Part shown: positions 1 through 64,000 of the stretch, piece by piece | Layout: each line of letters starts with the position of its first letter | Numbering within the stretch: position 1 is the first letter of the stretch | From: Rhodococcus sp. ABRD24 | GTDB taxonomy: Bacteria > Actinomycetota > Actinomycetes > Mycobacteriales > Mycobacteriaceae | NCBI RefSeq assembly: GCF_004328705.1 | Contig: NZ_CP035319.1 | Coordinates: forward strand, 496,001-560,000 | Direction: 5' to 3' | DNA: 64,000 nt | Position numbers and translations under genes: made by a program | Notes under the pieces: generated by a model | The model's input: the letters and a program-made list of their open reading frames with translations, nothing else | What the model was told of the DNA's origin: nothing | The model's database searches: none

Positions 1-147
1 GTCTCGGCGGACCGCGATCAACTGGTGGTCCCGCAGGAGCTGGTGCACGCGGGTGACGGCGACATCCAGGCTCTTCGACACGTCCACCAGCTGCAGCAGC
101 GAGATCGAACGGTCCAACACGTCATCGCAGTAAGGGATAGCACTCAC
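1..147 (-). CDS. Rv2175c-like winged-helix DNA-binding protein (N-terminal part only)
   Basis: The minus strand opens with a GTG at 147 (reading SAIPYCDDVLDRSISLLQLV) preceded by TAGGGGA, a plausible ribosome binding site. The frame runs off the left window edge after 49 codons. The visible part looks like the start of a helix-turn-helix domain (LLQLVDVSKSLDVAVTRVHQ). In M. tuberculosis the protein beside pknL is Rv2175c, a winged-helix DNA-binding substrate of PknL. Divergent placement next to pknL here supports the same assignment. The C-terminal two thirds and any phosphorylated threonine cannot be seen. Confidence 0.75.
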   Translation of the reverse strand, partial: MSAIPYCDDVLDRSISLLQLVDVSKSLDVAVTRVHQLLRDHQLIAVRRD

Positions 148-324
148 TCCCCTAACGTTATCGGGTCCGGGCGCCGCCGATCACCACGGTCCCACCGAAC
201 GCGACGCCCCCAGCGACGCCGGGGCAAACCGGAGCGTGCCGTCAGCTGACTACGATCTATGTGGATCTGCGACTCGAAACAGATACGGACGAGGGGCGCG
301 AGCTTGAACTCTGGAGGTCAACGG

Positions 325-2298
325 TTGATCGGCGTGGTGCTCGATCGCCGGTACCGCATCGATGCATCCATCGCCCGGGGCGGGATGTCCACCGTCTACC
401 GCGGCATGGATCTGCGTCTGGACCGCCCCGTCGCAATCAAGGTGATGGATCCCCAGTTCGCCGCCGACCCGCAGTTCCTGGCCCGGTTCGAGTTCGAGGC
501 CCGCGCCGTCGCCCGCCTCAATCATCCCGGCCTGGTCGGTGTCCACGATCAGGGCAGCGACGGCGAGCACGCGTTCCTCGTCATGGAACTGGTCGAGGGC
601 GGCACACTGCGCGAGCTGCTGCGCGAGCGCGGTCCGATGCCGCCGCACGCCGCCGCGGCCGTTGCCCGTCCGGTCCTCGAGGCGCTCGCCGTCGCCCACC
701 GGGCCGGGCTGGTGCACCGGGACATCAAGCCCGAGAACATCCTGATCTCGCATTCCGGGGAGGTGAAGATCGCCGACTTCGGGCTGGTCCGAGCAATCGC
801 CGCTTCGAGCACCACCTCGCGCAGCGTCATCCTCGGTACTGCCGCGTACCTGTCACCGGAACAGGTGACCACCGGCAGCGCCGACGCCCGCAGCGACGTC
901 TATGCCGCCGGCGTGCTCCTGTTCGAGATGCTCACCGGCCAAACACCTTTCACCGGCGATACCTCGTTGTCGATCGCGTACCAGCGGATCGACAACGACG
1001 TACCCGAGCCGAGCTCGCACATCGAAGGGGTACCGCCGGAGTTCGACGACCTGGTGGTCCGCGCCACCGAACGCGACCCACAGGACCGCTTCGCCGATGC
1101 CGGTGCGATGGCGGCGCAGTTGCGGGCGGTGGCCACGCAGCTGCAACTGCCGGCGTACCGGGTTCCGGCACCCCGCCGAACCGCGCAGCAGGCCGGCGTC
1201 CCGACCGCAGCGACCACCCGCACCCCGCTCGAGCCGGGGGCCACATCGGACGCGGATCCGACGGTCGTCACGCCCGCACCAAGAGCGGACCCGCATGTCG
1301 GCGCCCGGAACGCCGGCCCACACCACACCAAGGTGGTCACCACCTCCACTCCCCGGCTACCCGACGAGTCAGAGATCGGCGACGAGCACCCGTTCGACGG
1401 CGCGGCTGTTCGACGCAAGCGGTCGCGTCGCGCGATCATCGTGTGGGTGCTGGTGGTTCTCATGATCGCATCAGCGGTGGGACTCGGCGGCTGGTGGTTG
1501 GGCTCCGGCCGGTTCGCCGCCGTGCCGGCTGTCGCTGGCCTCGATCGCGCGGCGGCGGCGTCCGCGGTCGAGGCCGCCGGGTTCACAGCCGAGACCCGTG
1601 GCGAGTACTCGAACACGGCGGGCGCCGAGACGCTGGTCGGCACCGATCCGTCCGCCGGGTCGAAAGTGCCGCGGGGATCGTCGGTGGTTCTGCTCGTTTC
1701 CCTGGGCCGGCCCACGGTGCCGGAGGTGACCGGGGGCGGGGATTCCGAGACGGTGGCACGTGGCCTCCGCGATCGCACGTTCGAACCGGTCGACGGCGGC
1801 GAGGCCTTCAGCACCCGCGTCCCGGTCGGCGCCGTCGCGGCACTCGACCCAGCGCCCGGAACGGCGCTGGACGTCGGCTCGCAGGTGCGGATGATCCGCA
1901 GCAAAGGTGCACCGCCGGTGACCATCCCCAATGTCGCAGGGCTGTCGGCGGACGCCGCACGCACCTCTCTCGAGGCCGTCGGGATCACGGTCCGCGACGT
2001 GATTCAGGTATTCGACGCGAAGGTGAACGGCGGCGACGCGGTCGGCACCGACCCAGCCGTGGGCACGTCCGTGACCGCGGGCACCAGCGTCGTCCTGCGG
2101 GTGTCGAACGCGGTCGAGGTGCCGTCGCTGCTCGGACGCACGGTCGGGTCCGCGAAGTCCGAGCTGGACCGACTGGGCCTGCGGTACGAGGTCCGTCAGG
2201 TGGCCGGATCAGACCGCTCGCTGGTGATCTCCCAGAACCCCGGCTCGGACGATCGCGTTGCTCCCGGCAGCACCGTCACGCTGATCTCCTTCCCGTGA
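325..2298 (+). CDS. pknL: Serine/threonine protein kinase PknL with four PASTA domains
   Basis: Transmembrane sensor kinase of about 657 residues. The cytoplasmic kinase domain covers roughly residues 8-270, with a glycine-rich loop (ARGGMSTVYRG), VAIK lysine at 39, HRDIKPEN near 131 and DFG near 151. A Ser/Thr/Pro-rich juxtamembrane stretch follows, then one membrane helix near 370-392 (IIVWVLVVLMIASAVGLGG) and four PASTA repeats to the C-terminus. PASTA domains in PrkC/PknB kinases bind muropeptides or lipid II, so a cell-wall sensing role is inferred. I chose TTG 325 because GGAGG lies 7 nt upstream; in-frame codons back to 259 exist. The Rv2175c-like target gene is divergent and adjacent. 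M. tuberculosis PknL is shorter and lacks PASTA repeats; corynebacterial PknL has them. Confidence 0.93.
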   Translation: MIGVVLDRRYRIDASIARGGMSTVYRGMDLRLDRPVAIKVMDPQFAADPQFLARFEFEARAVARLNHPGLVGVHDQGSDGEHAFLVMELVEGGTLRELLRERGPMPPHAAAAVARPVLEALAVAHRAGLVHRDIKPENILISHSGEVKIADFGLVRAIAASSTTSRSVILGTAAYLSPEQVTTGSADARSDVYAAGVLLFEMLTGQTPFTGDTSLSIAYQRIDNDVPEPSSHIEGVPPEFDDLVVRATERDPQDRFADAGAMAAQLRAVATQLQLPAYRVPAPRRTAQQAGVPTAATTRTPLEPGATSDADPTVVTPAPRADPHVGARNAGPHHTKVVTTSTPRLPDESEIGDEHPFDGAAVRRKRSRRAIIVWVLVVLMIASAVGLGGWWLGSGRFAAVPAVAGLDRAAAASAVEAAGFTAETRGEYSNTAGAETLVGTDPSAGSKVPRGSSVVLLVSLGRPTVPEVTGGGDSETVARGLRDRTFEPVDGGEAFSTRVPVGAVAALDPAPGTALDVGSQVRMIRSKGAPPVTIPNVAGLSADAARTSLEAVGITVRDVIQVFDAKVNGGDAVGTDPAVGTSVTAGTSVVLRVSNAVEVPSLLGRTVGSAKSELDRLGLRYEVRQVAGSDRSLVISQNPGSDDRVAPGSTVTLISFP

Positions 2299-2321
2299 TC
2301 CCGCGCCCCCACCTGAACGAC

Positions 2322-2366
2322 TGAAAGGTCCCTTCACGCGCTCTCAGCGAATGAAGGGACCTTTCA
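2322..2366. terminator. Bidirectional stem-loop between pknL and aroG
   Basis: Perfect 15-bp arms (TGAAAGGTCCCTTCA at 2322-2336 and its complement at 2352-2366) enclose a 15-nt loop between two convergent genes. The position suggests a shared terminator. The arm core TGAAGGGACC recurs as a compact palindrome at 59061. Confidence 0.75.
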
Positions 2367-2384
2367 GATCGGCGGGAGTTGGCG

Positions 2385-4360
<1,976 letters not shown>

Positions 4361-4430
4361 GGAGGCAGCCTATGCCCCACGCGCAGGGGTACCTCACACG
4401 GCGCCCCCCGATTCGTAGAAGGGTCCATCC

Positions 4431-5744
4431 GTGCGCAGCCCCACCCCCGATTCCGTCGCCGGGTCCGAACCGATCCACGGTCGGACGCCACCGGGACAAG
4501 GACTGCCCGCTGCCACCGTCGCGTGCCGGATCGCGATCGCGACCGCCCTGGCGATCGGAATGCTCTTCAACCTCTACGGGTTCCCGGGACTGCGTGAGTT
4601 CGGTAACCACTACCGGATCGATCTCGACGTCTATCGGCTCGGTGGGGCGGCGTTCGCGTCGGGTGCCGAGCTCTACGGCCAGATGCCGCCGACGTTCCAC
4701 GGCTCGCAACTGCCGTTCACGTATCCACCGCTCGCGGCCGTGGTGTTCGTCCCGATGTCGTGGATCTCGCTCGCCACGGCCGGCGTCGTGCTCACCGTCC
4801 TGACGCTGGTCGCACTGTTCGCGACCGTGGTGCTGACGCTGAGATCGGTCGGCGTCGCGCCACGCACGACAATGCTGTGGGCCGCGGCCGGTGCCACCGC
4901 CCTGGCGCTGATGCTCGAGCCGGTGCGTTCGACGCTCGACTACGGGCAGGTGAACATCCTGCTGATGGTGTTCGTAGCGGCCGACATCCTGCCGAAGAAG
5001 ACGCCGTGGCCACGCGGCATGCTGATCGGCCTCGTGGCCGCGCTCAAGCTGACCCCCGCGGTGTTCGTCCTGTACTTCCTGATCCGGAAGGACTTCCGGG
5101 CCACGGTGACGACCGGACTGAGCTTCCTCGCGTGTACCGCGATCGGATTCCTGGCTACCCGCGGCGATTCGTGGACGTACTGGACCGACACCCTGTTCGA
5201 CTCGAGCCGCATCGGCGAGCCCGGCTACCCGGCGAATCAGAGCCTGACCGGGATGTTGGCCCGGCTGGGGTTCGATCCGTCGATGCGGTCGATGCTGTGG
5301 ATCGCCGCGGCACTGCTGATCCTCGTCCCGGCCACGATTGCGATGCACCGCGCCTTCACCGCCGGGGCGCCCGCACTGGCGCTGTGCATCAACGCCCTGT
5401 TCGGCCTGCTGGTGTCGCCGGTCTCATGGTCGCACCACTGGGTGTGGGTGGTTCCGCTACTGGTCCTACTCGCGGTACACGCCCACCGTCGGCGCAGCGT
5501 CGGCCTCGGGGTCTTCGTCGCCGCGAGTTGGGCCCTTTTCCAGATCGCACCCCACTGGAGCCTCGGTGAAGGCCGCTGGAGTGGGGTGGGCTGGCCTCTG
5601 TGGGACCAGTTCCTCGCGTCGTCGTATGTCTGGTGGGCCGTCGCGGTGATCGTCGCGATCGCCGGCGCCGGTCTCCCTCCCCGACCGCGTGTCGACCGCT
5701 CCTCGGCCCACGGGGACCCCGCAGACCTCACCACCGTCTCGTGA
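4431..5744 (+). CDS. GT87-family alpha-(1->2)-mannosyltransferase (Rv2181-like)
   Basis: Polytopic GT-C glycosyltransferase of 437 residues with about ten hydrophobic segments. An acidic motif after the first membrane helix (YRIDLDVYRLGG) and FTYPPLAAVVFVP are typical of the GT87 polyprenyl-phosphate-mannose-dependent enzymes. The M. tuberculosis gene at this position, Rv2181, adds alpha-1,2-mannose branches to lipomannan and lipoarabinomannan outside the membrane. GTG 4431 follows GAAGGG. The last 279 bp lie antisense to the end of the DUF4436 gene on the other strand, an unusually long tail-to-tail overlap. Confidence 0.88.
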   Translation: MRSPTPDSVAGSEPIHGRTPPGQGLPAATVACRIAIATALAIGMLFNLYGFPGLREFGNHYRIDLDVYRLGGAAFASGAELYGQMPPTFHGSQLPFTYPPLAAVVFVPMSWISLATAGVVLTVLTLVALFATVVLTLRSVGVAPRTTMLWAAAGATALALMLEPVRSTLDYGQVNILLMVFVAADILPKKTPWPRGMLIGLVAALKLTPAVFVLYFLIRKDFRATVTTGLSFLACTAIGFLATRGDSWTYWTDTLFDSSRIGEPGYPANQSLTGMLARLGFDPSMRSMLWIAAALLILVPATIAMHRAFTAGAPALALCINALFGLLVSPVSWSHHWVWVVPLLVLLAVHAHRRRSVGLGVFVAASWALFQIAPHWSLGEGRWSGVGWPLWDQFLASSYVWWAVAVIVAIAGAGLPPRPRVDRSSAHGDPADLTTVS

Positions 5745-6626
5745 CCCACGCGGCGGTTCTTCCGCCGCTGTGTCCCGCCACCAGCACCAAACGTACAACG
5801 CGAGCGATCCGACGAGCGTCACCACCACCCACATGGTCAACGCGATGTCCACCCACGAACCGATCGGCGGACTACCGGGCAGGATTCCGCGCAGTGGGAT
5901 GACTGCGAACAGCATTGCCGCCATCCAGCCGAGCATGTCGGTGTGCACGAGCCTGCGACGCCGCGCGGTCTGGACCGCCACAAACGCCGCGAGCACCGCC
6001 AGCACCGCCATCATCAGCAACAGGATCGCCGAATAGACGAGCGTCCCCCCGGAACGCTCGAACTGCAGATTCGTACCCTCGCCGGTCGCCGAGAACTGAT
6101 CGTCGACGTCCACCCGCTCCTGCCGCATGTTCCAACCGTCGAGACGACCGTCGAACAGCACCCGGGTGGGGTGCAATTCGGTACCGCTACCGGTCCCGGT
6201 GTATGCCTCGACCAACAGCGGGCTGACGTCGAAGCGGTCCAGTGGCCAATGGCCGGCCGATCCCCGCACGATCAACTGGGCGTCGAATGTCGTGGGTACC
6301 GATCCCGCAGGAAAGACCAATTCCGTCTTCGACGTACTGGGCACCACGAACAGGCTGATCGGACGGTCCAGCGTGTCGCCGTTCTCGCTGTAGAAGTCGC
6401 TACCCGGCGCGATCGTGACCTCGACATCGAGCCGGTCGGCGGTCGGGTGCAGCGACGTGGACGTGACGAGAACGATCACCTCGTCGGGAGCGGGCATCGT
6501 TGTCACCCAACCGGTATCGCGCGAACTGCTCGCGGCATACACCGCAAGCGAACCGACATAGACACAGGCCATCACCGCTACGACGATGCCCCAGAGCACA
6601 CGCGGCCGGGTACGCAGGAAGGACAC
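5466..6626 (-). CDS. DUF4436 integral membrane protein (Rv2180c-like) with an abnormal C-terminal tail
   Basis: Residues about 1-290 form a normal DUF4436 protein: an N-terminal membrane helix (VLWGIVVAVMACVYVGSL), a periplasmic domain (EVTIAPGSDFYSENGD), then three C-terminal helices ending YVWCWWRDT. Function is unknown. After this the frame continues about 95 residues into sequence antisense to the mannosyltransferase gene, with an Arg/Asp/Pro-rich composition that looks like a shadow of that gene. M. tuberculosis Rv2180c is about 295 residues, so a lost stop or a frameshift near 5745 is likely. I chose GTG 6626, after the stop of the upstream acyltransferase gene; the frame is open further up. 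Confidence 0.8.
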   Translation of the reverse strand: MSFLRTRPRVLWGIVVAVMACVYVGSLAVYAASSSRDTGWVTTMPAPDEVIVLVTSTSLHPTADRLDVEVTIAPGSDFYSENGDTLDRPISLFVVPSTSKTELVFPAGSVPTTFDAQLIVRGSAGHWPLDRFDVSPLLVEAYTGTGSGTELHPTRVLFDGRLDGWNMRQERVDVDDQFSATGEGTNLQFERSGGTLVYSAILLLMMAVLAVLAAFVAVQTARRRRLVHTDMLGWMAAMLFAVIPLRGILPGSPPIGSWVDIALTMWVVVTLVGSLALYVWCWWRDTAAEEPPRGSRDGGEVCGVPVGRGAVDTRSGRETGAGDRDDHRDGPPDIRRREELVPQRPAHPTPAAFTEAPVGCDLEKGPTRGDEDPEADAAPTVGVYRE

Positions 6627-6657
6627 GATTGGCAAGATACCGCGCGCAGCGGCGCGC

Positions 6658-7395
6658 TCAGCTGGCCTGGGTGTCCGGCACGCGAGTGACGTCGGCGGCA
6701 GGCCGAGTCTCCGGCGCGGTACCGGCGGCATCCTTCAGAGTTGCCGCGTAGATGTCGACGTACTCCTGACCGGACAGGCGCATCAGCTTGTACATGACCT
6801 CATCGGTGATGGCGCGCTCGACGAACCGGTTACCGCCCATCCCCTCGAATCGGGAGAAGTCGATCGGCTCACCTATGCGGACGGTGACCTTGGCCGGCCG
6901 CCACACGCGCGAACCGATCGGATTCACCTTCGCGGTGTCGATCATGGCTACGGGGATGACTTTGACGCCCGACTCGAGCGCGAGCCGCGCCATGCCGGTC
7001 TTGCCCTTGTACAGCCGCCCGTCGGGAGAGCGGGTGCCCTCGGGGTAGATGCCGAGCAGCTTGCCCTCGGAGAGCACGCGCAGACCCGCATTGAGTGCGT
7101 CCTGCGCGGCATCGGCACCGGTCCGGTCTATCGGCACCTGACCAACGGCAGAGAAGAACCACCTCTGGAAGGCTCCCTTTGCGCCTGTGCCCGTGAAGTA
7201 CTCGCTCTTGGCGAGGAAAGTTATGCGTCGATTGACCCTCAGCGGCAAGAAGAACGAGTCGAGCACGGCTTGGTGGTTGCTGGCCAGAATCGCCGGGCCG
7301 TCCGCCGGAATGTTCTCGGCACCTTCGAGTTTCGGGCGGCCGAGGAGCCACAGCATGGGACCCAACAACACGTACTTAAACAGCCAGTACCACAT
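6658..7395 (-). CDS. 1-acyl-sn-glycerol-3-phosphate acyltransferase (PlsC family, Rv2182c-like)
   Basis: Acylates lysophosphatidate or a related acceptor in phospholipid synthesis at the membrane. The 245-residue protein shows the family motifs in order: NHQAVLDS (the HX4D catalytic pair), GQVPIDRTGADAA, IYPEGTRSPDG (EGTR block) and VIPVAMIDT. The N-terminus (WYWLFKYVLLGPMLWLLG) is hydrophobic. ATG 7395 is preceded by GGAAGGA. It sits in a minus-strand run below the glucokinase gene and above DUF4436, the same neighbourhood as in mycobacteria and corynebacteria. The exact acceptor is unproven. Confidence 0.92.
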   Translation of the reverse strand: MWYWLFKYVLLGPMLWLLGRPKLEGAENIPADGPAILASNHQAVLDSFFLPLRVNRRITFLAKSEYFTGTGAKGAFQRWFFSAVGQVPIDRTGADAAQDALNAGLRVLSEGKLLGIYPEGTRSPDGRLYKGKTGMARLALESGVKVIPVAMIDTAKVNPIGSRVWRPAKVTVRIGEPIDFSRFEGMGGNRFVERAITDEVMYKLMRLSGQEYVDIYAATLKDAAGTAPETRPAADVTRVPDTQAS

Positions 7396-7522
7396 GGCGT
7401 CCTTCCGTCCGGGGTCGATTCCCCCAGTCCTACCTAGGGGTTGACTGTACTCAGCGTGACCGTGAGGTGCCACACGGTGGCCTGGTCAGGACTGGGTTCC
7501 GCGGACACCATCGGGCCCCGGG

Positions 7523-8506
7523 TCACGGACCCGAGACCGCGGTCCGTGCGAGGTCGGCAGCGCCGATCATGCCGGCGGCCTCACCGAGCTGCGTGTGCCG
7601 GATCCGGGCCAGCGGACGGTGCCCCGCTCCGGTGACGAGGCCCGCGTAATGCTCACGCGCAGCGTCGAGGAACAGCGGCGCAGAACTGCCCACGCCGCCG
7701 CAGATCACAACCAAGTCAGGGTCGAAGACATCCGTCACCGTGGCGAGCCCCACCCCGAGCCACCGTGCGAAATCCGCGAACGTCTCGATCGCGAGCATGT
7801 CGCCTTCCTGCGCGGCGGCGGCGATCCGTCGTCCCGTGAGCGACCCCGGGTCGACTGCAACATCGCGCGCGAGCACCGTCGACGCCGACGGATCAGCCGC
7901 GAGCAGTTCGAGTGCGGTGTCCACCAGCGCAGTGCCACTGCAGTAGCGCTCCCAGCATCCACGTTTGCCGCACGCACAGGCTCGTCCGTCCGGAACGACC
8001 TGCAGATGTCCCAGCTCCGGTGCGACGCCGAACGAGCCGCGATAGAGCTGGCCGTCGACGAGCAACGCGGCACCGATTCCGGTTCCGATCGCAACGATCA
8101 CGACGTTGCGGCCGCCGGCGGCCGCGCCGAATCGGCTCTCGGCCCATGCTGCCGCATTGGCGTCGTGCTCGAGCACCACGGGCAGCCCGAGCATGTCACC
8201 GAGAATCCGCGCAACCGGAGCATCCACCCACGGCACATGCGGCGCGAACCGGACCGTGGTGCGGTCCAGATCGATGAAGCCCGCCACCGCCAGTCCGACG
8301 GCAGCGACCTCGTGCCGACCCGCCAGCTCGCTCACGGCCCGGCAGATCCCGCGTTCCAGGGCGTCCGCGGAATGCGGGGTGGGCGCGCGCGTCGAATCGA
8401 GTACCTCACCGTTCGCGTCGACCACCGACGCCCGGATGCTCGTGCCGCCGATATCGATTCCGACTGTGAGCAGCTCGGTGTTCTCCACGACAAGTATTCT
8501 GCCCAT
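7523..8506 (-). CDS. glk: ROK-family glucokinase
   Basis: Phosphorylates glucose to glucose 6-phosphate in the cytoplasm. The 327-residue protein carries the ATP-binding DIGGTSIRASVVD motif near residue 18, LEHDANAAAWAE with the catalytic Asp, AIGTGIGAA and the ROK zinc motif CACGKRGCWE. Corynebacterium glutamicum has a ROK glucokinase gene at the same place beside plsC, which supports glucokinase over a repressor; there is no N-terminal helix-turn-helix. ATG 8506 has GGGGCGG upstream; GTG 8488 is an alternative. An ATP- versus polyphosphate-dependent reaction cannot be told from the sequence. Confidence 0.9.
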   Translation of the reverse strand: MGRILVVENTELLTVGIDIGGTSIRASVVDANGEVLDSTRAPTPHSADALERGICRAVSELAGRHEVAAVGLAVAGFIDLDRTTVRFAPHVPWVDAPVARILGDMLGLPVVLEHDANAAAWAESRFGAAAGGRNVVIVAIGTGIGAALLVDGQLYRGSFGVAPELGHLQVVPDGRACACGKRGCWERYCSGTALVDTALELLAADPSASTVLARDVAVDPGSLTGRRIAAAAQEGDMLAIETFADFARWLGVGLATVTDVFDPDLVVICGGVGSSAPLFLDAAREHYAGLVTGAGHRPLARIRHTQLGEAAGMIGAADLARTAVSGP

Positions 8507-8582
8507 CCGCCCCGAATGCCGGTACGCCAGGTACCACTGACTCGGAACCCGTCAGCAGTCGACCGGTTTCCGCCGCAACACC

Positions 8583-8939
8583 TCAGTTCTTGATCGTGAC
8601 GTCGATCGGCACGAAGGAGGATGTGCCACCGGCCGGATCGGGCTCGGTCCCCGGGGACGCGGGGGCCCACTCGTGGTTGTCGAGCGCTTCGCGTAGCACC
8701 GCAAGCAGGGTGGACGCCTGTCCCGCGAGCAGGGTGACGAGGTCGTGTTGCTCGCCCCGGATCAGCGCCGCGAGCGCACACAGCGGACACCACGAGCAGC
8801 TGGGGCAGGGAGCGGGATCGCCGACAGCACCCTCCGGCCGCGGCGCCGCCGCCTTCTGCAGGACCGGCCCGAGCCTCTCGAGCACCGTTTCGGCAAGAGC
8901 CCGCAGTTCCGCGGTGAGCTCGGCGTGTTCGCCCGTCAC
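8583..8939 (-). CDS. Rv2183c-like conserved protein with a cysteine cluster
   Basis: Small 118-residue protein of unknown function. An N-terminal helical region (ELTAELRALAETVLERLGPVLQKAA) is followed by four cysteines in CPSCSWCPLCAL, a likely metal or Fe-S knuckle, then another helix and a disordered Pro/Gly-rich tail. The GTG start at 8939 overlaps the stop codon of the ArsA-like gene by 4 bp (GTGA), so the two are probably translationally coupled and may act together. Confidence 0.82.
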   Translation of the reverse strand: MTGEHAELTAELRALAETVLERLGPVLQKAAAPRPEGAVGDPAPCPSCSWCPLCALAALIRGEQHDLVTLLAGQASTLLAVLREALDNHEWAPASPGTEPDPAGGTSSFVPIDVTIKN

Positions 8940-10192
8940 TGCGGCCACACCGCGGGGTCGGGCACGAACCGCACCACCAGATCGGCACCGTCGAAGTCCG
9001 CATCCCGGACCGTGCACCGTCGAAGCACCGATGCCAGACGAATCCGACGTCTCTTCCCGTCGGCCCCCACCACCAAGTCGTCCTCCACTCGTCCCAGCGT
9101 CAACGTTCCCGGGTCCGTGAGCGGCAAGTGCATCCGCATCTCGTACACCGAGTCCACTCCCGACCCCGATTCGAGTGTGACGCGGATCGGTCGCGATCCG
9201 TCCACGAGCATCGCGCCGGCATCGGCCACGCCCCGGAAGACCGACCGCGCCAACACATCGAGAGCGTCCCACCCTATCGGTTCGGCGTCGGCCCGGTCCG
9301 CCGTCAAGATCGGGACGTCGCCCGCCACCGCCTCGACGGCGGACAGTACGTCCTGCTGCGCCGCGCGGCAGCCCTCGTACCAGGCCATCATGAACGCCAC
9401 GCCGGACTGCGAATCCACTTCCGGCAGAAGCTTGTTGACGATGATCGCATCCACCCGCAGGCCCGCCAACGCCGCAGCCGACAGCACCCGCCGCGTCTCG
9501 GCCAGCGCCACGCGTTCGGCGGTGGTCACCACCCGCAACGCCGTGCGGGACCAGTCGGAGAGCAGCGTGGTCACCGCCGCAGTGGCATCGACGAGGCGAT
9601 CGATCAGCGCGACGATCAGCGCCAGCCGGGTATCCGGCGATGTCGCCGCGGCGACGCGTCGGTGCTGTGGCCACACCCGCTCCACATAACCCGCGACCGT
9701 CTCCGGCACGGCCAGCATGCGCAGCGCTTCCGCCGTCGGCGGGCAGTCGACGACAATCACGTCCCAGCGCGACCGCGCGGCCAGGCGGGCAACCTCACCG
9801 AGACCGAGCAGGTCCTCGATCCCGGGCATCCCGGTCAGTTCCTCCGGTGCGAGGTCTGCGAACTGTGCGCCGTGGTCGTGGGTGCCCCCGAGCGCCAGGA
9901 GAGCGACGAGCCCTCGATACCGCTCCTCGAGCAGCGCGAGCGTGTCGATTTCGAGAGCGTCGAGGCGATCGGTGATCCGTACCTCACCGGCCACCGCACG
10001 CCCTCGAACGCCGATCGGCCGGTCGAGGACGTCGGACAGCGAGTGCGCCGGATCGAGCGAGACGATCAGAACCCGACGCCCGTCCCGTGCGAGGGCCACC
10101 GCGGTCGCTGCCGCAAGCGTCGTCTTGCCTACCCCGCCTTTTCCGACGACCAGCCGGACCTGGGTGACCGCGCCGGAACCTTGGGCGCTCAG
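8936..10192 (-). CDS. ArsA-like ATPase (Rv2184c-like), probable CTG start
   Basis: Soluble P-loop ATPase of the ArsA/GET3 class, about 418 residues. The deviant Walker A, VVGKGGVGKTTLAAAT, lies at residues 15-30. DPAHSLSDVL (switch I) and VVDCPPTAEALRML (switch II) follow, then a C-terminal beta-rich domain. The reading frame must include the P-loop, but upstream of it there is no in-frame ATG, GTG or TTG. The first plausible initiator is CTG 10192, which overlaps the stop of the preceding SRPBCC gene as CTGA. Starting at GTG 10099 would remove the P-loop. GET3 relatives target tail-anchored proteins and ArsA pumps arsenite; neither role is shown here, and no ArsB neighbours it. Confidence 0.85.
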   Translation of the reverse strand: MSAQGSGAVTQVRLVVGKGGVGKTTLAAATAVALARDGRRVLIVSLDPAHSLSDVLDRPIGVRGRAVAGEVRITDRLDALEIDTLALLEERYRGLVALLALGGTHDHGAQFADLAPEELTGMPGIEDLLGLGEVARLAARSRWDVIVVDCPPTAEALRMLAVPETVAGYVERVWPQHRRVAAATSPDTRLALIVALIDRLVDATAAVTTLLSDWSRTALRVVTTAERVALAETRRVLSAAALAGLRVDAIIVNKLLPEVDSQSGVAFMMAWYEGCRAAQQDVLSAVEAVAGDVPILTADRADAEPIGWDALDVLARSVFRGVADAGAMLVDGSRPIRVTLESGSGVDSVYEMRMHLPLTDPGTLTLGRVEDDLVVGADGKRRRIRLASVLRRCTVRDADFDGADLVVRFVPDPAVWPQ

Positions 10193-10626
10193 CCCTCGAC
10201 TCGCTTCTTGAGTTCCTTGAGCGCGGTGTCCGTGATGGCCTTCTCCGCCTTGCGCTTGAACAGCCCGATCATCGGGATCGTGAGGTCGACGGTCAGCTCG
10301 TAGGTGACGCTCGTACCGCCGTCCTGCCCGGGCGCGAGTCGGTACGAACCGACCTGGGACTTCTGAATCTCACCCGCGACCAGTTCCCAGCTCACCGCCA
10401 TACCGTCTGCCGCCCAGCGATATTTCAGCTCGTAGGTGTCCTTGACCATGCCGGCGTCCAGTACGAACCGGACCCGGTCGGCGCGGCCGTCGAGACCTGG
10501 TTCGAGCACCTCGACAGACTTCGCTGCCGCAACCCATGCCGGGTAGGCGTCGAAGTCCGCGATGACGGCCATGATCTGCTCGGCAGGGGCGTCGATGGTG
10601 ATCGACCTCTTGGTCTTCTCGGCCAT
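10189..10626 (-). CDS. SRPBCC-family protein (Rv2185c/TB16.3-like)
   Basis: A 145-residue START/polyketide-cyclase fold protein: ITIDAPAEQIMAVIADFDAYPAW at the front, AGMVKDTYELKYRW in the centre and a long C-terminal helix (ALKELKKRVEG). Such proteins bind hydrophobic ligands in a cavity. M. tuberculosis TB16.3 lies at the same place. ATG 10626 is used. It overlaps the ArsA-like ATPase by 4 bp and appears to be the first gene of that coupled trio. Confidence 0.9.
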   Translation of the reverse strand: MAEKTKRSITIDAPAEQIMAVIADFDAYPAWVAAAKSVEVLEPGLDGRADRVRFVLDAGMVKDTYELKYRWAADGMAVSWELVAGEIQKSQVGSYRLAPGQDGGTSVTYELTVDLTIPMIGLFKRKAEKAITDTALKELKKRVEG

Positions 10627-10756
10627 ACGTCGGGCGCTTCCTTTCAGAATCGAGCGGTGCCGCGCCTCGCCTGTGGCTGGTGGCGTCCCACCGCTCGTCC
10701 ATCACACACGATTCCCGGCCGGACACACAATCAGCGACACGGACCGCAACCGCAAG

Positions 10757-11149
10757 CTAAACCGGGGGTTCGCCCGCAGCGCGCCCCGCCTCGAGCTGCT
10801 TCTTGATCTCGAACGCCATGGTCTTGCCGGCGAGGCGACGCGCATGGTTCATCCCGGCGAGGTCGAGCGAGGCCAGACCCGGCGAGCTCACTCCAGTCGG
10901 TTCCGCGTGCAGGAAGTAGTGGACGATCGTCCCGTCCATGACCTGCTCGAGCCACACCTCCATCGTCCCGGTCAGCGGGCCCGCGACAGTCCACCGGACG
11001 CCCTTCTCACCGCGATCCTCGCGTACATCCAGAACCAGGTCCGGCCACCAGGCCCGCCACCGTGCAGGCACGGACACGCGGGCGGCTACCTTCTCGGGGG
11101 CTGCGGCGACGAACGTCTGGTCGGCGACCTGAATGCTGCTCACTCCCAC
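10757..11149 (-). CDS. Second SRPBCC-family protein (Rv2186c-like)
   Basis: About 130 residues with the SRPBCC pattern (VADQTFVAAAPEKVAARVS, then WRAWWPDLVLDV, GTMEVWLEQVMDGTIVHYFL) and a C-terminal amphipathic helix (MNHARRLAGKTMAFEIKKQL). Ligand unknown. GTG 11149 is chosen, with GTG 11143 equally possible; neither has a strong ribosome binding site. The frame continues far upstream antisense to fadD15, but that part is not coding. It is divergent from fadD15 and 130 bp upstream of the TB16.3-like gene. Confidence 0.85.
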   Translation of the reverse strand: MGVSSIQVADQTFVAAAPEKVAARVSVPARWRAWWPDLVLDVREDRGEKGVRWTVAGPLTGTMEVWLEQVMDGTIVHYFLHAEPTGVSSPGLASLDLAGMNHARRLAGKTMAFEIKKQLEAGRAAGEPPV

Positions 11150-11314
11150 AGCTTCACACACCGCTCTGCACGGCCGTGACGGGGACCACGTTCCGCGGAG
11201 GAGGCGCGGGTTGTCGGTGCAACACCGACGGCCTTGCAGCACGCTCCCGGCACGCGGTCTATCGTGAGGGCCAGGAAACCCTACTCGCCAGTATCTGCAG
11301 TGTCGGAGGTTGTC

Positions 11315-13126
11315 GTGCCCGAGTTCCACGTTCCAGCGACGTTCACAATCCCGGAGGATGCCGCAACCGTCGACTCCGTCTTCGCGCACGCCGCATCGAA
11401 GCCCGATCACGTCGTGTTCCGGCGTCTGGTCGGCGGAACCTGGGTGAACGTCTCGGCGCGCACGTTCGCCGACGAGGTCACCGCGGTCGCCAAGGGGCTG
11501 ATCGCCCGCGGTGTCCAGCCCGGCGACCGTGTCGCTCTCATGTCCGCCACCCGCTACGAGTGGCAGCTGATCGACTACGCGATCTGGGCGGCCGGCGGCG
11601 TCACGGTGCCGATCTACGAGACGTCCGCTCCCGATCAGGTGCGGTGGATCCTGGAGGATTCCGGCGCGATCGAGCTGATCGTCGAGACCGCCGAGCACAC
11701 GAAGTCGGTAACCCAGGTCGCCGAAGAGGCGCCCGATGTTCGTGCGGTCCTGCAGATCGAACCGGGCGGCGACAGCACCGGAGCCATCGCGGAGCTCACC
11801 GCGGACGGTGCCGCCGTCTCCGATGAGGAGGTCCGGGCCCGCGCCGACGCGCTCGGGGCCAGCGACCCGGCAACGCTCATCTACACCTCCGGCACGACCG
11901 GCCGCCCGAAGGGCTGCCAGCTGACCCACTCGAACCTCATCGCAGAGTCCAAGGGCATCATCGAATCCAGCCTGGGTGACCTGCTGAAAACGCCCGGCGT
12001 GAGCACTCTGATGTTCCTGCCGCTGGCACACGTCCTGGCGCGGGCTGTATCCATCGCCGCGTTCGACGCCGGGGCGTCGGTCGGCCACACGAGCGACATC
12101 CCGAACCTGGTCCAGACGTTCGGTGAGTTCAAGCCCGACTTCATTCTGTCGGTCCCCCGCGTGTTCGAGAAGGTCTACAACACCGCTCGACAGAAGGCAC
12201 ACAGTGAGGGCAAGGGCAAGATCTTCGACGCCGCCGCTGCCACCGCTATCGCCTGGAGTGAGGCCAAGGACAACGGCGGGCCGGGCCTGCTGCTGAACCT
12301 CAAGCACGCAGTGTTCGACAAGCTCGTCTACTCGAAGCTCCAGGCCGCCCTCGGCGGCAAGTGCCGGCTGGCCATCTCCGGCGGCGCACCGCTCGGTGCC
12401 CGTCTGGGTCACTTCTTCCGCGGCATCGGCGTCACGATCTACGAGGGCTACGGCCTCACCGAGACGACGGCCGCGTTCGCCGTCAACACGATCGGTCACC
12501 AGAAGGTCGGCTCGGTTGGAAAGCCGTTGTCCGGCAATTCCGTTCGCATCGCCGAGGACGGCGAGATCATGCTCCGTGGACCGGTTGTCTTCTCCGGCTA
12601 CTGGCGCAACGAGGCCGCGACGAAGGAAGCGATCGAGGACGGCTGGTTCCACACCGGAGACCTCGGCACCGTCGACGCCGACGGCTACATCACCATCACC
12701 GGTCGCAAGAAGGAGATCATCGTTACCGCGGGCGGCAAGAACGTCGCCCCGGCGCAACTCGAGGACCACCTGCGCGCGCACCCACTGATCAGCCAGGCCA
12801 TCGTCGTGGGCGACCAAAAACCGTTCATCGGCGCGCTCCTCACCATCGACGCGGAGGCGCTGCCCGGCTGGAACCAGCGCAACGGCAAGCCCGCCGGCAC
12901 CACCGTCGCCGAGTTGCTGTCGGACCCCGACCTGACCGCCGAGATCGACGAGGCCATCGCCGAGGCCAACAAGCTGGTCTCGCACGCAGAGGCCATCAAG
13001 AAGTACCGCATCCTGCCGATCGACTTCAGCGAGGAGACCGGGGAACTCACCCCGACGATGAAGCTCAAGCGCAATGTCGTGCACCAGAGCTTCGCGAACG
13101 ACATCGAGGCGATCTACAGCACGTAG
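11315..13126 (+). CDS. fadD15: Long-chain fatty acid-CoA ligase FadD15
   Basis: Activates fatty acids to acyl-CoA via an acyl-AMP intermediate. The 603-residue protein contains the AMP-binding P-loop [31 protein letters not shown], the [15 protein letters not shown] and EGYGLTETT motifs, the hinge [11 protein letters not shown], and [18 protein letters not shown]. The C-terminus ([14 protein letters not shown]) retains the K of the adenylate-forming reaction. It closely resembles M. tuberculosis FadD15 (Rv2187). GTG 11315 has GGAGG 5 nt upstream; GTG 11300 is an in-frame alternative. The PimB gene lies convergent downstream. Confidence 0.96.
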
Positions 13127-13139
13127 CCCCCGCTCGAAT

Positions 13140-13175
13140 CCGGCACCCGCGGTCCGCTCGGACCGCGGGTGTCGG
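13140..13175. terminator. Bidirectional terminator between fadD15 and pimB
   Basis: CCGGCACCCGCGGTCC at 13140-13155 pairs with 13160-13175 (16 bp, one G-U) across a 4-nt loop. It lies between two convergent stop codons, 14 nt past the fadD15 stop. Confidence 0.8.
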
Positions 13176-13178
13176 CCG

Positions 13179-14309
13179 TTATCCGGCCAGCAGGGTACGC
13201 AACTTCGCGCCGAGCCCGTCCCAGCGCCAGTGTGCCCTCACCCAGTCGCGTCCGGCCGCGCCCATCGCCGCGGCCCGGTCCCGGTCCCCCAACACCTCGA
13301 TCAGCGACTGCGCAACTTCGTCGACGGAAGTGCCGTCGACCACCAGCCCGGTCTCACCCTCGACGACCGTTTCCGGCGCTCCCCCTGAACGCCCGGCGAT
13401 CACCGGCACCCCCGTCGCCGAAGCCTCCAGATAGACGATGCCCAGCCCCTCGACGTCCAGTCCGGCGCCTCGGGTGCGGCACGGCATCGCGAAGACGTCC
13501 GCAATCGTGTGGTGGGCGGCCAGTTCCTCCGCAGGGACTCCGCCGGTGAACACGACATGTTCGGCGACGCCGCACTCGCGGGCGATCGCCTGCAGGCGCT
13601 CGGCGTACGGACCGCCGCCGACGATCACCAGCACAGCTCCGTCGATGGTCCGTCGCACCGTCGGCAACGCCCGGATCAGCTGATCCTGGCCCTTCCGGGG
13701 GACCAGCCGCGACAGGCACAGGATCGTCGGCCGGTCGCCGAGTCCGTACCGGGCGCGCAGATCTGCCCGCGCCGCCGGGTCCGGGCAGAACACCTCGGTA
13801 TCAACCCCCGACGGCAGATGCTCGAGTCCCGCATGCGGGCCGAAGGCCGACGCGAAACGGCCACGCGTGTACTTGCTGACATAGGTCACGACGTCGGTGT
13901 GGTCACCGATCCGGCGCAGCGCCTGGCGAGACCCGGGAAGCATCGACCAGCCCACCTCGTGGCCATGGGTCGACGCGATCACCCGCTGGGCACCGGCCCG
14001 TCGGACCGTCGGGGCCAACAGCGCCAGAGGTGCCGCCGCGCCGAACCACACGTTCGTGCATTCGAACTTCTCGACGAGCCGCGCCGCCCGGCGCGCCACG
14101 AACGGCGTCGGCACCATCAGTGTCGTCCGGTGGCGCACCACCTCGTACGGTTGTTCCGCGTCGAAGCGCACATGACTGTCGTCGCGCCAACGCGGTGCGT
14201 AGACCACCAGCTCACCGGGCGGCAACTGGGCCGCGAAAGATTGCAGGTACGACTGGATTCCCCCCGGGCGCGGAGGAAAATCATTCGTCACCAACAGGGT
14301 TCGACGCAT
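13179..14309 (-). CDS. pimB: GDP-mannose-dependent alpha-(1->6)-phosphatidylinositol monomannoside mannosyltransferase PimB
   Basis: GT4-family glycosyltransferase of 376 residues that adds the second mannose to phosphatidylinositol mannoside, a precursor of lipomannan and lipoarabinomannan. N-terminal Rossmann start RRTLLVTNDFPPRPGGIQSY binds the acceptor side. The donor site shows LCLSRLVPRKGQDQLIRALP, VFTGGVPAEELAAHH and the EX7E motif in EGLGIVYLEASATGVPVIAG. Order next to fadD15 matches Rv2187-Rv2188c. ATG 14309 gives the usual N-terminus; the frame is open upstream to 14753 but that is antisense to the next gene. Confidence 0.95.
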   Translation of the reverse strand: MRRTLLVTNDFPPRPGGIQSYLQSFAAQLPPGELVVYAPRWRDDSHVRFDAEQPYEVVRHRTTLMVPTPFVARRAARLVEKFECTNVWFGAAAPLALLAPTVRRAGAQRVIASTHGHEVGWSMLPGSRQALRRIGDHTDVVTYVSKYTRGRFASAFGPHAGLEHLPSGVDTEVFCPDPAARADLRARYGLGDRPTILCLSRLVPRKGQDQLIRALPTVRRTIDGAVLVIVGGGPYAERLQAIARECGVAEHVVFTGGVPAEELAAHHTIADVFAMPCRTRGAGLDVEGLGIVYLEASATGVPVIAGRSGGAPETVVEGETGLVVDGTSVDEVAQSLIEVLGDRDRAAAMGAAGRDWVRAHWRWDGLGAKLRTLLAG

Positions 14310-14352
14310 GTGTTCACCGTAGGACCCGACGCCGGAAAGGACCGACGCAGGG

Positions 14353-15744
14353 TCAGGACAGCTGCTGCTTGACCCAGGTTCCCCAGGACTGGACCAGACC
14401 CTCCGCGCTCGTGCCCAGAACGGCGCGGATCCGCGCATCGAGCTCGACCCCCGTGACCGGCCCCGATGCAAGGTCGCGGTACAGCGCGTCGAGGCTGGAT
14501 TCGCCATATGTGGCCGCAACGAAAGCAGCAACCGACCAAGATGATTCGTAGGCGAGGCGGGCCACATCGCCGCCGGCCCGGAAATCCTCGTCTCTCGGCA
14601 ACGACGCCGGTGGCCCACTCTCGGCAACCGTCGCAGCGAGGGTGGGGGCGAGCTGTTCGAACGTCGCCTCCAGGCCCCGGTATCCGACGTAGTCGGCGTA
14701 CCCTTCGAGCATCCACATGGGTGACCCGTCCTCGGTTGCCGATCGAGCCGCAACGTGGGTGAGTTCGTGCCGCAGCACCGCCACCCTCGTCACATCGGTC
14801 AGGCGACTCGCTGCCGCCGGGCTGAATACGATCCGCTGACCCGAGACCGTGTCCGATCCCGGTTCGATGGCGTCGGATATCGCGACCGCCGCGATGTCGG
14901 ATCCGCTGTGGCCGGAGCCGACCAGCGCCGCGAACTCCTCCTGTGAGCCCGCAACCATCACGACAGCGCGGCGAGCCCAGTCCTCGCCCCACACATCGGT
15001 CACGTGCGCGACCGCGTCAGCTAGCTCGGTCGCGAGCACATCCACCATTGCGGACTGCTCCGGATGCCCCAGCACCACCGAGGATCGGCCGTCGGCGCCG
15101 CCCACCCGACGCACCTCGACCGGACCGAAATCCCAAGGGCCCCGCCATGTCTCGCGCTCCGATCCCGGCATCTGCGAATCACTCACGAGCGCCCAGTCGT
15201 CACCGTGACGGGCCAGCAGGACCGACACCGGCTTTCGCGTCGGCTGGGCATCGGCTCCGTCGATCGCGTAGCGCAGGTACACCGTCGGCGCCCATACGTC
15301 GGAGGCCCCCAGTTGGTCCACCACCACAGACGGCACCGGAACCTCCGGATCCTCGGCGATCTCGTAACCGAACTCGGAGAACGGCACATCCGCCGCATTG
15401 CCGGCCCGCCGGATCTCCGCGTCGAGAAATCCGGGGGTGGCTCCCGGATCGAACAACGCCGGCAATGCCGTCGTATCCCCGGTTCGCACCGCCTGGGCCC
15501 ACGCGTCGAGCAGGGCCTGCGCACCCGCCCGGCGGCCATCCTCGTACGGGTTGCCGATCGGTGCCGCGCCATGACGGCCATCTCGATCGTGACCCGCCCG
15601 GTCGAATGCCGTCAAAGCCAGGACCAGCGTCACCGCGACCGCGAGTCCGGCCAGTCCCGCCCACTCCCACCGCCGCACACGCCGACGCGGCGTGGGACTG
15701 GGAGATTGATCTTCAGCGGGCACGCCCGAAAGTGTAAGAGCCAC
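14353..15744 (-). CDS. Predicted membrane-anchored zinc metallopeptidase (gluzincin type)
   Basis: A 463-residue protein with a short cytoplasmic Pro/Arg-rich N-terminus, one membrane helix near residues 28-47 (WAGLAGLAVAVTLVLALTAF) and a large outside domain. The outside part first has an NTF2-like region (LLDAWAQAVRTGDTTALPAL). It then has a catalytic region with VLRHELTHVAARS, giving HExxH at 326-330, and a candidate third ligand E347 in WMLEGYADYVGY, the spacing seen in gluzincins. No exact family name is certain. GTG 15744 is used; GTG 15723 is an alternative. It lies between pimB and ripC, so an envelope role is plausible but unproven. Confidence 0.82.
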   Translation of the reverse strand: MALTLSGVPAEDQSPSPTPRRRVRRWEWAGLAGLAVAVTLVLALTAFDRAGHDRDGRHGAAPIGNPYEDGRRAGAQALLDAWAQAVRTGDTTALPALFDPGATPGFLDAEIRRAGNAADVPFSEFGYEIAEDPEVPVPSVVVDQLGASDVWAPTVYLRYAIDGADAQPTRKPVSVLLARHGDDWALVSDSQMPGSERETWRGPWDFGPVEVRRVGGADGRSSVVLGHPEQSAMVDVLATELADAVAHVTDVWGEDWARRAVVMVAGSQEEFAALVGSGHSGSDIAAVAISDAIEPGSDTVSGQRIVFSPAAASRLTDVTRVAVLRHELTHVAARSATEDGSPMWMLEGYADYVGYRGLEATFEQLAPTLAATVAESGPPASLPRDEDFRAGGDVARLAYESSWSVAAFVAATYGESSLDALYRDLASGPVTGVELDARIRAVLGTSAEGLVQSWGTWVKQQLS

Positions 15745-15750
15745 AGACGC

Positions 15751-15786
15751 CGATGAACCCGATACCCCTGGGTATCGGGTTCATCG
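15751..15786 (-). terminator. Strong stem-loop after ripC
   Basis: A perfect 16-bp stem (CGATGAACCCGATACC at 15751-15766 with 15771-15786) and a 4-nt loop just downstream of the ripC stop. It lies only 7 nt upstream of the metallopeptidase start, so it probably insulates that gene. Confidence 0.8.
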
Positions 15787-15818
15787 GGTCCGTGCATCAG
15801 ACGCGGATCGGTACCTCG

Positions 15819-16856
15819 TCAGTACCGCCGCGCGCCATAGAACGGCATCGACGCCATCGAATCGACCTTCACCGGAGTGCCGTACGTCGAAGCGTGCAGC
15901 ACGTTCCCATCGCCGGCGTACAGCCCGACATGGGAGGCGTCGTTGTAGAACAGCACGACGTCGCCGGGCTGCAACTGCCCCTTGTCGACGGGAGTGCCGC
16001 CGCCCGCCTGAGCCTGGCTCGAACGGGGCAGGACCTTGCCGATCTGCTTGTACGCCCAGACCACCAGCCCGGAGCAGTCGAACGCATCGGGTCCGGTCGC
16101 GCCCCAGCTGTACGGCTTTCCGACCTGTGTCAGGCCCGCCTGCAATGCTGCGGAGCCGGATCCTGGCGCAAGATTGGCGAGTATCCGGCCCGCGTCGAAG
16201 CCCGCGGGGAACGGACTACCGGCGAGCTGAGCCCGTTCGGCGCCGGTGAGCTGATCGAAGGCCCGGGTGACCGAGTCGATCTGCTTCTGCAGTTCACTCT
16301 GCTTGTTCTGCAGCTCGTCGCTGACCAGCTTGGCCTGCTCGGTCGCGGCGCGGGCGGCGTCCGCCGACACGCGCGAGGCCTCCGCGGCCACGGCTGCCTC
16401 GGACGTCGCCTGCTTGAAGCCGGAGACGGCCTTCGCGGTCTCGTTCGAGATCGCGTCGAGCGCGGACATCTGATCGAGTAGTTGCTGGGGGGAATCGCTG
16501 ACCATGAGCGCATACAGGCGGTTGGTCCGGGCACCCTGATAGCTCGCGGCCGCGAGTTTGCCGACCGCAGGACGGAACTGGTCGATCCGGGCACCGGCGG
16601 CAGCGAGGAGTTCGCGGTCGCTGGCCAACCGCGCCTCGGCGGTCCGCTGGGCGGACTGCTTGCCGTCGAGATCGATCTGGGCGTTGTGTAGCGCCTCGGT
16701 CGTCTGCTCAGACTGACGGGAGAGCTCAGCCAGTCGCTCCAACGCCTCGGTCGGGTTGGCCACGACCGGATCGGCGGACGCTGGCATCGCCGGAATCGCG
16801 ACGAGCGTCAGGGAGAGAACTCCCGTAGCCAGAGCAGTACACATCGAGCGCTTCAT
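15819..16856 (-). CDS. ripC: NlpC/P60 peptidoglycan endopeptidase, RipC-like (Rv2190c)
   Basis: Secreted cell-wall hydrolase, predicted to cut the D-Glu/meso-DAP bond in stem peptides. The 345-residue product has a signal peptide (KRSMCTALATGVLSLTLVAI, cut after PASA), a long heptad-rich coiled-coil region at about 40-220 and a C-terminal NlpC/P60 domain. That domain shows the catalytic Cys in DAFDCSGLVVWAYKQIG and His in SHVGLYAGDGNVLHAS. This coiled-coil plus NlpC layout is that of RipC/RipA, where the coiled coil meets FtsX. ATG 16856 is used; an upstream ATG at 16925 would add a charged extension. Its leader carries a hairpin and a motif shared with the next NlpC gene. Confidence 0.92.
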   Translation of the reverse strand: MKRSMCTALATGVLSLTLVAIPAMPASADPVVANPTEALERLAELSRQSEQTTEALHNAQIDLDGKQSAQRTAEARLASDRELLAAAGARIDQFRPAVGKLAAASYQGARTNRLYALMVSDSPQQLLDQMSALDAISNETAKAVSGFKQATSEAAVAAEASRVSADAARAATEQAKLVSDELQNKQSELQKQIDSVTRAFDQLTGAERAQLAGSPFPAGFDAGRILANLAPGSGSAALQAGLTQVGKPYSWGATGPDAFDCSGLVVWAYKQIGKVLPRSSQAQAGGGTPVDKGQLQPGDVVLFYNDASHVGLYAGDGNVLHASTYGTPVKVDSMASMPFYGARRY

Positions 16857-16918
16857 CTTCTGCGAGGCCACAGCAGCGCGACTCTCCGTTTCTCGATTTG
16901 TCTTCTCGATTTGCCTCT

Positions 16919-16944
16919 GCCGCACAGATGGGCGGCAGAGTCCG
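16919..16944 (-). promoter_or_regulatory. Leader hairpin and shared upstream element of ripC
   Basis: In the ripC sense, CTCTGCCGC and GCGGCAGAG form a 9-bp stem around an 8-nt loop about 60-90 nt before the start. It is followed by two copies of CAAATCGAGAA. Just upstream (16930-16977) lies the element CCGTAACCTCTTCGAGACAT, whose counterpart precedes the next NlpC/P60 gene. Its role is unknown. Confidence 0.5.
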
Positions 16945-17037
16945 TAATGTCTCGAAGAGGTTACGGAATGGCATATGTCCGTGTCTACCCGGGAGTAGAC
17001 ACCCGCGGGATCACGACGACCCCCTCAGGCACAAACA

Positions 17038-17073
17038 CGAGGACGGGCCCGACGTCGCCGGACCCGCCCTTCG
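17038..17073 (-). terminator. Stem-loop after the second NlpC/P60 gene
   Basis: In the minus sense GGGCGGGTCC pairs with GGGCCCGTCC (two G-U pairs) across a 9-nt loop, about 65 nt past the stop codon. No strong U-run follows. Confidence 0.5.
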
Positions 17074-17104
17074 TATCTGTGTCTTCACATCACACTAGCT
17101 CAGC

Positions 17105-17135
17105 GGCCGCGGTGGCCGCGGTGGCCGCGGTGGCC
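17105..17135. repeat. Three 9-nt tandem repeats abutting an NlpC/P60 stop codon
   Basis: GGCCGCGGT occurs three times in tandem (17105-17131) plus a partial GGCC, directly next to the stop codon at 17136-17138 of the minus-strand gene. Each unit contains the palindrome CCGCGG. Confidence 0.8.
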
Positions 17136-17708
17136 TCAGTAGCGGCGAGCACCGTCAAACGGCATCGACGAAACGGGAGCGAGCTTCACCGGCTGGCCCG
17201 CGGTCGACGCGTGGATGACGTTGCCGTTGCCGGCGTAGATCCCCGAGTGGCTGCCGCCGTAGAAGGAGATCACGTCGCCGAGACGCAGATCCGACTGCGG
17301 AACCGCGACACCCGCAGCGGCCTGGTCGTAGCTGGTGCGGGGCAGGTTCAGCCCGGCCTGCTTGTAGGCCCACTGCACCAGACCGGAGCAGTCGAACGAA
17401 TCCGGGCCGGCCGAGCCGTAGACGTAGGGAGCGCCGAGCTTGCTCTCGGCAGCCTTCACAGCCTTCTCACCTGCGGTGACAACCGGAGCCAGCGGAGCGG
17501 GCGCGGGGGCGCCGGGAGCCGGCGCGAAATTTCCGAGCACAGAGTCGACCTGCGCCTGCGACACACCGGGAACGTCGACGGTGCCGACGCCCGGGATGCT
17601 GATCGGCTCGGCGAGTGCCGGTGCCGCGGAAACCGTGACCGCTCCGAAGGCAAGTGCACCGGCGACGACTGCGCGTCGCGCGGAACGCTTGAAAGTTGAT
17701 GACGCCAC
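17136..17708 (-). CDS. Secreted NlpC/P60 endopeptidase behind a c-di-AMP riboswitch
   Basis: A compact 190-residue cell-wall hydrolase. The signal peptide (FKRSARRAVVAGALAFGAVT, cut after PALA) is followed by a short Pro/Ala-rich linker and an NlpC/P60 domain. The catalytic Cys is in DSFDCSGLVQWAYKQAG and the His in SHSGIYAGNGNVIHAS. It lacks the coiled coil of RipC. I chose GTG 17708, which gives a clean signal peptide with GGAG upstream. ATG 17738 in the same frame abuts the riboswitch P1 stem and is possible. The c-di-AMP riboswitch in its leader implies control by this second messenger. Confidence 0.93.
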   Translation of the reverse strand: MASSTFKRSARRAVVAGALAFGAVTVSAAPALAEPISIPGVGTVDVPGVSQAQVDSVLGNFAPAPGAPAPAPLAPVVTAGEKAVKAAESKLGAPYVYGSAGPDSFDCSGLVQWAYKQAGLNLPRTSYDQAAAGVAVPQSDLRLGDVISFYGGSHSGIYAGNGNVIHASTAGQPVKLAPVSSMPFDGARRY

Positions 17709-17738
17709 GAAAAGGGGTACTCCGTTTCTTCCGTTCAT

Positions 17739-17880
17739 CCGCCGACCGAGTTAGCTGACGGGTTCGGGCTGGGAAGATCAGCCCTACCCTCCGAAGCGCG
17801 CAGTGCACACTCGGTGGGATTCACCCCAGAAGAACTTGGGTTCCCGGCACGTCACCTCTCGAGAGGCTTCGATTAGGCGG
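17739..17880 (-). ncRNA. ydaO/yuaA-type cyclic di-AMP riboswitch
   Basis: The minus-strand leader reads CCGCCTAATCGAAGCC, GGGAACCCAAG, GGGGTGAATCC, GGGTAGGG and then CCCGAACCCGTCAGCTAAC, the conserved blocks of the ydaO class in the right order. Closing stem P1 pairs 17876-17880 with 17739-17743 (CCGCC/GGCGG). This class senses c-di-AMP and in actinobacteria commonly precedes NlpC/P60 or Rpf cell-wall genes. The expression platform is not obvious. P1 ends right at an in-frame ATG, so control of translation initiation is one option. Assigned from consensus recall, not a covariance search. Confidence 0.92.
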
Positions 17881-18388
17881 TCCCAGCGATGCCACCCCGG
17901 TTCGGGCGGCAAGACTCCGCTAGGTCTCGAGAAGATTACGAAACCGCATACCTTCGTGTCGACCGCAGCGCCGAATATTGATCCGATTCACCGCTTTTGC
18001 CCGACGTTCGGGTCGACCATCGGCAACCAAGTCACGACCAGATAACGATGGGTCCGATTCCGCGCCGAGCACACACCCCACCGCGGCACCGGCGAGCCGC
18101 GCCCGGGTCCGCCCGCGACACCCCGAGCCCGGGTTACACCAGGTCACCCGACCACCCTCAGGACGGACCGTGACGAAGACCGGTCGGTCTACTTCGATCG
18201 CCCACCGGCGCCATCCACCGACCCCACCTCCGCGGTTCGCCGACCCCCACACGAACCTCGCCCTCGCATCCCGGCACGACGAATGTGATCCTCGTCTCTC
18301 GATGCTTTTTCGGTGCCGATTCCGGTGTTGCCACACCAATTTTCGTCTGCCAGGAAGTGCCCGCCACCGAGATGTCGGTACTCATCTC

Positions 18389-18394
18389 TAGTGT
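18389..18394 (+). promoter_or_regulatory. Possible leaderless -10 hexamer (TAGTGT)
   Basis: TAGTGT ends 7 nt before GTG 18402, where no ribosome binding site is visible. About 500 bp between the riboswitch and this site (17881-18388) holds the NlpC promoter element at 17904-17952. I see no gene in the rest. Confidence 0.4.
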
Positions 18395-18401
18395 CATCGC
18401 C

Positions 18402-20147
18402 GTGAGCCTGCCCCGTCCCCGACCGTCTGGCCGGAGTCTCGACTCGGATCGTTCGGGCGGCATCCAACTCAGCTTCGACGAGCTCGACACCCCGCTACGC
18501 GAGACCACCTTCGTGGTGGTCGACCTGGAAACCACCGGCGGCAGTTCTGACGCCGACGCCATCACCGAGATCGGCGCGGTGAAGGTGCGCGGCGGCGAAA
18601 TACTGGGCGAGTTCGGCACGCTCGTCGACCCGGGCCGCGCCATTCCGCCCTACATAGTCCAGATCACCGGCATCACCACAGCGATGGTGCGGGAGGCGCC
18701 GCGGATCGACGCGGTGCTACCGACGTTCCTCGAGTTCGCGGAGGGGGCGGTCCTGGTAGCGCACAATGCCGGATTCGATATCGGCTTCCTCAAAGCGGCG
18801 GCGGCGCGAGCCGCACTGCCCTGGCCCCGCTTCCAGGTGCTGTGCACCGTCAAACTGGCGCGGCGCGTACTCAGCCGCGACGAGGCCCCATCGGTCAAGC
18901 TCTCCGCACTCGCGACGCTGTTCCGCTCGGAAACCACACCGACTCACCGCGCGCTCGACGATGCCCGTGCGACCGTGGACGTCCTGCACGCGCTCATCGG
19001 GCGGGTCGGGAACCAGGGCGTGCACAGCCTGCCCGAGCTGCTCGACTACATCCCGAACGTCTCATCGTCGCAGCGCGCCAAACGGTCACTCGCCACGCAC
19101 CTCCCGCAAGCCCCCGGCGTCTATCTGTTCCGCGGACCGTCCGAAGAAGTGCTCTACGTGGGTACCGCATCCGATCTGCGCCGACGGGTCCGCACCTACT
19201 TCACCGGTTCCGAGACCCGAGGCCGGATTCGGGAGATGGTCGCGCTGGCAATACGGGTCGACCACGTCGTATGCGCACATCCCCTCGAGGCCGGCGTGCG
19301 CGAACTGCGACTGCTCAGCGCTCACGTGCCCCCGTACAACCGGCGCTCCAAGTTCCCGATGCGTGGGTGGTGGATCACGCTCACCGAGGAGGCCTTCCCA
19401 CGGCTGGCGGTGGTCCGGATGCCGACCATCGACTCGCTGGGGCCGTTCCGCTCCCGCAGCGACGCCGCCGATGCCGCTCTGACCGTTGCAGAGTTCTGCG
19501 GCATCCGGACCTGCCGGTCGCGAATCCCCAAGGGCAGCAGGCACGGTTCCAAGTGCCCGCCGAAGGAGATCGGTAGTTGCCCGGCGACCGCCGACACAGA
19601 GGACGGGTACCGCGCTGCGCCAGAGCTGGCCCGGGCGCTCTTCCGCGGCACGGACGACGCACCGCTACACCGGATGCGGGAGCGCATCGAGGAACTGGCC
19701 GCGAGCGAGCTGTTCGAGAGCGCGGCCCGGCTGCGAGACAGAACGGCGGCGCTGGGACTGGCACTGCGCCGGATGCAGCGGCTGTCCGCCCTCGCGGCGG
19801 TGGAGGAACTGATAGCCGCCCGGAAGGACCCAGGCGGCGGTTGGGAAATCGCGGTCATCCGCGCCGGCCGTCTGGCGTCCGCCGGCACGGCCGCGCAGGG
19901 CGTGCCTCCCATGCCGGTCGTCGAGACCCTCGCCGCGTCGGCCGAGACGGTCCGCACCGAGCCGACGCCGTTGCGCGGCGCCTCGCCGGAGGAACTGGCC
20001 GTCGTGGCCCGCTGGCTCGAATCCGATGGCGTACGGATCGTTCGCGCCAGTAGCGGCTACGCCGAACCCGCCCACGGCGCCGGCGGATGGGAGGACTGGT
20101 GCACACTCGCCCGCGCGGCCGCACCGCCTACTGTGATGGTCGAATGA
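18402..20147 (+). CDS. DnaQ-like exonuclease fused to a UvrC-type GIY-YIG module (Rv2191-like)
   Basis: About 581 residues. The N-terminal DEDDh 3'-5' exonuclease has [38 protein letters not shown] and [19 protein letters not shown]. The middle GIY-YIG domain shows [20 protein letters not shown] and [12 protein letters not shown]. The C-terminal part has a UvrB-binding-like helical pair ([20 protein letters not shown]). This fusion is typical of actinobacteria. A role in DNA repair is inferred from domains; it lacks the UvrC C-terminal nuclease and HhH domains. GTG 18402 may be leaderless; ATG 18372 is an in-frame alternative. Confidence 0.88.
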
Positions 20148-20197
20148 CCGCACGGTGCCGAACCGCAGCACTGTGCAGAGCACACTCGAGGAGCGCA

Positions 20198-20473
20198 ATG
20201 ATCACCGCCATCGTCCTGATCCATGCCGAGGCCAACCGGATCCCGGAGACCGCGCAGGCAGTGGCCGACCTCGCCGGGGTGGCCGAGGTGTACTCGTGCG
20301 CCGGCGATATCGATCTCGTCGCGATCGTCCGGGTGCGCGACCACGCCCAGATCGCGGAGGTCGTGACCGAACGCATCAACAAGGTGCGTGGAGTCACCAA
20401 GACCGCCACTCACATCGCGTTCCAGTCATACTCCAGTGCCGACATCGAGGCCGCGTTCTCGCTGGGCGAGTAG
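20198..20473 (+). CDS. Stand-alone Lrp/AsnC ligand-binding (RAM) domain protein
   Basis: A 91-residue protein consisting only of the C-terminal ligand-binding and oligomerisation domain of Lrp/AsnC regulators (TAIVLIHAEANRIPETAQAV, GVAEVYSCAGDIDLVAIVRV, HIAFQSYSSADIEAAFSLGE). It has no DNA-binding domain. Such SMLs (small Lrp-like proteins) form octamers and may bind amino acids. ATG 20198 follows GAGGAG. It lies 50 bp after the DnaQ-UvrC-like gene and is convergent with trpD, which makes amino-acid sensing attractive but unproven. Confidence 0.9.
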   Translation: MITAIVLIHAEANRIPETAQAVADLAGVAEVYSCAGDIDLVAIVRVRDHAQIAEVVTERINKVRGVTKTATHIAFQSYSSADIEAAFSLGE

Positions 20474-20480
20474 AAGTCCA

Positions 20481-20527
20481 CGCGCAGCAGGCCGCCGCGT
20501 TCGAGTCGAGCGCGGCGGCCTGCTGCG
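20481..20527. terminator. Bidirectional terminator, 17-bp stem
   Basis: GCGCAGCAGGCCGCCGC (20481-20497) is perfectly complementary to 20511-20527 across a 13-nt loop, between the convergent Lrp-like gene and trpD. Confidence 0.85.
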
Positions 20528-20564
20528 CCGGATCAGCGCTGCGTCCCGGCGGATCGACTCCGGG

Positions 20565-21656
20565 TCACCGCGAAGCTGCCAGCTCTGCGGTCAGCGCCGC
20601 CCACCGGTCCAGAAGCGCCGCTGCCGCGCCGGAATCGATGGCGTGGGCCGCCTTCGCCATCCCGGCAGCCAGCGACGACTCGAGGCTGTCGCCGATACCG
20701 TCGAAGGCTGCGATGGCACCCGCGGCGTTGAGTAGCACAGCATCCCGCACCGGACCGGGTTCCCCGGCGAAGATGCCCCGAGCAACCCTCGCATTGTCCT
20801 CCGCGTCCCCGCCGCGAAGCGCATCGAGCGGTACCCGGGCGATCCCGAGTGCGGTCGGGTCGAACTTCCGCACGGTCACGCTGCCGCCGTCGACCACGTA
20901 GACCACCGATGTGGTCGACGTCGTGATCTCGTCGAGCCCGTCGTCGCCCCGGACCACCAGGGCCGAGTTGCCGCGCTCCGCCAGCACACCCGCGACCACG
21001 GGGATCAGGTCCTCGAACGCGCACCCGATCAACCCGGCCCGAGGGCGCGCCGGGTTGGTCAGCGGTCCGAGCACATTGAACACCGTGGGAATGCCGATTT
21101 CCTTCCGCGGGGCCCCAGCGAAGCGCAGTGCCGGATGGAACACCGGTGCGAAGCAGAAACCGATCCCGACCTCCTCGACACAGCGAGCAACTTCCTGCGC
21201 GCCGAGGTTGATGTGGACACCGAGCGCCTCGAGCACATCAGCGCCGCCGCTCTTCGAGGACGCCGCCCGGTTGCCGTGCTTGACCACGCGCACGCCGGCC
21301 GCGGCAACGACGACCGACGCCATCGTCGAGATGTTCACGGTGTGGGAGCGGTCACCACCTGTGCCGACCACGTCGACGACGTCCTGGGACACGGGCACGG
21401 TCTTCGCGTGGCCGAGCATCGCGTCCGCGAGTCCCCGAAGCTCCGGGGCCGTCACGCCCTTCATCTTGAGGGCTACCCCGAACGCCGCGATCTGCGCGGA
21501 CGTCGCATTGTCGGACATGATCTCGTCCATCGCCCAGCCTGTGTCCGCGGCGGTGAGGTCGCGTCCGTCGGTCAGCACTCCGAGCACGGCGGGCCAGCTC
21601 CGGTCAGTTGCGCCTGCCACTTGTTCCGTGCCCTGCGCCACTGCCTGCCGCACCAT
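20565..21656 (-). CDS. trpD: Anthranilate phosphoribosyltransferase
   Basis: Second step of tryptophan synthesis: transfers phosphoribosyl from PRPP to anthranilate. The 363-residue product has the family signatures [18 protein letters not shown] (PRPP loop), [22 protein letters not shown] and [13 protein letters not shown]. It matches M. tuberculosis TrpD (Rv2192c) in length and position. ATG 21656 is used. No other trp gene is nearby, as is usual for this orphan trpD in Corynebacteriales. Confidence 0.96.
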
Positions 21657-21720
21657 CGCGACCCCTTCTCTCGTTGCCCACCGACCGCACGGCGGAGCCT
21701 GTCGCCCCGCAGCTTAGTGC

Positions 21721-22176
21721 TCAGCCCTCATCCCCCGACGACGACGGCGCCTGCAATCCCTCCCAACCGACCGCGGTGCCGCCGAGTCGCTGCGCCAGAC
21801 TCGCCATCCGGGACCGTTCCTGCGAACAATGCAGGGCGTCGAGGACCTGCACCCGCTGCAACAGGAGGGTGACGCTGCCATCCGTGCCAGGGGTCGGTTC
21901 GCCGGCCGGACTGTAGCCGTCCTGCGCCGCAATCCCAGCAGCCGCATCGACAGCATCGGCGGGCAAAGTCAGGTGATGTCGGAGAACTGCCTCGCTCGCA
22001 GGGATCCACGCGGGCTCCCCCGCGGCGCCCCGTTCGAGCACCGTCGAGCACGACTCGGCGTCGTCGAATCCGGACGCCACCACGACGAGGTCGGTGCGGG
22101 CCGAATCCAGGGGCGCGGGACCGTCGCGAGACAGAAGTTCACGTAGCCAACGTGCGACACCGCGCGTGAGTTCCAT
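21721..22176 (-). CDS. Conserved hypothetical protein upstream of trpD
   Basis: A 151-residue soluble protein I do not recognise. Visible features are an amphipathic N-terminus ([18 protein letters not shown]), a strand-helix core ([21 protein letters not shown]), [13 protein letters not shown] and a C-terminal helical part ([20 protein letters not shown]). It reads as real coding sequence, with few Arg-rich stretches, and fills the gap between trpD and the divergent ctaE. ATG 22176 is chosen. Confidence 0.7.
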
Positions 22177-22302
22177 GTGCCTACCTTGTCACGTTTGCCG
22201 GGCCCCACCGCCGCAGGAATAGAACACCCTCTGACGTGCGCCGACGCGCCGAGAGCGGACCCGGGTGGCCTTCTGTTACGACGAAGCGTCATACTTCTCA
22301 GC

Positions 22303-22914
22303 GTGACGAGCGCAGTAGGGACTTCAGGATCGGCAATCACCCAACGCGTGCACTCGCTGAACCGACCAAACATGGTCAGCGTTGGCACCATCGTGTGGTT
22401 GTCAAGTGAGCTCATGTTTTTCGCAGGGCTCTTCGCTATGTACTTCGTTGCGCGGGCGCAAGCCGGCGACAACTGGCCGCCGGAGCCCGTGCATCTGAAT
22501 CTGGCACTCGCCGTGCCGATCACCGCGGTGCTGATCGCATCCTCCTTCACCTGCCAGATGGGTGTCTTCGCGGCGGAGAAGGGTGACGTCTTCGGCCTCC
22601 GGCGCTGGTACCTGGTGACCCTCGCCATGGGCACGTTCTTCGTGCTCGGCCAGGGCTACGAGTACACGGTGCTCGTCAGCGACGGCGTCACCATCTCGAG
22701 CAGCGTGTACGGCTCCGTCTTCTTCATGACGACCGGCTTCCACGGCCTGCACGTCATCGGCGGCCTCATCGCGTTCGTCTACTTGATCATCCGCACCAAG
22801 GTCAGCAAGTTCACGCCTGCCCAGGCCACTGCTGCGATCGTCGTCTCGTACTACTGGCACTTCGTCGACATTGTGTGGATCGGCCTGTTCGCCACGATTT
22901 ATTTCATCCGTTAG
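22303..22914 (+). CDS. ctaE: Cytochrome c oxidase subunit III (aa3 type)
   Basis: Subunit of the aa3 oxidase in the actinobacterial bcc-aa3 supercomplex. The 203-residue protein has five membrane helices ([20 protein letters not shown] near the start, the last ending FATIYFIR) and the conserved [12 protein letters not shown]. The N-terminus [20 protein letters not shown] is nearly that of M. tuberculosis CtaE (Rv2193). GTG 22303 fixes that start; CATACT 7 nt upstream may be a -10 for a leaderless message. It heads ctaE-qcrC-qcrA-qcrB. Confidence 0.97.
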
Positions 22915-22977
22915 CCAGCTGAACGACCAGGCAGCCCCCTGACGCTTCAGTCGTCCCGACATACCAAAGGGATACAG

Positions 22978-23841
22978 ATGAGTTCATCCCCCCCTCCCGC
23001 AATCGAGGGTGACATGCCCGACCGCACCACAGCCGCCAAGTCGCGCCGCCAGCGTAAGTTCCGCCGGCGCGTCACCGGCGCGTTGATCCTGATGATGGGT
23101 CTCGTGAGCGCCGGATTCCTCGCTTCCGCGTTGACACCCGCACCTCAGGTGGCGACGGCGAACGACGATTCCGCCGCACTGATCCGCGAAGGCAAGCAGC
23201 TCTACGACACCTCCTGCATCACATGCCACGGCGTGAACCTGCAGGGCGTCCAGGATCGCGGCCCCAGCCTGATCGGTGTCGGCGAGGCCGCCGTCTACTT
23301 CCAGGTCTCCTCCGGCCGTATGCCGGCGGCGCGCAACGAGGCCCAGGCCAGTCGCAAGCCCGCCAAGTTCGATGCGCGTCAGACCGACGCCATCGGCGCA
23401 TACATCCAGTCGCAGGGTGGCGGCCCGACCCTCGTGCGTGACGCGAACGGTGAGATCGCACAGTCTTCGTTGCGCGGCGGCGACGTTGCCCGCGGTAGCG
23501 AGCTGTTCCGCCTCAACTGCGCCTCGTGCCACAACTTCACCGGACGCGGCGGAGCGCTGTCCTCCGGAAAGTACGCCCCCGTTCTGGATCCGGCCAGCGA
23601 GCAGCAGATCTACGCCGCCATGGTCACGGGCCCCCAGAACATGCCCAAGTTCTCCGACCGTCAGCTCACGCTCGACGAGAAGAAGGACATCATCGCCTAC
23701 GTCAAGCAGTCGAGTGAGGTTGCTGCCCCCGGTGGCTACGGCCTGGGTGGTCTCGGCCCGGCATCCGAAGGACTCACCATGTGGGTCGTCGGAATCATCG
23801 CTGTCGTCGGTGCAGCACTGTGGATCGGAGCAAGGTCATGA
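22978..23841 (+). CDS. qcrC: Menaquinol-cytochrome c reductase dihaem cytochrome c subunit
   Basis: Membrane-anchored dihaem cytochrome c (287 residues) that replaces a soluble cytochrome c in the bcc-aa3 supercomplex. There is an N-terminal membrane helix ([20 protein letters not shown]), two haem motifs, CITCHG and CASCHN, each with a downstream Met ligand candidate ([13 protein letters not shown]), and a C-terminal helix ([19 protein letters not shown]). ATG 22978 follows AAGGGA. Its stop overlaps the qcrA start by 4 bp. Confidence 0.97.
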
Positions 23842-24974
23842 GCGACGCCGGCAGCGGCGATACGCCGAAGAAGTACACGGACGACGAACTCGACCGGATG
23901 AGCCGGGACGAACTCGTCAAGCTCGGTACGAATCTCGACGGCGTCGATGTCGCGTTCCGCAGGGACCGCTGGGCGGTCTCCGGTACCAAGGCCGAGAAGC
24001 GCGCCGAGCGTTCGGTTGCCTTCTGGTTCATCCTCGCAGGTATCTCCGCGGTTGCCTTCATCGGAATCTTCCTGTTCTGGCCATGGGAATACGCGGGTCC
24101 GGGTGAGGACACCTACTGGGCATACAACCTCTACACCCCGCTGATCGGCCTCACGATGGGTCTGGCGATCCTGGGGCTGGGCGTCGGCGCGGTGAAGTTC
24201 ACCAAGAAGTTCGTCCCGGAAGAGGTTTCGATCCAGGACCGCCACGACGGCGGCTCCGCCGAGGTCGACAAGCGCACCCTCGTCGCGCAGCTGGGCGACA
24301 CGCTGGACACGTCGACCATCGGTCGCCGCAAGATGATCAAGCGCAGCCTGATCTTCGGTGGCGGCGCGATCGGCATCATGTCCGTCATGCCACTCGGCGG
24401 CATGATCAAGAACCCGTGGGCCAAGGGCGACAACTCCCCGCTCTGGGTGTCCGGCTGGACCCCCCGCTACCAGGGCGAGACCATCTATCTGCGTCGCGAC
24501 ACCGGCCGTCCGCACGACATCGTGTTGGTGCGTCCGGAGGACCTCGACGCCGGCTCCATGGAGACGGTGTTCCCGTTCCGCGAGTCCGAGCGTGGCAACG
24601 ACGAGGAGCTGTTCAAGGCCCTGCGCGGTATCCGCAACTCGGTGATGCTCATTCGTCTGCGCACCGCGGACACCGAGAAGGTTGTCAAGCGTAAGGGTCA
24701 GGAGAGCTTCAACTACGGCGACTACTTCGCGTACTCGAAGATCTGCACCCACCTCGGCTGCCCCACCTCGTTGTACGAGCAGCAGACCAATCGAATCCTG
24801 TGCCCCTGCCACCAGTCGCAGTTCGATGCGCTGCAGTACGGCAAGCCGATTTTCGGTCCCGCTGCGCGCGCGCTTCCGCAGCTGCCTATTACAGTGAACG
24901 AAGAGGGCTACCTCGTCGCCAACGGTGACTTCATAGAAGCCCTCGGCCCGGCATTTTGGGAGCGTCGACCGTGA
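23838..24974 (+). CDS. qcrA: Menaquinol-cytochrome c reductase Rieske iron-sulfur subunit
   Basis: 378-residue actinobacterial Rieske protein with three N-terminal membrane helices ([20 protein letters not shown] first) instead of the usual one. The 2Fe-2S ligands are in CTHLGCPTS and CPCHQSQFD near the C-terminus. It takes electrons from menaquinol and passes them to QcrC. Start ATG 23838 overlaps qcrC (ATGA) and the stop overlaps qcrB (GTGA), implying tight translational coupling. Confidence 0.97.
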
Positions 24975-26617
24975 CCACTACTACTCAGTCCAGAGTTGCC
25001 GCACAAGCGGAGGGCGTGGACTCCCGCTATCACATCGCGGCGGGGATGAAGCGACAGATCAACAAGGTCTTCCCGACCCACTGGTCCTTCATGCTCGGCG
25101 AGATCGCGCTCTACAGCTTCCTGATCCTGCTGATCTCGGGTGTCTACCTGACGCTCTTCTTCGATCCTTCGCTGGCAGAGGTCACCTACAACGGCGCCTA
25201 CGAGCCGCTCCGCGGCGTCGAGATGTCCCGCGCCTACGCGACCACCCTCGACATCTCGTTCGAGGTTCGCGGCGGCCTGTTCGTCCGTCAGATCCACCAC
25301 TGGGCCGCACTGATGTTCGCTGCGTCGATCATCGTGCACCTGATGCGCATCTTCTTCACCGGCGCGTTCCGCCGCCCGCGTGAGGCGAACTGGGTCATCG
25401 GCTCGCTGCTGTTGATCCTGGCGATGTTCGAGGGCTTCTTCGGCTACTCGCTGCCCGACGATCTGCTGTCGGGTACCGGCCTGCGTGCCGCCCTGTCCGG
25501 CATCACCCTCAGTGTTCCGATCGCCGGAACCTGGCTGCACTGGCTGATCTTCGGTGGCGATTTCCCGGGCACCCTGATCATCCCGCGCCTGTACGTCGCC
25601 CACGTGCTGCTGCTGCCCGGCATCATCCTGGCCCTCATCGCGGCTCACCTCGCGCTGGTGTGGTACCAGAAGCACACGCAGTTCCCCGGCCCCGGCCGCA
25701 CCGAGCAGAACGTCGTCGGCGTTCGTATCCTCCCAGTGTTCGCTCTCAAGGGTGGCGCGTTCTTCGCCTTCACCTTCGGTGTGCTCGCCCTGATGGGTGG
25801 TCTGCTACAGATCAACCCGATCTGGAACATCGGTCCGTACAACCCGTCCCAGGTATCGGCGGGCTCGCAGCCCGACTTCTACATGATGTGGACCGACGGC
25901 CTGGCCCGTCTGTGGCCCGCGTGGGAGATCTACCTGTTCAACCGGTACACGATTCCCGCGGTGTTCGCTGTCGCGGTCATCATGGGCCTGGTGTTCGCAC
26001 TGCTGATCGCCTACCCGTGGATCGAGAAGCGTTTCACCAAGGACGACGCACACCACAACCTGCTGCAGCGTCCGCGTGACGTCCCGGTCCGCACCGGTAT
26101 CGGCGCGATGGCGATCTCGTTCTACATTGTCCTGACGCTGTCCTGCATCAACGACATCATCGCGTACCACCTGGACATTTCACTGAACGCGATGACCTGG
26201 ATCGGGCGCATCGGCATGGTGATCCTGCCTCCGGTCGCCTACTACGTCACCTATCGGTTCTGCCTGGGTCTGCAGCGCAGCGACCGCGCGGTGCTCGAGC
26301 ACGGCATCGAGACGGGCATCATCAAGCGCCTGCCGCACGGTGAGTACGTCGAGATCCACCAGCCGCTCGGACCGGTCGACGACCACGGTCACCCGATCCC
26401 GCTCGAGTACCAGGGTGCTGCGATCCCGAAGAAGATGAACAAGCTCGGTTCGGCCGGTAAGCCCGGCTCGGGCAGCTGGGTCTCCGCGGACCCGGTCGAG
26501 CAGAGCAAGGCTCTCGAGGCCGCCGAGCATTCCGGCGAGCACGAGCAGCTGAAGATGCTCACGGAGTACCAGGACCGTATTCGTGGAAACGGCTCCGGCG
26601 ACGGCGAAGTTCACTAG
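24971..26617 (+). CDS. qcrB: Menaquinol-cytochrome c reductase cytochrome b subunit
   Basis: 548-residue cytochrome b of the bcc complex, with eight or nine membrane helices. Haem-ligand His residues lie in [19 protein letters not shown] and [20 protein letters not shown], and the quinol-site region includes PEW-like [10 protein letters not shown]. The C-terminal extension after the last helix ([20 protein letters not shown]) is cytoplasmic. This subunit is the target of imidazopyridine-type inhibitors in mycobacteria. GTG 24971 overlaps the qcrA stop. Confidence 0.97.
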
Positions 26618-26634
26618 CTCGCCGAGACCAATCA

Positions 26635-26670
26635 GAAGGGCCCCGAACCGACTCCGGTTCGGGGCCTTTC
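26635..26670. terminator. Bidirectional terminator after qcrB
   Basis: GGCCCCGAACC (26639-26649) and GGTTCGGGGCC (26656-26666) with flanking AGAAG/TTTCT extend to about 17 bp with one G-U; T-rich on the plus side. It separates qcrB from the convergent haloacid dehalogenase remnant. Confidence 0.85.
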
Positions 26671-26692
26671 TGATTTCGGTCGCGATGCCCGA

Positions 26693-27309
26693 TCAGCAGC
26701 CCAATTGATCCGCGAGGTCCAGGAAGTCGGCGGCGTTGATGTCGAAGCTGTCGTCGAACGTCGTGTCCACCACTCCCCCGGGCCCGAACTCGAGCGGTCG
26801 TGCGACAAAAGCTGTACGGAAGCCGAGCGCTGCTGCCGCCCGCAGATCGTACTTATGACACGCGACCATCGTGATCCGCTCGTGCGGGAGCCCGAGATAG
26901 CGTGCCGCCATCCGGTAGCTCGCCGGATCGGGCTTGAACACACCCGCCATCTCGGCGGTGAACACCGCATCCCAAGGTAGCCCGCCGTGTTTCGACATCG
27001 TCACCACAGCGCTGACATCGGCGTTGGACAGCGTCGCGATCGTGAACCGCCTCTTGAGCCGAGTCAGCCCAGTCACGGTGTCCGGCCATGGCTCGAGGAT
27101 TGCACAGTCACCCACTCCCCGCCCCTGCCGACGGCGGCCCCATCCAACGCGGCGAAGTATCCGGCCCGCCACCGTTCGACCATCGGCTCCCAGAGATGCC
27201 CAGGATTGCGGCCGGCGTCGATCCGCCGCAGTGCCGCTGACACCGTCGCGAAGAAGTCCACCGCCGTGCCCTGCACATCGAACACCAGGGCTGCCTGGAC
27301 ATCAGTCAT
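26693..27309 (-). pseudogene. Haloacid dehalogenase type II, frameshifted with an internal deletion
   Basis: Two frames together make one HAD protein. Frame 1 from ATG 27309 gives ALVFDVQGTAVDFFATVSAA up to GGEWVTVQ and then stops at 27073. The other frame resumes with LEPWPDTVTGLTRLKRR and runs through IATLSNADVSAVV, FKPDPASYRMAARYLGLP and TAFVARPLEFGPGG to 26693. Relative to intact family members about 35-40 residues of the cap domain are missing at about 27095-27105 and the frame changes there. The motif FDVFGT has become FDVQGT. Its ATG overlaps the stop of the upstream MDMPI gene, so it was once the second gene of a coupled pair. Confidence 0.85.
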
Positions 27310-27971
27310 CGTCGATCCACCCTGCCTGCCGGTGGACGGCCGGACGAGCCGCCGATCCGGCTGCGCAGGGTCGCCAGGCCGGGACCCTCGAGCTCGTCCG
27401 CGACACCGTGACGGCCGGCGATGGACATGAGCAGCGCTTCGCCTGGTCCACAGACGTCAGGTCCGCTTCCCGCGGTCCAGTTCAGATCCGTAGCAACCAA
27501 CCGAAGGCCGAGGATCCGGCGGCGCGCTCCGATGGGGGGCGCTATCCGCACGAAGTCCAGAGCCGGCACCAGCCGCTCGGCGGGAATCTCGCGAGCAACG
27601 CCGAGCGGACGCCGAATATCCTGCTGATGGATCATTCCGTCGACGAGAGCGATCCGGCTCCCGAACGCGGTCGTGAGTCCTCGTGGTTGCATGCTGCGTT
27701 CGAGCAAGTCGAGCAGTTGGTGCGGGCTGTACCCGGCAAAGTCGTCCAGCCCGATCGCATTGGCACGGTCGAACCGTAACCAGCCCCGAGCGAACCGGCG
27801 GGCAACCCCGCCCGGGCCCAGCTCTTCGTAACTGAGCATGTGAGCAACGACGTCGCGGACGGTCCAGCCCGCGCACAGCGACGGCACCTGCCATTGCTGT
27901 GGGGTCAGTGAATGCAGGAAAGCCGCGAGCTGGGCCCGCTCGGCGTGGGCAAGCGCCGCCACGTCACGCAT
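27306..27971 (-). CDS. Maleylpyruvate isomerase family mycothiol-dependent enzyme (MDMPI/DinB-like)
   Basis: 221-residue protein with the MDMPI N-terminal helical bundle: AALAHAERAQLAAFLHSLTP, PSLCAGWTVRDVVAHMLSYE (metal-binding His) and the second metal motif RIALVDGMIHQQDIRRPLG. Family members bind a divalent metal and use mycothiol, which these actinobacteria make. The substrate is unknown. ATG 27971 is used; the reading frame extends upstream to 28037. It appears intact although the genes on both sides are broken. Confidence 0.88.
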   Translation of the reverse strand: MRDVAALAHAERAQLAAFLHSLTPQQWQVPSLCAGWTVRDVVAHMLSYEELGPGGVARRFARGWLRFDRANAIGLDDFAGYSPHQLLDLLERSMQPRGLTTAFGSRIALVDGMIHQQDIRRPLGVAREIPAERLVPALDFVRIAPPIGARRRILGLRLVATDLNWTAGSGPDVCGPGEALLMSIAGRHGVADELEGPGLATLRSRIGGSSGRPPAGRVDRR

Positions 27972-28183
27972 CGCAGCTCCCGACCCTGTGACCGTCCTCG
28001 AGTAGCTCGCCGGACCTTGCGCGGCCACCGCACCCATGGGACTGCGGCCGCGGCTCGTTCACCGACGTACCCCGGATCTGCCAGTTCTGGTAACCATAGG
28101 CCGCAGTATTCCCCACCCTGAGCGAGCCGTGGGTTGCTTGCGCCCGAGCGCTCGTAGTCGGACCCGCGTCATAGAGTGACGAA

Positions 28184-28752
28184 ATGGGCTGGCCGACTCT
28201 GGACTCGATGGATCGCAACCTGGCGTCGCACGCCGGTCATCTCCATCACGCGGTTGCCGGAGCGCGTGTATGGGACGACGGCGATCTCGTCGTCACCGAC
28301 AGCGGGCTCCGCGACGACACCTTCAACATCGTCTGTCGTGCCCGGATCGCAGAGGACGACGCCGGTGCCCGCGTCGCCGATCAACTCCGCGCGACGGGCC
28401 GCCCGTTCTCGTGGTGGGTAGGCCCGACGTCGTCGCCCACCGATCTCGGCGGTCTACTGAGTGCGCATGGACTGATCGAGTCGGAATCCGAGCTGGCCAT
28501 GGTTGCGGCTCTCGCCGACGTGCCGACTTCCCCAGTGCACCAAGCACTTTCGGTGGCTACCGTCGTAACCCAGCAACAGCTTCGCGACTACGCCTGGTTG
28601 CTGGCGGCCAACTGGGATCCGCCGTCCGGGACTGTCCTCGAGTTCCTCGACCGGGCCGCGTCGGCGATCCTGGACAGCGCATGCGCCAGCCGATACTTGG
28701 ACACACGGCTCACTTCCGGACCGTCGGCACCTACACCGAGTACGCGCTGTAG
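28184..28752 (+). pseudogene. GNAT-family acetyltransferase remnant with deletion and frameshift
   Basis: From ATG 28184 the frame encodes a recognisable actinobacterial GNAT N-terminal half: DRNLASHAGHLHHAVAGARV, DDTFNIVCRARIAEDDAGAR, RPFSWWVGPTSSPTDLGGLL, LRDYAWLLAANWDPPSGTVL. After the region ending CASRYLD (about 28700) the acetyl-CoA binding segment is absent. A different frame then supplies the family C-terminus HFRTVGTYTEYAL, ending at the TAG at 28750-28752. About 80 residues, including the catalytic GNAT core, are missing. The first frame stays open for a further kilobase only as an antisense shadow of ctaF/ctaC. Confidence 0.82.
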
Positions 28753-28774
28753 TCAGCCACACCGCCCACAGACG

Positions 28775-28811
28775 ACGAAGGCGCCGAACCCACTGGGTTC
28801 GGCGCCTTCGT
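28775..28811. terminator. Bidirectional terminator downstream of ctaF
   Basis: A perfect 17-bp stem (ACGAAGGCGCCGAACCC at 28775-28791 with 28795-28811) and a 3-nt loop between the GNAT remnant and the convergent ctaF. Confidence 0.85.
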
Positions 28812-28828
28812 GCGGCTGTTGTCGAGAG

Positions 28829-29245
28829 CTAGTGCTTCTCGGGTCCGACGTGGTACTCGAAGACCAGTCCGGCGGCGGCCGCGAGAACCAGCACCACTGC
28901 GACGACAATCATCCAGGCCTGGAAAAAGGCCAGCGACAGAGCGGCGACACCGGCGGCACCGGCCAGCAGAATGGGCCAGTAACTGCCGGGGCTGAAGAAG
29001 CCCAGGTCGCCCGAACCGTCGGAGATCTCCGCCTCCTCGTAGTCCTCCGGGCGGGTATCGAGACGACGAGCCACGAACCGGAAGTACGTGCCGACGATGA
29101 GGCTCAGGCCCGCCGAGAGAACGATGGCAGTAAGGCCGGCCCACTCGATTCCGGTGCGCGACATCGCGGTGAAGACACCGTAGACGATCGCGACGAGAAT
29201 GAAGAACACCGTCAGGATCTCGAAGAGCTTCGCTTCGATCTTCAT
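28829..29245 (-). CDS. ctaF: Cytochrome c oxidase subunit IV (actinobacterial CtaF)
   Basis: 138-residue integral membrane subunit of the aa3 oxidase with four helices: [20 protein letters not shown] at the start, [20 protein letters not shown] next and a C-terminal pair ending [17 protein letters not shown]. The protein is specific to actinobacteria (Rv2199c). ATG 29245 is used. It follows ctaC by 47 bp and is likely co-transcribed with it. Confidence 0.96.
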
Positions 29246-29292
29246 ATCAGTTCTTGTCCTTGGTCAGAGATTCTCGGGATTCGCGGGCGGTG

Positions 29293-30357
29293 TCAGTTGC
29301 CGCTGGTCGATGCCTCGCGCACGGTGCGGTCGGTCTTGAACGGCGCGGTGGAGGTCGCGTTCGACGGTTCGCCGATCGACGCCAGCGCCTCCGCTGTCGT
29401 CAGCCCCTTGCCACCGTCCTCGACTGCCTTACGGGCTTCGATGTACTCCTCGAACTTCTCCGGGGAGACAGCACGAACCTCGAAGTTCATCATCGCGTGG
29501 AAGGTGCCACACATTTCGGCACAGCGGCCCACGAATGCGCCTTCCTTCTCGATCTCACTGATCTGGAAGACGTTGTCGGAATTGTTCTCCTTGGGGTTCG
29601 GGTTCACGTCACGCTTGAACAGGAACTCCGGCACCCAGAAGGAGTGGATGACGTCCGACGACGCGAGCACGAACTCGACGCGCTTACCGGTCGGCAGCAC
29701 GAGGATCGGAACCTCGTTGCTCGAGCCGATCGTCTCGATCTTGTCGTAGTGCAGGTAGGACAGATCCTGCACGTTCTTACCGTGGATAGGACCGATCTTC
29801 TCCTCGCCGCGCTCGTCGGTGCCCTCAGGCTTCGACGCAGCGAGCGCGGCCGCCATCGCTTCCTCGTCGGTGCCGTCGTACTTGGCGGTGCCGTTGCCGA
29901 GATCGATCGTGCGGTAGCCGAACTTCCAGTTCCACTGGTATGCCGTGACATCCACCACGACGTTCGGATTGTCCTTCTTCTCCGTGACGTAGTTCTGCAC
30001 CACGACAGTGAAGTAGAAGAGGACGGCGATGATCACGAACGGAACTGCCGTGTAGAACAGCTCCAACGGCACGTTGTACGCCGTCTGGCGGGGGAACTCG
30101 GGCGAGTTCTTCTTCTTACGGTGGAAGATGACCACCCAGAAGGTGAGGCCCCACACGATGACGCCCATGACGAGGGCGGCGACAACCGACCACGTCCACA
30201 GTTCGCGCATACGTTCTGCCTGCGGGGTAACTCCCGAGGGCCACCCGAAGCGAAGCACCGAGTTGTCGATTGAACATCCCGACAACAGCATGGCAGCTAT
30301 GCCCAAAGATGCTGCCAGCCCGGCTCGCCGAAGGATCCGACCTTGCGCCACGTTCAC
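29293..30357 (-). CDS. ctaC: Cytochrome c oxidase subunit II lipoprotein
   Basis: 354-residue subunit carrying the CuA centre. The signal peptide ends in lipobox LLSGC with Cys at residue 28. Two membrane helices follow ([20 protein letters not shown] and [20 protein letters not shown]). The outside cupredoxin domain has [11 protein letters not shown], then [12 protein letters not shown], giving the CuA ligands. A large charged insertion ([15 protein letters not shown]) lies between the strands, as in other Corynebacteriales. GTG 30357 has AGGAAGG upstream. It is divergent from asnB. Confidence 0.97.
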
Positions 30358-30412
30358 GCCTTCCTGATCGCCGCAATTCCACTAGGGCACACCCGAAGGG
30401 CAGGCCCAATTA

Positions 30413-30425
30413 CTACGCAGCGTAG
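30413..30425. promoter_or_regulatory. 13-nt palindrome upstream of ctaC
   Basis: CTACGCAGCGTAG, two 6-nt arms around a single base, lies 56 nt upstream of the ctaC start in the 287-bp divergent gap with asnB. It could be an operator; I see no other structured element in the gap. Confidence 0.3.
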
Positions 30426-30644
30426 ACCAAAGGCGTCGATCCTCCACCGTCGGGGCTGCGCCCGTGTTGCAGTCGGGACCAATGGCCTTCCACAGTACGC
30501 GCGCGACCTGGGATTCAGCTGAGATCGTCATGCCCCGTGACGGTCGGCGGACAGAAACTGCGGCATACTTCCGGAGGGGATCGGACCTCTCGGGAGTGCC
30601 GACTCGCGACCGACCAACGACTCTGAATCGAGGTGCTGGACGCC

Positions 30645-32570
30645 GTGTGCGGACTGCTCGGACTTCTGACCACCGACGGCACCAGCGACGACGCCGTCGC
30701 CCGGGTCGACTCGGCCATGCGCTGTCTGCGGCACCGTGGACCTGACGAGCACGGCACCTGGCATGACGACGACCTGATCTTCGGGTTCAACCGCTTGTCG
30801 ATCATCGACATCGAGCACTCCCACCAGCCGTTGCGCTGGGGTCCGCCCGAGAATCCAGAGCGGTACGCCCTCACCTTCAACGGCGAGATCTACAACTATC
30901 TCGAGATCCGCGCCGAGCTCGCCAAGGATCACGACGCCCAGTTCCGCACCGAGGGCGACAGCGAAGCGATAGTCGCCGCGTTCCACTACTGGGGCGCCGA
31001 CGCGGTCCGCCGACTGCGGGGCATGTTCGCGTTCGCGGTGTGGGACACCGAGGCGCGCGAGCTGTTCGTCGCCCGCGACCCGTTCGGCATCAAGCCGCTC
31101 TTCATCGCCACTGGTACGAACGGCACCGCGTTCGGCAGCGAGAAGAAGAGCCTGCTCGAGCTGGCCGACGTGGTCGGCATCGACACCGAACTCGACCCGA
31201 GAGCCGTCGAGCACTACACCGTCCTGCAGTACGTGCCCGAGCCCGAGACGCTGCACGTTCGGATCCGCAGGCTCGAATCCGGCTGCTACGCACGCCTGTC
31301 GCCGGGAAAGACGCCCGAGGTCACGCGGTACTTCACCCCGAAGTTCCCGGCGCTGCCGTTCACACCGGGCAGCGAGGCTGCCCGCTACCGGGAGATCGCG
31401 GAGGCCCTCGAGGATTCGGTGGCCAAGCACATGCGCGCCGATGTCACCGTCGGTTCGTTCCTGTCCGGCGGCATCGACTCCACCGCCATCGCGGCGCTTG
31501 CGATGCGGCACAACCCGAACCTGATCACGTTCACGACAGGCTTCGAGCGGGAGGGCTACTCGGAGATCGACGTGGCCGCCGAGTCGGCCGCCGCAATCGG
31601 CGCCCGCCACGTGACCAAGGTCGTCTCCCCCGCCGAGTTCGCCGACGCGATCCCCGAGATCATCTGGTACCTCGACGACCCGGTGGCCGACCCGGCGCTG
31701 GTGCCGCTGTGGTTCATCGCGAAGGAGGCCCGCAAGCACGTCAAGGTCGTCCTGTCCGGCGAAGGCGCGGACGAGCTGTTCGGCGGCTACACCATCTATC
31801 GGGAGCCGCTGTCGCTCAAGCCGTTCGACTACCTTCCTGCGGCGCTACGGCGCGCGGCGGGCAAGCTGTCCGAGCGCATCCCGGACGGCACGAGGGGCAA
31901 GAGCCTGCTCAACCGTGGCTCGATGACGCTCGAGGAGCGGTACTACGGCAATGCGCGCAGCTTCAGCGACGCACAGTTGCGGTCGGTCCTGCGCGACTTC
32001 CGCCCCGAGTGGACGCACCAGGACGTCACTGCGCCGATCTACGCACAGTCCCGCGACTGGGATCCGGTGGCGCGCATGCAGCACCTCGACCTGTTCACGT
32101 GGTTGCGCGGCGACATCCTGGTCAAGGCCGACAAGATGACGATGGCGAACTCGCTCGAGCTGCGGGTGCCGTTCCTCGACCCTGAGGTGTTCGACGTCGC
32201 GTCGCGCGTCCCGCTGGACCAGAAGATCACGAAGACGACGACGAAGTACGCATTGCGTCAGGCTCTCGAGGGCATCGTGCCGCCGCACGTGCTGCACCGC
32301 GCGAAGCTCGGCTTCCCGGTCCCGCTGCGGCACTGGCTGGCCGGCACCGAACTGTTCGATTGGGCACACCAACAGATCGCCGAATCGGGCACCGACCACA
32401 TCTTCGACAAGGCCGCGGTCACTCGGATGCTGAACGAGCACCGCGCGGGCACGTCCGACCACAGCCGCCGACTGTGGACGGTGCTGTGCTTCATGGTGTG
32501 GCACGGCATCTTCGTCGAGAAGCGCATCGTGCCGCAGATCCAGGAGCCGGTGTACCCGGTCAGCCTGTAG
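30645..32570 (+). CDS. asnB: Glutamine-hydrolysing asparagine synthetase
   Basis: 641-residue AsnB (Rv2201, LtsA-like). The glutaminase domain begins with the catalytic Cys directly after the initiator (VCGLLGLLTTDG), which fixes GTG 30645 as the start, and includes RHRGPDEHG and LTFNGEIYNYLE. The synthetase domain has the PP-loop SFLSGGIDSTAIAALA and SGEGADELFGGY. In corynebacteria the orthologue LtsA affects cell-wall integrity, probably through amidation, so a role beyond asparagine supply is possible. It is convergent with adoK. Confidence 0.95.
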   Translation: MCGLLGLLTTDGTSDDAVARVDSAMRCLRHRGPDEHGTWHDDDLIFGFNRLSIIDIEHSHQPLRWGPPENPERYALTFNGEIYNYLEIRAELAKDHDAQFRTEGDSEAIVAAFHYWGADAVRRLRGMFAFAVWDTEARELFVARDPFGIKPLFIATGTNGTAFGSEKKSLLELADVVGIDTELDPRAVEHYTVLQYVPEPETLHVRIRRLESGCYARLSPGKTPEVTRYFTPKFPALPFTPGSEAARYREIAEALEDSVAKHMRADVTVGSFLSGGIDSTAIAALAMRHNPNLITFTTGFEREGYSEIDVAAESAAAIGARHVTKVVSPAEFADAIPEIIWYLDDPVADPALVPLWFIAKEARKHVKVVLSGEGADELFGGYTIYREPLSLKPFDYLPAALRRAAGKLSERIPDGTRGKSLLNRGSMTLEERYYGNARSFSDAQLRSVLRDFRPEWTHQDVTAPIYAQSRDWDPVARMQHLDLFTWLRGDILVKADKMTMANSLELRVPFLDPEVFDVASRVPLDQKITKTTTKYALRQALEGIVPPHVLHRAKLGFPVPLRHWLAGTELFDWAHQQIAESGTDHIFDKAAVTRMLNEHRAGTSDHSRRLWTVLCFMVWHGIFVEKRIVPQIQEPVYPVSL

Positions 32571-32578
32571 GCGCTTCG

Positions 32579-32628
32579 CGCCTGTGCGCCTTTCCGGTAG
32601 CTGGAGCAACCGGAAAGGCGCACAGGCG
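32579..32628. terminator. 20-bp perfect stem between asnB and adoK
   Basis: CGCCTGTGCGCCTTTCCGGT (32579-32598) is exactly complementary to 32609-32628, followed by a second small GGCGG/CCGCC hairpin and a T-rich stretch (ATCTTCTTCTTA) on the plus side. It probably serves both convergent genes. Confidence 0.85.
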
Positions 32629-32648
32629 GCGCAGCCGCCATCTTCTTC

Positions 32649-33659
<1,011 letters not shown>

Positions 33660-33701
33660 CTATGACGCGGAGCCCGCCGGTTGGCAGACTCCGCGTCATA
33701 G
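33660..33701 (-). terminator. Stem-loop between erpA and adoK
   Basis: CTATGACGCGGAG (33660-33672) pairs perfectly with 33689-33701 (13 bp) 27 nt past the erpA stop and upstream of adoK. Confidence 0.7.
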
Positions 33702-33727
33702 AGCGTCAAGAAGGTGTCGTTCGGGAC

Positions 33728-34078
33728 TCAGTTGAAGGAGTCGCCGCAGGCACAGGACCCTGTGGCATTGGGATTGTCGATCGTGAAGCCCTGCTTTTCG
33801 ATGGTATCGACGAAGTCGATCGAGGCGCCCTCGACGTACGGCGCGCTCATCCGGTCGACCGCTAGGCCGACTCCACCGAACTCGACGATCAGGTCGCCGT
33901 CGAGGTTCCGATCATCGAAGAACAGCTGGTAGCGCAGTCCCGCACAGCCACCCGGCTGCACGGCGATACGCAGCGCGAGGTCGTCGCGCCCCTCCTGATC
34001 GAGCAGTGCCTTCGCCTTGGAGGACGCGGCCTCGGTCATCGTGACGCCGTGAGTGGCGGTCTCGTTCTGCACAGTCAT
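33728..34078 (-). CDS. erpA: A-type iron-sulfur cluster insertion protein (HesB/IscA/ErpA family)
   Basis: 116-residue Fe-S carrier. The three ligand cysteines are in VQPGGCAGLRYQ and the C-terminal GSCACGDSFN, with the typical DPxxxPYVEGASIDFVD-like block (SAPYVEGASIDFVDT). It delivers clusters to client proteins; LipA and the Rieske protein in this window are possible clients. ATG 34078 has GGGAGAG upstream. It is a single gene between adoK and glycerate kinase. Confidence 0.93.
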   Translation of the reverse strand: MTVQNETATHGVTMTEAASSKAKALLDQEGRDDLALRIAVQPGGCAGLRYQLFFDDRNLDGDLIVEFGGVGLAVDRMSAPYVEGASIDFVDTIEKQGFTIDNPNATGSCACGDSFN

Positions 34079-34144
34079 GGGCTCTCCCTGTCGCTCGTGC
34101 CAAACCCGTGATCGCTTCAACGGTACTCCGTACCACGCTATTCC

Positions 34145-35218
34145 TCATGTATCACCCCTGCTCGCATCGCTCCGCCCCCAATGCACGGAGACCGCGGAGG
34201 TCAGACTGCGGAGCTGGGTGGCGGCCTCCTGCATGGCCCGCTCCACCGATCCGGCGAACTCCGCGACCGATACGGCCTGGGCGATTCCGGCGGCCCGCAC
34301 CGTCGCCTCATCGAGAGCGACCTGACCGGCGATCACGACGATCGGGACCCCGGCCCGGCCCGCCTTCACCGCGAGGGACGTGACCAGCTTCCCGCGCAGC
34401 GACTGGTGATCGAACCGTCCCTCGCCGGTGAGCACCAGATCGGCCGCGGCCAGCTGGCCCTCCTGCCCCGTGCACTCCGCCACGACCGACGCCCCGGACT
34501 CCCGGACCGCACCGAGAGCCAGCAGTGCGGCACCGAGCCCCCCGGCTGCGCCCGCCCCGGGCAGAGCCTCGACTGCACGTCCGGTCGCGTCGTGCAGCCT
34601 CGACGCCCAGTCCTCGTTGCGCCGTTCGAGCAGTTCGACGGTGTCCGCATCCGCCCCCTTCTGCGGTCCGAACACCCTGGCGGCGCCGTGCTCGCCGAGC
34701 AGCGGGTGCTCGACATCCGTGGCGGCGACCAATTCGACTCCCGCGAGCCGGAGGCGTGCGGTAGCCAGCCCACCGAGGGCGTCGATCATTCCCCGGCCTC
34801 CGTCCGTACAGCAACTGCCGCCGAGACCGACCACGATCCGCCCGGCACCCGCGTCCAGAGCCGACGCGATCAGCTGGCCCACCCCGCGGCTGTGCGCCTG
34901 CAGCGCACTCTCCGGCGTCGGTCGGCCGTCGAGGAGCGCGAGCCCCACTGCCTGCGCCGATTCGAGGTATGCGACGCCATCCGCAAGCACCCACTGCGCA
35001 GCGGCGGCCCTGCCCAGCGGCCCTTCCACGGTGGTCGATCGGAGCCCGCCGAGGGATGCCGCGATCACATCGGCGAATCCGGGACCGCCGTCGGACTGGG
35101 GCGCCACCACCACGGTGTCGCCAGGCCGAGCGGCCGACCAACCTGCGGCCATCGCCGCAGCCGCCTCTACCGCAGTGAGTGTCTGGCCGAACGAGTCGGG
35201 TGCGATCAGCACGTGCAT
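34145..35218 (-). CDS. Glycerate kinase (GarK/GlxK family)
   Basis: 357-residue kinase that phosphorylates glycerate. Motifs: HVLIAPDSFGQTLTAVEAA at the start, VVVGLGGSCCTDGGRG-type core (VGLGGSCCTDGGRGMIDALG), GAAGGLGAALLALGA and LVLTGEGRFDHQSLRGKL. The product, 2- or 3-phosphoglycerate, depends on subfamily and is not decided here. ATG 35218 has TACACT six nt upstream and no ribosome binding site, so the message may be leaderless. Confidence 0.92.
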   Translation of the reverse strand: MHVLIAPDSFGQTLTAVEAAAAMAAGWSAARPGDTVVVAPQSDGGPGFADVIAASLGGLRSTTVEGPLGRAAAAQWVLADGVAYLESAQAVGLALLDGRPTPESALQAHSRGVGQLIASALDAGAGRIVVGLGGSCCTDGGRGMIDALGGLATARLRLAGVELVAATDVEHPLLGEHGAARVFGPQKGADADTVELLERRNEDWASRLHDATGRAVEALPGAGAAGGLGAALLALGAVRESGASVVAECTGQEGQLAAADLVLTGEGRFDHQSLRGKLVTSLAVKAGRAGVPIVVIAGQVALDEATVRAAGIAQAVSVAEFAGSVERAMQEAATQLRSLTSAVSVHWGRSDASRGDT

Positions 35219-35224
35219 CAGCGG

Positions 35225-35230
35225 AGTGTA
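35225..35230 (-). promoter_or_regulatory. Probable leaderless -10 (TACACT) of the glycerate kinase gene
   Basis: TACACT on the minus strand ends 6 nt before the ATG at 35218, and no Shine-Dalgarno sequence lies between them. Confidence 0.5.
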
Positions 35231-35326
35231 TGGCCCTCCTCCGACCTCGGCATTTCGAGCCATACCGGGCATCGCCTACGGGCATCCAGTTTCGCCTCCG
35301 GCGTGGTTATCCCATAGCCTGGACGT

Positions 35327-35983
35327 GTGAAGCTGCTACGCCGAGGCGACTCCGACAGTTCCGACAAGCGCGATGTCGAGGTCACCGAGTCCACCACTGA
35401 GTCGGCCGAGGCCGCCGGTGCGACGCCGGGCAAGGGCCGCCCGACCCCGAAGCGCCGCGAGGCCGAGGCCAAGCGGCGCGGTCCGGTGGCACCTGCGCCA
35501 CTCACCGCCAAGGAAGCTCGCGCCCGCCGCAAGGCGACCCGCGGGTCCAAGGAGGACCGCAAGGCCGCTGCCGCCGAACGGCGCGCCGAGTCGGCCGAAC
35601 GGCGAGCCCGGATGCTCGCCGGTGAGGACAAGTACCTGCTGCCGCGAGACAAGGGACCGGTCCGCGCCTATGTGCGTGACATCGTCGACAGCCGTCGCAA
35701 TCTGGTCGGCCTGTTCATGCCGCTCGCGCTGGTGCTCATCATGGCGATGTTCCTGAACCCGGTCATCCAGAATTACGTCACACTCGCGATGCTGGTGATG
35801 ATGCTCTTCATGGCCGGCGAGGGCTACTTCCTCGGCCGCATGATCAACAACCGCGTCCGCGAACGCTTCCCGGACAGCACCGACGGTGGCTTCAAGCTGG
35901 GGTGGTACGCCTTCGTCCGCGCGTCACAGATCCGCAAGATGCGCGCCCCCAAACCGCGTGTCGGGCCCGGCGACGCGGTCTGA
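35327..35983 (+). CDS. DUF3043 membrane protein (Rv2206-like)
   Basis: 218 residues. The first half is highly charged and probably disordered (EARARRKATRGSKEDRKAAA). Two membrane helices follow (VGLFMPLALVLIMAMFLNPV and YVTLAMLVMMLFMAGEGYFL) with a short basic tail. Function unknown; conserved next to cobalamin genes in Corynebacteriales. GTG 35327 is preceded by TAGCCT at 35315-35320, consistent with leaderless expression. Confidence 0.88.
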   Translation: MKLLRRGDSDSSDKRDVEVTESTTESAEAAGATPGKGRPTPKRREAEAKRRGPVAPAPLTAKEARARRKATRGSKEDRKAAAAERRAESAERRARMLAGEDKYLLPRDKGPVRAYVRDIVDSRRNLVGLFMPLALVLIMAMFLNPVIQNYVTLAMLVMMLFMAGEGYFLGRMINNRVRERFPDSTDGGFKLGWYAFVRASQIRKMRAPKPRVGPGDAV

Positions 35984-35996
35984 CGGAAACTCCCGT

Positions 35997-36033
35997 ATCG
36001 GGCCGGTCCTCGCAGTGCGAGGACCGGCCCGAT
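35997..36033 (+). terminator. Terminator after the DUF3043 gene
   Basis: ATCGGGCCGGTCCTCG (35997-36012) pairs perfectly with 36018-36033 across a 5-nt loop, 14 nt past the stop and just before the cobU promoter region. Confidence 0.8.
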
Positions 36034-36055
36034 GCGATTGGTAGCGTCTAACTCC

Positions 36056-36622
36056 GTGCCCTCCTCCGAACCGATCCACACCCGGCGCACTCTCGTCCTC
36101 GGCGGCGCCCGGTCCGGAAAGTCGGCCCACGCGGAGAAACTGTTCGACAGCCTCGCGGACAACGTCGCGGTGCGGTATGTCGCAACAGCGCGCCGCTACC
36201 CTGACGACCACGACTGGGAGTCTCGAATCGAGCAGCACAGGCATCGACGGCCGATCGCCTGGACGACCGTCGAGACCGGCCATGATGGCAGCCTGGTCGA
36301 TCTCCTCAACGCGCCTGGGCCGCACCCCCCGACGCTCGTAGACGATCTGGGCACGTGGCTGACGGGCGAACTCGACGATGCCGGTGCGTGGGACCTGCCG
36401 CGCGGCACCATCTCTGTCCGTAGCGATGCCCTGGTCACCGCCGTCGGTTCGTATCGCGGGCGACTGGCGCTGGTCACCCCGGAGGTCGGCCTCGGCGTGA
36501 TCCCGGAGACCCGTTCGGGAAGACTGTTCCGCGACGAGATCGGCGCTCTCAACGCCCGCCTCGCCGACGTATGCGACGACGTGATCCTCGTGGTCGCCGG
36601 CATCGCCATGACGCTCAGATGA
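36056..36622 (+). CDS. cobU: Adenosylcobinamide kinase / adenosylcobinamide-phosphate guanylyltransferase
   Basis: 188-residue bifunctional enzyme for the nucleotide loop of cobalamin. It activates cobinamide to GDP-cobinamide. P-loop [18 protein letters not shown], then [30 protein letters not shown] with the guanylylated His and [25 protein letters not shown] 36056 with TAGCGT 8 nt upstream; ATG 36032 is an in-frame alternative but lies inside the terminator. First gene of cobU-cobT-cobS. Confidence 0.95.
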
Positions 36623-36647
36623 TCAGCGCAGAAATGAAAGGCCAAGC

Positions 36648-37745
36648 GTGACTAGCGAATCCGTGAGTCCGTCCGCAGCCCACTTCGACCCCCTCATCCC
36701 GCCGGACGGCGAGGCCCGAGAGCAGGCGCAGGCCCGGCAGCTGCTGCTGACGAAGCCGGCCGGGTCCCTCGGACGACTCGAGGAGCTGTCCGTGTGGGCG
36801 GCGGCATGCCAGGGCGAGTGTCCGCCGCATGTGTTCGCTAGACCCCGCGTCGTCGTCTTCGCGGGCGACCACGGCATCGCGCGCAGCGGTGTTTCCGCCT
36901 ATCCGCCGGAGGTGACGGCGCAGATGGTCGCCAACTTCCGCGACGGCGGGGCTGCTGTCAACGTGCTGGCCTCGCTCGCTGGTGCAGGAGTCCGCGTGGT
37001 CGATCTCGCGGTCGATGCGGACACCGATCCGTCGGTGTCCGCACACAAGATCCGCCGGTCGTCCGGTTCGATCGACCGTGAGGACGCACTGACGCACGAG
37101 GAGACGCTACGCGCGATCGCGGCCGGCCGGGCAATCGCGGACGAGGAGGTCGACGCGGGCGCCGACCTGCTGATCGCGGGCGAGATGGGCATCGGGAACA
37201 CCACGCCCGCAACCGTGCTCATCGCCGCCCTCACCGATACCGAGCCCGTCGCGGCCGTGGGCCGAGGCACCGGCATCGACGACGCCGGCTGGATACGCAA
37301 GACGGCCGCGATCCGCGACGCGCTGCGCCGGGCACGCCCGCACGTGCGTGATGCGGTCGGCTTGCTGCGCACCGTGTCCGGCGCGGATCTGGCCGCCATG
37401 GCCGGGTTCCTCGCCCAGGCCACGGTCCGCCGGACCCCGGTGATCATCGACGGCCTGGTGGTCACGGCGTCGGCCCTCGTCGCGGAGGAGCTGGCCCCGG
37501 GCGCGCGGGAATGGTGGGTGGCCGGGCATCGGTCCACCGAACCGGCCCACACCATCGCGCTGCGCCGCCTGGGTCTGGACCCGATCCTCGGACTCGACAT
37601 GCGCCTCGGCGAGGGATCGGGCGCAGTGGCCGCCCTGCCGGTGCTACAGGGCGCGGTCGCGACGCTGGCCCGGATGGCGACGTTCGGCCAGGCCGGTGTC
37701 AGCAACAACACCGAACCGAAATCCGAACCAGCCGAGTCGGACTGA
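36648..37745 (+). CDS. cobT: Nicotinate-nucleotide-dimethylbenzimidazole phosphoribosyltransferase
   Basis: Makes alpha-ribazole phosphate, the lower ligand of cobalamin. The 365-residue protein has [36 protein letters not shown] and the catalytic region [18 protein letters not shown]. It resembles M. tuberculosis CobT (Rv2207). GTG 36648 is 25 bp past cobU. C-terminal tail beyond the fold is short and polar (SEPAESD). Confidence 0.96.
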
Positions 37746-37747
37746 CC

Positions 37748-38509
37748 GTGCGTCGTGCGCTGATCGGACCGGCGCTGGCGTTGTCGTGGCTGACGGTCCT
37801 ACCCGTCCGCGGCCCCCAGGAGATCGGCCGACCCGAGGGCCGTCGCGCAATCACCGCGGCGCCGCTCGTCGGCACCCTGCTCGGTGCCGCAGTCGCCGGG
37901 ATCCTGTGGGTGCTGACGAAAGCCGGCCTCGATCCGACGCTCGCCGGACTGCTCGGTGTCGGTGCGCTCGCGCTGCTCACCCGAGGCATGCACGTCGACG
38001 GCCTGGCGGACACGGCGGACGGCCTCGGCTGCTACGGACCGCCCGAGCGCGCCCGCGAGGTGATGCGCACCGGCAGCGCCGGACCGTTCGGTGTCGCGGC
38101 GCTGGTCGTGACGATCGGCGTGCAGGCGCTCTCCCTCGGCGCGCTGGGCGCCGCCCACCAGTGGGCGGGCGTAGTCGTCGCTCTCGCCGCGGGCCGGGTG
38201 TCGGTCGTGATCGCATGCCGCCGCGGCGTTCCCGCGTCGAGCACGAAGGGGTTCGGGGCGCTGGTCGCCGACAGCCAGCCGTGGTGGGTGGCGGCACTGT
38301 GGACGGTCGCCCTCACTGCCGCTGCAGCGTGGGCGGTCCCCGACCGGTGGTGGCAGGGACCGCTGGTGATCATGGTCGTTCTCGCCGTCGCTGCCTACCT
38401 GGTCCGGCACTGTGCGCGCCGGTTCGACGGCATCAACGGCGACGTACTCGGCGCCGCACTGGAATTCACGGTCGCTGCGGTAGCAGTCGGCCTGCTCCTC
38501 GGCAGCTGA
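37748..38509 (+). CDS. cobS: Adenosylcobinamide-GDP ribazoletransferase
   Basis: Polytopic cobalamin synthase of 253 residues that joins GDP-cobinamide and alpha-ribazole. Characteristic acidic motif MHVDGLADTADGLGCYG, then MRTGSAGPFGVAALVVTIG and the helical remainder. GTG 37748 starts 2 nt after the cobT stop, so the two are coupled. No cobalamin riboswitch is visible before the operon. Confidence 0.95.
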   Translation: MRRALIGPALALSWLTVLPVRGPQEIGRPEGRRAITAAPLVGTLLGAAVAGILWVLTKAGLDPTLAGLLGVGALALLTRGMHVDGLADTADGLGCYGPPERAREVMRTGSAGPFGVAALVVTIGVQALSLGALGAAHQWAGVVVALAAGRVSVVIACRRGVPASSTKGFGALVADSQPWWVAALWTVALTAAAAWAVPDRWWQGPLVIMVVLAVAAYLVRHCARRFDGINGDVLGAALEFTVAAVAVGLLLGS

Positions 38510-38575
38510 CCGCGAGCAGAGCGACGCCGGCGAGCACGACTACGGTGGCACGCCGGTCGCAGGGTCCGGGGAACG

Positions 38576-39679
38576 TCAGCGCAGCTTCGTCATCCAGCCA
38601 TGGGTGTCGGCGAAGGTGCCGCGCTGGATACCGGTGAGGGTGTCACGCAGGGCCATCGTGACCTTGCCGGGCTCACCATCGGCGATCGTGAACTCGCCCT
38701 CCGCGGACTTGACGCGGCCGACGGGGGTGATGACGGCAGCGGTGCCGCACGCGAACACCTCGGTGATCTCACCGGAAACCGTCTTCTCACGCCATTCGTC
38801 GGTACTGATCCGGCGCTCCTCGACCGCGAATCCGGCGTCGGTAGCGAGAGTGAGCAGCGAGTTACGGGTGATTCCGGGAAGGAGCGAACCCGACAGCGAC
38901 GGCGTCACCAGGCGGGCGTCGGGGCCGGAGCCGAAGACGAAGAACAGGTTCATCCCGCCCATCTCTTCGACGTACTTACGTTCGATCGCGTCGAGCCAGA
39001 CCACCTGGTCGCAGCCCTCGTCGGATGCCTGTGCCTGCGCGAGGAGGGAGGCCGCGTAATTGCCGGCGAACTTGGCGGCACCCGTCCCGCCCGGTGCGGC
39101 GCGGACGTACTCGCGCGAGAGCCACACGCTCACAGGCTTGACCCCGCGCGGGAAGTACGCGCCGGCCGGCGAAGCGATCAGCAGATAGCGGTATTCCTTC
39201 GCGGGGCGGACACCCAAACCGGCCTCGGTGGAGAACAAGAAGGGACGCAGATACAGCGAATCCTCGCCGCCCGCAGCGGGAACCCAGTCGCTGTCGACGT
39301 CGAGCAGGGCTTCGATCGAGGCGACGAAAAGCTCGTCCGACAGCTCCGGCATCGCCAGGCGGCGCGCCGACTGGCGCAGGCGCTCGGCGTTCGCGGTGAG
39401 GCGGAACGACGCGATACCGCCGTCTGGCTGGCGGTAGGCCTTGAGCCCCTCGAAGATCGCCTGGCCGTAGTGCAGCACCATCCCGGCCGGATCGAGCTCG
39501 ATCGGACCGTACGGCAGTACCTCGGCGTCGTGCCAGCCGCGGCCCTCGGTGTACATGATCGACACCATGTGATCGGTGAAGTACCGACCGAACCCGGGCG
39601 CTTCCAGAATCTCACGCCGCGTCTCGTCGGACACGGGGGAAGGATGCTGGATGCGCGCGAACTCGAGGCCGTCAGTCAT
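38576..39679 (-). CDS. ilvE: Branched-chain amino acid aminotransferase
   Basis: PLP enzyme (367 residues) for the last step of valine, leucine and isoleucine synthesis. [38 protein letters not shown], the PLP lysine in [13 protein letters not shown], and [10 protein letters not shown] plus [16 protein letters not shown] mark the class IV fold. It matches Rv2210c. ATG 39679 has TAGGAT 8 nt upstream and no strong ribosome binding site. It is convergent with cobS; only 66 bp separate them and no stem-loop is evident. Confidence 0.96.
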
Positions 39680-39729
39680 AAGCGGTGATCCTATCGAACA
39701 CGTTTGCCCGGGTTGCCCGGTGTCGAGGG

Positions 39730-40845
39730 TTACTTGGTGCGCACCGCGACGAACGGCGGCGAGACGACCTGGCAACGCAGCGCACGCCCACGGACGTCGA
39801 CAGTCACCTCATCGCCCGCCGACAACCCGGCCGCCGAATCGAGCATGGCGAGCGCAATGCCGACCTTGAGGGTCGGCGAGAACGTGCCCGATGTGGTCTC
39901 CCCCACCGCAACACCGTCCCGGGCGACCACCAGGCCCTGTCGCAGCACGCCGCGATCGAGTGCCCTCAGGCCCCACAGCCGACGGGCCGGGCCCGAGGCC
40001 TTCTCCGCCACCAACGCGTCACGACCCCAGAACTGCGGCTTCGACCAACCGATCGCCCAACCACAGCGCGCCTGCACCGGCGAGATGTCCAGGGACAGTT
40101 CATGCCCGTGCAGCGGGTAGCCGGCCTCGGTGCGCAGTGTGTCACGGGCACCGAGCCCGGCAACCTGGCCACCCTCGGCACGCACCGCCTCGACCAGCGC
40201 CCGGAACAACGCCTCACTGTCCTCCCACCGTGGCAGCAGCTCGTAACCGAGCTCACCGGTGTACCCACTGCGACACACCCGGACCGGCATGCCGTTCCAG
40301 TCGGTATCGACGAAGCCCATGTAGCCGATGTCCGAGATTCCGGTGTCGCCGCGCAGGCCCAGGGCTGCGAGCACCTCCGCGGACCTCGGGCCCTGTACCG
40401 CGAACACCGCGTACTCACGGTGCTGATCGGTGACCTCGACCCCCTCGGGCGCCGCTGCCGCGAGACGCGCGACGACGTCTGCGGTGTTGGCTGCGTTCGG
40501 CACCAGGAACACCTCGTCAGCAGCGACGTAGTACGCGATGAGATCGTCGACGACGCCGCCCGTTTCGGTGCAGCACAACGTGTACTGGGCTTGTCCGGGG
40601 CCGACCTTCGCGAGATCGTTGGTGAGCGTCGCGTTGACGAAGTCGGCCGCGCCCGGGCCCTTCACGAGCGCCTTGCCGAGATGGCTGACGTCGAACAGAC
40701 CGACCGACTCGCGCACCGCATTGTGCTCGGCGACCGTGCCCGCGTACGCCACCGGCATCTCCCAACCACCGAAGGGCGCGAATGTCGCACCCAGGTCGAC
40801 GTGTACGGAATGGATGGGGCCTTGCAGCAGCTGCGCGTCGCTCAT
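39730..40845 (-). CDS. gcvT: Glycine cleavage system T protein (aminomethyltransferase)
   Basis: 371-residue tetrahydrofolate-dependent enzyme. N-terminal [39 protein letters not shown] with the catalytic Asp region, [16 protein letters not shown] and [20 protein letters not shown]. Works with P, H and L proteins, which are not in the window; the lipoylated H protein depends on LipA/LipB encoded here. ATG 40845 with TAACGT 8 nt upstream. No glycine riboswitch is seen in the 86-bp gap to pepA. Confidence 0.95.
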
Positions 40846-40931
40846 GAGGGACAACGTTAGCCGACGCCCTGAGCGAACTAACATCGGAATTCGGCCAGCA
40901 GCTTCCCCCCTGCTCAAATTCAGGAGATGCC

Positions 40932-42455
40932 TTGAGCACAACCCCTTCCCCGATCCGCCCCCTCGGACCCGACCTCGCCCTGACCGGTTCACTCGGCAAG
41001 CGCGTCGATGTCCTCGTGATCGGTCTCACGACTGGATCCGACGGCCCCGAGGCGGTGCTCGGATTCGGCGTCGACGAGGACGTGCTCGCGGGGCTGCTCG
41101 ACGATCTGCAAGCCGTCGGCGCCACCGGAAAGGCGGAGGAGCTCACCCGAATCCCCGCCCCCGCCGAGCTGCCCGTCGGCAGTGTCCTGGCCGTCGGGCT
41201 CGGCGCCGCAGACAGGATCGATGCCGAGCAGGTCCGCAAATCCGCCGGTGCCGCGGCCCGCTCGCTCGCCGGTGTCGGCACCGCCGCGACGACGCTGTCC
41301 TCGGTCGATCTCGGTGCCGCAGCCGAGGGCTTCTTCCTCGGCGCATACTCGTTCACCGAGTTCAAGTCCAGCCTGTCCGCGCCCTCCGCCGATGCACAGC
41401 CCCTCGCCCGCGTCGAACTGCTCGTGGAGTCGCCGCGCACCAAGGAACCCAAGGCCACACTGGCCCGCGCCGCCGCGATCGCGCAGGCCGTCGCGACCGC
41501 GCGCGAGTTCGTCAACATGCCGCCGAGCCACCTGTACCCGGCCGAGTTCGCCGACCGCGCGAGAGCCCTCGGCGTCGCCGCGGGCCTGACTGTGAAGGTC
41601 CTCGACGAGAAGGCGCTCGCGCGGGGCGGGTACGGCGGCATCCTCGGCGTCGGCAAGGGCTCGTCACGCCAGCCGCGTCTGGTGCAGATGACGTACTCCG
41701 GCGCCAAGCGCCGGGGCGCGAAGAAAGTCGCCCTCGTCGGCAAGGGCGTCACCTTCGACACCGGCGGCATCTCCCTCAAGCCCGGCGCCGGCATGGAGAA
41801 CATGACCTCCGATATGGGCGGTGCTGCTGCGGTCATCGCGACCGTCGTGCTCGCCGCCAAGCTCGGGCTACCGCTCGACGTCACCGCGTGGGTGCCGATG
41901 GCCGAGAACATGCCGTCCTCCACCGCGCAGCGTCCCGGCGACGTGCTTACCCAATACGGCGGCATCACCGTCGAGGTCATCAATACCGACGCCGAGGGCC
42001 GGCTGATCCTGGCCGACGCGATGGCACGGGCATGCGAGGACAACCCGGACTACCTCATCGACACCGCAACACTGACCGGCGCGCAGATGGTGGCGCTGGG
42101 CAATCGCACTCCCGGCGTCATGGGCACCGACGAGTTCCGCGACCGAGTCGCCACGATCTCGCAGCAGGTCGGCGAAAACGGCTGGGCGATGCCGATGCCC
42201 GCCGAGTTGCGCGCCGACCTCAACTCGCGCGTCGCAGACCTGGTGAACGTCGCCAACCACCGCTGGGGCGGCATGCTCGTCGCGGGCATCTACCTCAAGG
42301 AATTCGTCGCCGACGGTGTCCAGTGGGCGCACATCGACGTCGCGGGCCCGGCGTTCAACACCGGCGGCCCGTTCGGCTACACCGGCAAGGGCGGTACCGG
42401 CGTACCGGTCCGGACGATGGTGTCGGTCCTCGAGGACATCGCCGCCAACGGCTAG
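40932..42455 (+). CDS. pepA: Leucyl aminopeptidase (M17 family)
   Basis: 507-residue cytosolic dizinc aminopeptidase (Rv2213, also called pepB). The catalytic domain shows [18 protein letters not shown] with the metal-binding Lys and Asp, [13 protein letters not shown], and the M17 signature [15 protein letters not shown] 40932 has AGGAG 6 nt upstream and gives the family N-terminus. Divergent from gcvT. Confidence 0.95.
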
Positions 42456-42484
42456 CTCATCAAGGCTGGCCCATCACGCAGTCA

Positions 42485-42530
42485 CGGGGCCGTCGGGTCT
42501 GCCGAATGTTCGGCAGACCCGACGGCCCCG
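42485..42530. terminator. 20-bp bidirectional terminator after pepA
   Basis: CGGGGCCGTCGGGTCTGCCG (42485-42504) is perfectly complementary to 42511-42530 with a 6-nt loop between convergent genes. Confidence 0.85.
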
Positions 42531-42538
42531 TCCCGCAC

Positions 42539-42901
42539 CTACAGCTCGCGGTCCCGCTCGAGCAGTTCACGCTCGCGTTCCCGCTTGCGCTCGATCCGGC
42601 GGCGGGCGTCGAAGTCACGCATCCGCTGCGGGTATCCCGTCTTACGGACGTCGTAGACGGGGATCTGCAGGTCCTGGCCCAACCGGCGGGCGCCGCGTTC
42701 TCCGCCGACCCTCCGGCGGGTCCATTCGCCGTCGGCGGCGACGAGGACCACGGTCAGTTCGGTCACGGTGGTCTGCGGTTCGATGTACGCCTCGACTCCG
42801 TGGTGCGCGCGAGCCCAGTCCGCCAGATGGCGCGCATCGGACTCCGCCGCAGACGACGTCCTCGTGGTACTACCGCGCGTGAAACGGTCGAACAACCCCA
42901 C
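42539..42901 (-). CDS. Conserved hypothetical protein between pepA and sucB
   Basis: 120 residues, unknown function. An N-terminal region (GLFDRFTRGSTTRTSSAAES) precedes an alpha/beta core (DARHLADWARAHHGVEAYIE, VTELTVVLVAADGEWTRRRV, DLQIPVYDVRKTGYPQRMRD) and a very charged C-terminal helix rich in Arg and Glu. GTG 42901 has the near-perfect ribosome binding site GGGAGGAG. It occupies the same slot in related genomes and is divergent from sucB. Confidence 0.85.
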   Translation of the reverse strand: MGLFDRFTRGSTTRTSSAAESDARHLADWARAHHGVEAYIEPQTTVTELTVVLVAADGEWTRRRVGGERGARRLGQDLQIPVYDVRKTGYPQRMRDFDARRRIERKRERERELLERDREL

Positions 42902-43063
42902 GTGAGCACTCCTCCCAGTACGCCGCCGAACTACTCCGCGACGATTCGTCCAATTTTGCCAGCTGCCGGGCTTCCACGGCGAGGAACACACGTGACGCGC
43001 CCCTCAGAAGACACGCCCGAGCGATCAATGAAAGGATGGGCGCAGCCCGCAGCATCACGGGTC

Positions 43064-43090
43064 CGAGACGTCTCGCACCGGCGGTGCGAG
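43064..43090. repeat. Palindrome plus hairpin in the divergent gap before sucB
   Basis: CGAGACGTCTCG is a 12-bp perfect palindrome at 43064-43075, overlapped by an 8-bp stem CTCGCACC/GGTGCGAG (43072-43090). It is the only structured element I see in the 307-bp gap between the GTG-started small gene and sucB; a regulatory role is possible. Confidence 0.4.
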
Positions 43091-43208
43091 GGGCCACGGG
43101 AACGTAGTAAGGCGCCGCAGGAACCGTGCATCTCGAGCACAATTGTTTTCGACCACAAGTCGACAAAACTCAACAAACCCGAACACAACTGTCGAGGAGT
43201 CAAAAGAA

Positions 43209-44966
43209 ATGGCCTTCTCCGTCCAGATGCCAGCCCTTGGTGAGTCCGTCACCGAGGGGACTGTCACGCGGTGGCTCAAGCAGGAAGGAGACACGGTCGA
43301 GGTTGACGAGCCGTTGCTCGAAGTCTCCACCGACAAAGTCGACACCGAGATCCCTTCCCCCGTGGCCGGCGTCCTGACCAAGATCGTGGCTCAGGAGGAC
43401 GACACCGTCGAGATCGGTGGAGAGCTCGCCGTGATCGGTGACGCCGGAGACGCTCCCGCGGCTGCACCGGCCGCTCCCGCGGCCGAGGCGGCACCCGCGC
43501 CCGCGGCTGCACCGGCACCGGCACCGGCACCGGCACCCGAGGCTGCACCGGCACCCGCCGCCGGCGACACGTCCGGCACCCCGGTCACCATGCCGGAACT
43601 GGGCGAGTCCGTCACCGAGGGCACCGTCACCCGCTGGCTCAAGGCCGTCGGCGACGAGGTCGCGGTGGACGAACCCCTCCTCGAGGTTTCCACCGACAAG
43701 GTCGACACCGAGATTCCGTCGCCCGTCGCCGGCATCCTGCTCGAAATCAGCGCGCAGGAGGACGACACCGTCGACGTCGGTGGCCAGCTCGCCGTCATCG
43801 GCACCGGCGCGCCTGCAGCCGCTGCTCCAGCACCCACAGCGCCGGCCCCCGCGCCAGCGGCGGCACCGGCCCCCGCGCCAGCGGCGGCACCGGCCCCCGC
43901 GCCAGCGGCGGCACCGGCACCTGCGGCACCGGCCCCCGCGCCAGCGGCGGCACCGGCACCCGCAGCACCGACTCCGGCGGCTGCCACCCCCGCAGCAGCA
44001 CCCTCGACCAACGGTGGGCCGTACGTGACCCCGCTGGTACGCAAGCTCGCCGCCGACAACAACGTCGACCTGGCGTCCGTCACCGGCACCGGTGTCGGTG
44101 GACGCATTCGTAAGCAGGACGTCCTCGCCGCCGCTGAGGCCGCGAAGGCGCCAGCTGCCGCTCCTGCCGCCACCGCGGCTCCAGCGGCCGCCGCTCCGTC
44201 GTCGCTCGCCGCCACCGCCGGCGTGCGTCCGGAGCTCGCCCACCTGCGGGGCACCACGCAGAAGGTCAACCGGATCCGTCAGATCACGGCCGTCAAGACC
44301 CGCGAATCGCTGCAGACCACTGCGCAGCTCACGCAGACCTTCGAGGTCGACGTCACCAGGATCGCGGCGCTGCGTTCGCAGGCCAAGGCCGAATTCGCCG
44401 AGCGCGAGGGTGTCAACCTGACGTTCCTGCCGTTCTTCGCGAAGGCCGTCGTCGAGGCGCTCAAGGTTCACCCGAACGTGAACGCAAGCTACGACGAGGG
44501 CGCCAAGGAGATCACCTACCACGCTGCCGAGCACCTCGGTATCGCAGTCGACACCGAGCAGGGCCTGCTCTCGCCGGTGATTCACAACGCCGGCGACCTG
44601 TCTCTGGCAGGCCTGGCTCGCGCCATCGCGGACATCGCCAAGCGTGCCCGCACCGGTGGCCTCAAGCCGGACGAGCTGTCCGGTGGCACCTTCACCATCA
44701 CCAACATCGGCAGCCAGGGCGCCCTGTTCGACACCCCGATCCTGGTTCCGCCGCAGGCGGCGATGCTGGGCACGGGCGCGATCGTCAAGCGTCCGGTCGT
44801 GGTGCAGGATGAGAACGGTAACGAGTCCATCGGCGTCCGCTCGATGTGCTACCTGCCGCTCACCTACGATCACCGCCTGGTCGACGGTGCGGATGCCGGT
44901 CGCTTCCTGACCACCATCAAGCAGCGCCTCGAGGATGCGTCGTTCGAGGCCGATCTGGGCCTGTAG
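43209..44966 (+). CDS. sucB: Dihydrolipoamide acyltransferase (E2) with two lipoyl domains
   Basis: 585-residue E2 core protein (DlaT/SucB, Rv2215-like) shared by 2-oxo acid dehydrogenases; in mycobacteria it serves pyruvate dehydrogenase and peroxiredoxin reductase. Two lipoyl domains repeat the motif [17 protein letters not shown] (lipoylated Lys). They are separated by Ala/Pro linkers, then a peripheral subunit-binding domain ([19 protein letters not shown]) and the catalytic domain ending [19 protein letters not shown] 43209 has GAGGAG. lipB and lipA, needed to lipoylate it, lie just downstream. Confidence 0.95.
43842..43952 (+). repeat. 24-nt tandem repeats encoding an Ala/Pro linker in sucB
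   Basis: A 24-nt unit beginning CCGGCCCCCGCGCCAGCGG is repeated three times exactly at 43842, 43866 and 43890, and again at 43929 after a 15-nt variant. Each copy encodes eight Ala/Pro residues of the flexible linker after lipoyl domain 2. Confidence 0.9.
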
Positions 44967-45001
44967 GGCCGTATCAGTCCGGACGGCGACACCAGTCGTG
45001 G

Positions 45002-45040
45002 CCGAGGGGCACCATCTCCGCGAGGAGTGGTGCCCCTCGG
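45002..45040 (+). terminator. Stem-loop after sucB
   Basis: CCGAGGGGCACCA (45002-45014) pairs with 45028-45040 (13 bp) 35 nt past the sucB stop. Confidence 0.7.
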
Positions 45041-45071
45041 CGTATCGGTCTACAACACGAGGAGGAACCTC

Positions 45072-45962
45072 ATGAGAGTGATCGTTGCGGGATCGTCCGG
45101 CCTGATCGGGACGACGCTGGTCGGCGCGCTGGGCGCGGACGGCCACGATGTCGTCCGCCTGGTCCGGCGGCGGCCGTCGTCCGCGAACGAATCCGAGTGG
45201 GATCCGCGGCGGGGCACTCTCGACCGCACCGTGCTGAACGGAGCGGATGCCGTGATCAATCTGTGCGGCGTCGGGATCGGCGACAAGCGGTGGTCCGGCG
45301 CGTACAAGCAGCAGATCCGCGGCAGCCGGCTCGAAGCCACCAGCCTGCTCGCGCAGGCTGTCGCGGAGGCGGAAGTTCCGGCCCTGGTCAATGCGAGCGC
45401 TGTGGGCTACTACGGCGACACGGGTGACCGGGTCGTCGATGAATGGTCGCCAGCAGGTACCGGGTTTCTCGCCGAGGTGTGCCGGGACTGGGAGCGCGCG
45501 ACCGCACCGGCAGCCGACGCCGGGGTCCGGACCGTCCGGCTGCGGACCGCGACCGTGCTGTCCCCCGGCGGCGGCATGCTCGGAAAACTGCGTCCGCTCT
45601 ACAAACTGGGGCTCGGTGGCCGACTCGGCAGCGGCCGGCAATACCTGTCGTGGATCTCGCTCGCCGACGAGATCGCGGCCATCACGTTCGCGCTGACGCA
45701 CGACAAGCTGCACGGTCCGGTCAACCTCAGCGCGCCCGAGCCGGTGACGAACGCTAGATTCAACGAGGCGATGGGGCGTGCAGTGCACCGACCAGCGCCG
45801 TGGATCGTGCCGGGATTCGCCGTCTCCGCGCTGGTCGGCGAGTTCGCGCTCGAGGCAGTGCTCAGCGGACAGCGTGCAGTCCCGGTGGCACTCGAGAATG
45901 CCGGATTCACGTTCCGCCACAGCACTATCGAGGACGCGCTCGCGTATGCCCTCGGGCAATGA
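45072..45962 (+). CDS. TIGR01777-family NAD-dependent epimerase/SDR-like protein (Rv2216-like)
   Basis: 296-residue extended SDR. The nucleotide-binding loop is VIVAGSSGLIGTTLVGALGA. Family features are INLCGVGIGDKRWSGAYKQQ, NASAVGYYGDTGDRVVDEWS and a DUF1731 C-terminal part (GQRAVPVALENAGFTFRHST). The substrate is unknown; the E. coli relative is YfcH. ATG 45072 has GGAGG. It sits between sucB and lipB on the same strand. Confidence 0.9.
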   Translation: MRVIVAGSSGLIGTTLVGALGADGHDVVRLVRRRPSSANESEWDPRRGTLDRTVLNGADAVINLCGVGIGDKRWSGAYKQQIRGSRLEATSLLAQAVAEAEVPALVNASAVGYYGDTGDRVVDEWSPAGTGFLAEVCRDWERATAPAADAGVRTVRLRTATVLSPGGGMLGKLRPLYKLGLGGRLGSGRQYLSWISLADEIAAITFALTHDKLHGPVNLSAPEPVTNARFNEAMGRAVHRPAPWIVPGFAVSALVGEFALEAVLSGQRAVPVALENAGFTFRHSTIEDALAYALGQ

Positions 45963-45994
45963 CGACCCGTCCCCAACCGTGTCGGCGGCGAGCG

Positions 45995-46000
45995 TAACGT
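45995..46000 (+). promoter_or_regulatory. Probable leaderless -10 (TAACGT) of lipB
   Basis: TAACGT ends 7 nt before ATG 46008 with no ribosome binding site between. The same arrangement precedes lipA. Confidence 0.55.
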
Positions 46001-46007
46001 CTACGCC

Positions 46008-46772
46008 ATGAGTAGTGCCACCACATCGGCCCGATTCAGTTCCCAGCCCTTGGTCGTCGAACACCTCGGACTCATCGACTACATCGCGGCGTGGGACCGT
46101 CAGCGCGTCCTCGCGACCAACCGCGCCGACGACCAAGGCTCTGACACCCTGCTGCTGCTCGAGCATCCTGCGGTCTACACCGCCGGCCGACGTACCGCCC
46201 CCGAAGACCGACCCTCCGACGGCACCCCGGTGATCGACGTCGACCGCGGCGGCAAGATCACGTGGCACGGTCCCGGCCAGCTGGTCGGCTATCCGATAGT
46301 CAAGCTCGCGGAACCCGTCGACGTCGTGAGCTACGTTCGCCGGATCGAACAAGCGCTCATCACGGTGTGCACCGACCTCGGGATCGCCTGCGGCCGGGTC
46401 GAAGGCCGATCCGGAGTGTGGCTGCCCGCCGGGTGGTCCGTCGACGGCCGATGGCGACCCGAACGCAAGGTCTCGGCGATCGGCGTGCGCGTGCAGCGCG
46501 GGGTGACGATGCACGGCTTCTCGCTCAACTGCAACGCGAGCCTGGAAGGGTTCGACAACATCGTCCCGTGCGGCATCAAGGACGCCGGCGTCACGACGCT
46601 GTCGCACGAGCTCGGCCGTGACGTCACGATCGACGAGATCACGCCGGCGGTCACGACAGCGGTCACCGCGGCGCTCGACGGGACGCTCCCGGTGACCGTC
46701 CACGACATCGAGCGAGTGACCTTCGACACCCCCGTCGACGTACCCGAGTTCACCACCCTCCGGTTCGGTTGA
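46008..46772 (+). CDS. lipB: Octanoyl-[acyl carrier protein]:protein octanoyltransferase
   Basis: Moves octanoyl groups from ACP to lipoyl-domain lysines. The 254-residue protein has [36 protein letters not shown], the catalytic Lys in [20 protein letters not shown] and the catalytic Cys in [19 protein letters not shown] 46008. Precedes lipA by 52 bp; each gene appears to have its own promoter. Confidence 0.96.
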
Positions 46773-46811
46773 GGCGCGCTGCCCAGCCCCGGATCGCGGA
46801 TCGGTCAGGCG

Positions 46812-46817
46812 TAACAT
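46812..46817 (+). promoter_or_regulatory. Probable leaderless -10 (TAACAT) of lipA
   Basis: TAACAT ends 7 nt before GTG 46825. There is no Shine-Dalgarno sequence. Confidence 0.5.
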
Positions 46818-46824
46818 CGGGGAC

Positions 46825-47838
46825 GTGACTGTCGCCCCAGAAGGACGCAAGCTGCTCCGTATCGAGATCCGAAACGCGGAGACGCCGATAGAGCGCAAGC
46901 CCAATTGGATCCGGACCCGCGCAAAAATGGGACCGGAGTACACCGAGCTCAAGAGCCTGGTGAAAAGCGAAGGCCTGCACACGGTCTGCGAGGAAGCCGG
47001 CTGCCCCAACATCTACGAATGCTGGGAAGACCGTGAGGCCACGTTCCTCATTGGTGGCGAACAGTGCACGCGCCGTTGTGATTTCTGCCAGATCGACACT
47101 GGTAAGCCCACCGCGCTGGATCGCGACGAACCGCGCCGGGTCGCCGAGAGCGTTCAGGCGATGGGCCTGCGGTACTCGACCATCACCGGCGTCGCCCGAG
47201 ACGACCTGCCAGACGGCGGATCGTGGCTGTACGCGGAGACGGTGCGCCAGATCCACGCCCTCAACCCGGGCACCGGCGTCGAGAATCTGATCCCGGACTT
47301 CAACGGCAAGCCCGAACTACTGGCCGAGGTGTTCGAGTCCCGTCCCGAGGTACTCGCTCACAACCTCGAGACCGTGCCGCGCATCTTCAAACGAATCCGT
47401 CCAGCCTTCCGCTACGAGCGCTCCCTCGGAGTGATCACCGCAGCTCGCGAGTTCGGTCTGGTCACCAAGTCCAACCTCATCCTCGGCATGGGTGAGACCC
47501 CGGAGGAGGTCCACCAGGCGATGGTGGACCTGCACGAGGCGGGCTGCGACATCATCACCATCACTCAGTACCTGCGCCCGTCGCCGCGGCACCACCCCGT
47601 CGAGCGCTGGGTCAAGCCGGAGGAGTTCGTCGAGCACTCCAAGGCGGCCGAGGAGATCGGGTTCGCCGGCGTCATGGCCGGCCCGCTGGTCCGTTCCTCG
47701 TACCGCGCCGGACGCCTGTACGCCCAGGCCATGGCCCATCACGGGCGCACCCTGCCGGAGGGTCAGGCCCACCTGGCGGAGGAGGGTAGCGCCTCTCAGG
47801 AGGCCAGCTCGGTCCTCTCCCGGCTCGCCCGAACCTGA
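46825..47838 (+). CDS. lipA: Lipoyl synthase (radical SAM)
   Basis: Inserts two sulfur atoms into octanoyl-lysine. The 337-residue enzyme has the auxiliary cluster motif [15 protein letters not shown] and the radical-SAM motif [11 protein letters not shown], then RSSYRAG with the conserved C-terminal Ser ([16 protein letters not shown]). GTG 46825. Acts after LipB on E2 (sucB) and on glycine cleavage H protein. Confidence 0.97.
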
Positions 47839-47855
47839 CATCGTCGTCCCCGTTC

Positions 47856-47879
47856 ACCGCGCGCGTAATCGCGCGCGGT
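47856..47879 (+). terminator. GC-rich stem-loop after lipA
   Basis: ACCGCGCGCG, loop TAAT, then CGCGCGCGGT: a 10-bp stem 17 nt past the lipA stop and just before the DUF4191 promoter. Confidence 0.65.
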
Positions 47880-47887
47880 ACGAGACG

Positions 47888-47893
47888 TATCCT
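47888..47893 (+). promoter_or_regulatory. Probable -10 (TATCCT) of the DUF4191 gene
   Basis: TATCCT ends 7 nt before ATG 47901; the spacer GTGAGGT contains a weak GAGG, so leaderless or very short-leader initiation are both possible. Confidence 0.5.
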
Positions 47894-47900
47894 GTGAGGT

Positions 47901-48656
47901 ATGGCGAACGGCAGTAGGTCCGGTAAAGCGGGCAAACCAAGCAAGGAAGCGAAGGCGGCGGCGAAAGCGGCCCGCAAGCAGGCGTCCAAGGAGCGCCGGA
48001 CGCAGATCTGGCAGGCGTTCCAGATGCAGCGCAAGGAAGACAAGCTGCTGCTGCCGCTGATGATCGGCGTGCTGGTCCTGAGCGCAGTCGTGTTCTTCGG
48101 GATCGGCCTGTTCTTCGGCATCCAGTGGTTCCTGCTGCCGATCGGCATCCTCGTCGGCGTATTGCTGGCGTTCATCCTCTTCGGCCGCCGCGTGCAGAAG
48201 ACTGTGTACGGCAAAGCCGAGGGTCAGGCCGGTGCGGCCGCATGGGCTCTCGAGAACATGCAGGGCACGTGGCGCGTGACCAATGCAGTCACTGGGACGA
48301 CCCAGCTGGACGCGGTGCACAGGGTCATCGGACGACCCGGCGTGATCCTGGTCGCCGAGGGTTCGCCGCAACGGGTCAAGGGCCTCCTCGCACAGGAGAA
48401 GAAGAAGACTGCACGCCTGGTCGGCGACACACCCATTTACGACTTCGTCGTCGGCAACGACGAGGGTCAGATCCCGCTCTCGCAGCTGACCAAGCACCTC
48501 GGCAAGCTGCCGCGCAACATCGACACCAAGCGGATGGACACGATCGAGTCCCGCCTGGCCGCGCTCGGAAGCCGGAGCGGAACTGCTATGCCCAAGGGCC
48601 CGCTGCCGCCCGGCGCGAAGATGAAGGGCATGCAGCGCACTATCCGCCGCCGCTGA
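47901..48656 (+). CDS. DUF4191 membrane protein (Rv2219-like)
   Basis: 251 residues. A Lys/Ala-rich basic N-terminus (SKEAKAAAKAARKQASKERR) is followed by two membrane helices (LPLMIGVLVLSAVVFFGIGL and WFLLPIGILVGVLLAFILFG). The cytoplasmic domain contains GTWRVTNAVTGTTQLDAVHR and a basic C-terminus (MKGMQRTIRRR). Function unknown; conserved after lipA in Corynebacteriales. ATG 47901. Confidence 0.9.
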   Translation: MANGSRSGKAGKPSKEAKAAAKAARKQASKERRTQIWQAFQMQRKEDKLLLPLMIGVLVLSAVVFFGIGLFFGIQWFLLPIGILVGVLLAFILFGRRVQKTVYGKAEGQAGAAAWALENMQGTWRVTNAVTGTTQLDAVHRVIGRPGVILVAEGSPQRVKGLLAQEKKKTARLVGDTPIYDFVVGNDEGQIPLSQLTKHLGKLPRNIDTKRMDTIESRLAALGSRSGTAMPKGPLPPGAKMKGMQRTIRRR

Positions 48657-48677
48657 CGCACCCTTCCCCCGCACGAC

Positions 48678-48724
48678 CGAATGTCACACATGTTCTCAGT
48701 TGGACTGAACGTGTGTGACATTCG
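48678..48724. terminator. 47-nt palindrome between DUF4191 and RDD genes
   Basis: CGAATGTCACACATGTTC at 48678 pairs with the end of the element (to 48724) with one mismatch, and inner TCAGT/ACTGA extends the stem to a 3-nt tip. It lies between convergent genes and probably ends both. Confidence 0.75.
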
Positions 48725-48757
48725 GCGTTGAGAGGGCGTTGAGCCGCGAAGTACCGC

Positions 48758-49234
48758 TCAGCGGGTGCGGACGAGCGCGGTGCCGGTCGCGCGATCGTGC
48801 ATGCCGCGGCCGTCGACGTCGGTGATCACGGCGGGGGCAATGAAGACCATCAGCGTCTGGCGCGCGAGGGCGCGCAGGAATCCGACGCGCACCGGACCGT
48901 CTACGCGGGCCACCTGTAGACCCATCATGTACTGGCCCGGGGTGAACGAGAACAGCGTGATGCTCACGACGCCGACGGCGAACCACAGCATCAGCGTGTA
49001 GGTCCCGATCAGTGAGTTCTCGAGAGGCGCCTCGCCGATCAACAGCATCACGACACCGGCCGAGGTGAACCAGTCGATCGCCAGTGCCGCGATACGACGT
49101 CCGGTCGTGGCCAGAGCGCCGGGTCCGTCGGCCGGCAGGCCCAGGAGTTCACCGCGATACGCCTGCTCCTTGATCTGGTCCTTGGGCAATGCCGCGGACG
49201 GTCCGGAAAGCCAGGAACCGATCATTCGTGCCAT
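48758..49234 (-). CDS. RDD-family membrane protein
   Basis: 158 residues. The RDD box appears as GRRIAALAIDWFTSAGVVML, followed by two more helices (LMLWFAVGVVSITLFSF and the region near VFIAPAVITDVDG) and a conserved TPGQYMMGLQVARVDG. RDD proteins are of unsettled function, often transport-related. ATG 49234 with TATCCT 7 nt upstream suggests a leaderless message. It is divergent from glnA1. Confidence 0.9.
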   Translation of the reverse strand: MARMIGSWLSGPSAALPKDQIKEQAYRGELLGLPADGPGALATTGRRIAALAIDWFTSAGVVMLLIGEAPLENSLIGTYTLMLWFAVGVVSITLFSFTPGQYMMGLQVARVDGPVRVGFLRALARQTLMVFIAPAVITDVDGRGMHDRATGTALVRTR

Positions 49235-49241
49235 GCTGTCC

Positions 49242-49247
49242 AGGATA
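49242..49247 (-). promoter_or_regulatory. Probable leaderless -10 (TATCCT) of the RDD gene
   Basis: On the minus strand TATCCT ends 7 nt before ATG 49234 and no ribosome binding site intervenes. Confidence 0.5.
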
Positions 49248-49359
49248 GGCGTCGACGTGTCGGTACCGACGCGACGGAGCCCGACAGTGGACCAGGTCAC
49301 ACCCGTTTTTCGTGTCTCTCGTCACATTCACCGGCCGTACACCCAGTGAACTTCGACGT

Positions 49360-49375
49360 GTAACACCCGCGAAAC
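49360..49375 (+). promoter_or_regulatory. GlnR-type binding box upstream of glnA1
   Basis: GTAACACCCGCGAAAC fits the actinobacterial GlnR consensus GTnAC-n6-GAAAC exactly, about 100 nt upstream of the glnA1 start. A weaker copy (CGTAC-n6-TGAAC) lies 24 nt further upstream. GlnR controls glnA in mycobacteria and streptomycetes under nitrogen limitation. Confidence 0.75.
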
Positions 49376-49473
49376 ATAGGCTTGATTAACGGGCAACACC
49401 GGCTCTCTACCGTTCTGCCTCGACGAAACCGCCGCAACCAATCCGGCAGGTCACCGACTGAAGGAGCACAAAC

Positions 49474-50910
49474 GTGGCTTTCACCACGGCCGAAGAGGTC
49501 ATCAAGTACATCGCCGACGAAAAAGTCGAGTATGTGGACATCCGTTTCAGCGACCTGCCTGGCGTCCAGCAGCACTTCTCGATCCCGGCCTCGGCGTTCA
49601 ACCAGGACGTGTTCGAAGACGGCCTCGCGTTCGACGGTTCCTCGGTGCGCGGCTTCCAGTCCATCCACGAGTCGGACATGATGCTGCTGCCCGATGTCGC
49701 GACAGCACGGATCGACCCGTTCCGGGCGGCCCGCACGCTGAACATCAACTTCTTCGTCCACGATCCGTTCACCCGCGAGGCCTACAGCCGCGACCCGCGT
49801 AACGTCGCCCGTAAGGCTGAGGAGTACCTGGTCAGCACCGGCATCGCCGACACCGCGTTCTTCGGGGCCGAGGCCGAGTTCTACATCTTCGACTCGGTCC
49901 GCTACGACTCCGGCATGAACGGTGCGTTCTACGAGCTGGACTCGATCTCGGGCGCGTGGAATACCGGCAACGAGGTCAACGCCGACGGCAGCCCGAACCT
50001 CGGATACAAGGTCCGCGCCAAGGGTGGCTACTTCCCCGTCGCGCCGTACGACCACTACGTCGACCTGCGCGACGAGATCTCCACCAACCTGACCAACGCG
50101 GGCCTCGAGCTCGAGCGCGGCCACCACGAGGTGGGTACCGGCGGCCAGCAGGAGATCAACTACAAGTTCAACACCCTGCTCGCCGCTGCCGATGACCTGC
50201 AGCTGTTCAAGTACATCGTCAAGAACACCTGCTGGCAGCACGGAAAGTCCGCTACTTTCATGCCGAAGCCGCTGTTCGGTGACAACGGCTCGGGCATGCA
50301 CGTGCACCAGTCCCTGTGGAAGGACGGCAAGCCGCTGTTCCACGACGAGGCCGGTTACGCGGGCCTGTCGGATATGGCACGTCACTACATCGGCGGCATC
50401 CTGCACCACGCGCCGTCGCTGCTGGCCTTCACCAACCCGACGATCAACTCGTACCACCGTCTGGTGCCGGGCTACGAGGCCCCCATCAACCTGGTGTACA
50501 GCCAGCGCAACCGCTCCGCGGCCGTGCGTATCCCGATCACCGGCAACAACCCGAAGGCCAAGCGCCTCGAGTTCCGCGCACCGGACTCCTCGGGCAACCC
50601 GTACCTGAACTTCGCGGCTCAGATGATGGCCGGCCTGGACGGCATCAAGAACAAGATCGAGCCGATGGCTCCGGTAGACAAGGATCTCTACGAGCTCCCG
50701 CCGGAGGAGGCCCGCAACATCCCGCAGGCCCCCACCAACCTCGAGACCGTCATCAACCGCCTCGAGGCGGACCACGACTACCTCACCGAGGGTGGAGTCT
50801 TCACCACCGACCTCATCGAGACCTGGATCTCGATCAAGCGGGAGCAGGAAATCGCTCCGGTCAACCTGCGGCCGCACCCCTACGAGTTCCAGCTGTACTA
50901 CGACGTGTAA
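49474..50910 (+). CDS. glnA: Glutamine synthetase type I (GlnA1)
   Basis: 478-residue GSI-beta enzyme, the main ammonia-assimilating synthetase (Rv2220). Motifs: [58 protein letters not shown], and the adenylylation site Tyr in [14 protein letters not shown]. The adenylyltransferase gene glnE lies about 10 kb away in the same window. GTG 49474 has GGAG upstream, and a GlnR-type box precedes the promoter, so both transcriptional and covalent control are expected. Confidence 0.97.
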
Positions 50911-50973
50911 GTCGCTGACCAATCTGACCTGCACTTACGTCGTCAGATGAACTGAGATCCCCCGACGAAAGCG

Positions 50974-51012
50974 GCGAGCCCGTCACCCTGCAACACAGGG
51001 TGACGGGCTCGC
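50974..51012. terminator. Bidirectional terminator between glnA1 and an NlpC/P60 gene
   Basis: GCGAGCCCGTCACCCTG (50974-50990) pairs with 50996-51012 (17 bp) across a 5-nt loop, 63 nt past the glnA1 stop. Confidence 0.85.
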
Positions 51013-51037
51013 GGCCGTAGACCGGTGCGATTCGAAA

Positions 51038-51556
51038 TCAGTACCGGCTGGCACCCGAGAACGGCATCGCGTCCACCGGGGAGACCTTGACATTCTCGCC
51101 CTCGGTCGGCGCGTGGACGACGCTGCCGTTGCCGATGTAGATACCGACGTGGTCGGCACCGTAGAAGGCAACCACGTCACCGGGCTGCAGGTTGGACTTC
51201 GCGACGGGGGTTCCGCTCGCCGCCTGGTCGTAGCTGGTCCGCGGTACGGACTTGCCGGCCTGCTTGTAGGCCCACTGCACCAGTCCGGAGCAATCGAAGG
51301 AGTTCGGACCGGTCGCGCCCCACACGTACGGGGAGCCGACCTTGGACTGTGCGGCGTTGGCCGCAGCCTGGCCGGTGGAGCTGGCGACCGGAGTCGCCTG
51401 AATCGAGGAACCACCCCCGCTGGGAGCCGTGAAGGGCTGCGCCATGGCGGGAGCGACGGGGATCGCGAGGGCACCGACAGCGACTGCTCCGATCAGCAGA
51501 CCGCGAGTGGTACGGGTCAGTCGGTCGTTCTTCTTCTGCAGGCTCTTGTCAGCCAT
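51038..51556 (-). CDS. Third secreted NlpC/P60 endopeptidase
   Basis: 172-residue secreted protein: basic N-terminus, signal helix (RGLLIGAVAVGALAIPVAPA, cut after PAMA), short Gly/Ser linker and an NlpC/P60 domain with NSFDCSGLVQWAYKQAGKSV and DHVGIYIGNGSVVHAPTEG. It resembles the riboswitch-controlled paralogue at 17136 in size and sequence but has no ydaO element. ATG 51556 with GGAGGA. A degenerate copy of the element upstream of the other two NlpC genes lies at 51623-51650. The 454-bp divergent gap to the iron operon also carries the IdeR-like box. Confidence 0.93.
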   Translation of the reverse strand: MADKSLQKKNDRLTRTTRGLLIGAVAVGALAIPVAPAMAQPFTAPSGGGSSIQATPVASSTGQAAANAAQSKVGSPYVWGATGPNSFDCSGLVQWAYKQAGKSVPRTSYDQAASGTPVAKSNLQPGDVVAFYGADHVGIYIGNGSVVHAPTEGENVKVSPVDAMPFSGASRY

Positions 51557-51926
51557 TCGAGGGTCCTCCGGGTTTTTGCTTCGGGTCCGACACCTCGTGT
51601 GGCGTCGGTCTTCGGGCACAACCCAGAGTTCCGTCGTTATCGAATCGAGACACCGGCAGAACTACCCCCATGGGTACCTGTTTCGATATCCACGTATGCG
51701 CGCCTCCCCACAGAAACTCGCTGACCTGCACAAACAATGGACGCGAAGTGTGCTCCCGATCACCCTGAGGACCGTGACAGCAGTGTGACACGGGTCATCA
51801 CAGGACCGTTACGCGCCAGTTGAATGCCGATTGCAGGCATTCCCGCCCGGACGAGGCGGGACGTGCGCTCCGGTCGAGCCGCTCAATTCGGACACGTCAG
51901 AATCAAGAAACTAAGGCCATCCTATC

Positions 51927-51945
51927 TTTTGTTATGCTCACCTAA
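51927..51945 (+). promoter_or_regulatory. IdeR/DtxR-like iron box before the ABC importer operon
   Basis: TTTTGTTATGCTCACCTAA agrees with the consensus TTAGGTTAGGCTAACCTAA at 15 of 19 positions by hand count. It lies 66-84 nt upstream of the chosen start of the substrate-binding protein. Iron-dependent repression of the operon is inferred. Confidence 0.65.
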
Positions 51946-52010
51946 CCACCCGGTCCGGGTGCATGCTGTCACGACTGAACAGCAACCGCGTCAAGTCTTC
52001 TCGGAGCCTC

Positions 52011-53168
52011 ATGTCGACCCCACCTCGTTCCCCGAACCCGACCGCCGCTCTCACCCGCCGAGACCTCATGCGCTCGATGGGCGTCGCAACGCTCGCCCTC
52101 GGGGCCCTGGGCATCTCTGCCTGCTCGAGCCGCGACACAGTCGCCGAGACCGCCGATATCGGCGACGTAGTCGGCCCGATCACGATCGTCGACCAGTACC
52201 GGAACACCGTCACGTTCGACACCCCGGTCGGCCGGATAGCGTCGGCCATCATCCCGGTGCCGTCGATGATCATCGGTTCGGACCAGTCCACCGCCCGCAA
52301 CGTCGGCGTCAACCAGGTCGCGATCTCGATGGCCTCGAAGGGCATGCTGGGCACGATGTTCCCGCAGTTCCTCGACACCCCGGTGGTGGCCGGCAACGAC
52401 TTCGTGCCAAACGTCGAGCACATCCTCAGCCTGAACCCGGACGTCGTGATCCAGTGGGGCGACAAGGGCGACGACATCGTCGCGCCGCTGCGCAACGCCG
52501 GCCTGAAGGTGATCCTGCTCAAGTACGGCACGCAGGAGGATCTCGAGGCCTGGATCCAGATCTTCGGTGAACTGCTGGGCAAGAAGGCCGAGGCCGACGC
52601 AGTGCTCGCGAAGATGGCCGACGACCGCGCGCTGGTCGAGAAGACCGCCGCGGCGCACGCGTCGACCGCCCCGAAGGTGCTGTACCTGTACAACGCGCCG
52701 GAGATCAAGGTCGGCGCCGACAACAGTTACATGGACTTCTGGATCAAGCTCGCCGGCGGCAACAACGTCGCGTCCGGCGCGGGTAGCGGCTCGAGCCTCG
52801 GCGTCACCCGAGAGCAGGTGCTCGGCTGGGACCCGGAGGTGTTGATCCTCGGCAACTTCGAGCCGACGACCCCCGCCGACGTCTATGCCGACCCCAAGTG
52901 GGCGTCGCTGTCCGCGGCGAAGAACAAGCGGGTCTACAAGGCCCCGATCGGCGGCTTCTCGTGGGACCCGCCGTGCAACGAGTCGAACCTGATGTGGCTG
53001 TGGGTGAACTCGGTGTTCTTCCCGGACGTGAACCACGAACTGCGCCAGCGCATCCGAGCGACGTACCGCATGCTGTACGCGTACGACGTCACCGATGCGG
53101 ACGTCGACCGCATTCTCCAGATGCCAGCCAACTCGGGCAGCGCGGGCTATGACGCCTTCCGTGCTTGA
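52011..53168 (+). CDS. Iron-siderophore-type ABC transporter substrate-binding lipoprotein
   Basis: 385 residues with a Tat-type signal (TRRDLMRSMGVATLALGALG) ending in a lipobox with Cys38 (GISAC). The mature part is a helical-backbone (FhuD/BtuF class) binding protein: ITIVDQYRNTVTFDTPVGRI, LNPDVVIQWGDKGDDIVAPL and PIGGFSWDPPCNESNLMWLW. Such proteins capture ferric siderophores, haem or cobalamin. ATG 52011 has GGAG; the frame opens at 51963. First gene of a five-gene overlapping operon. Confidence 0.92.
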   Translation: MSTPPRSPNPTAALTRRDLMRSMGVATLALGALGISACSSRDTVAETADIGDVVGPITIVDQYRNTVTFDTPVGRIASAIIPVPSMIIGSDQSTARNVGVNQVAISMASKGMLGTMFPQFLDTPVVAGNDFVPNVEHILSLNPDVVIQWGDKGDDIVAPLRNAGLKVILLKYGTQEDLEAWIQIFGELLGKKAEADAVLAKMADDRALVEKTAAAHASTAPKVLYLYNAPEIKVGADNSYMDFWIKLAGGNNVASGAGSGSSLGVTREQVLGWDPEVLILGNFEPTTPADVYADPKWASLSAAKNKRVYKAPIGGFSWDPPCNESNLMWLWVNSVFFPDVNHELRQRIRATYRMLYAYDVTDADVDRILQMPANSGSAGYDAFRA

Positions 53169-54210
53169 GACCGTAACCGAGCAGCGGACGCGGCGGTCGT
53201 CGCGCCTGCTCGTGCCGGTGGTCCTCACCGTCGGGATCGTCGCGGTCGGACTGATCTCGCTGTCGGTGGGCCGCTACACGGTCCCGGTCAACGAGGTGGC
53301 CCGCATCCTGATCAACGAGGTGATCTCACTCCCCCAGACGTGGACCGAGGCCGAATCCAACGTCGTTCTCGGCGTGCGGCTTCCACGGGTCCTGCTGGGG
53401 ATGCTCGTCGGCGGTGGCCTGGCGCTGGGCGGTGCCGCACTGCAGGCCACGTTCCGCAATCCGCTGGTGAGCCCGCAGATCCTGGGGGTGTCCTCGGGTG
53501 CGTCGTTCGGCGGTGTGCTGGCCCTGATGTTCGGGCTGGGCTCGACGTTCCTGGTCGGCGGCGCGTTCCTGTTCGGCCTCGCCGCGCTCGGCATGGTGCT
53601 GCTGATCGGCCGGAGCCGGTCGGGCGGCGCGCTCCTGATGATCGTGCTCGGCGGTGTCGTCACGAGTGCGTTCTTCTCGGCACTGGTGTCGTTCATCACC
53701 TACGTCGCCGACCCGTACACCACGCTCCCGTCGATCGTGTTCTGGCTCATGGGTTCCCTCGCCACCGCGGACATGGCGAAGGTGCTGATCGCGGCGATAC
53801 CCATCCTCGCGGGCTCCGCCGTCATCATCGGACTGCGCTGGCGGATCAACATCCTCTCGCTCGGCGACGACGACGCCGCCTCGCTGGGTGTCGACCCGGG
53901 TCGGCTGCGGGCCCTGCTGCTGACGATGGTGGCACTCATGACTGCCGGCGCGGTCGCCGTGTCGGGCGTCATCGGCTGGGTGGGCTTGGTGGTTCCGCAC
54001 ATCGCCCGGCTGTGGGTCGGACCCGATCACCGGATCTCGATGCCGACGACGTTCGTGCTCGGCGCCGCATATCTGACGATCATCGACACGCTCTCGCGCA
54101 CCGTCAGTTCCGGTGAGATCCCGCTCGGCATCCTCACCGCGATCATCGGTGCCCCGGTGTTCGTTCTGCTGCTCCGGAATTCGCGTAGACAGGCCTTCAT
54201 CGATGCTTGA
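53149..54210 (+). CDS. FecCD-family ABC permease
   Basis: 353 residues with about ten membrane helices; VVLGVRLPRVLLGMLVGGGL, QATFRNPLVSPQILGVSSGA and VSGVIGWVGLVVPHIARLWV are typical of FecCD/BtuC permeases that import siderophores, haem or B12. It forms a homodimer in such transporters when only one permease gene is present. ATG 53149 overlaps the binding-protein gene by 20 bp; GTG 53161 is an alternative with 8 bp overlap. Confidence 0.94.
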   Translation: MTPSVLETVTEQRTRRSSRLLVPVVLTVGIVAVGLISLSVGRYTVPVNEVARILINEVISLPQTWTEAESNVVLGVRLPRVLLGMLVGGGLALGGAALQATFRNPLVSPQILGVSSGASFGGVLALMFGLGSTFLVGGAFLFGLAALGMVLLIGRSRSGGALLMIVLGGVVTSAFFSALVSFITYVADPYTTLPSIVFWLMGSLATADMAKVLIAAIPILAGSAVIIGLRWRINILSLGDDDAASLGVDPGRLRALLLTMVALMTAGAVAVSGVIGWVGLVVPHIARLWVGPDHRISMPTTFVLGAAYLTIIDTLSRTVSSGEIPLGILTAIIGAPVFVLLLRNSRRQAFIDA

Positions 54211-54988
54211 GATTCAGGACGCCGGTTTCCACTACCCGCGCCGGGACTGGGTGTTCCGGCACGCGAACCTGCGGATCGAGGGCGGTATCACGTCGATCCT
54301 GGGACCCAACGGCCAGGGCAAGACGACGCTGCTCCGGTGTATCGCGGGGCTCACGCCGTTGCGCGAGGGGCGGGTGGAGCGGGACACCGCGATCGGCTAC
54401 GTCCCACAGGCCGCCCTGTCGAGCTTTGCGTACTCGGTGTTCGACATGGTCCTGATGGGCCGGGCGAAGAAGGTCTCGGCCTTCGCGGTGCCCGGTAGGG
54501 CCGACGTCGCCCGTACCCGCGAGGTCCTGGACCGGGTCGGCATCGGCGATCTCGCTCGGCGCAGCTTTGCCGAACTGTCCGGCGGCCAGAGGCAACTGGT
54601 GCTCATCGCGCGGGCGCTGGCGTCGGACGCCACGTTCATGATCCTCGACGAGCCGGTCTCGGCCCTGGACCTGCGCAACCAGGCGAGGGTGTTGGAACTG
54701 CTGCGCGACCTGGCAGCGGACGGCATGGGCATCCTGCTCACCACGCATCACCCCGATCACGCGCTACATCTGGGCGGGCGCGCGATCGTGATGCGTGCGC
54801 CGGAGGACATCCGGCTCGGCCCCGTCGCCGATCTCGTCACCGACGGAATGCTCACCGACCTATACGGCATCGAGGTGGTGAGTGCCACCGTCGACGACCG
54901 CGGCGCTCCTCGCACCCTGCTCTACACCCGTTACGACACACTCGCGGCCGCCGAACCCGCGGCCACCCTTCAGAAGGCTTCACGATGA
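54203..54988 (+). CDS. FecE/BtuD-type ABC transporter ATPase
   Basis: 261 residues. Walker A GPNGQGKTT at 34-42, Q-loop YVPQAALSS, ABC signature AELSGGQRQLVLIARALA, Walker B FMILDEPVSALD and switch His in LLTTHHPDHAL. It powers the FecCD permease. ATG 54203 overlaps the permease stop by 8 bp, and its own stop overlaps the next gene by 4 bp (ATGA). Confidence 0.95.
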   Translation: MLEIQDAGFHYPRRDWVFRHANLRIEGGITSILGPNGQGKTTLLRCIAGLTPLREGRVERDTAIGYVPQAALSSFAYSVFDMVLMGRAKKVSAFAVPGRADVARTREVLDRVGIGDLARRSFAELSGGQRQLVLIARALASDATFMILDEPVSALDLRNQARVLELLRDLAADGMGILLTTHHPDHALHLGGRAIVMRAPEDIRLGPVADLVTDGMLTDLYGIEVVSATVDDRGAPRTLLYTRYDTLAAAEPAATLQKASR

Positions 54989-55620
54989 CTCTCGACACGA
55001 CTGCACCGCAGTCACTTCCACCGGTCCTGCACCTGGTGATGGGTACCAACTCCGGCATGTCCGGCGGCACATCCACCGGCCGGTGCGTGCAGCCCGTCGA
55101 CCTGTACGACCTGGACACCCTGAACCTGGACGGCGTCCGCGGCCTGCTGATCAACGGCAACTGCGATCAGATCTTCCTCGAACGCCGACGCGACCTGCTC
55201 ACCGACTTCGTCACCGCCGGTGGGCGCATCGCGATCATGGGTCACCCGCTCAACGACTTCCTGCCGGGGTTGGGCCAGTGGCGCAAGCTGCAGTACTCGG
55301 GCCCCAAGGATCTGGCGATCACCGCCGGCGACCCCCACCCGGTGTGGGAGGGTGTCGATCCCGCCGACGTCAGTTTCCGGCGCGGGGTGTCCGGTTTCTA
55401 CGGCCGCGGCTACAGCCAGAAGCTGACCGACGGCGCCGTCGTGACCAACCGCATCGGACGGCACGCGCTGCCCGTCGACTACGTGTATCCGCTCGGTGCC
55501 GGCGAGGTGCTGGTGCACGGCGGCATCGATCTGGCCGTCTACCAGGAGGATCCGAACACCTCCGCCCGCATCTTCCCGCAGCTGCTCACGTGGCTGGCCC
55601 AGCAGGAGGCACAGGCATGA
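54985..55620 (+). CDS. Uncharacterised protein A of the iron-type ABC operon
   Basis: 211 residues, no signal peptide, not confidently recognised. Visible alpha/beta pattern: LHLVMGTNSGMSGGTSTGRC, VRGLLINGNCDQIFLERRRD, FVTAGGRIAIMGHPLNDFLP, HPVWEGVDPADVSFRR and a C-terminal GEVLVHGGIDLAVYQEDP ending in LLTWLAQQ. The layout recalls class I glutamine amidotransferase-like or ThuA-like folds, but no Cys nucleophile motif is evident. It is similar in outline to the next gene's product. Coupled by ATGA to the ATPase gene, so it probably works with the imported substrate. Confidence 0.85.
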   Translation: MTLDTTAPQSLPPVLHLVMGTNSGMSGGTSTGRCVQPVDLYDLDTLNLDGVRGLLINGNCDQIFLERRRDLLTDFVTAGGRIAIMGHPLNDFLPGLGQWRKLQYSGPKDLAITAGDPHPVWEGVDPADVSFRRGVSGFYGRGYSQKLTDGAVVTNRIGRHALPVDYVYPLGAGEVLVHGGIDLAVYQEDPNTSARIFPQLLTWLAQQEAQA

Positions 55621-56297
55621 CCACCGTCGAACCCTTCGCCCGCACCGACCGCGCACCCCGCTCCAGGCGCCGACTGGCTCTTGTTCACGGTGGATCGCAC
55701 TTCCACCTGCAGACGCTGAAGGACCCGGCGGTGATCGCACACCAGCCCGAGTTCCTGTACCTCGCGGACCTCGCCGACGGCGTCCTCGACGACTTCGACA
55801 CCGTGATCCTCGCCGACCGACTGCACCCCGAACTGCTTCGCCGGCACACCGCGCAGATCCTCGCGGTCGCCGAGCGCGGCGGGACCCTCGTCGTCCTCGG
55901 CGAGAACGCCGCGCACACCTGGCTGCCCGGTGTGACGTGGACCGCGCGGCCCACCAACTTCTGGTGGTGGCTCGAGGGCGAGGATCCACTGATCCGCACC
56001 CGCAGCCCCGAACACGAGGCGTGGGAATACCTTTCGACGAAGTCGGTGATCTGGCACCACCACGGGCTGCTGCACACCGACGCCGACGTCGTGCCGCTGC
56101 TGGTGTCGGAGGAGCCCGACGAGAACGGCGACCTGCGCGACGCCGGGATGATGCTGTTCGAGGACACCGTCTCCACGCCGGGCCGGATCATCGCCACCAC
56201 GCTGGACCCGACCTACCACCACGGCAACAACTTCATGCCGGGGTCGACGCGCTTCCTCTACGCACTGCTGCGTTGGCTGGACAACACCGGCAACTAG
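55617..56297 (+). CDS. Uncharacterised protein B of the iron-type ABC operon
   Basis: 226 residues, cytoplasmic by prediction. It starts RLALVHGGSHFHLQTLKDP, has DDFDTVILADRLHPELLRRH, AVAERGGTLVVLGENAAHTW, NFWWWLEGEDP, a His cluster VIWHHHGLLHTDADV and GRIIATTLDPTYHHGNNFMP, ending LLRWLDN. Segment order parallels protein A (loop, AGGRIAIMGHP / RGGTLVVLGEN, H-x-W-E, terminal ll-WL), so the pair look like diverged paralogues. The His-rich segments could bind metal. The ATG overlaps the previous stop by 4 bp. Confidence 0.85.
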   Translation: MTTVEPFARTDRAPRSRRRLALVHGGSHFHLQTLKDPAVIAHQPEFLYLADLADGVLDDFDTVILADRLHPELLRRHTAQILAVAERGGTLVVLGENAAHTWLPGVTWTARPTNFWWWLEGEDPLIRTRSPEHEAWEYLSTKSVIWHHHGLLHTDADVVPLLVSEEPDENGDLRDAGMMLFEDTVSTPGRIIATTLDPTYHHGNNFMPGSTRFLYALLRWLDNTGN

Positions 56298-56364
56298 AGC
56301 GTGTCTCGCCATCGGCGGCGGCTCAGTGCGCGTTGATCGAGCCGATACCACCCTCGATCGGTGA

Positions 56365-56427
56365 ACGTGGCGGGCGTCTGTTCCTGAACACTCGGAAGGG
56401 CCTCGAGGGAACCTGCGCCCGCCACGT
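56365..56427. repeat. Inverted repeat in the gap after the ABC operon
   Basis: ACGTGGCGGGCG (56365-56376) and its exact complement at 56416-56427 flank 39 nt, with an inner GTTCC/GGAAC pair. It may be the operon terminator or a relic of a mobile element. The rest of the 323-bp gap (56298-56620) shows nothing else I can name. Confidence 0.5.
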
Positions 56428-56620
56428 CCGCCCTGCTTCCTGAGCGCAAACACCGGGACTCTGTCGGCACGCCTGATGCCCGAGACAACTGCCTTTGCGT
56501 CAACTTTCCGGCACGCACCCCGGATGAATCGATAGCGGGCACGCCAGCGTATGTGTCAGAGCAGAAGGACTGACAGCCGACTTCGTCCACGCTCAGCGCA
56601 TTCCTCGTCTGGAGGTGACC

Positions 56621-57028
56621 ATGTCGTGCAACGCACTCCGACGCCGTGGCGCAGCCACCGTCGCGGCAATCCCGGTCGCGTTCGTCATGTCGTTTCCAGC
56701 CGGGCTGTCGACTGCTGGAGCGGCCCCAACCGACACCGTCCTCCCGGTCCCCGTGGTCGGTCTCGCGACAGGCCCGACAGGGTTCCCGGGCCCGCCAGTG
56801 GCTCAACGAGTCACTGCCCGGACCGATCCCGCAGCACCGGGCACGACATTGTTCCTCGGTACCGAGATGCTCTACTGCGCGTGCGCTGTCCATTGGCGAA
56901 ATGTCACGACCGGCGCGACCGGGGTCGTCAATCTCTGGACACAGGAGGCTGTGAAGGGTGAGAGTGCCGGTCCCCAACTATCGGGGTCGCGCTTCTCCGG
57001 CGCAACCGTTTCGGCGACGATGCCGTAG
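56621..57028 (+). CDS. Small secreted protein of unknown function
   Basis: 135 residues with a signal peptide (ALRRRGAATVAAIPVAFVMS, cut after GAAP region). The mature part is 100 residues, Thr/Gly-rich, with LYCACAVHWRNVTTGATGVV containing two cysteines and a C-terminal VNLWTQEAVKGESAGPQ. ATG 56621 has GGAGG five nt upstream. No relative identified by eye. Its 3' end is antisense to a possible membrane ORF. Confidence 0.65.
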   Translation: MSCNALRRRGAATVAAIPVAFVMSFPAGLSTAGAAPTDTVLPVPVVGLATGPTGFPGPPVAQRVTARTDPAAPGTTLFLGTEMLYCACAVHWRNVTTGATGVVNLWTQEAVKGESAGPQLSGSRFSGATVSATMP

Positions 57029-57126
57029 GCGAGAGCAGCGACGATGAGCGTGACTGCGGCACTGCCGATCGAGGCGAGCCAGCGTCCGAACCGGAACTGC
57101 TGTTTCAAAGCGGCCGCGCCGAACAG

Positions 57127-57354
57127 TCACACCATCGTCGCGGGGACGAACACCACCAGACCGAAAGCGCCCACGAAAACCCAAGTGATCAGCACGTCTC
57201 CGAGCATCGGCCAGCGATTGCTCTCGAGTCCTGCTGCCAGTACCGAGACGACAAGCAGAAGGATCGGGAGAAATGCCACGCACGCGACCCAGCCGGTGTC
57301 ACGCGGCTGCCACTCGATACTGGCAAGTGGATCCTTTTGAGGCTCCTCACTCAT
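57127..57354 (-). CDS. Small hypothetical membrane protein, possibly truncated by an in-frame stop
   Basis: 75 residues from ATG 57354: a short acidic N-terminus (SEEPQKDPLASIEWQPRDTG) and two membrane helices (WVACVAFLPILLLVVSVLAA and GDVLITWVFVGAFGLVVFVP). After its TGA at 57127 the same frame continues with a further helix (ASIGSAAVTLIVAALAYGIV) from TTG 57108 to 56872, partly antisense to the secreted-protein gene. Either two tiny genes or one gene cut by a stop codon. Confidence 0.45.
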   Translation of the reverse strand: MSEEPQKDPLASIEWQPRDTGWVACVAFLPILLLVVSVLAAGLESNRWPMLGDVLITWVFVGAFGLVVFVPATMV

Positions 57355-57622
57355 CCCGTCACGCTGGCACAGCGTCTGCCACATGCCCTGCATGTTCACC
57401 ACTGCCGAAGGGGATGTCGACTCCAGCCGGACGGCGACCGGGATTCCCTCGGATCGACGTCCGCCCGGATGGTCCGTCGCCCGCCACTTACGGCTGAAAG
57501 GCACCGGAACCGGAGGGGCCATACGCCAACCCCTTCCGGCCTGTGCCCCGGATCGTAAACGCCCGGAGCCTGCCAGGAAGTCTGAGCACGAGACAACCAT
57601 TGACTCGAACACACATTCGAAC

Positions 57623-57628
57623 TAAGCT
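57623..57628 (+). promoter_or_regulatory. Probable leaderless -10 (TAAGCT) of the DUF222/HNH gene
   Basis: TAAGCT ends 6 nt before ATG 57635, with no ribosome binding site. Confidence 0.45.
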
Positions 57629-57634
57629 GACCTC

Positions 57635-58936
57635 ATGAATCCGGGGGGACTCAAGAACTCGAGCATCGCAGCCACTGCGCTGCAGCCCGACGACGTGCGC
57701 CGACTCCCCGAAATCTCACTCCTGCAGGGGACGGTCGACGTCTCTCGCGAGATCGAACGCCTCGAAGCGTTGCGGGTTGCGATGGTCGCCGAGGTCCACG
57801 AGCGTGCCGTCTCGTTCGACACCCTCGGATTCCGCAGCGTCAAACAGTGGCTCGCCGCCAACACGCTGCTGGAAGTGTCGACCGCGGGACGGATCCTCGC
57901 GTTGGGGCGGATGCTCGGCCGGCAACCCGAGATCGCCGACGCCTTCAACGCGGGTGACATTTCCGCCGAGCATGCCGCGCTGATCGGAAAGTTCTGCGAA
58001 ACCCCGCCGCGCGGCATGCCGAACGAAGCACTGGATGCGTGCCGGAAAGTGCTGCTGGACAGCGCCACCGGACCCACCGCCACCACCACGACGGTCCGCA
58101 GCTGCATCAGCAAGCTCGAGCGGATCTTCGAATCCGACGAACTCCCGCCGAGCGAAGACACTGAGCGCAACGAGTTCCACGCCTCGAAAACACTGAACGG
58201 GCGCGTCGCGGTGAAGGGTGATCTCGATGCCGTGACCGGTGAGATGCTCCTGACCGCGCTGTCCGCACTGACGAAGCCACGCAACCCGGCCGACGACCCA
58301 GCCGGTGCCCGTACGCCGGCACGGCAGCGAGCCGATGCGTTCGCGGAAATCCTGCGCCGCTACCTCGACTCCGGCGACGCACCGATCGAAGGCGGAGAAC
58401 GACCCCACCTGTCCCTGCACGTGAATGCCTCCGATCTTGCCCGCAGTGAGGCAGACCACGAGAGCCTTGGGTCAGACGGTAATCCGGACCTGTTCGGCGA
58501 CAAAGACATCGCACGCATGCCCCACATGGGCCCACTCTCGATCGCGACTGCCCGCAGGTTGGCGTGCGACTGCCACCTCACCCCGATCGTCATGAGCGAC
58601 GGAGTGCCACTGAACCTGGGGAGAACAACCCGCACCGTGTCGAAGAAGCAGCGGCGCGCGTTGATCGCCCGTGATCACGGCTGTGCTTTCCCTGGCTGCG
58701 GAGCACCGCCCGCCCACTGCGAGGGCCACCACGTCATGCATTGGGCCGACGGCGGACCCACCGACCTCGACAACCTCGCCCTACTCTGCGGCTACCATCA
58801 CAGGCTGCTCCACCACTCCCACTGGGAGATGAAGATCGGCACCGACCGACACCCGTGGTTCACGCCGCCATCGACGGTAGATCCCTACAAGAAGCCCATC
58901 CCCGCCCACAACCGGGCAGGACCGCGAGCTGCATGA
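57635..58936 (+). CDS. DUF222 / HNH endonuclease protein (13E12-repeat family type)
   Basis: 433 residues. N-terminal DUF222 helices (TVDVSREIERLEALRVAMVA, LAANTLLEVSTAGRILALGR) are followed by a C-terminal HNH nuclease domain with CAFPGCGAPPAHCEGHHVMH and LDNLALLCGYHHRLLHHSHW, including the zinc cysteines and catalytic His. The family is multicopy in mycobacteria and rhodococci (M. tuberculosis 13E12 repeats, phage-associated). Target is unknown. It stands alone between small unknown genes and the glnE cluster, in the accessory insert. Confidence 0.93.
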   Translation: MNPGGLKNSSIAATALQPDDVRRLPEISLLQGTVDVSREIERLEALRVAMVAEVHERAVSFDTLGFRSVKQWLAANTLLEVSTAGRILALGRMLGRQPEIADAFNAGDISAEHAALIGKFCETPPRGMPNEALDACRKVLLDSATGPTATTTTVRSCISKLERIFESDELPPSEDTERNEFHASKTLNGRVAVKGDLDAVTGEMLLTALSALTKPRNPADDPAGARTPARQRADAFAEILRRYLDSGDAPIEGGERPHLSLHVNASDLARSEADHESLGSDGNPDLFGDKDIARMPHMGPLSIATARRLACDCHLTPIVMSDGVPLNLGRTTRTVSKKQRRALIARDHGCAFPGCGAPPAHCEGHHVMHWADGGPTDLDNLALLCGYHHRLLHHSHWEMKIGTDRHPWFTPPSTVDPYKKPIPAHNRAGPRAA

Positions 58937-58943
58937 CGCGACA

Positions 58944-58968
58944 GCCGGCACCCGAACCGGGTGCCGGC
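58944..58968 (+). terminator. Stem-loop after the DUF222/HNH gene
   Basis: GCCGGCACCC pairs with GGGTGCCGGC (10 bp, 5-nt loop) directly past the stop codon. Confidence 0.7.
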
Positions 58969-59060
58969 CATCGCGGAGTGGTCCCGGTCGGACACCAAAT
59001 CCCGCAGGCGCGTGACACGCTAGCCCCGTCCCGGGACCTGAGTCCTGCGGTGCCCTAGAG

Positions 59061-59077
59061 CTGAAGGGTCCCTTCAG
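59061..59077. repeat. Compact palindrome CTGAAGGGTCCCTTCAG
   Basis: Seventeen bases with 8-nt arms around one T, next to the 3' end of the FmdE-like gene. The same core forms the arms of the pknL-aroG stem-loop at 2322-2366, so this looks like a genome-wide short palindrome. Confidence 0.6.
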
Positions 59078-59093
59078 CCGATCGAGGGGAACG

Positions 59094-59603
59094 TCAGTCG
59101 ACGTCGTAGACCTCGGTGGCCGGCACCGCCAGCAAACGGTCGGTCATCTCCTGCTTGAGTACAACCAGGCGTGCCTCGTCGGCCTCGGTGCGGCCGCTCG
59201 TGTTCACCAGTTCGATGAACTCGTCCGCCACGAAGCCCTCGCGCACTTGCACCGTCACGGTGTGGCCTCGGTAGCTGAGCCGGAAGACGTAGTTGGCGAG
59301 GGTGTTTCCTCGGTCCGGCCGTGCCAGCGCGGGATCCACCACGTAGCGGCCGCCGGTGACCGCGCGGGTCACCATCTCGAACGCGTCCCGCACGCCCGGT
59401 CCCCCGTGCGCCGTGGCGATCTTCATCTCCCGACGCTCCACCGGGCGACCGTCGTCGAGCAGCGGCAGCGCGCGCCCCAGCACCTGGAACGCGTGCGCGA
59501 CGCCGCCCGGCGCGTTGGGGCCGTGGTACTTCAACAGTTCGTCGAACGAGTAGACGAGCGGCGTCCCGCCCTCGACGACCGACAACGCGGTGTGCACCGT
59601 CAC
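59094..59603 (-). CDS. Conserved protein coupled to glnE, possibly FmdE-like
   Basis: 169 residues. [59 protein letters not shown] and [20 protein letters not shown] resemble, in order, the FmdE/FwdE fold, where a histidine loop precedes helix 1 and a GP/ACGVDA-type loop follows. The usual metal Cys is absent (HGPNAP for HGHxCP), so a catalytic or metal role is uncertain. GTG 59603 overlaps the glnE stop by 4 bp (GTGA), indicating co-translation with glnE. Confidence 0.7.
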
Positions 59604-62600
59604 TCGCCCCCGAACACCCGCTGCACCACGGCTTTCGCCCGCCGGGTGATCCGCAGGTAGTTGTCGAGGAACTCGTTCGCGTCCCCACCTGGCCATCCCG
59701 CCACCTGCGCGACCGCCGCAAGCACCTTGCCCGGGCCCGGCAGCTGGTCGGTGGGCTTACCGCGCACCAACACCAGCGCATTGCGGGCCTTCGTCGCGGT
59801 GAGCCACGCATCGCGTAGCAGTTCGATGTCGGTCTCGCTCAACAGCTCCGCAGCACCGATCGCGTCCAGAGTCTCGAGCGTCGACGTGTTGTGCAGCGCC
59901 GGAATCTCGTGTGCGTACCGCAGCTGGATCAGCTGTACGGTCCACTCGACGTCCGCGAGTCCGCCGCGACCGAGCTTGGTGTGGGTGGCGGGGTCCGCTC
60001 CCCGCGGCAATCGCTCGGAGTCCACGCGAGCCTTGATCCGCCGAATCTCGCGGACCGCCTGCTCCGATACGCCGCCCTCGGGGTAGCGCGTCGAATCGAT
60101 CATGTGCAGGAACCGTAGTCCCAGATCCGCGTCACCTGCCACCGCATGAGCCCGCAGCAGCGCCTGCACCTCCCACGACTGCGCCCACTGCGCGTAGTAC
60201 GCCTGGTACGACGCGAGCGTCCGCACCAACGGGCCGCTTCGCCCCTCGGGCCGCAGCCCGATATCGACCTCGAGCGGCGGATCCATGCTGGGCGCACCCA
60301 GCAGAGACCGCACCTTGTCCCCGATACTGTTGGCCCACTTGACTGCTCGGGTCTCGTCAACGCCCTCTCTGGGTTCACACACGAACAGCACGTCTGCGTC
60401 GGAGCCGTACCCGAGTTCACCGCCGCCGAGTCGGCCCATGCCGATCACTGCGAACTCCGCGGGCGCGGGCTCACCCGTCTCCGCCTCACTCGCCCGGATG
60501 ACCGCGGCCAATGCGGCGTTGAGCACTGCGGCCCACACCGACGACAATGCGCGGCACACCTGCGGAACATCGAGCATCCCGAGGATGTCCGCGCTCGCGA
60601 TACGGGCCAGCTCGTAGCGGCGCAGCGAACGCGCCGCTCCGACCGCCCGCACCGGATCCATGTGCCGCGCCGACGACGACAGGATTCCGCGGGCTACGTC
60701 CTCGGGCTGAGGCTCGAGCAGGCGCGGCCCGGACGGGCCGTCAGCGAACAGCCGGATCACATCCGGCGCTTTGATCAGCAGGTCCGGAATGTAAGCCGAC
60801 GACCCGAGCACCGTCATGAGTCGCTGCGCCACCGACGCCTCGTCGCGGAGGAGACGCAGGAACCACGTAGCGTCGGTGAGGGCCTCCGACAGCCGCCGAT
60901 AGGCGAGCAGACCCGCGTCGGGATCCGGTGTGTCGCCGAGCCATTCGAGCAGCGTCGGCAGCAGCAGCGCCTGGATTCGCCCCTTCCGCGATGCCCCACC
61001 GGTGAGCGCTACCAGATGGCCGAGCGCGTTCTCCGGTGCGGTGTAGCCGAGAGCGGCGAGCTGGCGAACGGCGGCATCGGGGCTCAGCCGCAGCGCCTCC
61101 TTGTCGATGCGCGCCACCGACTCGAGCAGCGGGCGATAGAACAGCTTGGCGTGCAGACGCCGGACCCGGTGCGAATTGCGCTTGATCTCGGCATTGAGCA
61201 CCCCGAGCGCATCGTTGCGTCCGTCCGGGCGCATGTGGGCAGCGCGAGCGAGCCAGCGTAGCGCCTCCTCGTCCTCGGGCGGCGGCAGCGTGTGCGTGCG
61301 CTTGAGCTTCTGCAACTGCAACCGGTGCTCGAGCAGACGCAGGAACTCGTACGACGCAGTCAGATTCGCCGCGTCATCGCGTCCGACGTACCCCTCGGCC
61401 GCCAATGCGGCAAGGGCATCGACAGTGCTCTTGACCCGTAGCGACAGGTCGACGCGGCCGTGTACCAGCTGCAGCAGCTGCACCGCGAACTCGACATCAC
61501 GCAGGCTGCCGCGGCCGAGCTTGAGTTCGCGCTCCCGCAGCTCCGGCGGCACCGATTCTTCGACCCGTCGACGCATGGCCTGCACTTCGGTAACGAAGTC
61601 CTCGCGCTCGGATGCCGTCCACACCATCGGACCCAGAGCATCGGTGTACTGCCGCCCCAGCTCGAGATCGCCGGTCATCGGCCGAGCCTTGAGCAGCGCC
61701 TGGAACTCCCATGTCTTCGCCCAGCGCTTGTAGTACGCCACGTGCGAATCGAGCGTGCGGACCAGTTCGCCGCGCTTGCCTTCGGGCCGCAGTGCGGCGT
61801 CCACCTCGAAGAATGCGGACGACCCGATTCGCATCATTTCGCCGGCGATCCGGCTCGCGACCGCGTCCGACGGTTCCGCGACGAAAACGACATCCACGTC
61901 ACTGACGTAGTTCAGTTCGCGCGCGCCGCACTTGCCCATCGCGATGACCGCGATCCGCGTCGGACACGGCTCGTCCGGGCACACCGTCGCAACACCTACC
62001 GCCAGCGCGGCAGTCAACGCCGCGTCAGCCATGTCCGAGAGCTGCTGTCCCACAATCTCGTACGGCACCACCGGTTCGTTCTCGACAGTGGCAGCCAAGT
62101 CGGCCGCAGCGAGGATCATCATCTGATCCCGGTAGCACTTCCTCAGCGCCGCAACGGCTTCCGGACCAGTGAGCGCGGCCCGATACAGCATGGACGACGC
62201 ATGGGGGCCGGTCTCAGGGGTGGCACCGACACTCGCGAGCAACCGCCGGGTCAGCTCCTCACGCGTCGGCAGCTGAACGTCGCCGGCGAGCAGCTTCCAC
62301 GACGCCGGATCGGCGACGAGGTGGTCACCGAACGCGCTCGAGGCACCGAGCAGGCCGAACAGTCGGCCGCGCAGCCCCTTGTCTGTCCGCAGGGCAGCGT
62401 CGAGCACGGCCCAGGAACCCTCGAGCCCATCTCGTAGCCGCACCAGAGTTCGCAACGCCAGATCGGCGTTGGCCGCGCGCGACAGCGCCCACAGCAGTTC
62501 GATGCCGTCGACGTTCGACCAGCCGAGCGCCTCGAGCTCCGCCGGCGCGGTCGGCTCGACCAATCCCAACCGGCCTGCACCGGGCACCGTGGACCGATTG

Positions 62601-62614
62601 GGTGGCGGCTTCAA
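59600..62614 (-). CDS. glnE: Bifunctional glutamine synthetase adenylyltransferase / adenylyl-removing enzyme
   Basis: 1004 residues, cytoplasmic. Two nucleotidyltransferase domains occur in tandem. The first has [16 protein letters not shown] and [20 protein letters not shown]. The second has [20 protein letters not shown] and [20 protein letters not shown]. Each is followed by a helical domain with [20 protein letters not shown] or [20 protein letters not shown]. It adds or removes AMP on the GlnA Tyr visible in glnA1. ATG 62614. Lies downstream of glnA2 on the same strand, as in M. tuberculosis (Rv2221c). Confidence 0.97.
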
Positions 62615-62717
62615 CGTGATCCTCCGACCTGTGCGTCATGACGAGCCACACTCGGAACGGCCGGACAGGGCACGCTTTTCACCTCTTCGGAATCGGCTGG
62701 CGGTCGGGGCCGGACGG

Positions 62718-64000
62718 TCACAGACCCAGGTAGGCCTTGAGCTCGTACGGGGTGACGTGACTGCGGTACTCCTCCCACTCCCGGCGCTTGTTGCGCAGGA
62801 AGAAGTCGAAGACGTGCTCGCCCAGAGCCTCCGCGACCAGTTCGGACTTCTCCATCTCGCGCAACGCCTCGACGAGGCTGCCCGGCAGCGAGCGGTAACC
62901 CATCGCCCGGCGCTCGGCCGCGGTGAGCGACCACACGTCGTCCTCCGCCTCCGGCGGCAGTTCGTAGCCCTTCTCGATGCCGCGCAGACCGGCAGCGAGC
63001 AGTACCGCGAACGTCAGGTAGGGGTTGCAGGCTGAATCAGGGCTGCGGATCTCGACGCGCCTCGACGACGCCTTGTTCGGCGTGTACATCGGCACCCGCA
63101 CCAGTGCGGACCGGTTGGACGGACCCCACGTGGCCGCGGTCGGCGCCTCGCCGCCGTGCACGAGACGCTTGTAGGAGTTCACCCACTGGTTGGTCACCGC
63201 GCTGATCTCGTGAGCATGCTCGAGAATTCCGGCGATGAACGCCTTACCCGTCGCCGACAGCTGCATCGGATCGTCAGGGTTGTGGAAGGCGTTGGTGTCA
63301 CCTTCGAACAGACTCATGTGCGTGTGCATCGCCGAGCCGGCCTGACCGCCGAACGGCTTGGGCATGAATGACGCCCGCACGCCCTCGTCGATCGCGACCT
63401 CCTTGACGACGTAGCGGAACGTCATCACGTTGTCCGCCATCGAGAGTGCGTCGGCGTAGCGCAGGTCGATCTCCTGCTGACCCGGTGCGGCCTCGTGGTG
63501 ACTGAACTCCACCGAAATGCCCATCGACTCGAGCGCGTCGATTGCGTGGCGCCGAAAGTTCGGGGCTCGATCGTGCACCGCCTGGTCGAAATAGCCGCCG
63601 TTGTCGGCCGGCACCGGCGGGGTGCCGTCGATCGGTCCGTTCTCGATCAGGAAGAACTCGATCTCGGGGTGTACGTAGCACGAGAACCCGAGGTCACTGG
63701 CCTTGCTCAACTGACGGCGCAGCACGTGCCGCGGGTCCGCCCACGACGGCGTCCCGTCGGGCATCGCGATGTCGCAGAACATGCGCGCCGTGTGCTGGGC
63801 GCCGTCCTTGTGCGCCCAAGGCAGGATCTGGAATGTCGACGCGTCCGGCTTGGCAACGGTGTCGGCCTCCGAGACCCGGGAGAAGCCCTCGATCGCGGAG
63901 CCGTCGAACCCGATGCCCTCCTCGAAGGCTCCCTCGAGTTCCGCGGGCGCAATCGCCACCGATTTGAGGTACCCGAGCACGTCCGTGAACCACAGTCGAA
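62718..64000 (-). CDS. glnA2: Glutamine synthetase GlnA2 (5' end beyond the window)
   Basis: 427 visible codons of a GSI-type synthetase. The frame runs off the right edge before the initiator; about 20 N-terminal residues are missing compared with M. tuberculosis GlnA2 (Rv2222c). RLWFTDVLGYLKSVAIAPAE, GIGFDGSAIEGFSRVSEADT, SCYVHPEIEFFLIENG, RASFMPKPFGGQAGSAMHTH and NKASSRRVEIRSPDSACNP are present. GlnA2-type enzymes are minor, GSI-alpha-like forms that may prefer other amines. Precedes glnE by 103 bp. Confidence 0.96.
   Translation of the reverse strand, partial: RLWFTDVLGYLKSVAIAPAELEGAFEEGIGFDGSAIEGFSRVSEADTVAKPDASTFQILPWAHKDGAQHTARMFCDIAMPDGTPSWADPRHVLRRQLSKASDLGFSCYVHPEIEFFLIENGPIDGTPPVPADNGGYFDQAVHDRAPNFRRHAIDALESMGISVEFSHHEAAPGQQEIDLRYADALSMADNVMTFRYVVKEVAIDEGVRASFMPKPFGGQAGSAMHTHMSLFEGDTNAFHNPDDPMQLSATGKAFIAGILEHAHEISAVTNQWVNSYKRLVHGGEAPTAATWGPSNRSALVRVPMYTPNKASSRRVEIRSPDSACNPYLTFAVLLAAGLRGIEKGYELPPEAEDDVWSLTAAERRAMGYRSLPGSLVEALREMEKSELVAEALGEHVFDFFLRNKRREWEEYRSHVTPYELKAYLGL

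Follow-up and report, generated by a model that had tools for sequence, protein, structure and literature searches.

Rhodococcus sp. ABRD24 carries a five-gene operon, preceded by a candidate IdeR operator, in which the genes of a FecCD-type ABC importer are followed by two genes, G4 and G5, whose products reach no curated family. The G4-G5 pair, or the trio that it forms with G6, a remote FmdE relative, ranges over Actinomycetota, Chloroflexota, Pseudomonadota, a Paenibacillus, and a haloarchaeon, and the importer beside it is not always of the same type. The best explanation, about which our confidence is evenly divided, is that an IdeR-controlled importer takes up an iron complex that G4 and G5 open with the help of G6. 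Positions below refer to the window, i.e. the whole 64,000-nucleotide stretch of DNA that was analyzed.

49474–50910, + strand: glnA1, left border of the accessory interval (context)
51927–51945, no strand assigned: IdeR/DtxR-like operator, 15/19 by match to a palindromic consensus
51963–53168, + strand: SBP, a Peripla_BP_2 binding protein (Pfam) with a Tat-like and lipobox-like N terminus
53149–54210, + strand: FecCD permease (Pfam FecCD, E = 3.2e-85)
54203–54988, + strand: ABC importer ATPase (Pfam ABC_tran, E = 1.4e-23)
54985–55620, + strand: G4, unassigned predicted cytoplasmic protein of 211 residues, remote G5 relative, no family above cut-off
55617–56297, + strand: G5, unassigned predicted cytoplasmic protein of 226 residues, no family above cut-off
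59094–59603, − strand: G6, remote FmdE relative of 169 residues, found by clustering of neighbors
59600–62614, − strand: glnE, right border of the accessory interval (context), followed by G6 on the same strand

The initial annotation had described five importer-operon genes overlapping by 4–20 bp, closed by two unassignable proteins and headed by a 15/19 IdeR/DtxR-like site, and each of these elements was borne out. Direct reading of the ORFs gives the order SBP, FecCD, ATPase, G4, G5, with overlaps of 20, 8, 4, and 4 bp, and the SBP, permease, and ATPase are all above their Pfam cut-offs within a single operon, which is the composition of a FecCD-type ABC importer. The SBP matches Peripla_BP_2 at E = 8.5e-25 and its closest solved structure is 4ovk (E = 9.9e-51). 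Its N terminus (TRRDLMR...GISAC) is Tat-like and lipobox-like as judged by eye rather than with a signal predictor, and translation may begin at the ATG at 52011 instead. PMC2947987 assigns rhequichelin uptake to iupABC, a different locus.

The operator-like sequence TTTTGTTATGCTCACCTAA at 51927–51945 scores 15/19 as an IdeR-like site against a palindromic consensus. It is the sole site of at least 13/19 within the 64-kb window, for which a first-order Markov simulation (60 windows) gives a chance expectation of 0.68 sites at ≥13 and 0.033 at ≥14, with none at ≥15. Similar sequences recur in relatives: a site of at least 14/19 precedes the SBP gene in 42 of 57 loci tested, and the 1,261,730 bases of loci hold 67 such sites versus 3 after a single mononucleotide shuffle. 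Twelve of the 57 loci, including five of the six proteobacterial ones, have no site of at least 13/19 in the searched interval before the importer; for L018, a 14/19 site is present outside that interval. Being near the promoter, rarer than chance, and conserved in relatives, the sequence has the properties of an IdeR-regulon site; regulation of the operon by IdeR through this candidate operator is part of the explanation that we favor.

The operon occupies an accessory position. The five other carriers fetched from the genus all have the importer genes together with G4 and G5 in the interval bounded by glnA1 and glnE (names taken from the initial annotation and from inspection rather than from a family search), and in all six non-carriers fetched the same interval lacks them. 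The accessory location proposed earlier therefore stands, but not the splitting of direct neighbors, since glnA1 and glnE are 2.3–5.6 kb apart in the genus even without the insert.

G4 and G5 reach no known family in Pfam or NCBIfam, and so none that belongs to another pathway, a match that had been named as grounds for abandoning the initial reading. In Pfam, G4 has no match up to E = 1 and G5 only a sub-threshold match to Ribosomal_L27 (E = 0.28); NCBIfam gives nothing above cut-off for either. Sequence and profile searches of the PDB with G4, G5, and G6 returned nothing credible, and a PHROGs search with the trio gave no match. Profile comparison of G4 with G5 (hhalign P = 91.6%) indicates that the two proteins are remote relatives of each other. 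Many polar residues are invariant in the alignments of both, and G5, which contains no cysteine, has the conserved motifs WHxHG and DPxxHHG. Structure models have pLDDT values of 86 (G4) and 91 (G5). No 19-residue window of G4, G5, or G6 exceeds 1.6 on the Kyte-Doolittle scale, which makes a cytoplasmic location reasonable for all three.

Some homologs bear the database names “ThuA-like domain” or “Glutamine amidotransferase domain”, and sub-threshold DUF4350 matches occur in 10 of 34 G5 and 2 of 28 G4 proteins. In these respects the pair resembles the DUF4350, DUF4159, and ThuA-like proteins, a group with a glutaminase-like fold. The window proteins differ from them in gene context and are not above the cut-off of any of these families; for DUF4350, sub-threshold matches are confined to some relatives, and the window G4 and G5 give none. 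The catalytic cysteine of class I glutamine amidotransferases is not conserved (G5 has none, and the best G4 cysteine column is occupied in 13 of 28 sequences), which excludes G4 and G5 as glutaminases.

A gene-neighborhood survey, suggested earlier for co-occurrence with FecCD importers, showed the coupling to be conserved over several phyla and importer types. Among the fetched loci, which as the best 80 of 331 relatives lean towards close relatives, G4 accompanies G5 in all 80, the two are fused into one ORF in 8, 56 have FecCD immediately upstream in the same orientation, and no importer was seen in 2 (L052 and L057). Genes in these loci were picked with a GC-bias heuristic, and importer types were assigned by Pfam on four examples (L020, L022, L055, L089) and extended by BLAST clusters and ABC matches. 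The pair is also found with Opp/Nik-type and SsuA-type importers, the latter above the cut-off of NCBIfam SsuA_fam. Importer labels on a G5 tree of 92 rows, from which L041 was excluded because of its broken frame, need 10 changes against a minimum of 4. The importer can thus be exchanged while G4-G5 stays, a point absent from the initial annotation. In the Opp-type loci of Rhodococcus and Tomitella, a site of at least 14/19 is found near the Opp operon in nine of nine, with a second before G4 in five of these. Because it accompanies several importer types and the nine Opp-type loci keep an IdeR-like site, the pair seems to follow its cargo, most likely an iron complex, rather than one transporter.

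The third gene, G6, was overlooked in the initial annotation; its GTG start overlaps the glnE stop, and the scan of the 64-kb window found no iron-type box of its own behind glnE. Within the genus it occurs only where G5 does, and it accompanies G5 in the order-level sample also. It is missing from G003, a genus member that looks intact, and from one of three G5 genomes of the phylum sample (G258), and among the best 80 of 331 relatives only 37 of the fetched stretches contain it. In three of seven genomes of one sample G6 occurs without G5. The solitary G6 genes whose neighbors were scanned (three loci with Pfam matches, a fourth with an ABC gene) have no common neighbor theme.

The window G6 does not reach the cut-off of the FmdE family (PF02663), with no match up to E = 5 in one scan and E = 1 in another; 6 of 19 G6 relatives do match it, at best with E = 0.0026. 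Comparison of profiles gives P = 87.4% and E = 3.7e-6 (hhalign; controls 0.2%), and the G6 profile matches a true FmdE protein at E = 4.4e-4 in an alignment covering nearly its whole length. On these profile comparisons, G6 and FmdE share a remote common ancestry. G6 also resembles the family in its metal-transporter context, metal-ion transporter genes being the usual neighbors of FmdE-family genes according to section 3.7 of PMC2954224. It differs in having no zinc-finger domain and in replacing the FHGHxC zinc site by YHGPxxPGG, so that the first His-Gly alone is kept; the window G6 contains no cysteine.

In the mechanism that we favor, the ABC importer (SBP, FecCD, ATPase), under IdeR control, would take up an organic iron complex, which G4 and G5 would then bind in the cytoplasm as a two-part unit and open, either by cleaving the ligand or by removing its iron. 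A metal or catalytic site may be formed by the conserved His pairs of G5, and G6 may serve the same opening by carrying metal or ligand. The system shares three importer genes, their order and families, and the IdeR-like site with FecCD-type iron-complex importers under IdeR/DtxR-like control, from which it differs in having two extra coupled genes of no known family at the end of the operon and a third 2.8 kb away. Few enzyme families are known to release iron from imported chelates. Fes-type esterases and siderophore-interacting reductases free iron in the cytoplasm, the same presumed post-import step, but G4 and G5 match no such family in Pfam or NCBIfam.

An ABC importer is present in all 17 plasmid stretches fetched. 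In three of them (Labrenzia, Agrobacterium vitis, and Martelella NC18) the C-P lyase genes phnG and phnH, joined in two of the three by phnI and phnJ, are preceded by a fused G4-G5, a FecCD importer, and G6. These arrangements, together with the NikA/Opp and SsuA importers, whose classes are known for other cargo, would suit an iron-free cargo, which could be a phosphonate, a complex of nickel or cobalt, or else a cofactor precursor wanted under iron limitation, with G4, G5, and G6 as breakdown or salvage enzymes. We consider this unlikely: C-P lyase genes are confined to 3 of the 17 stretches, IdeR-like sites recur in actinobacterial FecCD and Opp loci, and TonB receptors, which adjoin the genes in proteobacteria and methanotroph plasmids, flank the methanotroph operons together with HemP, PepSY, and FecR genes.

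The trio might, on the other hand, perform no chemistry, acting as a chaperone or sensor that passes on the released metal or ligand or reports import. The FmdE ancestry of a G6 devoid of the zinc cysteine would fit such a role, as would a G5 that has neither cysteine nor a recognized enzyme family, and section 3.7 of PMC2954224 cites a proposed chaperone function for one FmdE-family member. We nevertheless give this possibility little weight, the invariant polar residues of G4 and G5 resembling, in our judgement, an active site more than a scaffold. A heme cargo, degraded or handled by the trio, is very improbable. In its favor, of the seven TonB receptors tested, six have their best match, below cut-off, in heme/hemoglobin families, a heme locus adjoins an SsuA-type copy found in Chelatococcus CO-6, the sub-cut-off NCBIfam matches of the SBP include IsdE, and a Dpp-type importer transports heme in M. 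tuberculosis (PMC6751184). Against it, the same TonB receptors match siderophore receptor families as well, and heme oxygenase (PF01126) is present in 14 of 14 genus genomes regardless of G5, leaving no heme-degradation gap to fill.

Opening of an imported iron complex by G4-G5 with the aid of G6 extends to a broader proposal, which we hold more tentatively and think somewhat likelier to fail than to stand. G4, G5, and G6 may be a new, widespread cytoplasmic machine for opening imported metal complexes, composed of a Cys-poor pair with His motifs and an FmdE-like helper, which moves between FecCD, Opp/Nik, SsuA, and perhaps ferric-type importers and which, in certain lineages, has been coupled to a C-P lyase consuming a phosphonate-type ligand. 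The open-access literature yielded no name for the trio, and nothing joining FmdE with siderophores and ABC transporters or ThuA-like proteins with siderophores and iron. If the proposal is correct, a trio that moves from one importer to another, unrelated one would represent a further way of freeing chelated iron, gene context would give a clue to what many unassigned importers carry, and FmdE-like proteins would gain a testable role outside methanogenesis.

The partners of G5 as counted here omit one transporter of SsuA/NMT1 type that lies close to it in Magnetospirillum (L086); the adjoining ORFs look NnrS-like by eye, and in Martelella annotated NnrS genes share a similar transporter block.

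The importer encoded in this operon is of a known kind; the new part is a portable cytoplasmic trio, formed by the two uncharacterised proteins that end the operon and a third partner beyond it. The five operon ORFs proposed in the initial annotation are real, overlapping by 20, 8, 4 and 4 bp, in a genome of 5.10 Mb held on a single contig. The first three genes encode an ordinary importer, matching Peripla_BP_2, FecCD and ABC_tran, each over the Pfam cut-off. The ligand of the binding protein (SBP) is not readable from its nearest solved relative, 4ovk (E=9.9e-51), because 4ovk is described merely as a periplasmic binding protein; NCBIfam gave matches such as IsdE, all far under cut-off. The trio consists of:

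G4, fourth operon gene, 211 aa; no curated family over cut-off in Pfam or NCBIfam
G5, fifth operon gene, 226 aa; no curated family over cut-off in Pfam or NCBIfam
G6, 59094-59603, minus strand; GTG start overlaps the glnE stop; a recurrent neighbour of about 168 aa, found by clustering of neighbouring proteins

The suggestion that these genes form an accessory insert is borne out within the genus: importer, G4 and G5 lie between glnA1 and glnE in all five other carriers fetched, where the interval measures 11.4-17.3 kb against 8.7 kb in the window. In the six non-carriers fetched it measures 2.3-5.6 kb and has none of the six genes; the comparison covers all other genus members but two. Between G5 and G6 lies a 433-aa ORF (57635-58936) with, by inspection, an HNH-like C-terminus, which among 11 genus loci compared occupies that position in genome G012 only.

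Searches with G4 returned 59 proteins and those with G5 returned 185. Scanning each GTDB species through a single genome gave 331 G5 relatives, the best 80 of which were retained as loci. G4 is present in all of these best 80 loci, among which Prescottella / Rhodococcus hoagii are the closest named relatives carrying the genes. Seven Arthrobacter loci and an additional copy carried by Rhodococcus ARC_M6 encode the two proteins as a single ORF, as do several plasmid records. Comparison of their profiles (P=91.6%, E=8.3e-7) indicates that G4 and G5 are remote relatives of each other. When members were searched individually against Pfam (E<=1), DUF4350, which we take to have a glutaminase-like fold, was matched below cut-off by 10 of 34 G5 proteins (best E 0.0018) and 2 of 28 G4 proteins (best E 0.032). 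G5 of the window has no cysteine; four histidines within WHxHG and DPxxHHG are kept in 34, 34, 33 and 33 of 34 family sequences. AlphaFold2 models of G4 and G5 have mean pLDDT values of 86 and 91, respectively.

By profile comparison, G6 is a remote FmdE homologue: its profile matches a true FmdE at E=4.4e-4, hhalign gives P=87.4% and E=3.7e-6 (0.2% for two unrelated pairs), and six of 19 members match PF02663 under cut-off. Of the FmdE zinc site FHGHxC, most is missing from G6. Most FmdE-family genes are reported to adjoin metal-ion transporter genes (PMC2954224). G6 falls within the fetched stretch in 37 of the 80 loci. In Nocardia, Tsukamurella and some Gordonia its gene comes after that of G5; in Bradyrhizobium, Bosea and Rhodoplanes it comes before that of G4. 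G5 occurs in seven of 14 genus genomes and G6 in six, all with G5 (hypergeometric P=0.0023); the seventh, G003, has no G6. At order level (200 genomes) G5 occurs in four and G6 in seven, including all four with G5 (hypergeometric P=5.4e-7), and across 296 genomes of the phylum in three and eight (two weak), with both in two. G6 thus often, not always, accompanies G4-G5, and also occurs alone. Among 8,000 candidates scored in a profile search, 2,634 were G6-like proteins. G6-like genes also lie away from G5 in other Actinomycetota (L101, L104, L132, L136), so the role of G6 is wider. In genome G013 (locus L148), G6 is in pieces and the ATPase matches partially, as if in a decaying system or a faulty assembly.

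The IdeR/DtxR-like site noted initially at 51927 holds up: scored against an IdeR/DtxR consensus it reaches 15/19, and it is the sole putative site of at least 13/19 in the 64-kb window. First-order Markov simulation predicts 0.68 sites of at least 13 and 0.033 of at least 14 per 64 kb, with none of at least 15 in 60 runs. Such a site precedes the SBP gene at 14 or better in 42 of 57 testable loci and at 13 or better in 45; the 12 below 13/19 include five of six proteobacterial loci, and one of them, L018, has a 14/19 site just beyond the stretch tested. The 80 fetched loci (1,261,730 bases) hold 67 sites of at least 14, compared with three in one mononucleotide shuffle. In locus L109 (8990-9094, genome G034), two IdeR-like sites of 16/19 separate a G4 gene from a divergent ORF of 575 aa that lies upstream of ABC genes.

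The importer itself is exchangeable. Of the 80 loci, 56 have a FecCD gene close upstream in the same orientation, five have one elsewhere in the fetched stretch and 19 lack it. Nine of these 19, eight from Rhodococcus and one from Tomitella, carry an importer of the Opp/Nik type made up of SBP_bac_5, BPD_transp_1 and an OppC-OppD fusion, assigned by Pfam for L022 and by clustering for the remaining loci; a Thalassospira locus is likewise Opp/Nik-type. An SsuA/NMT1-type importer ends in G4-G5 in six alphaproteobacterial loci (L055 by Pfam and NCBIfam, the other five by clustering). A Magnetospirillum transporter of this type near the pair was left uncounted as a partner, and no importer was found in the fetched stretches of L052 and L057. 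On the G5 tree (92 rows) the importer labels require 10 changes where the minimum is four, and are still clustered (shuffled mean 20.4). All nine Opp-type Rhodococcus and Tomitella loci have an IdeR-like site of at least 14/19 ahead of the Opp operon, and five have another before G4. In the four loci measured (L022, L023, L025, L027), the site ahead of the operon is 25-66 bp upstream of the SBP ORF. These sites, with the pair retained as importers are exchanged, are the strongest evidence for a pair that serves the cargo rather than any single transporter, and for the involvement of iron. In Rhodococcus ARC_M6 (L020, 8746-14235) an Opp-type set adjoins the FecCD operon, with a fused G4-G5, two G6 genes and an extra G4.

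We propose, with about even confidence, that the imported cargo is an iron complex on which the trio would act in the cytoplasm, either cleaving the ligand or releasing the metal; the G5 histidine motifs would provide the active or metal site, with G6 in a helper role. We consider a cargo without iron unlikely, and equally so that the trio is instead a chaperone or sensor performing no chemistry. Heme as the cargo is very unlikely, a reading weakened by the presence of heme oxygenase in all 14 genus genomes.

A tblastn search with G5 found 31 plasmid records, and all 17 stretches fetched carry ABC importer genes: 13 of FecCD type, two of Opp type (that of Paenibacillus typed from ABC matches alone), one of SsuA type and one haloarchaeal, whose permease carries an iron-permease annotation. 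SBP, FecCD, ABC, G4, G5 and G6 form a single run in Methylocystis and Methylosinus, and on its flanks stand TonB receptors with HemP, PepSY or FecR genes. Plasmids of Labrenzia, Agrobacterium vitis and Martelella NC18 (L159, L161, L164) have a G4-G5 fusion, an importer of the FecCD type and G6 ahead of phnG and phnH, with phnI and phnJ too in the last two; given these C-P lyase genes beside the trio, a phosphonate or phosphonate-bearing chelate is a possible cargo in these three plasmids. In Rhodoplanes tepidamans (L084, 14366-16532), the TonB receptor of the locus is followed by a NifH/FrxC-family gene (Pfam E=2.5e-88) and then by an ORF that, by inspection, resembles a nitrogenase-type component.
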